DNA from: Flavobacteriales bacterium
Lineage (GTDB): Bacteria; Bacteroidota; Bacteroidia; Flavobacteriales_D; CAJJDF01
NCBI GenBank assembly: GCA_023255335.1
Contig: JALRIS010000024.1
Span: forward strand, 1 to 38,029
DNA length: 38,029 nucleotides
Direction: 5' to 3'
The notes under the pieces: generated by a model
Seen by the model: only the letters and a program-made list of their open reading frames with translations
Databases searched by the model: none
What the model was told of the DNA's origin: nothing
Made by a program: the position numbers and the translations under genes
In this document: positions 1 through 38,029 of the stretch, in pieces
Numbering within the stretch: position 1 is the first letter of the stretch
Layout: every line of letters begins with the position of its first letter

Positions 1-142
1 CTCTTCTAAAAGATGAGGTGCCTATTATTGAATTAGTTTTTATCTCTTGAAGTTTAATTCCATCCCTGCTGATAAGAATTTCTCTTGGATCATTACGTGA
101 TAAAAAAAAATTTGATAATAAACCTTTTGTCCTTTCACAAGT
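1..142 (-). pseudogene. hemC: hemC fragment (hydroxymethylbilane synthase), N-terminally truncated and cut by the window edge
   Basis: Reading the minus strand from 142 to 1 gives 47 open codons. They contain SRNDPREILIS, then RDGIKL, then IIGTSSFRR. This is the HemC signature in which DPR(E/D)-(V/I)L-(I/V)S is followed about 20 residues later by GTSSxRR, part of domain 1 and the porphobilinogen-polymerising active site. An in-frame TAG lies at 143-145 and no ATG, GTG or TTG occurs between it and the window edge, so the roughly 85 N-terminal residues normal for the family are missing. The other frames upstream show no HemC N-terminus, and the sigma gene starts at 173, so there is no room for one. 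I read it as a remnant, probably non-functional. The part left of base 1 cannot be seen. A nine-T run (minus strand) lies inside it, but the frame is consistent on both sides. Confidence 0.6.
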
Positions 143-172
143 CTAAGAACCGTAACAATAATTTACCACACA

Positions 173-712
173 TTGCACCTACACGACCAAGACATATTGC
201 AACTGTTCACCACTGCGGGCAAAGAGGAAGTGGCGTTTGGAAAATTGGTCGAAAAATATCAACAGCGAATATATTGGTACATCCGCAAAATGGTCATCAA
301 CCACGAAGATGCCAATGACGTGACCCAAAATACCTTTGTGAAAGTGTGGAAAGGATTGTCAGGTTTCAAAAAAGAGTCGAACCTATTTACTTGGATGTAC
401 CGAATTGCCACCAACGAAACCCTAAACTTTATCAAAGCCAACAAAAAACGAGTGACACAATCCATCGAAGACATTCAGATAGAAAACAGAAAAGACGATT
501 CGTTTTTTACAGGGGACGAAATAGAAGCCAGACTCTATCAAGCAATAGCTACCTTGCCCGACAAACAAAAATTGGTATTCAATATGAAGTATTTTGACGA
601 ACTGAAGTACACCGAAATTGCGGAGATTGTGGGTGGAACGGTGGGCTCGCTGAAAGCCTCATACCATCACGCTCAAAAAAAAATAGAAGCACACCTCACG
701 ACCTATGATTGA
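173..712 (+). CDS. ECF-type RNA polymerase sigma factor
   Basis: A 179-residue sigma-70 family protein of the extracytoplasmic-function type, which directs RNA polymerase to a stress or envelope regulon. Region 2 spans about residues 20-90, with the DVTQNTFVKVWKGL helix and the NLFTWMYRIATNETLNF segment. Region 4, a helix-turn-helix for the -35 element, spans about 122-172 with LPDKQKLVF, MKYFDELKYTEIAEI and GSLKASYHHA. There is no region 3, as expected for ECF factors. The start is TTG at 173; no ATG fits, and the frame is open back to a TAA at 119-121. The next two genes are a small membrane protein and a Spy-like exported protein, an arrangement seen repeatedly in Flavobacteriia. That suggests an autoregulated envelope-sensing operon (inference). 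The class is certain; the regulon is unknown. Confidence 0.93.
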   Translation: MHLHDQDILQLFTTAGKEEVAFGKLVEKYQQRIYWYIRKMVINHEDANDVTQNTFVKVWKGLSGFKKESNLFTWMYRIATNETLNFIKANKKRVTQSIEDIQIENRKDDSFFTGDEIEARLYQAIATLPDKQKLVFNMKYFDELKYTEIAEIVGGTVGSLKASYHHAQKKIEAHLTTYD

Positions 713-769
713 GAAGGAAAATAGAAATTAAACCATTGAGAAGAAGAATTGTCAAAGAAACAACACACC

Positions 770-1126
770 ATGAAAACGACTGACGAACATACCAAAAACG
801 AATTTCCGACCTTGGAACAACTGAAAGGAAAATCGGGATTTACCACTCCCGAGGGATATTTTAACTCGCTCCAGCGCTCCATCCTGAGCCAAACGACCGA
901 GACCCAAAAAGCACCCAGCGTATTTTCGATGTACCGAGTGTTGGGATACGCAGCCTCAGTAGTAGTAATTGTGGGTGTTGCCTCTGTGTTTTTTTTGGGA
1001 AGAAATGATCAATCCTCCCTTGACGAATTTGGGCAACTTACCGTAAACGAGTACTTTGAGGAGGTTTCTGGGGTGGACCTAGAACTGGACGAAACATTGG
1101 AATTTGACGAAATGGCAATGAACTAA
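770..1126 (+). CDS. Small single-pass membrane protein downstream of ECF sigma, possible anti-sigma-like partner
   Basis: A 118-residue protein of no assigned function. Residues 1-55 are hydrophilic and contain the stretch FTTPEGYFNSLQ, a PEGYF-type motif I associate with small proteins encoded beside Bacteroidota ECF sigma factors. One hydrophobic segment at about 58-77 is followed by an acidic tail rich in E and D. The predicted topology is a cytoplasmic N-terminus, one membrane helix and a short periplasmic tail. This would suit an anti-sigma factor, but I see no zinc-binding HxxxCxxC motif. I chose ATG 770 over the TTG at 749, seven codons earlier, because ATG is the stronger start. The gene lies 57 bases after the sigma gene and 45 before the Spy-like gene, in the same orientation, so co-transcription is likely. 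Its role is inferred only from context. Confidence 0.75.
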   Translation: MKTTDEHTKNEFPTLEQLKGKSGFTTPEGYFNSLQRSILSQTTETQKAPSVFSMYRVLGYAASVVVIVGVASVFFLGRNDQSSLDEFGQLTVNEYFEEVSGVDLELDETLEFDEMAMN

Positions 1127-1171
1127 TCCAAAACAAAACGACACGTAGTAACAACCAAAAATTTTAAACTC

Positions 1172-1615
1172 ATGAAAACAATAAACATAGCCCTTATCGC
1201 CCTTTTTACCCTAATTGGAGTAACAGGAATGGCTCAAAAAAGCGAAGACAGAATGAATCATCGTTTGGCAAAAGCCGACAGTATTCTGATAGCTGAGTTG
1301 GAATTAACAGCCACCGAACAAGCCAATTTTTTGCCACTGTATCACGAATATGTGAAAGCAAAAAAAGAAAACCGAAAGAAATACCTGACTTCGGAACGAA
1401 AAGGCAAGAAAAAAATGGACGAGCTGACCGATGCCGAACTCAATGAGATTATTACCAATCGATTTGCATTCAAACAAGGCGATTTGGACATCCAAAAAAG
1501 CTACCACGAACGATTCAAAAAAACACTGCCGATGAAGAAACTCGCCAAGTTTTACCACATCGAAAAGCGCATGTTTTCGCGAAAAGGTCACCACAAAGGA
1601 AAAGGAAGGCACTAA
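1172..1615 (+). CDS. Exported Spy/CpxP-like protein (sensor of ECF-type sigma factor family)
   Basis: A 147-residue protein with a clear signal peptide: positively charged start, hydrophobic core at about 4-19, and probable cleavage after MAQ near residue 22. The mature part is highly charged and helical. It contains an LTxxEQ-like segment (LELTATEQANFLPLY), which resembles the LTxxQ helices of Spy/CpxP periplasmic proteins. It ends in a basic, His-rich tail (RKGHHKGKGRH). Proteins of this layout are usually third in Bacteroidota ECF sigma operons and have been named sensor of ECF-type sigma factor. I infer a periplasmic chaperone-like or stress-sensing role. Whether the His-rich tail binds metal is untested. 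A strong terminator follows at 1636-1675, closing the operon. Confidence 0.8.
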   Translation: MKTINIALIALFTLIGVTGMAQKSEDRMNHRLAKADSILIAELELTATEQANFLPLYHEYVKAKKENRKKYLTSERKGKKKMDELTDAELNEIITNRFAFKQGDLDIQKSYHERFKKTLPMKKLAKFYHIEKRMFSRKGHHKGKGRH

Positions 1616-1635
1616 CCGTAAAACCATGAAATTCT

Positions 1636-1675
1636 ATCCCTGAACATTCTCGAGCATGTTCAGGGATTTTTTTTT
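1636..1675 (+). terminator. Rho-independent terminator of the sigma operon
   Basis: A perfect 12-bp inverted repeat pairs 1636-1647 (atccctgaacat) with 1656-1667 (atgttcagggat) across an 8-base loop. It runs directly into nine T residues at 1667-1675. It sits 20 bases after the stop codon of the Spy-like gene. Confidence 0.93.
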
Positions 1676-1822
1676 GAATAAAAATTAAGGTTTTTGCCAG
1701 TTTTCTGTGAACTTGGAAAAGACGAAATTCCTTTCTTTGATAATTACCAAAACAACTAAAATATTCTCGGTTTTTGGTCTGCAATGGCAATCAAAATAGC
1801 TCAACAATCAAAAAAATAGTTT

Positions 1823-1830
1823 TACTTTTG
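1823..1830 (+). promoter_or_regulatory. Candidate Bacteroidota -7 box close to a start codon
   Basis: TACTTTTG matches the Bacteroidota -7 consensus TAnnTTTG exactly and ends four bases before the aminotransferase ATG at 1835. No TTG -33 element lies at the usual 19-21 base spacing. If used, transcription would begin at or next to the start codon, giving a leaderless or nearly leaderless message. This is motif evidence only. Confidence 0.35.
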
Positions 1831-1834
1831 AAGT

Positions 1835-3019
1835 ATGGAAAGCAAAGAAATATTTCATACGTTGCAAGCACAAACCACGCCTTTTCCGATAGGGTTGGAA
1901 ATAGCGCGAGCTGAGGGTTTGTTGATTTACGATCAGCACGGAAAAGCGTATTATGATTTGGTTTCGGGATTGGCCGTGACCAACATTGGGCACCGTCACC
2001 CAAAAGTGGTAGAAGCGATAAAAAAACAAGTCGATACCCACTTGCACGTAATGCCTTACGGGGAGTTTATCCAAACTCCACAATTGGAATTGGCAGAAAA
2101 ACTCAACGAGATTCTGCCCGAAAACTTGACTACGAGCTATTTTGTAAATTCGGGAGCCGAAGCTGTGGAAGGAGCATTGAAACTCGCCAAAAGATATACC
2201 GGAAAACGAGAAATAATTGCCTGCCACAAATCGTATCATGGAAGCACCCACGGAGCATTGAGCGTGTCGGGAAATCCTGTAAAACAATCGGCTTTCAAAC
2301 CCCTGTTGCCCGAGGTGAACTTCATTACGTTCAACGAATTGGCAGATTTGTCCAAGATTACCGAACATACAGCTTGTGTGATTATCGAAACCGTGCAAGG
2401 CGATGCAGGAGTTCGAATTGCCGACTTGTGCTACCTACAACAATTACGTGAAAAATGCACCAAAACTGGCACTTTGCTCATTCTGGACGAAATCCAAACA
2501 GGATTCGGTCGAACGGGCACTTTGTTTGCCTTTGAGCAGTACGGAATTTCGCCCGATATTTTGGTTATTGCCAAAGCCTTAGGTGGCGGAATGCCAATCG
2601 GGGCTTTTGTCTCGAGCAAAAAAATAATGGATTGCCTCACTCACAATCCCATGCTGGGTCACATTACCACGTTTGGCGGACATCCAGTAAATTGTGCCGC
2701 TGCTGTGGCAAATATTCAAGTCATTCAGGAAGAACACCTGGTGGCTGATGTTCACAAAAAAGGAGCTTTGGTGAAGGAGCTGCTCTCTCATTCTGTGGTG
2801 AAGGAAATAAGACAAATAGGACTGATGTTAGCCATTGACCTCGAGAACGAAGAAATAACCCAAAAAGTTGTAGAAGGCTGCATGGCAAGAGGCATTATCA
2901 CATTTTGGTTTTTGTCTTGCCCAGCAAGTTTTAGGTTAGCGCCACCGCTTACCATTTCTATGGAAGAAATCCGAAAGGTATGTGGAGTGATTTGTGAGGT
3001 TTTTGATGAGTTGAAGTAA
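1835..3019 (+). CDS. Class III PLP-dependent aminotransferase (acetylornithine/GABA aminotransferase family)
   Basis: A 394-residue fold-type I pyridoxal-phosphate enzyme that moves an amino group between an amino acid or amine and a 2-oxo acid. Motifs in order: [12 protein letters not shown] (45-56), [20 protein letters not shown] (105-124) forming the phosphate-binding region, [11 protein letters not shown] (133-143), ETVQGDAG (185-192), [14 protein letters not shown] (215-228) with D218 for the pyridine nitrogen, and [12 protein letters not shown] (245-256) with K247 as the Schiff-base lysine. The length is normal for the family. Such genes in Bacteroidota are usually labelled only as aspartate aminotransferase family. 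The sequence does not tell acetylornithine, ornithine or 4-aminobutyrate specificity apart, and no arginine-biosynthesis genes are nearby. It stands alone: a terminator precedes it and yebC converges on it. All key residues are present, so it is probably active. Confidence 0.93.
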
Positions 3020-3046
3020 AAGTTAGGTTAAACCAACTTTCCATCT

Positions 3047-3071
3047 GTCATCCTGAACTTGATCCAGGATC
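3047..3071. repeat. Short palindromic repeat, copy 1
   Basis: The 6-bp arms 3050-3055 (atcctg) and 3065-3070 (caggat) flank a 9-base loop in the gap between the aminotransferase and yebC. The core ctgaacttgatccag (3053-3067) recurs with one change at 5912-5926. The arms vary but stay complementary between copies. Confidence 0.6.
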
Positions 3072-3120
3072 TTGCAGAGAATATTTCACGTTTACGTTGG
3101 CAAAATTTCAGTGAATAGAG

Positions 3121-3143
3121 GTGCTAAAATAAATTCAGCATGA
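3121..3143. repeat. Short palindromic repeat, degenerate inverted copy 2
   Basis: Read on the minus strand, this stretch gives tcatgctgaatttattttagca. It has the same plan (tcat, arm, CTGAA, loop, arm) as copy 1 but lies in the opposite orientation. The stem 3122-3125 with 3137-3140 is intact and the inner pairs carry one mismatch. It abuts the 3' end of yebC. Confidence 0.45.
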
Positions 3144-3162
3144 TCCAAAGTTTTATTTGCTA

Positions 3163-3924
3163 TCACCCTTCCGCCTCAAGCGCTGCTGCCAATTCATCGG
3201 TCATTTCGAGGGTGTGGTACACGACATTTACATCGTCATCTTCCTCCATTTTTTCGATCAATTTTAGTACTTGTTTGGCTTTTTCCACTTCCAGTGCCAT
3301 GGTGGTGGTTGGGATTCGCTGAAGCTCGGTAGTTTTTACCTCAATTTTCATTTCGGCCAATTTCTTTTGCATGTCTCCGTAGCTATCAAACGAAGTGTAA
3401 ATCAATACATCCTCTTCTTGCACGTCTATTTCTTCTAGCCCTGCATCTATCAATTCAAACTCCAAATCTTCTAGCTCCCAGTCTTTTAGTAATTCGCGAG
3501 CGATGGTAAACACTCCTTTTCGGTCAAACATAAACGAAAGCGAACCGTGAGTCCCCAATTCTCCGCCATACTTGCTAAAAACAGCTCTTACATTGGCAAC
3601 TACCCGATTGTTGTTGTCCGATGTAGCTTCTACAAACACCGCAATTCCATTGGTGGCATATCCCTCAAAAGTGTACTCCTGCAAGTCTGCCGCATCGTCT
3701 CCCGAACCTTTTTTGATGGCTCGTTCCATCGTGTCTTTGGGCATGTTGGCACCTTTGGCGTTTTGGATAGCCAATCGCAGCGAAGGGTTAGAATCTGGAT
3801 CGGCACCGCCATCTCTGGCAGCAATTGTGATTTCTTTGATGATACGAGTAAATATTTTTCCTCGTTTGGCATCTTTTGCTCCTTTTTTGTGCTTAATGGT
3901 TGACCATTTACTATGTCCTGACAT
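3163..3924 (-). CDS. yebC: YebC/PmpR family DNA-binding regulatory protein
   Basis: A 253-residue YebC/PmpR/TACO1 family protein. It opens with the family hallmark MSGHSKWSTIKHKKGAKDAKRGKIF. It continues with GGADPDSNPSLRLAI (about 39-53), NMPKDTMERAIKKG (60-73) and a long acidic C-terminal domain with the typical EVxKxxxxLKLIEKMEEDDDVNVVYHT region near the end. Members act as cytoplasmic transcriptional regulators, and some have recently been linked to relief of ribosome stalling. The start at 3924 is fixed by the conserved N-terminus. The gene faces the aminotransferase and is divergent from purN, from which it is 116 bases away. The length is slightly above the usual 240-250. The family is certain; its targets here are unknown. 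Confidence 0.96.
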   Translation of the reverse strand: MSGHSKWSTIKHKKGAKDAKRGKIFTRIIKEITIAARDGGADPDSNPSLRLAIQNAKGANMPKDTMERAIKKGSGDDAADLQEYTFEGYATNGIAVFVEATSDNNNRVVANVRAVFSKYGGELGTHGSLSFMFDRKGVFTIARELLKDWELEDLEFELIDAGLEEIDVQEEDVLIYTSFDSYGDMQKKLAEMKIEVKTTELQRIPTTTMALEVEKAKQVLKLIEKMEEDDDVNVVYHTLEMTDELAAALEAEG

Positions 3925-3949
3925 GTTTGTATTTATTTGTATTCCGACC

Positions 3950-3981
3950 TTGGGCAGAATGTGAATAATCCCTTATCTTTG
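3950..3981 (+). promoter_or_regulatory. Candidate promoter for purN-rnhA
   Basis: TTG at 3950-3952 and an exact TAnnTTTG box (TATCTTTG, 3974-3981) are separated by 21 bases, close to the Bacteroidota -33/-7 spacing. The predicted start near 3988 would leave about 50 bases of leader before purN. Confidence 0.5.
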
Positions 3982-4040
3982 GGCGGTAAAGTTACAAAAT
4001 AACTCCCTAATCAAAAAATCATTTTTGCCGACTGATTGTT

Positions 4041-4613
4041 ATGAAAAAAGTAAAAAACATCCTCATTTTTGTGTCTGGAAATGGCTCTAACATGAGCAAT
4101 CTCATCGAGCATTTTGATTCCAATCCCGAGGTATCGGTTGAAGCGGTTTTTTCGAACAAACCAGCCTGTGTAGGAATCATCAATGCGCAAAAAGCGGGGA
4201 TAAACACCATAGCTTTTACTCCCGAAGAGCTTCACTCTGGAAGAGTAGCCGAATTGGCTCAGCTACTCAATCCCGATTTGATTGTGTTGGCAGGGTTTTT
4301 ACTCAAAATTCCCAAAGAATTTACTGCCACGTTTGAAGGCAAAATCCTGAACGTTCATCCTTCATTACTGCCAAAATTTGGAGGGAAAGGAATGTACGGA
4401 AAACACGTGCACAAAGCAGTGATAGCAGCAGGAGAAACAAAGTCGGGTATTACGTTTCATTTTGTAAACGAACACTATGACGAGGGCAACATCATTGCTC
4501 AGTTTGAATGCCCAATCGCACCCACCGAAAAGGTAGAAACATTACAACAAAAAATACAACAATTGGAGCATACTCATTTTCCGAGTGTGGTAGAAAAACT
4601 ACTTGCCCAATGA
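4041..4613 (+). CDS. purN: Phosphoribosylglycinamide formyltransferase PurN
   Basis: A 190-residue GAR transformylase. It transfers the formyl group from 10-formyltetrahydrofolate to GAR in step three of purine synthesis, in the cytosol. A glycine-rich phosphate loop (SGNGSN, 12-17) begins the Rossmann-like formyltransferase fold. LNVHPSLLP (103-111) carries the catalytic N104 and H106, and YDEGNII (146-152) carries the catalytic D147, matching the Asn-His-Asp triad of the family. The length is normal. The stop overlaps the start of rnhA in an ATGA (4610-4613), so the two are translationally coupled. No other purine genes lie in the window. The start ATG 4041 sits directly before the conserved first beta strand. 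Confidence 0.96.
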   Translation: MKKVKNILIFVSGNGSNMSNLIEHFDSNPEVSVEAVFSNKPACVGIINAQKAGINTIAFTPEELHSGRVAELAQLLNPDLIVLAGFLLKIPKEFTATFEGKILNVHPSLLPKFGGKGMYGKHVHKAVIAAGETKSGITFHFVNEHYDEGNIIAQFECPIAPTEKVETLQQKIQQLEHTHFPSVVEKLLAQ

Positions 4614-5089
4614 GCCATATTTACATATATACAGATGGATCTGCCCTCGGAAACCCTGGGCCAGGAGGCTACGGCATAGTGCTAATGGCAGGCAAGCATT
4701 ACAAAGAACTGAGCGAAGGTTATCGGCACACCACTAACAACCGCATGGAGCTGCTGAGCGTGATTGTAGCACTGGAGCAATTGAAAAAACCAGGGTACAA
4801 GGTTCGGATATTTTCGGATAGTAAATACGTGGTAGATTCGATAGAAAAAAAATGGGTGTTTGGTTGGGTAAAAAAGAATTTTAAAGGCAAAAAAAATGCT
4901 GATTTGTGGAAGCGTTTTTTGGCGATTTATCCCAAGCACCAAGTAGAATTTGTGTGGGTAAAAGGCCATGCAGGAAACAAATACAACGAGGTGTGCGATC
5001 AGCTAGCGGTAGCAGCCGCCCATGGCAAAAACTTAATGGTAGATCAAGGGTACGAAGATTCTCAGAAAGAGGAAAATGGGTTGTTTTAA
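4610..5089 (+). CDS. rnhA: Ribonuclease HI
   Basis: A 159-residue RNase HI that cleaves the RNA strand of RNA-DNA hybrids using two magnesium ions. The catalytic set is complete: D9 (YTDGSALGNPGPGG), E47 (NNRMELLSVI), D70 (FSDSKYVVDSI) and D130 (CDQLAVAAA), plus the flexible-loop H120 (VKGHAGN). A basic handle region with lysines and tryptophans lies at about 81-101 (KWVFGWVKKNFKGKK). I chose ATG 4610 because it gives the standard N-terminus and a 4-base ATGA overlap with purN. Longer readings of this frame run through purN and are not credible. A 127-base gap with degenerate palindromes follows before the convergent orphan gene. Confidence 0.96.
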   Translation: MSHIYIYTDGSALGNPGPGGYGIVLMAGKHYKELSEGYRHTTNNRMELLSVIVALEQLKKPGYKVRIFSDSKYVVDSIEKKWVFGWVKKNFKGKKNADLWKRFLAIYPKHQVEFVWVKGHAGNKYNEVCDQLAVAAAHGKNLMVDQGYEDSQKEENGLF

Positions 5090-5158
5090 GAACTTTTAAT
5101 CAATAAAACGCTTTGTCATTCTCGAGAAAAGCGGAAATCTTGAATTGAGTAATGGTTT

Positions 5159-5206
5159 GTGTATGATGCGTATCCCGAAGGTTGTACACTATGCACTGTG
5201 TTGTGC
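5159..5206. repeat. Inverted-repeat region at the left flank of the orphan gene
   Basis: gtgta (5159-5163) pairs with tacac (5185-5189). The octamer tgttgtgc at 5199-5206 is the exact reverse complement of gcacaaca at 5880-5887, on the far side of the orphan gene. Upstream, 5115-5140 (gtcattctcgag...) looks like a decayed dispersed repeat. The remainder of 5090-5216 shows nothing else I can name. Confidence 0.45.
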
Positions 5207-5216
5207 TTTCGTTCTT

Positions 5217-5861
5217 TTATTTTTCAATATTACTGTAAACCAATCCTTTCCAATACATTTCTTTTTCTGCGTCCAAGGTGTTTACAAATTTCAAATCAAA
5301 TTCGGCTTTAATTATCCCTTTGTTGAACAGTTGTTTATCAATTCTAATTTGCCCTTCTTTCATTCGAAATATTTGTTTCCCAAGGTCAGTAATACTATTG
5401 TAATCAATCCATGCACTAAAAGAATCATTCTTGATTTCAATGTTCAAACTACTATGTGTAGAAACATTGCAAGCCGATTGCCCAAGCATAGAATTGTTTG
5501 CTTGCTTTTTAAAAGTCATAAAGTTTGTACCCGCCCATTCATAAGTCGAAGCTTCAGATTTAATTGAGTGAAACAAATGGGTTGTATCGACAATTGCGTA
5601 GAACGCTTTTAATGAGTCAGGATATATTTTCCCTTCTTCATTTTTCATTTGGTCTATTTCAGGTGGACAAATTCCATCGCAACTTAATTGCCCAAATTTA
5701 TTCTTGTAAACACCTTCATGATAACTCCATCTCTCTTTGAATGAAAAGTCGTTTTCGATATTATCGACCCATTTGATAGAAATCCATTTTGTTTCATCCT
5801 TTTTAGTAAAAGACAAAATTGTCAAACAAGTCAGTATGAGTACAATTGATTTCAGTTTCAT
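5217..5861 (-). CDS. Hypothetical exported protein, orphan
   Basis: A 214-residue protein that I do not recognise. It has a short N-terminal signal sequence (MKLKSIVLILTCLTILSFT), with probable cleavage near residue 19 and no lipobox cysteine. The mature part begins charged (KKDETKWISIKWVDN). It contains two cysteines in the motif CDGICPPEIDQ (about 61-71) and one more in SACNVS (about 130-135). The rest looks like mixed beta strands, with no membrane segment. An extracellular or periplasmic location is likely. Start ATG 5861 gives the signal sequence directly. The gene stands alone between rnhA (convergent) and trpS (173 bases upstream, same strand). It is bracketed by inverted octamers and palindromes, which suggests an inserted single-gene unit (inference). 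Confidence 0.75.
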   Translation of the reverse strand: MKLKSIVLILTCLTILSFTKKDETKWISIKWVDNIENDFSFKERWSYHEGVYKNKFGQLSCDGICPPEIDQMKNEEGKIYPDSLKAFYAIVDTTHLFHSIKSEASTYEWAGTNFMTFKKQANNSMLGQSACNVSTHSSLNIEIKNDSFSAWIDYNSITDLGKQIFRMKEGQIRIDKQLFNKGIIKAEFDLKFVNTLDAEKEMYWKGLVYSNIEK

Positions 5862-5876
5862 AGTCTTTTATTGCAT

Positions 5877-5928
5877 GTTGCACAACAGTTCAATAAAGCA
5901 AATCAGTCAATCTGAACTTGATTCAGAT
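5877..5928. repeat. Palindromes at the right flank of the orphan gene, including repeat copy 3
   Basis: gttgcacaac (5877-5886) is a perfect 10-bp palindrome, and gcacaaca (5880-5887) is the inverted partner of 5199-5206. At 5910-5915 and 5923-5928, atctga and tcagat form a stem around acttgat. The core ctgaacttgattcag (5912-5926) matches copy 1 at 3053-3067 in 14 of 15 bases, and the arm bases outside the core differ yet still pair. Confidence 0.55.
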
Positions 5929-6034
5929 GTTGTTGATTAGAAGCTCCTTCAGTATCAAATATAGATTCAGCATTAGGTGTGGAATGACTGATAAAAATCA
6001 CCTTCCTGTGCCTCTTCAAGTCGGGAACTTAACA

Positions 6035-7003
6035 TTAATATCCCAATTTGGCTCTAACTTTTGCTAGTACTTCATTGGCAATATTGGATGCTTTTTCGGC
6101 TCCGATTTTTAGCTGTTCTTCTATCAAGTGAGGGTTTTCGGTGTAGTAATTGAATTTTTCTCTCTCTGTTTTGAATTTTTCGGTAATCAACTCAAACAAC
6201 GCTTGCTTGGCATGGCCATACCCATATCCGCCTGCTGCGTAATTGGCGCTCATCTGGGCAATTTGCTCCTCGTTGGCTAGCAAACTGTAAATCGCAAAAC
6301 AATTGCAGGTGTCTGGGTTTTTGGGGTCTTCGAGTGGTGTGCTATCCGTCTCGATAGACATGATTTGTTTTCGGAGTTTTTTATCCGGCAAGAAAATATT
6401 GATCACATTGTTCTTGGATTTACTCATTTTGGATCCATCCGTACCCGGAATTAACATGGTGTTTTCTTGTATTTTTGGCTCAGGCAGCACAAGTGTTTCT
6501 CCCATTTGATTGTTGAATCGGCTAGCTACATCTCTCGTCATTTCGATGTGCTGAAGCTGGTCTTTTCCTACAGGAATCACCTCCGAATCGTAGAGCAAAA
6601 TATCCGCAGCCATGAGCATTGGGTAATCAAACAATCCGGCATTCACATCATCCAATCGGTCTGCTTTGTCTTTGAATGAGTGAGCCAGTTTGAGCCGTTG
6701 GTAGGGAAAAAAACAATTTAGATACCAAGTAAGTTCGGTCACTTGCGGAATATCACTTTGGCGATAAAACACTGTTTTGTTTACATCCAATCCACAAGCG
6801 AGCCAAGCTGCAGCAGTATTCAGGGTGTTGGTTTTGAGGGTCTCCGCATCCTTTATCTGAGTTAAGGTATGCAGGTTGGCAATGAACAAAAACGATTCAT
6901 TGTCGGTGTTTTCGGACAATTGGATGGCTGGGATGATGGCTCCCAATAAATTTCCTAGGTGGGGAGTTCCTGTACTTTGTATACCGGTAAGTATTCTTGC
7001 CAT
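6035..7003 (-). CDS. trpS: Tryptophanyl-tRNA synthetase
   Basis: A 322-residue class Ic aminoacyl-tRNA synthetase that charges tRNA-Trp. The HIGH-type motif is TPHLGN (13-18), after the family start ILTGIQSTG. The KMSKS motif is at 192-196 (DGSKMSKSKN). FDYPMLMAADILLYD (125-139) and VPVGKDQ-like VIPVGKDQLQHIEMTRD (142-158) are the tryptophan and ATP site segments typical of bacterial TrpS. The length is normal and nothing is missing. The gene is 64 bases downstream of the Hpt gene in the same direction, so it may share that transcript or have its own weak promoter. A start at 7003 gives the canonical MARILTGIQ opening. Confidence 0.97.
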   Translation of the reverse strand: MARILTGIQSTGTPHLGNLLGAIIPAIQLSENTDNESFLFIANLHTLTQIKDAETLKTNTLNTAAAWLACGLDVNKTVFYRQSDIPQVTELTWYLNCFFPYQRLKLAHSFKDKADRLDDVNAGLFDYPMLMAADILLYDSEVIPVGKDQLQHIEMTRDVASRFNNQMGETLVLPEPKIQENTMLIPGTDGSKMSKSKNNVINIFLPDKKLRKQIMSIETDSTPLEDPKNPDTCNCFAIYSLLANEEQIAQMSANYAAGGYGYGHAKQALFELITEKFKTEREKFNYYTENPHLIEEQLKIGAEKASNIANEVLAKVRAKLGY

Positions 7004-7067
7004 AATGGATGGTTGGATGTTTTTTTGAAAGTCAAAGTAAATAAAATTTTATGGGTTAAACCTAAAA

Positions 7068-7397
7068 CTATCTCTGAATTTCAATTAAATATTCTTTCTG
7101 TAGAAATAGTTTCAAGTCCTCGTACATGGAATTAATTTCACTTAAATTATCTCTCCTCACATAACGTGTCTTTAGATTAGTATCTAATTCCCTTAATAAT
7201 TTTGGTAGCCTTTTAATTCCCACAGCCTCACAACTACCTAAAAGTTTATGACTTAGCTGCTTCGCGTTTAAAAAATCTTGGGCTTCGATGTACAAGTTCA
7301 TCAGAACAAAATCTTTCTCTGCATTGCTCAAGAATATTTCCAGTGCCTGCACATAAATGTCGCTACCTAATTCCTTTTCTACGCTTTTTTTAATCAC
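7068..7397 (-). CDS. Histidine phosphotransfer (Hpt) domain protein
   Basis: A 109-residue all-helical Hpt protein. The phosphoacceptor motif AKQLSHKLLGSCEAVGIKRL has H50 as the phosphorylated histidine, corresponding to the HxLKGSSxxxG pattern. Hpt proteins shuttle phosphate between receiver domains in multistep phosphorelays in the cytosol. The start is GTG at 7397, overlapping the end of the REC gene by 8 bases, which implies translational coupling. The downstream neighbour is trpS. The likely partners are the REC protein encoded immediately upstream and the LytTR regulator before it. No histidine kinase is encoded nearby. The family call is firm; the direction of phosphate flow is not known. 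Confidence 0.85.
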   Translation of the reverse strand: MIKKSVEKELGSDIYVQALEIFLSNAEKDFVLMNLYIEAQDFLNAKQLSHKLLGSCEAVGIKRLPKLLRELDTNLKTRYVRRDNLSEINSMYEDLKLFLQKEYLIEIQR

Positions 7398-7746
7398 GGG
7401 TAATTAGTTCTATTATTTCGTTTGTCAATGGTTTTTTCAGCACCTGAAAAAGTTCGTGTTTTTTAAAAAACTCCTCGTCTACCCCCTGCTCTGCAAACAA
7501 GAAAATCTTGTCTATCTTCTTTTCAACTGGGAGTTCACTATGGTTCTTTAAAAACTCTAATCCGTTCATAACCGGCATATTCATGTCCAACAGGGCAATA
7601 TTAACTTTCTCACTGGAGTTCAAATAATCCAATGCCTCTTTTCCATTAAAAAAAGGAATAACCTCACAACCTTCAATTTCTTTGGTGAGCTTCCTTTTAT
7701 TGATGAAATTGGTTGTTACATCATCATCAATTAACGCTATTCTCAT
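7390..7746 (-). CDS. Stand-alone receiver (REC) domain response regulator
   Basis: A 118-residue single-domain response regulator of the CheY fold. The acidic pocket is LIDDDV (5-10), the phosphoacceptor is D54 in LLDMNMPVMNG (52-62), and the beta-5 lysine is K105 in KKPLT. The beta-4 Thr/Ser that normally senses phosphorylation is replaced: the segment reads FLFAEQ, with Phe at the expected position (about 84). Signal transduction may therefore differ from CheY. Single-domain RECs commonly serve as phosphate shuttles with an Hpt partner, which is encoded next and overlaps by 8 bases. The gene also overlaps the end of the LytTR gene by 20 bases. Its role as a relay middle step is inferred. 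Confidence 0.88.
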   Translation of the reverse strand: MRIALIDDDVTTNFINKRKLTKEIEGCEVIPFFNGKEALDYLNSSEKVNIALLDMNMPVMNGLEFLKNHSELPVEKKIDKIFLFAEQGVDEEFFKKHELFQVLKKPLTNEIIELITRD

Positions 7747-8467
7747 GTTTGGTTTTGTTCAGTTCGTCAAATTTTTCCTTTACATCTTTTTTGTATTTCC
7801 TAGAAAGAGGAATGGTAGAATTTCTAATTACAACCTCTTGTGAAGTTATTTTATTAATCTTTCGAAGATTTACAATGTAAGACCTATGCACCCTAACAAA
7901 TACTGCCGGATCAAGTGTTTCCTCTATTTGTTTTAGTATTCCGGTAGTGGTTATTTTTCCTTCTGTTGTACAATATGTTATGTAACTACTCGATCCTTCT
8001 ATATAGCCAATATTTCGGTACGGCACTTTTTGAGTTTCTCTATTCTTTTTGATTAAAATAAATTCGTCTTCTTTTTCGAGTATTGCATCGGGATTTGGAG
8101 TTCCAAATATTCTTCGTTTTGCTTTATCTACTGCACTCGTTAGCCTTTCCAAATCTACGGGCTTTACGATATAATCAATGGCGTCAAACTCAAAAGCTTT
8201 GATAGCATGTTTTGTTTGAGACGTGATAAAAATTACATTCGGTTTTACCTCTAACTTTTCTAGCATATCTACCCCGTTTTCATAAGGCATTTCAATATCT
8301 AGCAACATGAGCTCAATATCAGTCCTTTCTATTGTTTCTCTTGCCTCTATGGCATTTGAACAGGCTTTTACTAAATTGAGGGATCCATTTTTTTTCACTA
8401 GGTTGGTGAGAATAAACCTTGAAGTTTCATCATCATCAACGATTATGCACGAAATTAGTCTTGACAT
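7727..8467 (-). CDS. LytTR-family response regulator
   Basis: A 246-residue two-domain transcription regulator. The REC domain spans residues 1-118, with the acidic triad at 11-13 (DDD), phosphoacceptor D57 (LLDIEMP), T82 and K102 (IVKPVD). The LytTR DNA-binding domain spans about 137-235, with the hallmark FVRVHRSYIVN (190-200) and a terminal PLSRKYKKDVKE. ATG 8467 is preferred over TTG at 8494, nine codons earlier, because MSRLISCIIVDDDE is the usual spacing to the acidic pocket. Most such regulators act with LytS-type membrane histidine kinases; none is present here. The following REC and Hpt genes overlap it or one another. A TAnnTTTG box lies 30 bases upstream. Confidence 0.92.
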   Translation of the reverse strand: MSRLISCIIVDDDETSRFILTNLVKKNGSLNLVKACSNAIEARETIERTDIELMLLDIEMPYENGVDMLEKLEVKPNVIFITSQTKHAIKAFEFDAIDYIVKPVDLERLTSAVDKAKRRIFGTPNPDAILEKEDEFILIKKNRETQKVPYRNIGYIEGSSSYITYCTTEGKITTTGILKQIEETLDPAVFVRVHRSYIVNLRKINKITSQEVVIRNSTIPLSRKYKKDVKEKFDELNKTKHENSVN

Positions 8468-8496
8468 TCGGTCGTTGGTTAAAGTGGATATCAAAA

Positions 8497-8504
8497 CAAA
8501 AATA
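8497..8504 (-). promoter_or_regulatory. Candidate -7 box for the phosphorelay genes
   Basis: The minus strand reads TATTTTTG, an exact TAnnTTTG, in the 67-base gap before the LytTR start. No TTG -33 element is present at standard spacing, so this is only suggestive. Confidence 0.3.
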
Positions 8505-8534
8505 CAAAAAAAAGAGTTAAGTACCTGATGCTCT

Positions 8535-9983
8535 TTATTCTTGCTTTTTTCGGTACAAAATCAACTGGACTGTAAGGTAGCTTTCTTCGTGTACCACTTC
8601 CCATTTTGTTTCCAGTTCCGTCAGTTCATTATCTGTAAATTCATTGACCACATTTGAATAAAGAATATACTCTTGATTCACAAAGTCTACCTCAGGAAAA
8701 GACCAATTATTTTCCGAAAGATCCAAGTATTTTTGTGAGTAAGCACCAGGAAAATCAAAGCCAATACTTTTTTTATCCATCTTATTTTTATCCATGTAAT
8801 TTACCATTGATTGCCGCAATGAATAGTAAGGGAGATGCGCCAAAGTTGAGTCCCATCCTTGAGCTACTGATTTTGGATACACCCAAAAACTTCCCGAAAT
8901 AAGTCCTACAATTAGGATTGAAACCCCCGCTCTCTTCCATCTTGTTGAATTATTCAATTCCAACAACACAAAGAGTACCAAAAGAGAAAAAGCAATGTAA
9001 ACGGGCATGAAGTATCGGTGACCTTTGAGATCGGTGTAAATAATTGCGGGAATTGCCAAAAAACTAACTATCAAACCAAACAGGAGCAATAGTTGTTTAA
9101 ATTGAGTGGATTTTCTTAACTGAGAAACTCCAACAATAACTAGGGTGATTAATCCTACAAGCCAAACAAATAGTCGACCAAAATCAATAATTCGCCAACC
9201 AAAAATGAACGTATTTTTTATCATTCCTTGGAAGCTTTCTTTTTCAAAAAACAAAGCCCATGGGGAATTTTCGTGATATCCTATCCACCCTTTTTGAAGA
9301 AAATGATAGTAACTAAATACTAAAAAAATAAAAGCTGCAGGCAGGTAAGGAATTCCAGTTTTTATAAGCTGAACAAGTCTATTTTTTGCGTTTTCTTGTT
9401 TGTTCCAAAACCAAATCACTTCAAACAAAAATAAAGGAACTGTGAGAATCATTCCTCTTAAACTAATCAGAAACAAGCAACTAAAAGCGAATGCAATTCT
9501 CCATTTACTCCGTTTTACTATAGAATTAATAGCCAGTAGAAAGAAAAAAAGAAGTGGAACATCCGGTGAAACCAAACTTATTTGACTCAATAGAGTCGTA
9601 TCCAAAAAAATAATAATTAATACCCAAATCAAGTATTTTCTTTGAAAAAAATGAAGAACTAACAACTGAAGCTGCCAGGCTATTCCAAGAGCAAAAGGCA
9701 AAATAAAGAGGTGACTTATCCATAAACTTTTTCCAAAAATTGTCCATAGCACTGCCAATAAATATCCAAAAGTAGGAATATGACCACTGTCGATATGGTT
9801 GGGCAAAAAACTGATCGCTAGATCATTTTCGTAAAAAAAAGTAGCATGTTTAGCGCCAAGCTGAACCGTGTCCCAAAAGAAAATATGGTTCAACGAACAC
9901 ACTACTAACAGGCTTAAACCTATTGATATGAGCAAAAACTCCCAATATGCTTGTACAAAGTTCTTCATCTTATTTATGTTCAT
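8535..9983 (-). CDS. GT-C type membrane protein (glycosyltransferase family 39-like)
   Basis: A 482-residue polytopic protein with about ten hydrophobic segments in its first 380 residues and a soluble C-terminal part of roughly 100. The first loop after the first helix reads FFWDTVQLGAKHATFFYEN; the acidic residue there matches the place of the catalytic Asp of GT-C enzymes such as ArnT/PMT. Family members use polyprenyl-phosphate sugars to glycosylate lipids or proteins on the outer face of the inner membrane. The protein also has SPDVPLLFFFLLAI and KGHRYFMPVYI, which are typical of family 39-like proteins. ATG 9983 overlaps the end of the upstream GT-C gene by 14 bases; an in-frame ATG at 9968 would avoid that. 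The donor and acceptor are unknown. Confidence 0.75.
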   Translation of the reverse strand: MNINKMKNFVQAYWEFLLISIGLSLLVVCSLNHIFFWDTVQLGAKHATFFYENDLAISFLPNHIDSGHIPTFGYLLAVLWTIFGKSLWISHLFILPFALGIAWQLQLLVLHFFQRKYLIWVLIIIFLDTTLLSQISLVSPDVPLLFFFLLAINSIVKRSKWRIAFAFSCLFLISLRGMILTVPLFLFEVIWFWNKQENAKNRLVQLIKTGIPYLPAAFIFLVFSYYHFLQKGWIGYHENSPWALFFEKESFQGMIKNTFIFGWRIIDFGRLFVWLVGLITLVIVGVSQLRKSTQFKQLLLLFGLIVSFLAIPAIIYTDLKGHRYFMPVYIAFSLLVLFVLLELNNSTRWKRAGVSILIVGLISGSFWVYPKSVAQGWDSTLAHLPYYSLRQSMVNYMDKNKMDKKSIGFDFPGAYSQKYLDLSENNWSFPEVDFVNQEYILYSNVVNEFTDNELTELETKWEVVHEESYLTVQLILYRKKQE

Positions 9984-11775
9984 AGATTTTCACTACCATC
10001 TGTTGGATTTCTATGTCAATTTTTTCCTTGTTCCAAAGATAGATCTTCAATCCGTCTTTGCCATTTCGGATATGAGGAGTCATGTAATACGACTTGTGTT
10101 CGATCACATTTGTTGCCGCATCACTGTCTACTGCCAATCGCGAACTAGCATATCCGTAAGCACCTTCTTTTCGGTTCATGTGAGTGACTACAAGAGGAAG
10201 ATTATTAGGGTCTGACTCTTGATTTTTGTACCTCACCAAAACCTCAACCCAAATATGGTCTTTGTTGGTGAGAGTCTTGAATGATTTTTCAAATGTTGGT
10301 GAAAACTCCCTGGTTGGATTTAGTGTAAATCCAGCTGAGGCAGTGGTGGAAGCTATAGGAAAAGTAGCTATCAGGTTATACTGATCCTTTTGAGTGAATT
10401 CATGTTGTCCATCAAAATTTCGATATACTGACAAAAGCGCCCTATCTTCCTCTTTCACAGAAGTTTTAAGAAATGTTGCTAGGTAGTATTCTTTGGTCAT
10501 TCGGTAGGGATCTAAAATTCCATTTCTCAGTTGCCACCATTGAAATTGATTCAACAAAGTAGCTGCAGAAATAAAGAGGGTAAAAAGCACTTTTATCGCT
10601 GTGCTTTTGGTCCCAAGGAACTGAAGAAAAAACCCCAAAGAAACTGCCAAAATGGGATACACTGTAATCAACGGACGGTTGGAAAAAGCTGCACCATACC
10701 ACCATTCTGTCCAGCTAAATATGATGTACGAAGTAAAGATGAAATAGAGAAAAAACGAGAGTGCTATTTCTCTTCTTTTCTTGAGGAAAAAGTAAAACCC
10801 AATTACCGAAAACAACATAACCGGTGTATACACAAACCAACCTTTTTTGAAACTAAACAAAGAGTCTATTACGTACGGAGAAAACACATCTAAGCCTACT
10901 CCAGGATTAATATAACTGTCGTAAAACAGGGATCCAGTTTTTACATACCAATAACTCATCTGGGGAGATGCAATAAGAATACACATCAAAATAGTCCAGA
11001 AAAATTGGTTTTTATTCTGGTTGATTATTTTCAATTTTTCCTTCAGCGTGGCTTTGTTGTACACTCCGAAAAAAAACGGGAGTAGTAGAATGAGTATTTC
11101 GCTGGGTTTCACCAAGGACATAAAGGTTATTGATATTCCTATCCCCATCAAGTTGACCAACCTCTGGTTTTTATGCCATTGGATCGTATTCCAGATTAAA
11201 ATAGAGACAAACAGGAACAATACGTTCACTGTTTCAAGATTTTTCAGGGTCAAATGATGTGAATAATTCGTGGCTAGAACAAGAATCAGTAAAACGATTG
11301 AGCTTAGTTTTTCTGGAAAGAAATGCAGTAAAATTTTTCTCAAAAAATAAAGTCCAACAAAGGTATATACTAATCCGCCAACCACCATTGCCACTTGATA
11401 AGGCATACTGAATCCATCCATGGGGTAATCCAACACAAAGGCACATCCATGACCCAGTAAAAAGAAAGGTAGAAAAAGCATTGCCATTCCCAAGAGAAAG
11501 AAATACATTGGTCTTCCGTCCGGAGTGGAAGATAATTGATACAAGGTATCCGTTAGTTGTCTTTTTTCATTCACTTGTTGTATCCACTCTCTGTTTTCCA
11601 TGAGAGGATCCTCATAAATAAAAGTTGCGGGTAACGGAAGATAGTAGCCAAGCACATCCCACGATGTTTCTTTCTCGGAAATATTGCACAGCCTAAAAAC
11701 CAAAATAAGTGAACACAAAAACAACAGAGTCCGAAAGGACAAAGAACTTGTGAAATGTGAAAAGAAGTAATTCAT
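9970..11775 (-). CDS. Large GT-C-like multi-pass membrane protein
   Basis: A 601-residue protein with about eleven hydrophobic segments up to residue 430, then a soluble periplasmic-type domain to the end. The first extracytoplasmic loop contains SWDVLGYYLPLPATFIYEDP, with an Asp and Tyr-Tyr pattern as in membrane mannosyl/arabinosyl-transferase-like proteins. SWTEWWYGAAFSNRPLITVYP (about 355-375) is another GT-C-like loop. The soluble tail contains beta-rich segments and could bind glycan (inference). It is followed directly by a second GT-C-like gene with overlap, so the two probably act together. It lies 52 bases after porZ on the same strand. No specific substrate can be assigned. Confidence 0.72.
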   Translation of the reverse strand: MNYFFSHFTSSLSFRTLLFLCSLILVFRLCNISEKETSWDVLGYYLPLPATFIYEDPLMENREWIQQVNEKRQLTDTLYQLSSTPDGRPMYFFLLGMAMLFLPFFLLGHGCAFVLDYPMDGFSMPYQVAMVVGGLVYTFVGLYFLRKILLHFFPEKLSSIVLLILVLATNYSHHLTLKNLETVNVLFLFVSILIWNTIQWHKNQRLVNLMGIGISITFMSLVKPSEILILLLPFFFGVYNKATLKEKLKIINQNKNQFFWTILMCILIASPQMSYWYVKTGSLFYDSYINPGVGLDVFSPYVIDSLFSFKKGWFVYTPVMLFSVIGFYFFLKKRREIALSFFLYFIFTSYIIFSWTEWWYGAAFSNRPLITVYPILAVSLGFFLQFLGTKSTAIKVLFTLFISAATLLNQFQWWQLRNGILDPYRMTKEYYLATFLKTSVKEEDRALLSVYRNFDGQHEFTQKDQYNLIATFPIASTTASAGFTLNPTREFSPTFEKSFKTLTNKDHIWVEVLVRYKNQESDPNNLPLVVTHMNRKEGAYGYASSRLAVDSDAATNVIEHKSYYMTPHIRNGKDGLKIYLWNKEKIDIEIQQMVVKIYEHK

Positions 11776-11827
11776 TTTGGTTGAATAATTTGTCGCTAAC
11801 TTACAAGAATTACGACAGAATTAATTC

Positions 11828-14167
11828 CTATTTCATGAAAAGAATTTTGCTTACTTGTGTAGAAGTTCCCTCAGGTGAGGTCATAAAGACTAAATAAACG
11901 CCAGAGCTGGCCCTCTCCCCATTCAATTTTTTTCCTTCCCAAATTGCTTGTCCTCCAATTGATTTTGAGGTGAACACTACATTTCCATAAATATCTGTTA
12001 TGCGCACCTCAGAATCTGCCACAAGGCCTTTTACTGCGATTTTTCCTTGATATCCTGGAGGAACTGGATTTGGATAGGCATATACATCTTCGTAGGCTGG
12101 TTTTCCTTCGGTTGCCTCTCCTTTGTAAGAAATTAATCCTTTGTCGGTTGAAATAAAGACCTCTCCCGTTTCATCATCGATTGCGATATCGTGGATATTA
12201 TTGGACAACAAAGGGCTGTTTTCTTCCGTAAATCCTAATTCTTGTTCGGTACCATCCGATGACAAAACGAAAATCCCTGCACCTTCTGTTCCTATCCACT
12301 TTCTATTTGCTCCGTCAATGGTGATACACGTCACTCGTTCACTGTCTAAGAGTAACTCAACGTTTCCATCTAGCGTAACTTTAATTTTTTGCACTTCAAA
12401 ACTAGAAGAACTGAATAGCTCCGAAGGGGTGTAAAACACATAAATCCCTTCATCCGTTCCTATCCATATTTCACCTTCTTTGTCCTCCGCAATACAGATT
12501 GGAGTGGAATTTAAATTTCCATTGGCTGCACCATTCGATATCTCTTTGTATTGGTCGTCTGTTTCGTCCAGCGGAGTTCCGTTGTCGTTGTATACGAGAA
12601 CCTTATAATCCTTGAATACCATCCACTTATAGCCATTTTGCTTGTCTACAGTGACGGAAGTTGTCAACCTATTTTGAAAGGCCGAACCACAAAAGAAGGA
12701 TTTCCAAACGCCACTTTTGGTTTTGAGAACTAACGGGTTTTTCACCCAAGAATTAGCTAACCATAAACTTTCGTTTTCATCAAAGTCTCCATCTTTTACT
12801 GCAATCCTGTCATTGTGAGAAGTACTTATTCTCAATTCCGAATTGGTAGTGTCATAAGCAGTCACCACCTTATTATCAGATAATTCTGCAACTCCTTTGG
12901 CCGAAAACGAGCACACATATCCTTTAGTTGGCTCATTTGGATTGACTACCATGCCAACAAAGTCATTCATACTTCCGTTAGAAAAATTATATCCATTATA
13001 CTGATAAGCAGCATTGTAAATCCTCCACTTATCTTCTCTAATATCGTAGTGAAATGCGCCATCGTTGTTGTACGTTTTGTTCCATCCTCCCCCTACAAGT
13101 GAACCAGTAGACCCCCATAAATTACCGTCCTCGATTTCAATGTCTAGCACATTGGTGCTATACATAAACTCTGGTGTTTTCCAATTTGCCACAAAATTAT
13201 TTTTGAATCGAACATTTGCATTTTGTTTGTCGGCTATGTAAAAATAAGTCCCATCATAAGTAATTGCATTACATCGTGGCTTCCAGAAACCATCATAATT
13301 TGTCATGGTATGAGTAAGATTTAATGAGGTATCAAAGGCGTATACCGTATCAAAATGATTCACCATTAACTTCCCATTAGATGCCGAAACTGAATAGATT
13401 TTTCTTCCTCCGTAAGCGACCAAGGAACTCCAATTACCGTTTTTGAAAACATACACTGAGTCGGAAGTTGGTGACTGAGCAACATTCATTATCAGTGTAT
13501 TTTGTGTCGCGCCCACGTGCTTTATTTCATTTAAAAAATTGGGGAAAGAAGCAACCCTCGTCCACGAATTGAAATCGGTTAAAAAAGCACTATTTTCTGG
13601 CGCCTCGTAGAGGCCGTTCTCGGTTGCCGCATAAATCTTACCACCTTGAATAGTGAGCTGATTGACCCTAACTTGAGAGCCTCCGGGACCGATAATATAG
13701 GTGTCTTTTACTTCTTTCTTCTTGATGTTGTACACAACAATTCCAAAACCACACGAAAGGTAAGCAAAGTCTCCTTTGTTGTAAATGTGGTTTACTTTTT
13801 TATCTCCAGTAATGGTGCTTTCTCTAATCTGAAACAAGTTGCTCGTCTCGTTTCCTTGAATTAAATCTACGTTTCCATTTACATACCCAATCACAAGACC
13901 ATTGTTGGAAGTGTTGAACCCAACTGCCGAAAGCCCAATATCAGACAATGCGTCTACCTCGGTTAGTCTTTCTATGGTATTGTCACTATAATCATGGATG
14001 ATCAGCGCATTGGCCGTGATCCCGTATGCAACCCCTCGATTATAGGTGATATCGATAACATCATTGAAAGGGAAGTAACTTTTCCAATGGCCAATAGGCA
14101 CCCCTTGAGAGAAAGAACGTACTGTTGTGATTACAAGCAAAAAACTCCAAACAATTTTACTCTTCAT
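11828..14167 (-). CDS. porZ: PorZ-like T9SS component, two-propeller protein with type A sorting domain
   Basis: A 779-residue exported protein. The signal peptide covers residues 1-21 (cleavage after SFSQ), followed by VPIGHWKSYFPFNDVIDITY, which resembles the PorZ mature start. Repeated blades such as GLYEAPENSAF, IWIGTDEGIYVF and RKWIGTEGAGIFVLSSDG are two-component-regulator-propeller repeats forming beta-propellers. The last 80 or so residues are a type A T9SS C-terminal domain, with YPNPVPPGYQGKI, VRITDIYGNVV and a GVYLVFM...KILFMK ending. In Porphyromonas, PorZ is a surface component of the attachment complex that handles anionic lipopolysaccharide for cargo modification. I chose ATG 14167; the ATG at 14215 would put 16 charged residues before the signal peptide. 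PorZ identity rests on the N-terminal pattern and architecture. Confidence 0.82.
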   Translation of the reverse strand: MKSKIVWSFLLVITTVRSFSQGVPIGHWKSYFPFNDVIDITYNRGVAYGITANALIIHDYSDNTIERLTEVDALSDIGLSAVGFNTSNNGLVIGYVNGNVDLIQGNETSNLFQIRESTITGDKKVNHIYNKGDFAYLSCGFGIVVYNIKKKEVKDTYIIGPGGSQVRVNQLTIQGGKIYAATENGLYEAPENSAFLTDFNSWTRVASFPNFLNEIKHVGATQNTLIMNVAQSPTSDSVYVFKNGNWSSLVAYGGRKIYSVSASNGKLMVNHFDTVYAFDTSLNLTHTMTNYDGFWKPRCNAITYDGTYFYIADKQNANVRFKNNFVANWKTPEFMYSTNVLDIEIEDGNLWGSTGSLVGGGWNKTYNNDGAFHYDIREDKWRIYNAAYQYNGYNFSNGSMNDFVGMVVNPNEPTKGYVCSFSAKGVAELSDNKVVTAYDTTNSELRISTSHNDRIAVKDGDFDENESLWLANSWVKNPLVLKTKSGVWKSFFCGSAFQNRLTTSVTVDKQNGYKWMVFKDYKVLVYNDNGTPLDETDDQYKEISNGAANGNLNSTPICIAEDKEGEIWIGTDEGIYVFYTPSELFSSSSFEVQKIKVTLDGNVELLLDSERVTCITIDGANRKWIGTEGAGIFVLSSDGTEQELGFTEENSPLLSNNIHDIAIDDETGEVFISTDKGLISYKGEATEGKPAYEDVYAYPNPVPPGYQGKIAVKGLVADSEVRITDIYGNVVFTSKSIGGQAIWEGKKLNGERASSGVYLVFMTSPEGTSTQVSKILFMK

Positions 14168-14204
14168 AGATTCAGTTTCTGTGTGAACGATAACACCCTT
14201 GTGT

Positions 14205-15392
14205 CTATTGTTCATTCAATAAGTTTATTGCAATCCAACTCATGAGGCCAACACCCAACTCCAAAGAAGATTCATCTACATTAAATGTGGGAGTGTGAAG
14301 TCCTGAACTATCACCTGTACCCAGGCGATAAAAGCATCCGGGAAGAGATTGAGTGTAGTAGGAAAAGTCTTCACCCGTCATTCGTAAGTCCAGCTCTACA
14401 ACATTTTCTTTTCCTATATATTGAATGGCAGCCTCTTTGGCTCGACCGGTCAATGTTTCGTCATTCTTTAGAAATGGGTACCCCTTTCGCACTTCAAATT
14501 CACAAGTTCCTCCCATAGATTTGGCTATTCCTTGCGCTAGTTCCACCATGGCTTCATGCGCCTCTGTTCGCCATTCTTCGTTCATGGTTCTAAAAGTCCC
14601 TTCTATTTTTACTTCATCTGGAATAATATTGGTTGCACCTCCTGTGGAATTTATTTTCCCAAAAGATAAAACACTTGGGATATCGGGCCTGGCTTTTCTA
14701 CTCACAATTTGTTGCAAGGAACTTATTATTTCGCAAGCAATCAAAACAGTGTCGGTAAACTTATGTGGCAGCGCTGCATGACCACCTTTCCCTTTTACTG
14801 TTAGGTAAAGCTCATCACAAGAAGCCATGTACATTCCAGATCTAAATCCTACTTTGCCCGCTGGTAAATCAGGAAAAACGTGCTGACCAAGAATGGCCTG
14901 AGGAGTAGGGTTTTCCAAAACTCCTTCTTTAATCATAAGTGAGGCACCGCCCGGGAGTTTCTCCTCTCCTGGCTGAAAAATCAACTTTAGAGTTCCTTCA
15001 AATTCTTGAGTGAGCTGAGAAAGAACCTCCGCTACTCCCAGTAAGGAAGCAGAATGAACATCATGTCCGCAAGCGTGCATGACTCCGTCATTTTGAGATT
15101 TATAGGATATATCATTTTCTTCCAATATTGGCAATGCATCCATATCCGCTCTCAAGGCTATCGTTTTTTTCTCTGGATTTCTACCTTTAATGAAGGCTAC
15201 TATTCCGGTCTTCACAATGCCCTTGGTAAACTCTATACCCAATTCGTTTAATCTATTTTGAATAAACTGCGAGGTGTGTATTTCTTCGAAAGAGAGTTCT
15301 GGGTGCTGATGGAGCCACCTTCTATTCTGTACTACCGAAGAGTGATTATTGGCGGTAATTTGTTTTATTTTCTCTACTAAACTATTGCTCAT
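14205..15392 (-). CDS. M20-family amidohydrolase (N-acyl amino acid hydrolase type)
   Basis: A 395-residue metallopeptidase-fold enzyme of the M20D group that hydrolyses N-acyl or N-acetyl amino-acid amides in the cytosol. The metal and catalytic motifs are HQHPELSFEE (28-37), LRADMDALP (80-88), MHACGHDVH (105-113) with C108 and H110, QPGEEKLPGGA (140-150) with E143/E144, GQHVFP (169-174) with H171, and SGLHTPTFNVDE near the C-terminus carrying the last histidine ligand. The length is normal. The start shares one base with the stop of the TauE-like gene (TAATG), indicating coupling. Substrate specificity, for example between indole-acetyl-amino-acid, hippurate and peptidoglycan-derived substrates, cannot be told. 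The neighbouring TauE-like permease may act with it (inference). Confidence 0.94.
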   Translation of the reverse strand: MSNSLVEKIKQITANNHSSVVQNRRWLHQHPELSFEEIHTSQFIQNRLNELGIEFTKGIVKTGIVAFIKGRNPEKKTIALRADMDALPILEENDISYKSQNDGVMHACGHDVHSASLLGVAEVLSQLTQEFEGTLKLIFQPGEEKLPGGASLMIKEGVLENPTPQAILGQHVFPDLPAGKVGFRSGMYMASCDELYLTVKGKGGHAALPHKFTDTVLIACEIISSLQQIVSRKARPDIPSVLSFGKINSTGGATNIIPDEVKIEGTFRTMNEEWRTEAHEAMVELAQGIAKSMGGTCEFEVRKGYPFLKNDETLTGRAKEAAIQYIGKENVVELDLRMTGEDFSYYTQSLPGCFYRLGTGDSSGLHTPTFNVDESSLELGVGLMSWIAINLLNEQ

Positions 15393-15787
15393 TATTTTCC
15401 AAAATATAATTTAAACCCGCTAACAATTAACTTAATAGAAATAAGAAGCATAATTACACCAAAAGCAATTTTGACAATGTTTTGATCTAATTTGTGGGCC
15501 AATTTGGCTCCAAAAAAACCTCCTACCACGAAAGTCGCTGCCACAACCCCCGCAACTTTAAGATCTACATTTCCGGCTTTGTAATAATGCATAAAGGCCA
15601 AAATACCAATGGGTGGAAGCATGAGAGCCAGACTTGTACCTTGTGCTTGAATCTGAGTAAATCCGAGTAAATAAATAAGTCCTGGAACGATAATTATTCC
15701 ACCACCAATCCCTATAAACCCCGATAAAATCCCTGCAGTTAATCCGATTAAAACAAGTACAAAAAGTGTTTGAAAATCCAGAGACAT
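15392..15787 (-). CDS. TauE/SafE-family membrane protein, half-size
   Basis: A 131-residue protein with four hydrophobic segments at about 8-38, 51-66, 78-94 and 105-125. The TauE/SafE repeat signature is GLTAGILSGFIGIGGGIIIVPGLIYLLGF (15-43), and GGFFGAKLAHKLD (88-100) is the second hallmark. Full-length family members (about 250-270 residues) hold two such repeats and export sulfite, sulfoacetate or related anions. This one has a single repeat and presumably works as a dimer, as other half-size members are thought to do. It is co-directional, 14 bases after the propeller/barrel gene, and overlaps the M20 gene by one base. The substrate is unknown. Confidence 0.88.
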   Translation of the reverse strand: MSLDFQTLFVLVLIGLTAGILSGFIGIGGGIIIVPGLIYLLGFTQIQAQGTSLALMLPPIGILAFMHYYKAGNVDLKVAGVVAATFVVGGFFGAKLAHKLDQNIVKIAFGVIMLLISIKLIVSGFKLYFGK

Positions 15788-15801
15788 GTTAATTTATTAG
15801 T

Positions 15802-18800
15802 TTAAAAATCCAAAGATAACGAAAAGTAACTGATACGACCTTGGTTTACACCGTCTTCGATTCCCCACGACCAATCGTAGCGAACAAAGTACCCAAAAAC
15901 CTCGGCCCTCAATCCAAATCCGTAACCAAAAATAATGGGCTCTCTTTGGTTTTCGAGAATTACGGTAATTGGTTTTTGGGTAACTTCTCTTTTGTTGAAG
16001 GAGTTCTCTAAAGAGTATGGGTCTGGTCCTGTCCATGCCGTTCCGGCATCTGCAAATCCTACAACTTGAAACGAAGACAAAAACTTACTCTGCACCGGAT
16101 ATTGACTAAAATATCTGATAATTGGCCATCTCATTTCGGTATTTACAACGGCAAAGCTGTTACCAAACCTAGTGTTTTGAATAAACCCTCTCATAGGAGT
16201 GGCAATTGTTTGAAAAGCAAATCCTTGATCGGTAGGTATAATATTGTCATTGTTGAACTTAGGAGCAAATGCACCATCTACTCCTCCCATGTAATACACT
16301 AATTTTCTGTTACCAAATGACGTGCTTGCCGCGAATCGAGTGGCAAAAATTAATTCACGATGAATTTTTTGATAGTTTCGAATATCAGCTCCCAAAACAA
16401 AAAAATCAGTTTCACTCTCGGTGAGTTCATTGTAAAACTCGCCAAAAAGTTTCAATCTTGTTCCTTCGTATAGGTTAAGTCCCATATCAAAGGTGTTGTC
16501 ATAGATGTATTCTAATTTCATTCCACCCATGTTCCGGTAGGTATCCGGACTTTCTAAGCTCGCTCGGTTTACAGAGGAGACAATGGTCATATCATTTCTT
16601 AGATTAAAAGTTACTCCCAAGGAGGCAACCTCCGAGAAAGGATACTTAAGCCTATACTTAAGCTCATGAATCATTGTTCTGATTGGATACACCCCATTTT
16701 CGTTGGTGTACACTTGACGGGTAAACATGTATTTTTTGTCTATCCGTTGAGACAAATCCTCAAAAGCCAAAAGGTAATCATTGTCTTGAAGATTGAAACT
16801 CAGGTTCACACCTCCAATGAGTCGATAATCTTCCATTAAGTCCTTCATTTGAACCATGTTAAAAACATTTACACTAGGATTATTGAATGCTGGCTGAGAG
16901 GCATTAAAAACTTGGTAACTGTTGTTGATGAAATTATTGTCCAATTGACTCACCACTTCATCCAAAGAAAAATTAATGGTATATAGTTTTCTTGTAGGTA
17001 ATTCGAATTCATCGCTTACCACCGACTTTTGGGTTGATATTGAATTTGTCGGATTCATAAACACCATTTCGTTCTTGTCTTTGTTGTCCGATTTCTTCAC
17101 TTCGGTAGGAGGTTCTTGTTTCTTCACTTCCTCTTTCTTTTCCTCACTTTCAAATTTATAACTATTGGTGTTAATCCTATTTTGTTTTTCTACCTTGGGA
17201 GAAACTGAAATAATTTCTACCGTACTTTGTTTTTTATTCTTCCAAAAATTTTCATTTTGTTTGTCAAAGTCTGTAATCATTAACCCCGACATCATTTTAT
17301 CCATGTTGGCATTTCCTTTAAAAATTCGGTATTGGCCTTCATTGTAAACAATCATTCCTACCTCTTTGGTTTGTGGATTATAATCCAATTTAGAAATACT
17401 CCTTTTGTAATCGGTTAGGAGGGATGTTTTAGAAAAATATCTATACGAAACTACAGTATCTACAGAATTAATAGTACTATCAAAAACTGCCAAATATCTA
17501 TTTTTGATCCCTTGATCGTACGCCACGTAAGTGAATTCTTTGTTCCCAATCTCATAGGGATATTCTTCCGATAAATTTGGAGTATTTGTCACTCTTTTTA
17601 GCCTTCGTTGAAATTTATTTGTGAGGTCATAAATAAAAATATCAAAACTCTGGTCTACTGGCTTTTTCTCAACTTTTGCATAAAGCGAATCTGTTTTTCT
17701 GTTAGATGAAAAAATGATTTTGGACGAATTGTCGATAAAACTTGGATGAACCTCATCATAAAAATCGTCTGTCAACTTCAAGTATCCATTTCCTAAAATT
17801 GTGTACAGAAACAAATCGACCTTGCCGTTTTGGATACCAGAAAACACAAATTGCGTCCCTGACTCATTGTAGCTAAAACTTGTTATTTTGTCTATTTTCT
17901 GAACTTGAATTTTGGAAGTGGATTTTTCCTCTAGGTCATAAAAATTGAAGAAAACAGCCCCTTCTCTTTCTTCAATATAGGCTAAGGTTGTGTTGTTTGG
18001 GTGCCAGTCAATAAGCGGGAAAGACTCGTCTTCTTTCCTGTCTATTTTATAACCTCTTCTCAGGACTTTTGTATACTTATTTTCTTTGAGATCGTAGATC
18101 CACAAATAGTACTTACCAAGTTCATTGGTCGTGTAAGCTATTTTATTTCCATCCGGACTCAGTTTGTATTGAGTAATTCGTCCTTTGCTTTTCCTCTTCT
18201 TCAGGACAATTTCTTCCTGGAGAGGCATTTTTTTTGCTTCATCCTCTTTGCTGTATTGATTCTTGTAGTAGCGAATCATATCCGCGTTAAGTGATTTAGT
18301 TGTTTTCCCCAAAACGAACCTAAAACTAGATTCGAAACTTCGAGAAATACTTACTAAATAGATAATTTGAGGTATCATCTCTTTTCCGTACACCTGAGCG
18401 ATGTAATTCCAAAGAGCATGCCCTGCATATTTGGCCTGATCATTTGGTATACGCCCTAAGCTGTTGTACTTATCGTTCAGCACATTATCTTTCACAATCG
18501 TGCTTATTTCTGCGTCCCAATCTTTTGATTTATAAGAATATAAGCCATCTGCGAACCAAGAAGGCAAATCAATTTTGGCTGACCCTCTCACTACTTTTTT
18601 CCAATTACCTTGATATACCAATTTGTTTACCAACACTTCGCAAAGCGAAGCACGAATTTGCTCGTCTAGCTGATTGTGAGTACCCTCAAAATAAAGAAAC
18701 ATTTTGTTTCCCACTATGTTATTTTTCCCTCCTACATTTGAGGTAAGATCATTCGTTAAGCCAATATTGCTTTGTCGAAAATCAGATTGTCTATTAAAGA

Positions 18801-19086
18801 CTAAAATATCTAGTTTTCCGTCCAATTCGGTCTCAAAAAAAGCCTCTAACTCACCGAGGTGTTTATGAACAGCCTTGGCTACGTACTCGGCATGCTCCTG
18901 ACCATTTCCATAAAAAAACACTCTGAATCTCTGAAAATCGTAATACTGCCAAAAAAAAGTTACCTCCTGCACTCTGTTTTTTCCGAATTCCTGAAAAGAA
19001 CCTGTGTAGAACTGCGAAGCAGATTGTTTTGATAAAAACAACCCACACAAGAAGAAAACAGCAATATAAAATCCCCTTATTTTCAT
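15802..19086 (-). CDS. Envelope protein: degenerate peptidase-like domain, TolB-like propeller and C-terminal outer-membrane barrel
   Basis: A 1094-residue exported protein with a signal peptide (1-25, ending SASQ). Residues about 45-190 resemble a gluzincin peptidase domain: ASLCEVLVNKLVYQG (147-160) lies where HExxH would be, and LPSWFADGLYSY (174-185) lies where the third zinc ligand follows. The zinc residues are lost (CEVLVN, and D for E), so it is probably not a protease. Residues about 310-640 form a TolB/WD40-like propeller with repeated SPDGNKIAY, DWHPNNTTLAY and FSSNRKTDS blades. A Lys/Glu/Pro-rich linker lies at about 665-710. From about 790 to the end there are amphipathic strands finishing in SLSLDF, the aromatic C-terminus of a beta-barrel. 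I chose ATG 19086 over 19110 because it gives a clean signal peptide. The function is unknown; outer-membrane assembly or export is inferred. Confidence 0.85.
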   Translation of the reverse strand: MKIRGFYIAVFFLCGLFLSKQSASQFYTGSFQEFGKNRVQEVTFFWQYYDFQRFRVFFYGNGQEHAEYVAKAVHKHLGELEAFFETELDGKLDILVFNRQSDFRQSNIGLTNDLTSNVGGKNNIVGNKMFLYFEGTHNQLDEQIRASLCEVLVNKLVYQGNWKKVVRGSAKIDLPSWFADGLYSYKSKDWDAEISTIVKDNVLNDKYNSLGRIPNDQAKYAGHALWNYIAQVYGKEMIPQIIYLVSISRSFESSFRFVLGKTTKSLNADMIRYYKNQYSKEDEAKKMPLQEEIVLKKRKSKGRITQYKLSPDGNKIAYTTNELGKYYLWIYDLKENKYTKVLRRGYKIDRKEDESFPLIDWHPNNTTLAYIEEREGAVFFNFYDLEEKSTSKIQVQKIDKITSFSYNESGTQFVFSGIQNGKVDLFLYTILGNGYLKLTDDFYDEVHPSFIDNSSKIIFSSNRKTDSLYAKVEKKPVDQSFDIFIYDLTNKFQRRLKRVTNTPNLSEEYPYEIGNKEFTYVAYDQGIKNRYLAVFDSTINSVDTVVSYRYFSKTSLLTDYKRSISKLDYNPQTKEVGMIVYNEGQYRIFKGNANMDKMMSGLMITDFDKQNENFWKNKKQSTVEIISVSPKVEKQNRINTNSYKFESEEKKEEVKKQEPPTEVKKSDNKDKNEMVFMNPTNSISTQKSVVSDEFELPTRKLYTINFSLDEVVSQLDNNFINNSYQVFNASQPAFNNPSVNVFNMVQMKDLMEDYRLIGGVNLSFNLQDNDYLLAFEDLSQRIDKKYMFTRQVYTNENGVYPIRTMIHELKYRLKYPFSEVASLGVTFNLRNDMTIVSSVNRASLESPDTYRNMGGMKLEYIYDNTFDMGLNLYEGTRLKLFGEFYNELTESETDFFVLGADIRNYQKIHRELIFATRFAASTSFGNRKLVYYMGGVDGAFAPKFNNDNIIPTDQGFAFQTIATPMRGFIQNTRFGNSFAVVNTEMRWPIIRYFSQYPVQSKFLSSFQVVGFADAGTAWTGPDPYSLENSFNKREVTQKPITVILENQREPIIFGYGFGLRAEVFGYFVRYDWSWGIEDGVNQGRISYFSLSLDF

Positions 19087-19116
19087 GAAACATAAATTTA
19101 CGAAAAACAACCTAAC

Positions 19117-19638
19117 TTATTCTGATTCTTGGTCTGAACTTGTTGTTAAATTTTTATAAAGGTTATTTTTTTCAATTTCTGGCAACACTTGGTTTGCAAA
19201 ATTTAACAATGGAATATATAATAAAGAAGAACTTTTAGTCTCCGTTGGCACAAAGCCTAATTTCTTGTCGTAGGACTCGATAATCACAAGCAAAACGGAT
19301 AAAATGAGCAACGTTTTTACAACCCCAAAAGCTGCGCCAAGAGATTTGTTTACCAATTTTAGAGCAGCTAAATTCACAATCTTCTCTGCCACTTTACCAG
19401 CAGCAAACACCAATACTAGAATTATCAAAAAAGTGAGAGTAAAAGCCAAAATGGGCAAGTACTGAGAATCAACATATTCCATAATGAGCTCAGCAGTTCG
19501 ATCCGAAAATTTCAGCCCTCCATAAATACCCAAAGACAGGGCCACAATACTTACTAATTCAAAAACCAATCCCTTTTTAAACCCCTTGTAGCCGAACCAA
19601 AGTAAGAGGGCCGCAATAAAAACATCTATAAAATTCAT
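19117..19638 (-). CDS. CvpA-family inner membrane protein
   Basis: A 173-residue CvpA-family protein with four hydrophobic segments at about 3-14, 24-42, 60-82 and 103-120. The family signature is FIDVFIAALLLWFGYKGFKKGLVFEL (3-28), with GAAFGVVKTLLILSVLL in the last helix. The C-terminal tail is acidic and soluble. CvpA was named for colicin V production in E. coli and is now thought to have an envelope-integrity role. The gene heads the minus-strand series and lies 30 bases before the propeller/barrel gene. It is divergent from sdhC with a 122-base shared control region. Confidence 0.9.
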   Translation of the reverse strand: MNFIDVFIAALLLWFGYKGFKKGLVFELVSIVALSLGIYGGLKFSDRTAELIMEYVDSQYLPILAFTLTFLIILVLVFAAGKVAEKIVNLAALKLVNKSLGAAFGVVKTLLILSVLLVIIESYDKKLGFVPTETKSSSLLYIPLLNFANQVLPEIEKNNLYKNLTTSSDQESE

Positions 19639-19643
19639 GGATA

Positions 19644-19651
19644 TAAAGATA
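19644..19651 (-). promoter_or_regulatory. Candidate -7 box immediately before the CvpA gene
   Basis: The minus strand reads TATCTTTA (TAnnTTTG with the last base changed), five bases before the ATG at 19638. No -33 TTG lies at normal spacing. As at 1823, use of this box would give a nearly leaderless message. Confidence 0.25.
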
Positions 19652-19700
19652 AATTAATTATCAAGAATACTTATAAATAAGCTATTTTTGTATTCAATAC

Positions 19701-19731
19701 TTGCTTTAGATTATTGCAAGAATTACTTTTA
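19701..19731 (+). promoter_or_regulatory. Candidate promoter for sdhCAB
   Basis: TTG (19701-19703) and TACTTTTA (19724-19731, one base off TAnnTTTG) are 20 bases apart. They would place the transcript start near 19738, about 23 bases before sdhC. An exact box TATTTTTG at 19683-19690 is an alternative but has no matching TTG. Confidence 0.45.
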
Positions 19732-19760
19732 CGACCATAAAGAAAAAACTAAACTCAAAC

Positions 19761-20417
19761 ATGTCTAAATCTAAATTTACAACCGTAGGTAGAAAATTTT
19801 TAATGGCTTTCTCCGGATTCTTTTTAATGATTTTCTTGCTGCAACATTTAACGATAAACCTCTTATCAGTTATAAATGTAGATGCATTCAACGAAGTATC
19901 TTACTTCATGGGAAATAATCCTGTTGTTCAATTCGCGTTACAACCGATACTTATCTTCGCAGTCTTTTTCCATTTTATTATGGGATTTGTACTTGAAGCA
20001 AAAAACAGAGGAGCACGTTCTATTAATTACGCCTACAACCGACCAAGTGAAAACTCTTCTTGGGTTTCTCGGAACATGATCTATTCAGGATTGGTAATTT
20101 TGGCCTTCCTTGGATTGCATTTCTACGACTTTTGGATTCCAGAAATCAGAGAAAAGTATATTGTTGGCGACAGTCAAATTGGGAAAGACTTCCACCATCA
20201 TTTAGTTGAAAAGTTTGCCGATCCGGTAAGAGTCATCCTTTATATTGTGTCATTCGTTTTATTGGCACTTCACCTTTTACACGGATTTCAGTCTTCTTTT
20301 CAGTCTGTAGGAGTTTCAAAAGGAAAAAATAATATCAAAAAGTTTGGTAACATATTCGCGATTACAGTTCCTGCGGGATTTGTATTCATTGCAATTTTTC
20401 ATTACTTACAACATTAA
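19761..20417 (+). CDS. sdhC: Succinate dehydrogenase/fumarate reductase cytochrome b subunit
   Basis: A 218-residue membrane anchor with five hydrophobic helices at about 13-37, 55-78, 105-122, 155-176 and 195-215. Candidate haem b ligands are the helix histidines H29 (LLQHL), H71 (FFHFIMG), H120 (GLHFYDFW) and H171/H174 (LALHLLHGFQS), as in the single-subunit di-haem class B enzymes. It carries electrons between SdhB and menaquinone. The sdhC-sdhA-sdhB order with a single large membrane subunit is usual in Bacteroidota. sdhA follows after 7 bases. Confidence 0.96.
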   Translation: MSKSKFTTVGRKFLMAFSGFFLMIFLLQHLTINLLSVINVDAFNEVSYFMGNNPVVQFALQPILIFAVFFHFIMGFVLEAKNRGARSINYAYNRPSENSSWVSRNMIYSGLVILAFLGLHFYDFWIPEIREKYIVGDSQIGKDFHHHLVEKFADPVRVILYIVSFVLLALHLLHGFQSSFQSVGVSKGKNNIKKFGNIFAITVPAGFVFIAIFHYLQH

Positions 20418-20424
20418 TTAGAGT

Positions 20425-22440
20425 ATGAGCACACTTGATTCTAAAGTACCAGAAGGTCCATTAAAAGATAAATGGACAACTTATAAAGACAAAATTAACT
20501 TGGTGAACCCTGCCAATAAGCGTCACATCGATGTGATAGTTATTGGAACTGGTTTAGCTGGAGGTTCAGCTGCAGCTACACTGGCAGAACAAGGGTATAA
20601 TGTAAAAGCATTTTGCTACCAAGATTCTCCACGAAGAGCGCATTCGATTGCTGCTCAAGGAGGTATTAATGCCGCCAAAAATTACCAAGGAGATGGTGAC
20701 TCAACATACAGGCTTTTTTACGATACCGTAAAAGGTGGAGATTATCGATCTCGAGAGGCTAACGTGTATAGACTTGCCGAAGTATCGGTGAACATCATCG
20801 ATCAGTGCGTTGCTCAAGGAGTACCTTTTGCAAGAGATTATGGAGGATTACTTGATAATCGTTCTTTTGGAGGAGTGTTGGTGTCAAGAACCTTTTACGC
20901 AAAAGGTCAAACTGGACAACAGTTGCTACTCGGAGCCTATTCTGCGATGAACAGACAAATTGCAAGAGGAAAAATCGAGATGTACAACAGACACGAAATG
21001 TTAGATGTTGTAAAAATTGACGGAAAAGCAAGAGGAATTATTGCACGAAACCTCGTTACAGGAGAACTAGAAAGACATTCTGCTCATGCGGTTGTGATTG
21101 CCTCCGGAGGGTATGGAAATGTTTATTTCTTATCCACAAATGCAATGGGGAGTAACGTAACCGCTGCATGGAAAACTCATAAAAAAGGAGCTTTCTTTGC
21201 GAACCCTTGTTTCACACAAATTCACCCTACTTGTATCCCAAGATCGGGAGATTACCAGTCGAAACTGACACTCATGTCAGAGTCTTTGAGAAACGATGGA
21301 CGAATTTGGGTTCCGAAATCACTAGAAGATGCGAAAGCAATACGAGAAGGAAAGAAAAAACCTACTGAGCTAAGTGAAGACGAAAGAGATTATTACTTAG
21401 AAAGAAGGTATCCTGCCTTTGGAAACCTTGTGCCTAGAGATGTTGCATCTCGGGCCGCAAAAGAAAGATGTGACGCTGGATTTGGCGTAAACAAAACAGG
21501 AGAAGCTGTTTATTTAGATTTTCAATCAGCCATAGAGCGATACGGAAAAGAGCAAGCAAAAATTCATAACGAAGACAATGCGTCTCCGGCTAGAATCTAC
21601 GAATTAGGTAAAAAAATAGTGGAAGCCAAGTACGGAAACTTGTTTCAGATGTATGAAAAAATTGTAGATGAGAATCCATACGAAACGCCAATGATGATAT
21701 ATCCTGCCACGCACTATACAATGGGTGGATTATGGGTGGATTACAACTTGATGACGACAATCGAAGGTTGCTATGCAATAGGAGAGGCCAACTTCTCTGA
21801 CCACGGTGCAAATAGATTGGGAGCCTCAGCCCTAATGCAAGGACTTGCAGATGGATATTTTGTACTCCCCTACACCATTGGAGATTACCTATCCAATGAC
21901 ATTCGAACCGGCAAAATTCCAACCGATACACCCGAATTTGAAGAAGCAGAAAATTCAGTGAAAGAAACGCTGAACAAATTGATAGGAACTGGAGGATCTA
22001 AACCTGTAGACTATTTCCATAAGAAACTAGGACTTATCATGTGGAACAAAGTAGGAATGTCTAGAAATGAAAAAGGATTGAAAGAAGCAATTAAGGAGAT
22101 TCAAGAATTAAGAGCTGATTTCTGGAAAAACGTGAGAGTTCCTGGACAAACTAACGAAGTAAACAGAGAACTAGAAAAAGCCTTGAGAGTTGCTGACTTT
22201 CTTGAGCTAGGAGAATTATTTGCTCAAGATGCTCTCACAAGAGAAGAGTCTTGTGGAGGACATTTTAGAGAAGAATCTGTTGAATTAGACGGTGAGCAAA
22301 AAGGAGAAGCAAAGAGAGACGATGAAAATTACACCTTTGTATCTGCTTGGGAATACCAAGGTTTGCCTTCTGAAGCTAAATTGCACAAGGAAGAATTGAA
22401 TTACGAGAATATTGAGTTAAAGCAAAGATCTTATAAATAA
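20425..22440 (+). CDS. sdhA: Succinate dehydrogenase flavoprotein subunit
   Basis: A 671-residue flavoprotein that oxidises succinate to fumarate, linking the TCA cycle to the menaquinone pool. The dinucleotide-binding motif is [19 protein letters not shown] (39-57). H73 in [19 protein letters not shown] is the residue that binds FAD covalently. [18 protein letters not shown] and the substrate-site segments HPTCIP and [10 protein letters not shown] are present, as is [17 protein letters not shown]. The C-terminal segment includes [15 protein letters not shown], typical of the family. The length fits the class B enzymes. It is bounded by 7- and 6-base gaps to sdhC and sdhB. Arginine is mostly encoded by AGA here, as expected of a well-expressed gene in such genomes. 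Confidence 0.98.
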
Positions 22441-22446
22441 ATCGCT

Positions 22447-23187
22447 ATGAATTTAACACTAAAAATATGGCGTCAGAAAGACGCAAAATCACCAGGAAAA
22501 ATGGTTACTTACCCTATTTCTAATATCGAAGGGCACATGTCTTTCTTAGAAATGATGGACATATTAAATGATGAACTAATTGAAAAAGGAGAAGACCCAG
22601 TTGCCTTTGACCACGATTGTAGAGAAGGAATCTGTGGAATGTGTTCGATGTACATTAATGGTGAAGCACATGGTCCAGATAGACGTGTAACAACCTGTCA
22701 ACTCCACATGAGAATGTTCAAAGACGGAGAAACTATTCATATCGAACCATTTAGAGCGAACTCGTTTCCAGTAGTTAAAGATTTAATGGTAGATAGAAGT
22801 GCTTTTGACAGAATTCAACAAGCTGGTGGTTACATTTCAGTTAACACCTCGGGAAATACACAAGATGCCAACGCCTTACCTATTCCAAAAGCAGACGCTG
22901 ATTTGGCAATGGATGCAGCCACTTGTATTGGATGTGGTGCTTGTGTAGCAAGTTGTAAAAACTCATCGGCCATGTTATTTGTTTCTGCTAAAGTATCACA
23001 GTATGCTTTACTCCCTCAAGGAAGAGTAGAAGCCAAGGACCGAGTTATAAATATGGTAAATCAAATGGACAATGAAGGATTTGGAAACTGCACAAACACA
23101 GGTGCCTGTGAGGTAGAATGTCCAAAAGGAATCTCTTTGGATAATATCGCTAGAATGAACCGAGAGTTCCTGAAATCTAGCATTTAA
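22447..23187 (+). CDS. sdhB: Succinate dehydrogenase iron-sulfur subunit
   Basis: A 246-residue subunit that passes electrons from FAD to the membrane haems. The [2Fe-2S] cluster is bound by C58, C63 and C66 (CREGICGMC) and C84. The C-terminal ferredoxin-like domain has C160, C163, C166 and C170 ([11 protein letters not shown]) and C215, C221 and C225 ([11 protein letters not shown]) for the [4Fe-4S] and [3Fe-4S] clusters. All ligands are present. It is the last gene of sdhCAB. A 6-bp hairpin without a T tract follows at 23195-23210, so termination is unclear. Confidence 0.98.
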
Positions 23188-23194
23188 ACTAGTT

Positions 23195-23273
23195 ACAATC
23201 GTTAGATTGTGTACAAAGTGAAGGATATATTTTTGTTTTATAACTGAAAATTAATTTTATTTGCACAATCTAA
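23195..23273. repeat. Nested inverted repeats between sdhB and acpP
   Basis: A local hairpin pairs acaatc (23195-23200) with gattgt (23205-23210) around gtta. The 10-mer ttagattgtg (23202-23211) is also the exact reverse complement of cacaatctaa (23264-23273), which lies just downstream of the predicted acpP -7 box. The two pairings are mutually exclusive. They could be a switch, an operator or chance. Confidence 0.45.
23233..23263 (+). promoter_or_regulatory. Candidate promoter for acpP-fabF
   Basis: TTG (23233-23235), a 20-base spacer and TTTATTTG (23256-23263, one base off TAnnTTTG). The predicted start is near 23270, giving a leader of about 23 bases before acpP. An alternative exact box, TATTTTTG, lies at 23228-23235. 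Confidence 0.45.
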
Positions 23274-23292
23274 ACATTAAAAAAATAAAAAA

Positions 23293-23526
23293 ATGGCAGA
23301 AATACAGTCAAAAGTAGTAGAGATAATCGTTGATAAATTAGGAGTTGACGCATCAGAAGTAACGTTGGAGTCTAACTTCACAAACGATTTAGGAGCAGAT
23401 TCTTTGGATACTGTTGAATTAATTATGGAATTCGAAAAGGAATTCAATATTGCTATCCCAGACGATCAAGCTGAAAAAATCGCAACAGTTGGAGACGCAG
23501 TATCATTTATTAATGACGCTAAATAA
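23293..23526 (+). CDS. acpP: Acyl carrier protein
   Basis: A 77-residue acidic helical carrier for fatty-acid synthesis. The phosphopantetheine attachment site is S37 in [12 protein letters not shown]. The protein is flanked by the usual helices: a start like [17 protein letters not shown] and an end like [14 protein letters not shown]. The length is standard. fabF follows after 14 bases, so the two are co-transcribed. Here acpP-fabF is not followed by rnc, which is common elsewhere. Confidence 0.98.
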
Positions 23527-23540
23527 AAATTAGCCACTCT

Positions 23541-24791
23541 ATGGAATTAAAAAGAGTTGTAATAACTGGAATCGGAGCACTAACGCCTATAGGTAATAGT
23601 GCTGCCGATTATTTTGATTCGCTAAAAAAAGGGGTGTCTGGCGGTGCACCAATCACAAAATTTAACGCTGAAAAATTTAAAACACAATTTGCGTGTGAAA
23701 TTAAAAATTTCAAAGCGGAAGACTACATAGACCGAAGGGAAGCCCGAAGGTTGGATGTGTTTTCGCAATACGCACTTGTAACAGCCGAAGAGGCTGTAAA
23801 AGATTCGGGAATGGATCTTGAAACAATAGATACAGATAGAATCGGAGTAATTTGGGGAGCTGGTATTGGAGGATTAAAAACACTTCAAGACGAATGTGAG
23901 AGCTTTTTCTCGGGAGACGGCACTCCTAAATTTAACCCGTTTTTTATCCCAAAAATGATTGCTGATATTGCAGCAGGTCACATCTCAATTAAATATGGTT
24001 TTAGAGGTCCCAACTTCGCAACTGTTTCTGCGTGCGCTTCCTCTACGAATGCCTTAATTGATGCTTTCAACTATATCAGATTAGGAAAAGCCAACGCTAT
24101 TCTTACCGGAGGTTCTGAAGCAGCCGTGACCGAAACTGGAATTGGAGGTTTTAATGCTCTCCATGCCTTATCACAAGACAATCACGCTCCAGAAAAGGCT
24201 TCGCGCCCTTTCGATAAAAACAGAAATGGATTTGTACTAGGCGAAGGTGCTGGTGCTTTAATGCTGGAAGAATACGAACATGCAGTTGCACGAGGTGCCA
24301 AAATATATGCTGAAGTTGTTGGAGGTGGTGCTTCTGGTGACGCTCACCATATTACCGCTCCGCATCCCGAAGGGTTAGGGGCAAGAAATGCTATGAAAGA
24401 AGCCTTAAGAGATGCAGGTATTGAACCAAGCGCCATCGATTATATCAATGTACACGGAACTTCCACTCCTCTCGGAGATGTAGCAGAAGCAAAAGCCATT
24501 CAACAAGTTTTTGGAGACCATGCTTACAACCTAAACATTAGCTCTACCAAATCAATGACAGGTCACCTACTTGGTGCTGCCGGAGTTATTGAAGCTCTTG
24601 CTTGTGTAATGGCTGTTACCGAAAATATTGTACCACCTACAATCAATCATACCGAAGTAGATCCTGAATTGGACGAAAAACTGAACTTTACCTTCAATAA
24701 AGCTCAAGAAAGAACAGTAAACTATGCTCTTTCTAATACTTTTGGTTTTGGTGGACACAACGCTACTTTGATTCTCAAAAAGCATTTATAA
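23541..24791 (+). CDS. fabF: 3-oxoacyl-[acyl-carrier-protein] synthase II
   Basis: A 416-residue condensing enzyme (KAS II) that elongates acyl-ACP with malonyl-ACP. The thiolase fold carries the nucleophile C165 (TVSACASSTNA), H305 (NVHGTSTPLGD) and H342 (STKSMTGHLLGAAG), with K337 in the same loop, i.e. the full Cys-His-His set. The C-terminal NTFGFGGHNATLIL is also intact. It partners with the ACP encoded directly upstream. A weak 5-bp stem (24803-24807 with 24816-24820) follows without a T tract. Confidence 0.98.
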   Translation: MELKRVVITGIGALTPIGNSAADYFDSLKKGVSGGAPITKFNAEKFKTQFACEIKNFKAEDYIDRREARRLDVFSQYALVTAEEAVKDSGMDLETIDTDRIGVIWGAGIGGLKTLQDECESFFSGDGTPKFNPFFIPKMIADIAAGHISIKYGFRGPNFATVSACASSTNALIDAFNYIRLGKANAILTGGSEAAVTETGIGGFNALHALSQDNHAPEKASRPFDKNRNGFVLGEGAGALMLEEYEHAVARGAKIYAEVVGGGASGDAHHITAPHPEGLGARNAMKEALRDAGIEPSAIDYINVHGTSTPLGDVAEAKAIQQVFGDHAYNLNISSTKSMTGHLLGAAGVIEALACVMAVTENIVPPTINHTEVDPELDEKLNFTFNKAQERTVNYALSNTFGFGGHNATLILKKHL

Positions 24792-24861
24792 AAAACTCCC
24801 TGTCAACAATGACTAGTTGATAGATAAGTGCTTGATTTTCTTTTACTTAACATTTTATTTT

Positions 24862-24869
24862 TAGTTTTG
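24862..24869 (+). promoter_or_regulatory. Candidate -7 box for the mini T9SS cargo gene
   Basis: TAGTTTTG is an exact TAnnTTTG, 24 bases before ATG 24894. The nearest upstream TTG (24832-24834) is 27 bases away, beyond the usual spacing. Confidence 0.3.
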
Positions 24870-24893
24870 CAGCAAACTACTAAAGTATCTATT

Positions 24894-25277
24894 ATGTTCA
24901 GAAAATTATACGGTTCTGTGCTGGTTCTATTTTCCCTCTTCTTGATGACAACGGGAGGATGGTCACAAACTAGCATTTTTAATAATTCTGTTCCCTCCTC
25001 ACTGATTACATGCGGTGATTCTGACACAGTACGAGTTGATATTTCCTCGTTCACTGAAGCTAAGCTGAGGAGAAATTCGTACAACGAATTCTTCTTTTTT
25101 GTTAAATACAACCGATGGGGAGAAAAAGTTTTTGAAACCAATGACCCAGCCATTGGATGGGACGGGAATTACAAAGGAAAGCCTGCACAAGCAGGAGTAT
25201 ACGTATTTTACTTATCTTCGACTACAAAACAATTTGGAAAAATCACCAGAAAAGGTGATATCACTTTGATTAGATAA
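24894..25277 (+). CDS. Miniature exported protein joining a signal peptide to a truncated T9SS type B sorting domain
   Basis: A 127-residue protein. Residues 1-25 are a signal peptide ending GWSQ. Residues 26-60 contain LITCGDSDTVRVDISSF, which looks like the opening strand of a large Bacteroidota surface adhesin. From about 64 to 127 it matches the last two thirds of the gliding-motility-associated type B C-terminal domain: KYNRWGEKVFE (71-81), GWDGNYKGK (88-96), AGVYVFYL (100-107) and KGDITLIR at the end. The upstream FTPNGDGxND part of that domain is missing. I infer an in-frame internal deletion of a much larger cargo gene. A 7-bp inverted repeat (25074-25080 and 25084-25090) sits at the join. 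ATG 24894 gives the signal peptide; the ORF extends back to 24828. The next gene starts one base after the stop. Confidence 0.7.
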   Translation: MFRKLYGSVLVLFSLFLMTTGGWSQTSIFNNSVPSSLITCGDSDTVRVDISSFTEAKLRRNSYNEFFFFVKYNRWGEKVFETNDPAIGWDGNYKGKPAQAGVYVFYLSSTTKQFGKITRKGDITLIR

Positions 25278-25278
25278 C

Positions 25279-26193
25279 ATGACACAATTTTTAAGCTATT
25301 TTAAGCGCTATTTTACTCAAGACTTTCATGTATTGAGCCATGTGTTTATAGGCTTATTTATTGCAATCTCAATTGCGCTCAACTATTCGTACGACTTGTA
25401 CGCTACGTATTTTCGAGTGGTAAATTACAACCATTTGGGAGTAATTAAACTATGGGGAATGTATGTTTTCGCCTTCCTTGTTCCTGTTAGTATCCTTGCT
25501 TTTAGTTCTCGTAAGTCAAATCTTACCTATTTGATTCTCGGTGTATTAGGCCTACTTTTTATGGCGATTGATGCCTCTTATTATCTGTTGAAATTTGTAC
25601 GACTCTTGGGCGAAATGATCGAAATTAATGGTTTTGTATATTCTTGTCTTGCCAATATCATTAGTTTATTTTCCATTATACTTCCGCTTACTATTCTTTA
25701 TTACTTAACTCAAAGATTGCGTCCAGGGTTTTACGGGTTAAATCCAAAGGAAGCCAATTTGAAGCCCTACGCAGTCCTTCTTTTACTGATGGTACCTTTG
25801 GTCTTTTTCTCAGCTTTTTTTGATTCAAATTTTTTGTCCTACTATCCCAGCTATAATGCACGAGCGGCCGAGGCTACAGGTCTTTCTCAACCTTTAACTG
25901 TGCTTATTTACGAACTCTGCTACGGTTTTGATTTTTTTTCAGTAGAGCTATTTTTTCGTGGATTTATGGTAGTTGGACTTTCTCGATATTTAGAAAAAAA
26001 TGCCATTTTGCCAATGGTAGCGTGCTACGCATTTTTACATTTTGGCAAACCTATGTGGGAAACAATCGGTTCAGTTTTTGGTGGGTTTGGATTGGGAGTT
26101 TTAGCTTACGAATCCAAAAATATTTATGGTGGATTGATCGTCCATTTAGGGGTAGCTTGGGGAATGGAAATCTCAGCTTTTATATTGAGTTAA
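25279..26193 (+). CDS. CPBP-family intramembrane metalloprotease-like protein
   Basis: A 304-residue protein with about eight hydrophobic helices. The CPBP/Abi (Rce1-like) motifs lie in the last third: FSVELFFRGF (220-229) with E223 and R227, FLHFGKP (252-258) with H254, and GLIVHLGVA (285-293) with H289. In the classical EExxxR motif the first Glu is Val222 here; the second Glu and the Arg are kept. Members act as intramembrane proteases or as tolerance and maturation factors; the role of this one is unknown. Start ATG 25279 lies one base after the mini cargo gene's stop, so the two are co-transcribed. The stop overlaps the converging methyltransferase gene by 14 bases. Confidence 0.85.
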   Translation: MTQFLSYFKRYFTQDFHVLSHVFIGLFIAISIALNYSYDLYATYFRVVNYNHLGVIKLWGMYVFAFLVPVSILAFSSRKSNLTYLILGVLGLLFMAIDASYYLLKFVRLLGEMIEINGFVYSCLANIISLFSIILPLTILYYLTQRLRPGFYGLNPKEANLKPYAVLLLLMVPLVFFSAFFDSNFLSYYPSYNARAAEATGLSQPLTVLIYELCYGFDFFSVELFFRGFMVVGLSRYLEKNAILPMVACYAFLHFGKPMWETIGSVFGGFGLGVLAYESKNIYGGLIVHLGVAWGMEISAFILS

Positions 26194-26911
26194 GGCGCCA
26201 TCGGTACCAACCAAAAGGTGAATTTCTCTTCCAAAGAGGAGTTAACAATTTTTTTCCATACTGTACCCTTTCAAACCCTTTTAGGTCCTTTTGTGTATGA
26301 TGGAAATAAAACTCACTCATTTCTCTTTCATCTAACTCATTATAATACCTTTCGGTACGCTGTTTTGCATAATTTGCTTCTAGCTTATTGGAATAAAAGT
26401 GCGTGTCCAAAAGATGAATTTCTCCCGTATCACTAATCAAACTTTTCAGCCTAGACATTAATTGGTCAAAATTTGGGAAGTAGTGAGCCGAAGCGTTTAA
26501 TACGATAACATCAAATTTGTTCGCAAAAACCGCACGAAAGATATCTCCGTACCCAAACTCTAAGTTCTCACGAACAAAGACTCTATTTGCTTGCTCCAGT
26601 TCCGGAAAATTAATGTCAAGACCCAACACCTGAGCCGAGGTTACTTGGGCTATTTCATTCGAAAACCATCCGTTGCCGCATCCAAGTTCCAAAACATGCT
26701 CGATTGAATTCATTTTCTGCAAATAGCTGCAAAACTTTTGGCTATTTATCCGCCTAAACCGCCATTGCGCGTATTGAGGATGACTTTTTGGTGGATAAGG
26801 AAGAAGTCGAACTATCTCGTCAGAAACCACAAAACCTTCTTTCTTTCTTGCGGCTAAATAGAGGGTTGAAAAATGAGCGTCAACTGGGGTGAAAATTCTA
26901 ATCGATTTCAT
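26180..26911 (-). CDS. Class I SAM-dependent methyltransferase
   Basis: A 243-residue enzyme with the SAM-binding motif I VLELGCGNGWFSNEIA (about 73-88), the acidic loop GLDINFPELEQA (96-107), and the post-I segments FGYGDIF and FDVIVLNASAHYFPNFDQLM. It belongs to the Methyltransf_11/25-like group and acts in the cytosol on an unidentified acceptor. It is last in the polysaccharide operon, so a sugar or a lipid-linked intermediate is likely (inference). ATG 26911 gives a 14-base overlap with the upstream methyltransferase; the TTG at 26935 is less likely. The C-terminal part is rich in aromatic residues (PFGWYRWRL). Confidence 0.85.
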   Translation of the reverse strand: MKSIRIFTPVDAHFSTLYLAARKKEGFVVSDEIVRLLPYPPKSHPQYAQWRFRRINSQKFCSYLQKMNSIEHVLELGCGNGWFSNEIAQVTSAQVLGLDINFPELEQANRVFVRENLEFGYGDIFRAVFANKFDVIVLNASAHYFPNFDQLMSRLKSLISDTGEIHLLDTHFYSNKLEANYAKQRTERYYNELDEREMSEFYFHHTQKDLKGFERVQYGKKLLTPLWKRNSPFGWYRWRLNSI

Positions 26912-27701
26912 TTGATTTTTTTTGAAAAGTAGCAATGTAGTAATCTCCTATTCCCGGAGAAATGAATAATCGAAGGAAAGAGTTGAGCCTTAAAATAACG
27001 CTAAAAATTCTAGGTCTTTGGATGCCAAAGTTATCGTTTTGAGGAAGAAAGATTCCCAAGCTCTCCGCTTTTACAAAATCAAATTGCAAGGAAAGATTCT
27101 TCTTCAATTTCTTCAAGGAATGGTACCATACAGAAATCTTCTCTCCTTCCACATTAGCCAAAACAGGACCGCCTGACAGCCTTCTGAATGCTTTTTTTCT
27201 GTTTTTCAATCCCAGAATCCATTCGCCCGGATATAGCTTTGGCATAATCACGACAGTCACCTTTCCTTTTGCTCTTAGTAAGTGTGAGAGAGAATTAAGA
27301 GTTTTTTCGGGGTTTTCAACACAATTAAGCCCTCCAAAATTGGAAAAGACATGGTCAAATTTTCTGGGTTGAAGCGTTTTTAAAGAATCGTAAGAGAGCC
27401 TATTAAAAGTTAATCTCCCACCATAATCATTGAAGGTAATTTTTTTCTTAAAAAACACCTCTGAACCCTGAGACAAATCGGTGGCTAAGACAGTAAAACC
27501 CTGTTTTGCCAAAAACACTGCATCAATTCCCGAACCTGCATTTATTTCTAATATCTCCGTACCTTTGTCAACAAATTTGAGCAAATGACGATACACCAAA
27601 TTGCGCTGCCATACCGTTTTGTTATTCCCTAAATGAAGGTCTTCATACTCCTGATAAATAGAAGAGAAGCCTCTGTCTACTTTCTCAGAATTTGCTTTCA
27701 T
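26898..27701 (-). CDS. Class I SAM-dependent methyltransferase
   Basis: A 267-residue methyltransferase. Motif I reads ILEINAGSGIDAVFLAKQG (about 50-68), where the usual Gly-x-Gly start is an Asn-Ala-Gly variant. It is followed by VLATDLSQG (71-79), FDHVFSNFGGLNCVENPEKTL (114-134) and LLRAKGKVTVVIMP. The C-terminal 100 residues are basic and hydrophobic and might contact membrane or lipid-linked substrate (inference). It overlaps the radical SAM gene by 17 bases and the next methyltransferase by 14. The two methyltransferases share a fold but little obvious sequence, so they are not a recent duplication. Confidence 0.84.
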   Translation of the reverse strand: MKANSEKVDRGFSSIYQEYEDLHLGNNKTVWQRNLVYRHLLKFVDKGTEILEINAGSGIDAVFLAKQGFTVLATDLSQGSEVFFKKKITFNDYGGRLTFNRLSYDSLKTLQPRKFDHVFSNFGGLNCVENPEKTLNSLSHLLRAKGKVTVVIMPKLYPGEWILGLKNRKKAFRRLSGGPVLANVEGEKISVWYHSLKKLKKNLSLQFDFVKAESLGIFLPQNDNFGIQRPRIFSVILRLNSFLRLFISPGIGDYYIATFQKKSNEID

Positions 27702-29154
27702 TGCTATTTTCCATTTTGACTAGTTGCCTTCCTTCTTTTACTCCCATTATCCAGTTGTAGGGTAACTTTCCAATTAATTTCAATTGATTTTTACTAAATT
27801 CTTTGGGAGTTTTTAACCCCTTCTTTAGAGCTTGGACACCTTTCGTACTCTGAAAAATTTTGTGTGTGTAACTGTGTAGTTTTTTATAAAAATTCTGATT
27901 GAAAGTCCCTGAAAACATCATCGCTAAATCATTAGAATCTGTCCAGTTTGTTTTATCTGTGAGTTGCGCCTTCACCGTTTCGTAAAACTTAGTTCCTGGC
28001 AATGGATAAGATACTGAAATTCCAATATCATCGGGTTTTGCTCTTTTTATTAAATCAATCGTTTTATTGATATCTTCCTTTGTTTCGCCCAGGTACCCGT
28101 ATTGAATAAAGAAAGCAACACGCACCCCTTTTTGCTGAAGTAACTTAGTTGATTCTTCAATTTGATGAATGGTAGTACCTTTATCCATCGCATCCAAAAT
28201 AGATTGCGAGCCACTCTCGGCTCCGAGCCAAACCTCTCTCAATCCTGAACTAACAAGCGCATCTATAGTATTTTCTTTAAGTAATAAATCTGCCCGGCTC
28301 TGAATTTTAAACTCAATTTTAAGGGATTCTTCTTTAAGCGACAGATCAAAGTTTTGAACCCAATTTGGTTTTAATCCAAAAATGTCGTCACACATCCAAA
28401 AATTAGTCACACCATGGGATTCAACCAGTAACTTTATTTCCTGAACAACTCTTTCGGGAGATCTGGAATTGTAGCGATTTCCATAAATAGGTTTTGCACA
28501 CCAATTGCATTTGTAAGGGCAACCTCTCGTAGTGGCAATATTCAATGCAAAGGGAAGTTTACTTGTCCAAGCTCGCTTGTATGCCTCCACATCAATTAAG
28601 TCCCAAGCAGGCTGTGGCAATGTATCGAGGTCTCTTATTACTGGTCTTCTTCCATTGTTCTTCACCTCTCCCTTGTAGGAGTACGCGATACCCTGTACAG
28701 TTTCAAGTGTCGCATTTTGCTTTAACTGATTGATTGTCTCGAGCAATGAAATTTCACCTTCTCCAAGCAACACTACATCGGCACCTTTTTGTATGTAGTG
28801 AGCAAAATGATCTGTGGAATCAGAACTAGATACAATCACTGTGCACCCTTCCGCCTTGGCAATTCGAATCATTTCAAAAGCTGCTTCCCTCATGTTGGTC
28901 AGGCACATTTTTGTTAAGTAATTGAATCCATCGTCATACAGAACCAAAAATTTAGGCTTCATTTCTTTCAGAACAGGTACTATTTCGGCCGGTCCTTCCC
29001 TTAGTCCTACATCAAACAAACTTACTTTCACATTGTTTTCTCTTAAAAAACTGGCAGCATAAATTGTTCCTAATGGTGGATAAGGCATTCCTATTTCCCA
29101 TTGTTTGGGATCCATTTGGTAATAATAACTGTGGCTAAATAATACGTCAATCAT
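27685..29154 (-). CDS. B12-binding-domain radical SAM protein
   Basis: A 489-residue enzyme. The N-terminal part (about 1-150) resembles a cobalamin-binding domain, with PYPPLGTIYAASFLREN and GADVVLLGEGEISLLET. The radical SAM core starts at ATTRGCPYKCNWCAKPIYG, with the [4Fe-4S] ligands C212, C216 and C219. It continues to WLGAESGSQSILDAMDKG (about 310-327) and the GYLGETKEDI segment. Members use SAM radical chemistry, often with B12, to methylate or rearrange lipids, natural products and sugars. There is no DxHxGG-type cobalamin motif that I can see, so B12 dependence is not assured. It lies 8 bases after the nucleotidyltransferase gene, inside the polysaccharide operon. Confidence 0.9.
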   Translation of the reverse strand: MIDVLFSHSYYYQMDPKQWEIGMPYPPLGTIYAASFLRENNVKVSLFDVGLREGPAEIVPVLKEMKPKFLVLYDDGFNYLTKMCLTNMREAAFEMIRIAKAEGCTVIVSSSDSTDHFAHYIQKGADVVLLGEGEISLLETINQLKQNATLETVQGIAYSYKGEVKNNGRRPVIRDLDTLPQPAWDLIDVEAYKRAWTSKLPFALNIATTRGCPYKCNWCAKPIYGNRYNSRSPERVVQEIKLLVESHGVTNFWMCDDIFGLKPNWVQNFDLSLKEESLKIEFKIQSRADLLLKENTIDALVSSGLREVWLGAESGSQSILDAMDKGTTIHQIEESTKLLQQKGVRVAFFIQYGYLGETKEDINKTIDLIKRAKPDDIGISVSYPLPGTKFYETVKAQLTDKTNWTDSNDLAMMFSGTFNQNFYKKLHSYTHKIFQSTKGVQALKKGLKTPKEFSKNQLKLIGKLPYNWIMGVKEGRQLVKMENSNESKF

Positions 29155-29162
29155 AGAGGAAT

Positions 29163-30074
29163 TTAATTTTTATCTAGCTTATTACTGGCTTGAATGTGAA
29201 TACTTTCGAGGTGATTCAAAATTTTTTTCTGATAGTTTCCTGGATGGTTTTTAGAAACATAAAGCTGTGTTTTGAATGCAAGGTCATAGTCTTGTGGATC
29301 GTATCCTTTTTTCTTCCATTTGTTTTGCCATCTCCTGTCAGTAAGTTTCATCAAGGAGGTATTCAACCAGTTCGAACCCAAACAGAACTCCATTATTCTT
29401 TTTAGGAAGGAGGGGCGTTGTTTAGAAATCTGTTTTCTTTCAAATGTGAAATTGGGTAAATAAGAATGAACCCAGTCATTTTGGGCGAGTAACTCTTGGT
29501 AGTACCACCTTCCTTTATTTGGAATCAAAGTGGCCAATTCCACAGCAGTGAAATAATTATTTTCTTCGATGTTCAAATGATTTTCGGAAAGAAAATAATT
29601 CATACAAAAACTATGTTGAAGCCGGACTAGAAAGGTGAGTTTTTTCAATAAATGAAGTAAAGTTCTGGAGGTCCACAATTGATTTTCTGTGGTAATCACA
29701 AAAAAATCAATGTCGGTGGTCTTGTCTGCATAATATTTTGATAATGACCCCGAAATTGCCACCATACGAACGAACGGAAAACACATAATAAACCAAGAAA
29801 TAAACTGAGCTCTTTTCATGCGCTTTTGTGCATACTTCATCCCCTGCAATTTGCGGTCTACTCTCTCGGGAAGATTATGGAGCAGAAAACAATCTTTGAA
29901 ACAGAAAATTAGACCTTCTGAGGTCATTGCATTCAGCTCTTTTTTTAACTCAGTTTCCTCAACTTTTATCTCCAAGAATTTTTGAATCTCAACAAGAGTC
30001 AAAGGAAATTTGAAGTAATCAAAGTAGCCTAGTACTTTGGTTATCTCGGTTCGTATGTTTGTTGAGTTTGTCAA
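29163..30074 (-). CDS. Nucleotidyltransferase-fold protein
   Basis: A 303-residue protein from the chosen start. An N-terminal helical segment (VLGYFDYFKFPLTLVEIQKFL) looks like a winged-helix-type domain. Then comes the polymerase-beta-type nucleotidyltransferase motif AISGSLSKYYADKTTDIDFFVIT, with the GS pair at 109-110 and the metal-binding D121 and D123. The remainder is basic. It may transfer a nucleotide or activated group to a sugar or lipid (inference). No ATG exists near the N-terminus. I prefer the TTG at 30074, one base after the upstream stop; the TTG at 30107 would overlap the upstream gene by 32 bases. In the operon it precedes the radical SAM gene, a pairing that suggests a joint modification step. 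Confidence 0.78.
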   Translation of the reverse strand: MTNSTNIRTEITKVLGYFDYFKFPLTLVEIQKFLEIKVEETELKKELNAMTSEGLIFCFKDCFLLHNLPERVDRKLQGMKYAQKRMKRAQFISWFIMCFPFVRMVAISGSLSKYYADKTTDIDFFVITTENQLWTSRTLLHLLKKLTFLVRLQHSFCMNYFLSENHLNIEENNYFTAVELATLIPNKGRWYYQELLAQNDWVHSYLPNFTFERKQISKQRPSFLKRIMEFCLGSNWLNTSLMKLTDRRWQNKWKKKGYDPQDYDLAFKTQLYVSKNHPGNYQKKILNHLESIHIQASNKLDKN

Positions 30075-30075
30075 T

Positions 30076-31884
30076 TCACGTAAATATATAGAAAATAGTT
30101 CGGACAATTATTTTGATATCTAGCCAAACACTTTGCTTCTCGGCATAGAGTTTATCTAATCTAAACCGAATAGTCAAATCGGCTGGATGATGTATTATTC
30201 CTTTGTATCCGTTTGCTTGCGCCAAACCTGTCAACCCAGGTTTGATACTTAATCGTTCGGAGAATCCATCCATTTTTTTGTTCCACTCTTCTTCTTCGCT
30301 TACCATAAGTGGTCTTGGACCTACCACACTCATTTCTCCTAACAACACATTGATAAATTGAGGTAATTCATCAATGGAATATTTTCTTAAGATCGCTCCA
30401 AACCTCGTGATTCGGGTGTCTCCATCTATGGCGGGTAAATAGTTTGCTTCAGAATTGTGAACCATTGTTCTGAGTTTAAAACATTTAAAAACACGGTAGT
30501 TCTGTCCTACTCTATTTTGTACAAAAAGTGGAAATGAGCGTGTATCAAGGTAGATAAAAAATCCAAGAAGAGGCAATAACCACCACAAAATAAGCAAAAT
30601 AACTAGAGAAGAAATGATAATATCCAATCCTCTTTTTATGGTTCTAGTAAAACTAAACGGATATGGTTCCAAAAAAAGCATCATGGAATTGAATCCCACA
30701 AAGGCAATTATTCCAATCTGTCTGTTCAAATAACTTTCGGTAAAAAATGAGACTAACAAGATGAGAGAAAAAATCACCAGCAAGCGATTTCCAGATTTCC
30801 ATCCAACCAACAAATTATGGTAGAAGAGCACAATCAGAAGAAACAATCCAAAGAAACCTGTCTCTAAGAGACTTTGTATGTATTGGTTGTGTGAATTATA
30901 CCCCAAATATCCAGAATTTTTTTTACCTGGCTTACCTGTATAAAAATTTCGAACTATCAATTGATTGTCAATTTCATCTTGCGCATCTCCTGGGCCAACC
31001 CCAAATAAAAATTTGGTTCTATCTTCTTCAATCAGTTTCAAACTTATGTTCCACAACTCTTTTCTCAATGTAAATCCGTCAAAATAGGTTCCGGGTGTCA
31101 CTTGTTTTTGAATCGAAAAAAAAGACTCGAGATTTACATCCTGAAATCGAGTTGTGATTGATTGTTGGTTTACCAAAAACCCTACACTCACTATAAGAAT
31201 TAGCACCCCAAGCGTCAGCAGTTTTTTTTGAACCGTAGAAATAAAATAAAGAGTTAAAAAAAGGAGTAAAATCAAGAATATCTTAGAGGAAAGTAACATC
31301 AGAATAAGTGTTGTAAATCCAATTTGAACCAGATTGGATATTGCTGGAGTCTTCCTGTTTTTCTCAATAAGAACAAGCAACGAAACCATATAAAGTAGTG
31401 AGTAATAAATAGCATTTCCCTCAAAAACACTCACTAAATTGTGATAGAAAAAAGGCTCAGAAGTATCAAAAAAATTGGAGGAAATAGTAGCGTAACCAAG
31501 CAAAAACAACCCAAAACCAGACATTCCGATGGAATACCACCCTAATGCCTGTTCCATTGTTTTTTTGGGATCGGACATCGGCAAATTGTACCAAAACAAA
31601 GGAAGCAGTAAAAACCCTAGTTTTTTTTCGATTTCGAAACTTGTTCTCCCTAAGTTGTCATCAACTAATAGGTAAATCGCATGAAGACAAAAGTAAGCTA
31701 TGGACAGAACAACAAAGGTGTTTTTCCATTTGAACTCTCTTCTTTTGATACCATAAAAAAGAGAAAAACCACACAACAGATAAATGCTAAGAGCATTAAA
31801 CTTAGAGGGAAATGCAAGGCTAAACATTACCAAAAATGACAACGCAGCGCTCGTAAAGTCTATTTTATTATATCCTTTATGCAT
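30076..31884 (-). CDS. Fusion: O-antigen polymerase/ligase domain plus phosphoglycosyltransferase domain
   Basis: A 602-residue protein with two units in one open frame. Residues 1 to about 405 are a polytopic Wzy/WaaL-like domain with about eleven hydrophobic helices and the periplasmic-loop signature YNSHNQYIQSLLETGFFGLF (329-348). Residues about 414-602 are a bacterial sugar-transferase (WcaJ/WbaP/PglC-type) domain: KRGLDIIISSL (417-427), QNRVGQNYRVFKCFKLRTM (456-474), SIDELPQFINVLLGEMSVVGPRP (503-525) with the catalytic pair D505-E506, and KPGLTGLAQANGY (548-560). The first part would polymerise or ligate glycan outside; the second would load the first sugar phosphate onto undecaprenyl phosphate inside. 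No frameshift is needed. It overlaps the upstream glycosyltransferase by 8 bases. Confidence 0.9.
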   Translation of the reverse strand: MHKGYNKIDFTSAALSFLVMFSLAFPSKFNALSIYLLCGFSLFYGIKRREFKWKNTFVVLSIAYFCLHAIYLLVDDNLGRTSFEIEKKLGFLLLPLFWYNLPMSDPKKTMEQALGWYSIGMSGFGLFLLGYATISSNFFDTSEPFFYHNLVSVFEGNAIYYSLLYMVSLLVLIEKNRKTPAISNLVQIGFTTLILMLLSSKIFLILLLFLTLYFISTVQKKLLTLGVLILIVSVGFLVNQQSITTRFQDVNLESFFSIQKQVTPGTYFDGFTLRKELWNISLKLIEEDRTKFLFGVGPGDAQDEIDNQLIVRNFYTGKPGKKNSGYLGYNSHNQYIQSLLETGFFGLFLLIVLFYHNLLVGWKSGNRLLVIFSLILLVSFFTESYLNRQIGIIAFVGFNSMMLFLEPYPFSFTRTIKRGLDIIISSLVILLILWWLLPLLGFFIYLDTRSFPLFVQNRVGQNYRVFKCFKLRTMVHNSEANYLPAIDGDTRITRFGAILRKYSIDELPQFINVLLGEMSVVGPRPLMVSEEEEWNKKMDGFSERLSIKPGLTGLAQANGYKGIIHHPADLTIRFRLDKLYAEKQSVWLDIKIIVRTIFYIFT

Positions 31885-32947
31885 TGTCTATAAGTTCTTT
31901 TAATGAATGATGAACGTGCTTAAAACTATACACTTGTTCGAGTTTTTCTTTATTCTTGTTCACAGAATTTTCGTGTGGTCTTAGTCCTGAATCCAATAAA
32001 TCTCGTAGTTCTTGATATGATGAAAAGTAAAGCGCATTATCTTCCAGCACATCTCGATTAAACGGGTTGTTGTGGGCTACAATTTGGCATCCACAAGCCA
32101 TTGCTTCTAGTAAAGAAGGGTTAGTTCCACCTACCGAATGTCCGTGAAAATAAAGGTTAGAATAATATCGGAGCGAATTTAGTTCTTCGAAATTATAGTT
32201 AGGTCCCAAAAATACAACTGAATCGGCATACAGTTTAGAAAGATATTTTCCATACGGTGTATTCATATTCCCAACAACAACCAGTTTTTCATCTCTGTTT
32301 TTTCTGTGCCCTCTAATAATTGTTTCAATGTTGTTTTCGGGTTCCATTCGGGCAATTACTAGGTTGTACTTTTTGGGTATCAATTTGTACTTTTTGGGTA
32401 CGTTGCTATCAAATTGTTGAATCAAATTTGCCCCATAAGCGATAAACTGTGAGTCTATTGCATATTCTTCGCTCAAGTATTCCTGAATCCCTCTAGAATC
32501 AGCGATGAGAATGTCGCTTTGATTTACCGCCCACTTTTCCGCTCTTTTCAAAAACTTTTTAACTAGCTTGCCATATTTGGCTCGTTTCCATTCCTGGCCA
32601 TCCATATTTGTAATAATTATTGTTTTTTTTGGAAACAAAAATCCCCAAATAGAACTACTTGTATACCCCAATTGAAATAATACATCAAATTGTTGTTTTC
32701 TTGCATGAATCACCGCGCCCAAATCATACACAAACTGTCCGGCACTTCCTATCCATTTTTCTGGATCCCAACATCTCACAATTTCGACACCTTTCCACGA
32801 ACTCTCCTTGAAAGGATGAGAAGAAGAATTATAGACCACAACTTCCACACCTTCCTCCACCAAAAACTGCGCAAAGTGCATTGCAAATTGCTCAAAACCT
32901 CCATATTCATTGGGGATTCCTCTTGTACCCATTATTCCGATCCTCAT
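31877..32947 (-). CDS. DUF1972-type glycosyltransferase (rhamnosyltransferase-like)
   Basis: A 356-residue GT-B glycosyltransferase. It begins MRIGIMGTRGIPNEYGGFEQF, the family opening of DUF1972 enzymes that add a sugar, often rhamnose, to a lipid-linked intermediate. GYTSSSIWGFLF and NMDGQEWKRAKYG follow, and the donor-site segment is HSVGGTNPSLLEAMACG near residues 268-284. ATG 32947 is chosen because the conserved N-terminus starts there and it overlaps the upstream stop in an ATGA; the ORF can be read back to 33004. A 21-bp-period duplication encodes PKKYKLI-PKKYNLV in the middle. The sugar specificity is not determined. Confidence 0.9.
   Translation of the reverse strand: MRIGIMGTRGIPNEYGGFEQFAMHFAQFLVEEGVEVVVYNSSSHPFKESSWKGVEIVRCWDPEKWIGSAGQFVYDLGAVIHARKQQFDVLFQLGYTSSSIWGFLFPKKTIIITNMDGQEWKRAKYGKLVKKFLKRAEKWAVNQSDILIADSRGIQEYLSEEYAIDSQFIAYGANLIQQFDSNVPKKYKLIPKKYNLVIARMEPENNIETIIRGHRKNRDEKLVVVGNMNTPYGKYLSKLYADSVVFLGPNYNFEELNSLRYYSNLYFHGHSVGGTNPSLLEAMACGCQIVAHNNPFNRDVLEDNALYFSSYQELRDLLDSGLRPHENSVNKNKEKLEQVYSFKHVHHSLKELIDNA
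32364..32400. repeat. Short direct repeat inside the DUF1972 glycosyltransferase gene
   Basis: A 16-base sequence (ttgtactttttgggta) occurs at 32364-32379 and again at 32385-32400, a 21-base period. On the coding strand this is a seven-residue duplication that keeps the frame. Confidence 0.8.
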
Positions 32948-34026
32948 AGTTTTGCTAGTATGGATTGATAACACTCTTTGGTCCTTTCTGCTGCTTTTCT
33001 CCATGTGTAGTTGGATTCAATCACTTGTTTTAACTCATCTGAAAATTCTCTCTTGAGTGCTCCAATTATTGCTTCTTTTATAGATTGAACGGATTGCGGT
33101 TCGCAATAGTTGGCATAATTTCCAAAGTAATCCTTGGTATCACCGTTGGGAGAAACGACAATTTTACACCCCAAGTAAGCTGCCTCCAGCGAAGAGAGAC
33201 CAGTTGTTTCGAACCAACTAGGTAAAATATGAATGGCTGAGCTCAAGTAATAAGGAATCAATTGCTTTTGCTTCACCCTAGTAACAAAAGTCACTTTCTC
33301 CGAAGCTATTTTTTTACACTCCTCGAAATATGACTTATGATTGGGAGCTGGATTTCCAATAATCATCAAGGAAACATCCAACTGGTTTGCTGCACGTATC
33401 AAGTTTAGCTGATTCTTTCTAGGCTCTATTTGCCCTACACAAATCAACTGATTTGACACCCTTTCCGTATCTTCTGTGGAACGAAATTCCTGGGTATTAA
33501 TTCCATTGGGCACAAGATATTCTGCCACCTCTATTCCATAACTCTTTGATACTCTTTTTGCCTCACTTGCAGAGTTTGGCAAAATCGCCTTGGCATGTAT
33601 TAATACCTCCCGAATTGATTTTTTTTGACCTTTCCAAACGTAAGGAAAGTAAGTTAGTTTTTCCTTTCCCAACCCATGTTTCAACGTAGTTTTTAAATAT
33701 TCTATTCCATCTAGTCCAACCAACCTAGTCGCTAATCCCATTCTGGAATATGGACTCAGATATTTGTAAAAATCATACTGAACAAAAATGGTTGATACCA
33801 CGTAAGGCACATCCGATTTAGTGGTATGAAATAAGATGTCTGCGGGGCGAGTAAGATTAAAAAAATGAAGGAGGTCATAGTTCATATAGTGCACCTCTTT
33901 TTGCTGATCAAAAATATCTACTTCTACACCTATTTTCTTGAGTTCTTTGGCAGTTTCTACCATCTGAACTGTATCTCCACCGGGAACCGAAAAAATCGTT
34001 TTTCTACTTATAAATAATATTCTCAT
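32944..34026 (-). CDS. Family 4-type glycosyltransferase
   Basis: A 360-residue GT-B enzyme. It has an N-terminal acceptor domain (MRILFISRKTIFSVPGGDTVQ) and a C-terminal donor domain with VGQIEPRKNQLNLIRA (about 195-210). The E-x7-E motif WFETTGLSSLEAAYLG (about 267-282) binds the nucleotide sugar. It adds one sugar to the growing lipid-linked repeat on the cytoplasmic side. It overlaps both neighbours by 4 bases (ATGA), meaning tight coupling with the Wzy-like gene before it and the DUF1972 enzyme after it. The sugar is not predictable. Confidence 0.92.
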   Translation of the reverse strand: MRILFISRKTIFSVPGGDTVQMVETAKELKKIGVEVDIFDQQKEVHYMNYDLLHFFNLTRPADILFHTTKSDVPYVVSTIFVQYDFYKYLSPYSRMGLATRLVGLDGIEYLKTTLKHGLGKEKLTYFPYVWKGQKKSIREVLIHAKAILPNSASEAKRVSKSYGIEVAEYLVPNGINTQEFRSTEDTERVSNQLICVGQIEPRKNQLNLIRAANQLDVSLMIIGNPAPNHKSYFEECKKIASEKVTFVTRVKQKQLIPYYLSSAIHILPSWFETTGLSSLEAAYLGCKIVVSPNGDTKDYFGNYANYCEPQSVQSIKEAIIGALKREFSDELKQVIESNYTWRKAAERTKECYQSILAKL

Positions 34027-35231
34027 TTCATAAAATAGTTAGAGGTTCTAAATGCGTGCAGTTTCGGTACAAATGCCATAATCCAAAAAACATATTCCTT
34101 TTCATTGAATAAGTAACTCCCCGTAAATTGATAGACAAAAAGGCTCACAAATAAGCTAAATTGGAACATATTTTGGTAGACTTTCAGTCTGATAAAAAGA
34201 CCTATTTGTACTAACAATTTCAAGCTAAACCCAACAATTCCATAAACGACCATTGTTTCTGCCATTGCATTGGGTAATCTGGCAACTTCTGGCATATTCG
34301 CAAATTTATAGTAATAAATGAGAGTTTCTCTTCCTACAATCTTGAACTGACCAAGTCCAATGCCAACCAATGGATTGTGCTTATTGAGTACCTGCCAGCC
34401 AATTTCAAACGCCTCGTAGGTTCTTCCTCTTCCTGATGTATCATTGCCAGCTAGCAAATTTTGAATTCGAAAAGCCAATGGATTCTCTGGAAAAAAAACG
34501 AACAAGCCTAGTAAAGCTATACTTCCTACTAGCATCACAATTATCAATTTATTTCTCGTAGGTTTCAATCTCATTAATTTTACTGAATGAACAACCAATA
34601 CCATCCCTAATGAAATGACAATTACTGCGAGAATACCTAGTGAAAAGGAAAAGAGTAAACTAAACATCAACGAGAGTAAGTAAAAGAAGTTTTTGACAGA
34701 CCACTCTTTTAACAAGGTCCAAAAGTAGTAGTAAAACAGCGGTAAAATCAAAAAGGAATAATGTGAAGCTTCAAGTTCAAACATCTTGAGTCGAGGCAAA
34801 ACCTCATAGCCTGGAGTAAAAGGCTCCAAATACCAAAAATGAGAAAGTTGGAAGCCCGAAAGCAGAGAAATGAATGCGAGTATTGTTAGTCCAAAGTTGA
34901 CTTCAGTAATTCTTTGGACAAAAGCAGAAATATCAGAGGATCTTTTGTAAAACGAATAAAAGGAAACAAGAAAAATGAGTAGGGTAAAAAGAACCAAAGT
35001 TGAGACAATAAAATCTTTGAAAACCACTCCTTGATAAAAATGAATGAGAGTATAAGTAACAAAAAAATAGAAAGGCAAAAACAACCTCAACAACTTGTTG
35101 TTTTTCAATAAATAAAAAGCAAAAAATGGAGCCAAAATGATTGAGAATTTCAATCCATAAGGCAGACCAACCCTGTTGAAAAAGAATATAAGGAAGATAA
35201 TCCCAAGAGTTGAATCAATTATTTTTTTCAT
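34023..35231 (-). CDS. Wzy-like O-antigen/exopolysaccharide polymerase
   Basis: A 402-residue polytopic protein with about eleven hydrophobic helices. A large loop at about 255-315 contains NDTSGRGRTYEAFEIGWQVLNKHNPLVGIGLGQF, the pattern of the extracytoplasmic loop of Wzy polymerases and O-antigen ligases (arginines plus a GxGxGQF-type end). It would join repeat units on the outer face of the inner membrane. This is the second such domain in the operon, the first being fused to a sugar transferase at 30076-31884. It overlaps the flippase gene by 4 bases. Sequence alone does not separate polymerase from ligase. Confidence 0.83.
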   Translation of the reverse strand: MKKIIDSTLGIIFLIFFFNRVGLPYGLKFSIILAPFFAFYLLKNNKLLRLFLPFYFFVTYTLIHFYQGVVFKDFIVSTLVLFTLLIFLVSFYSFYKRSSDISAFVQRITEVNFGLTILAFISLLSGFQLSHFWYLEPFTPGYEVLPRLKMFELEASHYSFLILPLFYYYFWTLLKEWSVKNFFYLLSLMFSLLFSFSLGILAVIVISLGMVLVVHSVKLMRLKPTRNKLIIVMLVGSIALLGLFVFFPENPLAFRIQNLLAGNDTSGRGRTYEAFEIGWQVLNKHNPLVGIGLGQFKIVGRETLIYYYKFANMPEVARLPNAMAETMVVYGIVGFSLKLLVQIGLFIRLKVYQNMFQFSLFVSLFVYQFTGSYLFNEKEYVFWIMAFVPKLHAFRTSNYFMK

Positions 35232-36697
35232 TCTGTCAGGATTTTAAAGCTGGTTGTTTGGTGTTTGAAATAAACAAGAAAAATACTGAACAAGCAAAGG
35301 GTAAAGCAGAGTATTTTAATGAGCCAATCATCCAGTATGGCGATTCCGCTTCCCCAAACTGCCGGGAGGAAAAGAATGGCAACCGACAGGGCAGATGGCC
35401 GAGTTTTATCAAATCTTTTGGAGACCGAATAATGTAGCCAAAACATTCCCGGAATTATGGAAACTGCTAGCCCGATAACCATAGAAATAAGAGAATTGAA
35501 GACAAACAATCCTACTAAAATTCCGACAAAATTGAGGCCCGTAAAGATCAGCACCATTCTCAATCCAAATTTCTCATGCCCAGATGCGTTTAAAAATAAA
35601 TTGGGGATTGTAGAGAATATCAAGAAAAACTCGAAAACCGAAAACCATTTTACGTATTGCTCTATTTCAAGGTAGTTCTCTTGACCTAGCCACATGGTAA
35701 AAAATGGTTTGGAAATAAGACTAAAAATAGCGAGGAGGGTGAACGAAATGACGAGAGATACATTTCGAGTCCGGAGATACAAATCAAATACCAGAGATTC
35801 GTCATCTTTATTCTTTGCCACTTGAGGAAATATCCAGGAGGTTATGGCCCCAAATGCCATGTGAATGTGATTGAATAAAGTTGCGACAATGGCATAAAAA
35901 GAGAGAGCAGCCAAACCAAATTTGTACGAAACCAACAGACGGTCTCCCTGGTATACAATGATGATGGCAATACTTTGAAACCAAATAAATAGCGAATAGC
36001 TAATCTCGTGTTTTATCAAAGTACGATTGAGCGAAAAGCTAAACTTGTAAAACGGAATAAATCTTGCTAAAAGCTTGTAGTTTGCAACAATTCCTACCAA
36101 GATGATACTTGCATTAAAACACAAAACAAATACGACATTGTGAGTAGTAAAGGCAATAACAATACTTCCTAAAACCGTGATGATTTTGAGAAGAATTGAA
36201 AGTATTGTCACGTACTTAAAGTCCTCAAAAGCTCGATAAACATTGTACAAAATTTGCTCCGTAAGTTTCCCAAACAAAAGAATCATTCCTATCAGGATGG
36301 ACACAATAAGTCTGGATTTGACCACTGGATTCTCGACAAACCAATCGTAAAAATAAACACCCACACAAAGCCCCGAAGCAACTAACAAGCTGGCTAGCAA
36401 AATAACAACCGTGAAAGAGAGATTGGTGTTGAGTGTATCAGAAATCTGTCGATTATCTTGTTTGGCTATTGCTATGGAAATATGCTTGTAAGTGGAAAAA
36501 TTTAGCCCCAAATTAAAGGCTTGCATAACTATAACGATAGAATTTACCAACATCCAAATTCCGTAATCTTCGGCTCCTAACTGGGCCAAAAAAACAGGTA
36601 TAGAAATAAACAAAATTGTGGGACCCAAGAGTACCTCAATCACGTTCCAAATGGAATTTTGCAAATTACGGGATGTAAGTAATTTGTTAAACTTCAT
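35228..36697 (-). CDS. Wzx-type polysaccharide flippase
   Basis: A 489-residue MOP-superfamily transporter with about fourteen hydrophobic helices. The opening SRNLQNSIWNVIEVLLGPTILFISIPVFLAQLGAEDYGIWMLV is typical of PST/Wzx proteins, followed by charged cytoplasmic loops (KHISIAIAKQDNRQ). It flips undecaprenyl-diphosphate-linked repeat units across the inner membrane. ATG 36697 is chosen over a GTG at 36730; it overlaps the Wzz-like gene by 11 bases and the Wzy-like gene by 4. The length is normal. Confidence 0.9.
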   Translation of the reverse strand: MKFNKLLTSRNLQNSIWNVIEVLLGPTILFISIPVFLAQLGAEDYGIWMLVNSIVIVMQAFNLGLNFSTYKHISIAIAKQDNRQISDTLNTNLSFTVVILLASLLVASGLCVGVYFYDWFVENPVVKSRLIVSILIGMILLFGKLTEQILYNVYRAFEDFKYVTILSILLKIITVLGSIVIAFTTHNVVFVLCFNASIILVGIVANYKLLARFIPFYKFSFSLNRTLIKHEISYSLFIWFQSIAIIIVYQGDRLLVSYKFGLAALSFYAIVATLFNHIHMAFGAITSWIFPQVAKNKDDESLVFDLYLRTRNVSLVISFTLLAIFSLISKPFFTMWLGQENYLEIEQYVKWFSVFEFFLIFSTIPNLFLNASGHEKFGLRMVLIFTGLNFVGILVGLFVFNSLISMVIGLAVSIIPGMFWLHYSVSKRFDKTRPSALSVAILFLPAVWGSGIAILDDWLIKILCFTLCLFSIFLVYFKHQTTSFKILTE

Positions 36698-37526
36698 GGG
36701 TTGGGTTTTTGTACCATTGAAGGAATACACTTGAAAAAAGAACCAACAAAATGGCTACACTTCCGTATTTCTTGAGCTTCGTTTTATTTTGCTCCCTCTT
36801 GGTAATCTCTATTGGCTGAAATGCTTTCAATAAGGCTATAGAATTGAGGTCGCTTAATCGATTCTCCAGAGAGATTAGTTCTTTTTGTCGCTCTTTGGCT
36901 AAGTACAATAACTCAATAACATTCACTGAGTCTCGGCAAGCAGAAGAAGCTAATAACTCATCAATACGCGCCAAATCTCCTTTTACGAAAGAGAGTGTAT
37001 TTTGGTAATCCGTTATTTCTTTTTGAGCCACAGCATTGTTAGCCGAGTCGCTCAGGATATACTTTAACAAACCATTTTGGATGGTTTGAATGTCCTTCTT
37101 ATCCTCACACTCGAGGTAAACATAAAATGGAATTCGCTCAAAAGTAAAATCTTGATGCAAAGGACTATTCACTATGTTTTTTGCCGAAATTGTTCGGATT
37201 TCCTTTGCTTGTTCCAAGGTGATATCAAGAACATTTGCCAATTCTGCGTGTTGGGCATGACCAACAAGTTGTTCCAAATAAAAAATCAAATCACCATACA
37301 CTTTTTTATGTACGAAGTTGTAGGTAAAACTTGCTTTGGAACGATAATACGTTGTTGATTGTCTGGCGCTTAGTAAAAAAAGTAACGTACTGATTACAAG
37401 AATAAAAACTCCTGTTTTCCAAAAATTGGATAGTCCCAATAAGAGGCTGCGTATAAATTCGACAAAAAAGTCGACCGATTCTCGAAGAAATTTTTGTGTA
37501 GAAAATGATGAGTTACTTTTTTCCAT
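36687..37526 (-). CDS. Wzz-like two-helix membrane protein (chain-length determinant type)
   Basis: A 279-residue protein with one hydrophobic helix at about 37-55 and a second at about 254-270. Between them is a periplasmic, largely helical and coiled-coil-like domain (SLENRLSDLNSIALLKA near 220). This is the topology of polysaccharide co-polymerases such as Wzz and Wzc N-termini. There is no C-terminal tyrosine-kinase domain and no clear proline-rich segment before the second helix, so it is a short or divergent member. It is first in the ten-gene operon and probably controls chain length or assembles the Wzy complex (inference). The 135-base gap upstream shows no clear minus-strand promoter. 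Confidence 0.72.
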   Translation of the reverse strand: MEKSNSSFSTQKFLRESVDFFVEFIRSLLLGLSNFWKTGVFILVISTLLFLLSARQSTTYYRSKASFTYNFVHKKVYGDLIFYLEQLVGHAQHAELANVLDITLEQAKEIRTISAKNIVNSPLHQDFTFERIPFYVYLECEDKKDIQTIQNGLLKYILSDSANNAVAQKEITDYQNTLSFVKGDLARIDELLASSACRDSVNVIELLYLAKERQKELISLENRLSDLNSIALLKAFQPIEITKREQNKTKLKKYGSVAILLVLFSSVFLQWYKNPTHEV

Positions 37527-37661
37527 AATGCAGAATAATTGTCAATCTGTGAAGATAATTGGAAACCATCCAACTTCCTATTCAATTTAATTTTTATGTA
37601 TTTAAAAACGTTTTCATTCTTCTACATTTCTAAATTCTGTATCTTTAATATAAAAACTTAC

Positions 37662-38029
37662 ATGTCTTTTTCCGAAAAATTAGCAAGAATATTTAAGCTG
37701 GATAATACTAATTGGATGCGCCATTCAAATCCTTGGAGTGCTTGGACACGAATTCCCATTATCATTCTATTGGCGATAGCCATTTGGAGCAGAGTTTGGT
37801 TTGGATGGTATTCCGTCATTCCAGTTTCGCTCATCGTAGTCTGGACTTTTATCAACCCAAGAGCTTTTAAAGCACCTAAGTCGACCAAAAACTGGACCTC
37901 GAGATCTGTGTTTGGCGAACGAGTATGGATAAACAGAAAGAATCATCCTATCGCTTCGCATCACCTTACCATGATTACGATCTTGAATACTGTCAGTTTC
38001 TTAGGACTTCCTTTTTACGGGTACGGCTT
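37662..38029 (+). CDS. DUF6653-like membrane protein, C-terminus beyond the window
   Basis: An open frame starts at ATG 37662 and is unbroken for 122 codons to the window edge. It begins MSFSEKLARIFKLDNTNWMRHSNPWSAWTR, which resembles the DUF6653 family opening (MRHxNPWSxWTR). At least three hydrophobic segments follow, at about 31-45, 51-64 and 104-120. RSVFGERVWINRKNHPIASHH is another charged conserved-looking segment. The function of this family is unknown. It is divergent from the polysaccharide operon. A TATCTTTA box at 37640-37647 lies 14 bases upstream but has no TTG at the usual distance. The end of the gene cannot be seen here. Confidence 0.7.
   Translation, partial: MSFSEKLARIFKLDNTNWMRHSNPWSAWTRIPIIILLAIAIWSRVWFGWYSVIPVSLIVVWTFINPRAFKAPKSTKNWTSRSVFGERVWINRKNHPIASHHLTMITILNTVSFLGLPFYGYG

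Follow-up and report, generated by a model that had tools for sequence, protein, structure and literature searches.

A single gene in the analysed stretch of DNA (38,029 nucleotides, hereafter the window) joins a Wzy/WaaL-type membrane domain to a monotopic phosphoglycosyltransferase (PGT) domain, and this fusion is confirmed as genuine. The gene (30076..31884, minus strand; 602 codons plus stop) is open from its ATG at 31884 to the stop at 30076–30078, in agreement with the original prediction of an uninterrupted 602-codon frame, which had left the strand unstated. Our full reading, to which we assign a probability of roughly 60%, is that the product is a bifunctional inner-membrane protein that starts and finishes glycan assembly in a Wzx/Wzy-type operon, that it stems from a single merger, and that it brings a benefit in stoichiometry and as a fail-safe. 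Bifunctionality, with both activities predicted from the sequence and a structure model, is well supported; what we infer is that each half is active, which sugar is used, what benefit results, and whether the role is that of a polymerase or a ligase.

Pfam profiles matched both expected families above their curated cut-offs in this one protein, Wzy_C at residues 192–351 (30832..31311; 51.7 bits against 31.7, E 1e-13) and Bac_transf at residues 417–601 (182 bits against 27, E 7.6e-54). The Wzy/WaaL-type half (residues 1–404; 30673..31884) is intact relative to unfused homologues. The monotopic PGT half (residues 412–602; 30079..30651) comprises a re-entrant helix (412–448) and a PglC-like core with the catalytic dyad D505-E506 (30367..30372); all of these features lie on the minus strand. 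Between the halves is a short linker of ~7 residues (405–411; 30652..30672, minus strand), close to the junction originally placed at 30640–30670. The motif YNSHNQYIQSLLETG (residues 329–343) and the D505-E506 pair, both singled out beforehand, were found. The description as a complete PglC/WcaJ-type domain stood in part: the monotopic PGT core is complete, but it is of the small-PGT type, without the N-terminal bundle and DUF of the large PGTs (LgPGTs).

Structure prediction of the whole protein, one of the checks proposed at the outset, gave an AlphaFold model (49 rows; pLDDT 91, pTM 0.84) with a WaaL-like domain followed by the re-entrant helix and the PglC-like cytosolic core carrying D505-E506. 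Approximately 12 predicted TM helices precede the junction, the last ending at residue 403, and the re-entrant helix begins at 412. The loop between the ninth and tenth helices (residues 249–333) holds R274 and H332 in the model and would be periplasmic if the N-terminus is inside; since the number of TM helices is even, R274/H332 are predicted outside and D505/E506 inside, each on the correct face of the membrane. This polytopic fold with a large, putatively periplasmic loop bearing R274 and H332 is consistent with a WaaL/Wzy enzyme (Wzy_C, GT-C superfamily). Foldseek returned PglC (E 3e-10), the WaaL ligase (PDB: 7TPG; E 3e-6), and also WbaP, with no others below 0.001. When a profile of Wzy1 homologues was compared with the PDB, 7TPG was the sole match, and R191, R265, and H313 aligned with K201, R274, and H332 of the fusion. 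We take Arg191, Arg265, and His313 of WaaL (C. metallidurans numbering) to be catalytic. Two of the three are kept, R274 (codon 31063..31065) and H332 (codon 30889..30891), both invariant in 25 homologues, whereas Arg191 is replaced by Lys at K201 (codon 31282..31284; all three on the minus strand). The fold is shared with 7TPG (TMt 0.61), although identity is 16%.

The PGT half is 35% identical to PglC of Campylobacter (PDB: 8E37/8G1N) in the structural match and shares its re-entrant helix, DE dyad, and PRP motif; unlike the fusion, PglC is a stand-alone protein. Among the large PGTs of the WcaJ/WbaP type, to which WbaP belongs as a structural match, EPS_sugtrans and WcaJ were the best NCBIfam matches, through the C-terminal core only. 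In contrast to these enzymes the fusion has neither the four-helix bundle nor the DUF that precede the core: no PF13727 match was obtained, and the N-terminal half is Wzy_C instead. The absence of the LgPGT N-terminal domains explains why the fusion falls far below the full-length EPS_sugtrans/WcaJ cut-offs (TIGR03023: 219 bits against 411, C-terminal part only). The monoPGT superfamily has a bifunctional class with extra domains at either end (PMC10942596); this Bi-PGT class (O'Toole et al. 2021, via PMC10942596) likewise couples a monoPGT core to another functional domain at one terminus. The fusion has the monoPGT core with DE dyad and re-entrant helix (Bac_transf at 182 bits, PglC fold) and a second functional domain in the same chain (Wzy_C and WaaL fold, in five genomes), and by architecture it is a Bi-PGT member with both activities predicted. 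What sets it apart within the class is the partner, a polytopic enzyme of the Wzy/WaaL type with an active site predicted on the opposite membrane face. No description of a monoPGT paired with a Wzy/WaaL-type partner was found in the literature searched, a search that lay outside the class-defining survey (O'Toole 2021).

The fusion is rare. Full-length copies were found in 5 of 399 genomes of the order, with the best ~three candidates per genome scored, and their distribution is patchy (2/6 genomes in the source's family, 3/26 in a Crocinitomicaceae genus). The fused counterparts are 599–603 aa long; the one from the same genus is 54% identical, and the three from the Crocinitomicaceae genus are 41–44% identical (Flavobacteriales/Crocinitomicaceae contigs CALLII010000070.1, CANLIL010000006.1, JAGNZC010000004.1, and JAHEIL010000002.1). 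Both Wzy_C and Bac_transf were matched in all five proteins. The order- and phylum-wide searches considered the best ~three candidates per genome, and the scan of GTDB relied on two peptide patterns; separately evolved fusions whose Wzy halves have diverged could therefore have escaped. Searches of viral contigs revealed no relatives of the fusion, the viral structure library gave no match below E 0.001, and on plasmids no place covered 80% of the query. That an assembly or sequencing error joined two genes could be suspected from the fragmented source assembly (247 contigs); however, the same unbroken fusion is present in four other assemblies at 41–54% identity, and we reject this reading as having almost no probability. 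A frameshift or stop artefact at the junction is likewise ruled out, because four independent assemblies have the frame uninterrupted and because dN/dS on either side of the junction is far below 1.

Overall, dN/dS was 0.17–0.36 in the Wzy half and 0.09–0.22 in the PGT half where dS was unsaturated. Three close fusion sequences gave 0.22–0.35 and 0.09–0.10, respectively, and the window copy against its congener gave 0.17 and 0.11, with dS near saturation. Values this far below 1 show that both halves are under purifying selection as proteins. In each half the catalytic residues are the same in 5/5 fusions and match those of unfused enzymes. The operons of the three Crocinitomicaceae genomes are mosaic (locus L068, ~3200–5500 and 8000–8500), and within the PGT half identity drops from 96 to 79% between genomes G299 and G075, suggestive of an exchange near the junction.

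The fusion is the sixth gene of a seven-gene core operon on the minus strand, which begins with a Wzz-like candidate co-polymerase (36687..37526), followed by a Wzx-type flippase (35228..36730), a separate Wzy_C protein termed Wzy2 (34023..35231), a GT4 glycosyltransferase (32944..34026), a DUF1972/Cps2T-like glycosyltransferase directly upstream of the fusion (31877..33004), the fusion itself, and p314, a nucleotidyltransferase-like protein (29163..30107). The genes around the fusion all lie on the same strand and overlap one another or are separated by ≤8 bases. The gene order is the same in all five fusion genomes, the fusion being gene six of seven in each, and in one locus the contig begins within the Wzz-like gene. 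The Wzz-like protein has no Pfam match, and its assignment comes from size, position, and two terminal hydrophobic segments. With Wzx, Wzy-type, Wzz-like candidate, PGT, and glycosyltransferase genes together, the operon has the composition of a Wzx/Wzy-dependent pathway. The separate Wzy-like protein noted in the original prediction is indeed present (Wzy_C at 34 bits).

The premise that priming and finishing enzymes are normally separate proteins is also correct; their genes frequently overlap or sit side by side within one operon. An unfused operon, Wzz-Wzx-Wzy2-GT4-DUF1972GT-Wzy1-smallPGT-p314, is conserved in Saprospiraceae, Bacteroidales, other Bacteroidota, and a MAG labelled Neomarinimicrobiota; it has the same genes, mostly in the same order, except that the one fused gene of the window is represented by two, Wzy1 and PGT, which often overlap. 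Thirteen loci showed the DUF1972 glycosyltransferase, Wzy1, and a separate short PGT in succession, with Wzy2; in three further loci Wzy1 was followed by an LgPGT and Wzy2 was absent; and seven (L086, L089, L094, L100, L101, L103, and L106) had no PGT between Wzy1 and p314, so that initiation must come from elsewhere there. As a rule the unfused PGT frame is shifted by one from that of Wzy1, and the two genes overlap or are ≤~50 bases apart, exact starts being uncertain. Because two neighbouring genes are the usual state, the fused state is read as derived, and the frequent adjacency or overlap points to a merger of neighbours.

Quick trees, computed without bootstrap, are in agreement with this. 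The five fused PGT cores formed one clade (SH-aLRT 99) inside a group with all 15 Wzy-adjacent short PGTs (83), apart from the other stand-alone small PGTs sampled, and the five fused proteins also formed one clade in the Wzy tree (100). By these trees the fusion appears to have arisen once, and we propose that neighbouring wzy1 and pgt genes, overlapping or abutting in relatives, were joined in frame. Descent from a large PGT that lost its N-terminal domain, an origin suggested by G006 and G009, would fit the Wzy tree, in which the sister of the fused clade is a group of Flavobacteriaceae Wzy1 proteins, several with neighbouring LgPGTs (89). This origin is less favoured, since in the PGT tree the fused cores cluster with the Wzy-adjacent short PGTs (aLRT 83) and Wzy2 and p314 accompany only the short-PGT form.

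Several other long proteins were encountered in these searches. In L093:5024-7273 and L097:5013-8513 (749+ and 1166 aa), a Wzy1-type domain is joined to another kind of large polytopic membrane domain; they were rejected as further Wzy-PGT fusions, the partner being no PGT. Long PGT frames in G421 (788 aa) and L099 (628 aa) are no Wzy fusions either. L143:5072-7438 encodes a protein of 788 aa in which a family-2-like glycosyltransferase is joined to a complete LgPGT. The Neomarinimicrobiota operon is present as two near-identical copies of the Bacteroidota operon (L081 and L098) in the MAG Candidatus Neomarinimicrobiota (BH26), through contamination, strain mixture, or transfer.

In the proposed mechanism, the N-terminal half would act as a WaaL/Wzy-type enzyme of the GT-C superfamily, taking its donor, an Und-PP-linked glycan, at a periplasmic site formed around R274 and H332. 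Past the final TM helix the chain would be back in the cytosol and, through the linker, enter the monotopic PGT core, whose re-entrant helix and D505-E506 would serve to convert an NDP-sugar to Und-PP-sugar on the cytosolic face. As both active sites look complete in the sequence and each is predicted on its proper face, one chain with both activities is expected; it would open the repeat unit inside and consume the lipid-linked glycan outside. Cps2T is a rhamnosyltransferase that extends a glucose primer by the second sugar. The adjoining transferase resembles it (184.9 bits against the Cps2T profile, below the equivalog cut-off of 500), so the PGT is possibly WcaJ-like in specificity, and a glucose primer is plausible by analogy.

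The likely benefit would be 1:1 stoichiometry together with a fail-safe, because a truncation or frameshift in the finishing half would also remove the starter and thus avoid Und-P trapping. Und-P is trapped by loss of late steps and not by loss of the initiator (PMC12826051), which would make the order of finisher at the N-terminus and starter at the C-terminus a natural fail-safe. The broader proposal, held tentatively and at well under even odds, is that of a start-finish enzyme, which would open the Und-P cycle on the cytosolic side of the membrane and close it on the periplasmic side, tying initiation to consumption, with domain order as a genetic safeguard against Und-P sequestration; split overlapping genes may achieve the same by translational coupling. 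The question bears on whether the enzymes at the two ends of Und-P-linked glycan assembly, the first and the last, work together physically across the membrane. That a natural fusion exists alongside a widespread split form of the same operon is Rosetta-stone evidence that such enzymes may do so, and the fusion offers a single-chain object for testing coupling, stoichiometry, and Und-P trapping through a cut at a defined linker.

Whether the Wzy half finishes as a ligase or as a polymerase is a nearly balanced matter. The original reading as a ligase or second polymerase is fair, as the two Wzy_C proteins of the operon differ clearly: the WaaL-type His and one Arg are retained in the fusion, and Wzy2 lacks the His. 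The Wzy half could instead be the repeat-unit polymerase, with Wzy2 as a ligase or a polymerase for a second linkage, an alternative we place just short of even. Wzy_C spans both roles, and in some clusters with a separate LgPGT and no Wzy2, such as G006 and G018, Wzy1 is the sole Wzy-like protein within the DNA region examined, which points to a polymerase there. This assignment is opposed by the resemblance of Wzy1 to WaaL, its only PDB match, and by the Wzy2 profile, which matched nothing in the PDB. In G176 the Wzy2-GT4 block is 67–79% identical between conserved flanks of 88–96%; Wzy2 varying jointly with a glycosyltransferase, like polymerases in serotype switching, fits Wzy2 as the polymerase. 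Poly_export (OPX, PF02563; Wza-type) was not found in the four genomes of the genus (G000–G003), so a Wza-type capsule is unlikely in G000 and G001 and an acceptor-linked glycan more likely there. On these sequence comparisons we lean slightly towards a ligase or transferase.

The linkage itself may have no special role, a small indel having joined overlapping co-operonic genes whose enzymes work as before. Where PGT and Wzy1 are neighbours, their genes frequently overlap or abut in different frames and could be joined by a small indel; the fusion is of single origin as well as scarce. The split form is much more common, and seven operons even lack the adjacent PGT, which makes this neutral merger a serious rival. 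Coupling of initiation to polymerisation, as first envisaged, may exist, but obligate coupling is doubtful on the same grounds. Against neutrality, the fusion has been kept across two families at 41–54% amino-acid identity in the same operon with both halves selected, and we regard the neutral account as less likely than not. Still less probable is a catalytically dead half serving as scaffold or regulator of the other. The N-terminal bundle and DUF of LgPGTs are structural and regulatory in WbaP (PMC10942596), and the Wzy half might stand in for them, while other PGTs of the genome could back up initiation; however, the invariant catalytic residues and purifying selection on both halves speak against such a loss. 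Local recycling of the carrier lipid, the other function first suggested, is unlikely for the fusion itself, because Und-PP, once released, has to be dephosphorylated by BacA/PAP2 and flipped by DedA/DUF368 (PMC12826051), and the protein has no phosphatase or flippase domain.

Downstream of the fusion, homologues of p314 (L074–L106) share invariant S-G-S and D-x-D residues of a nucleotidyltransferase. The window copy has no full Pfam match (AlphaFold pLDDT 88), and its nearest PDB folds, weak at E >= 0.01, are MntA-type and antibiotic nucleotidyltransferases. A B12-binding-type radical SAM protein and two methyltransferases (26180–29154) continue from the operon; G001 has the radical SAM protein at 78% identity, and G415 has it too.
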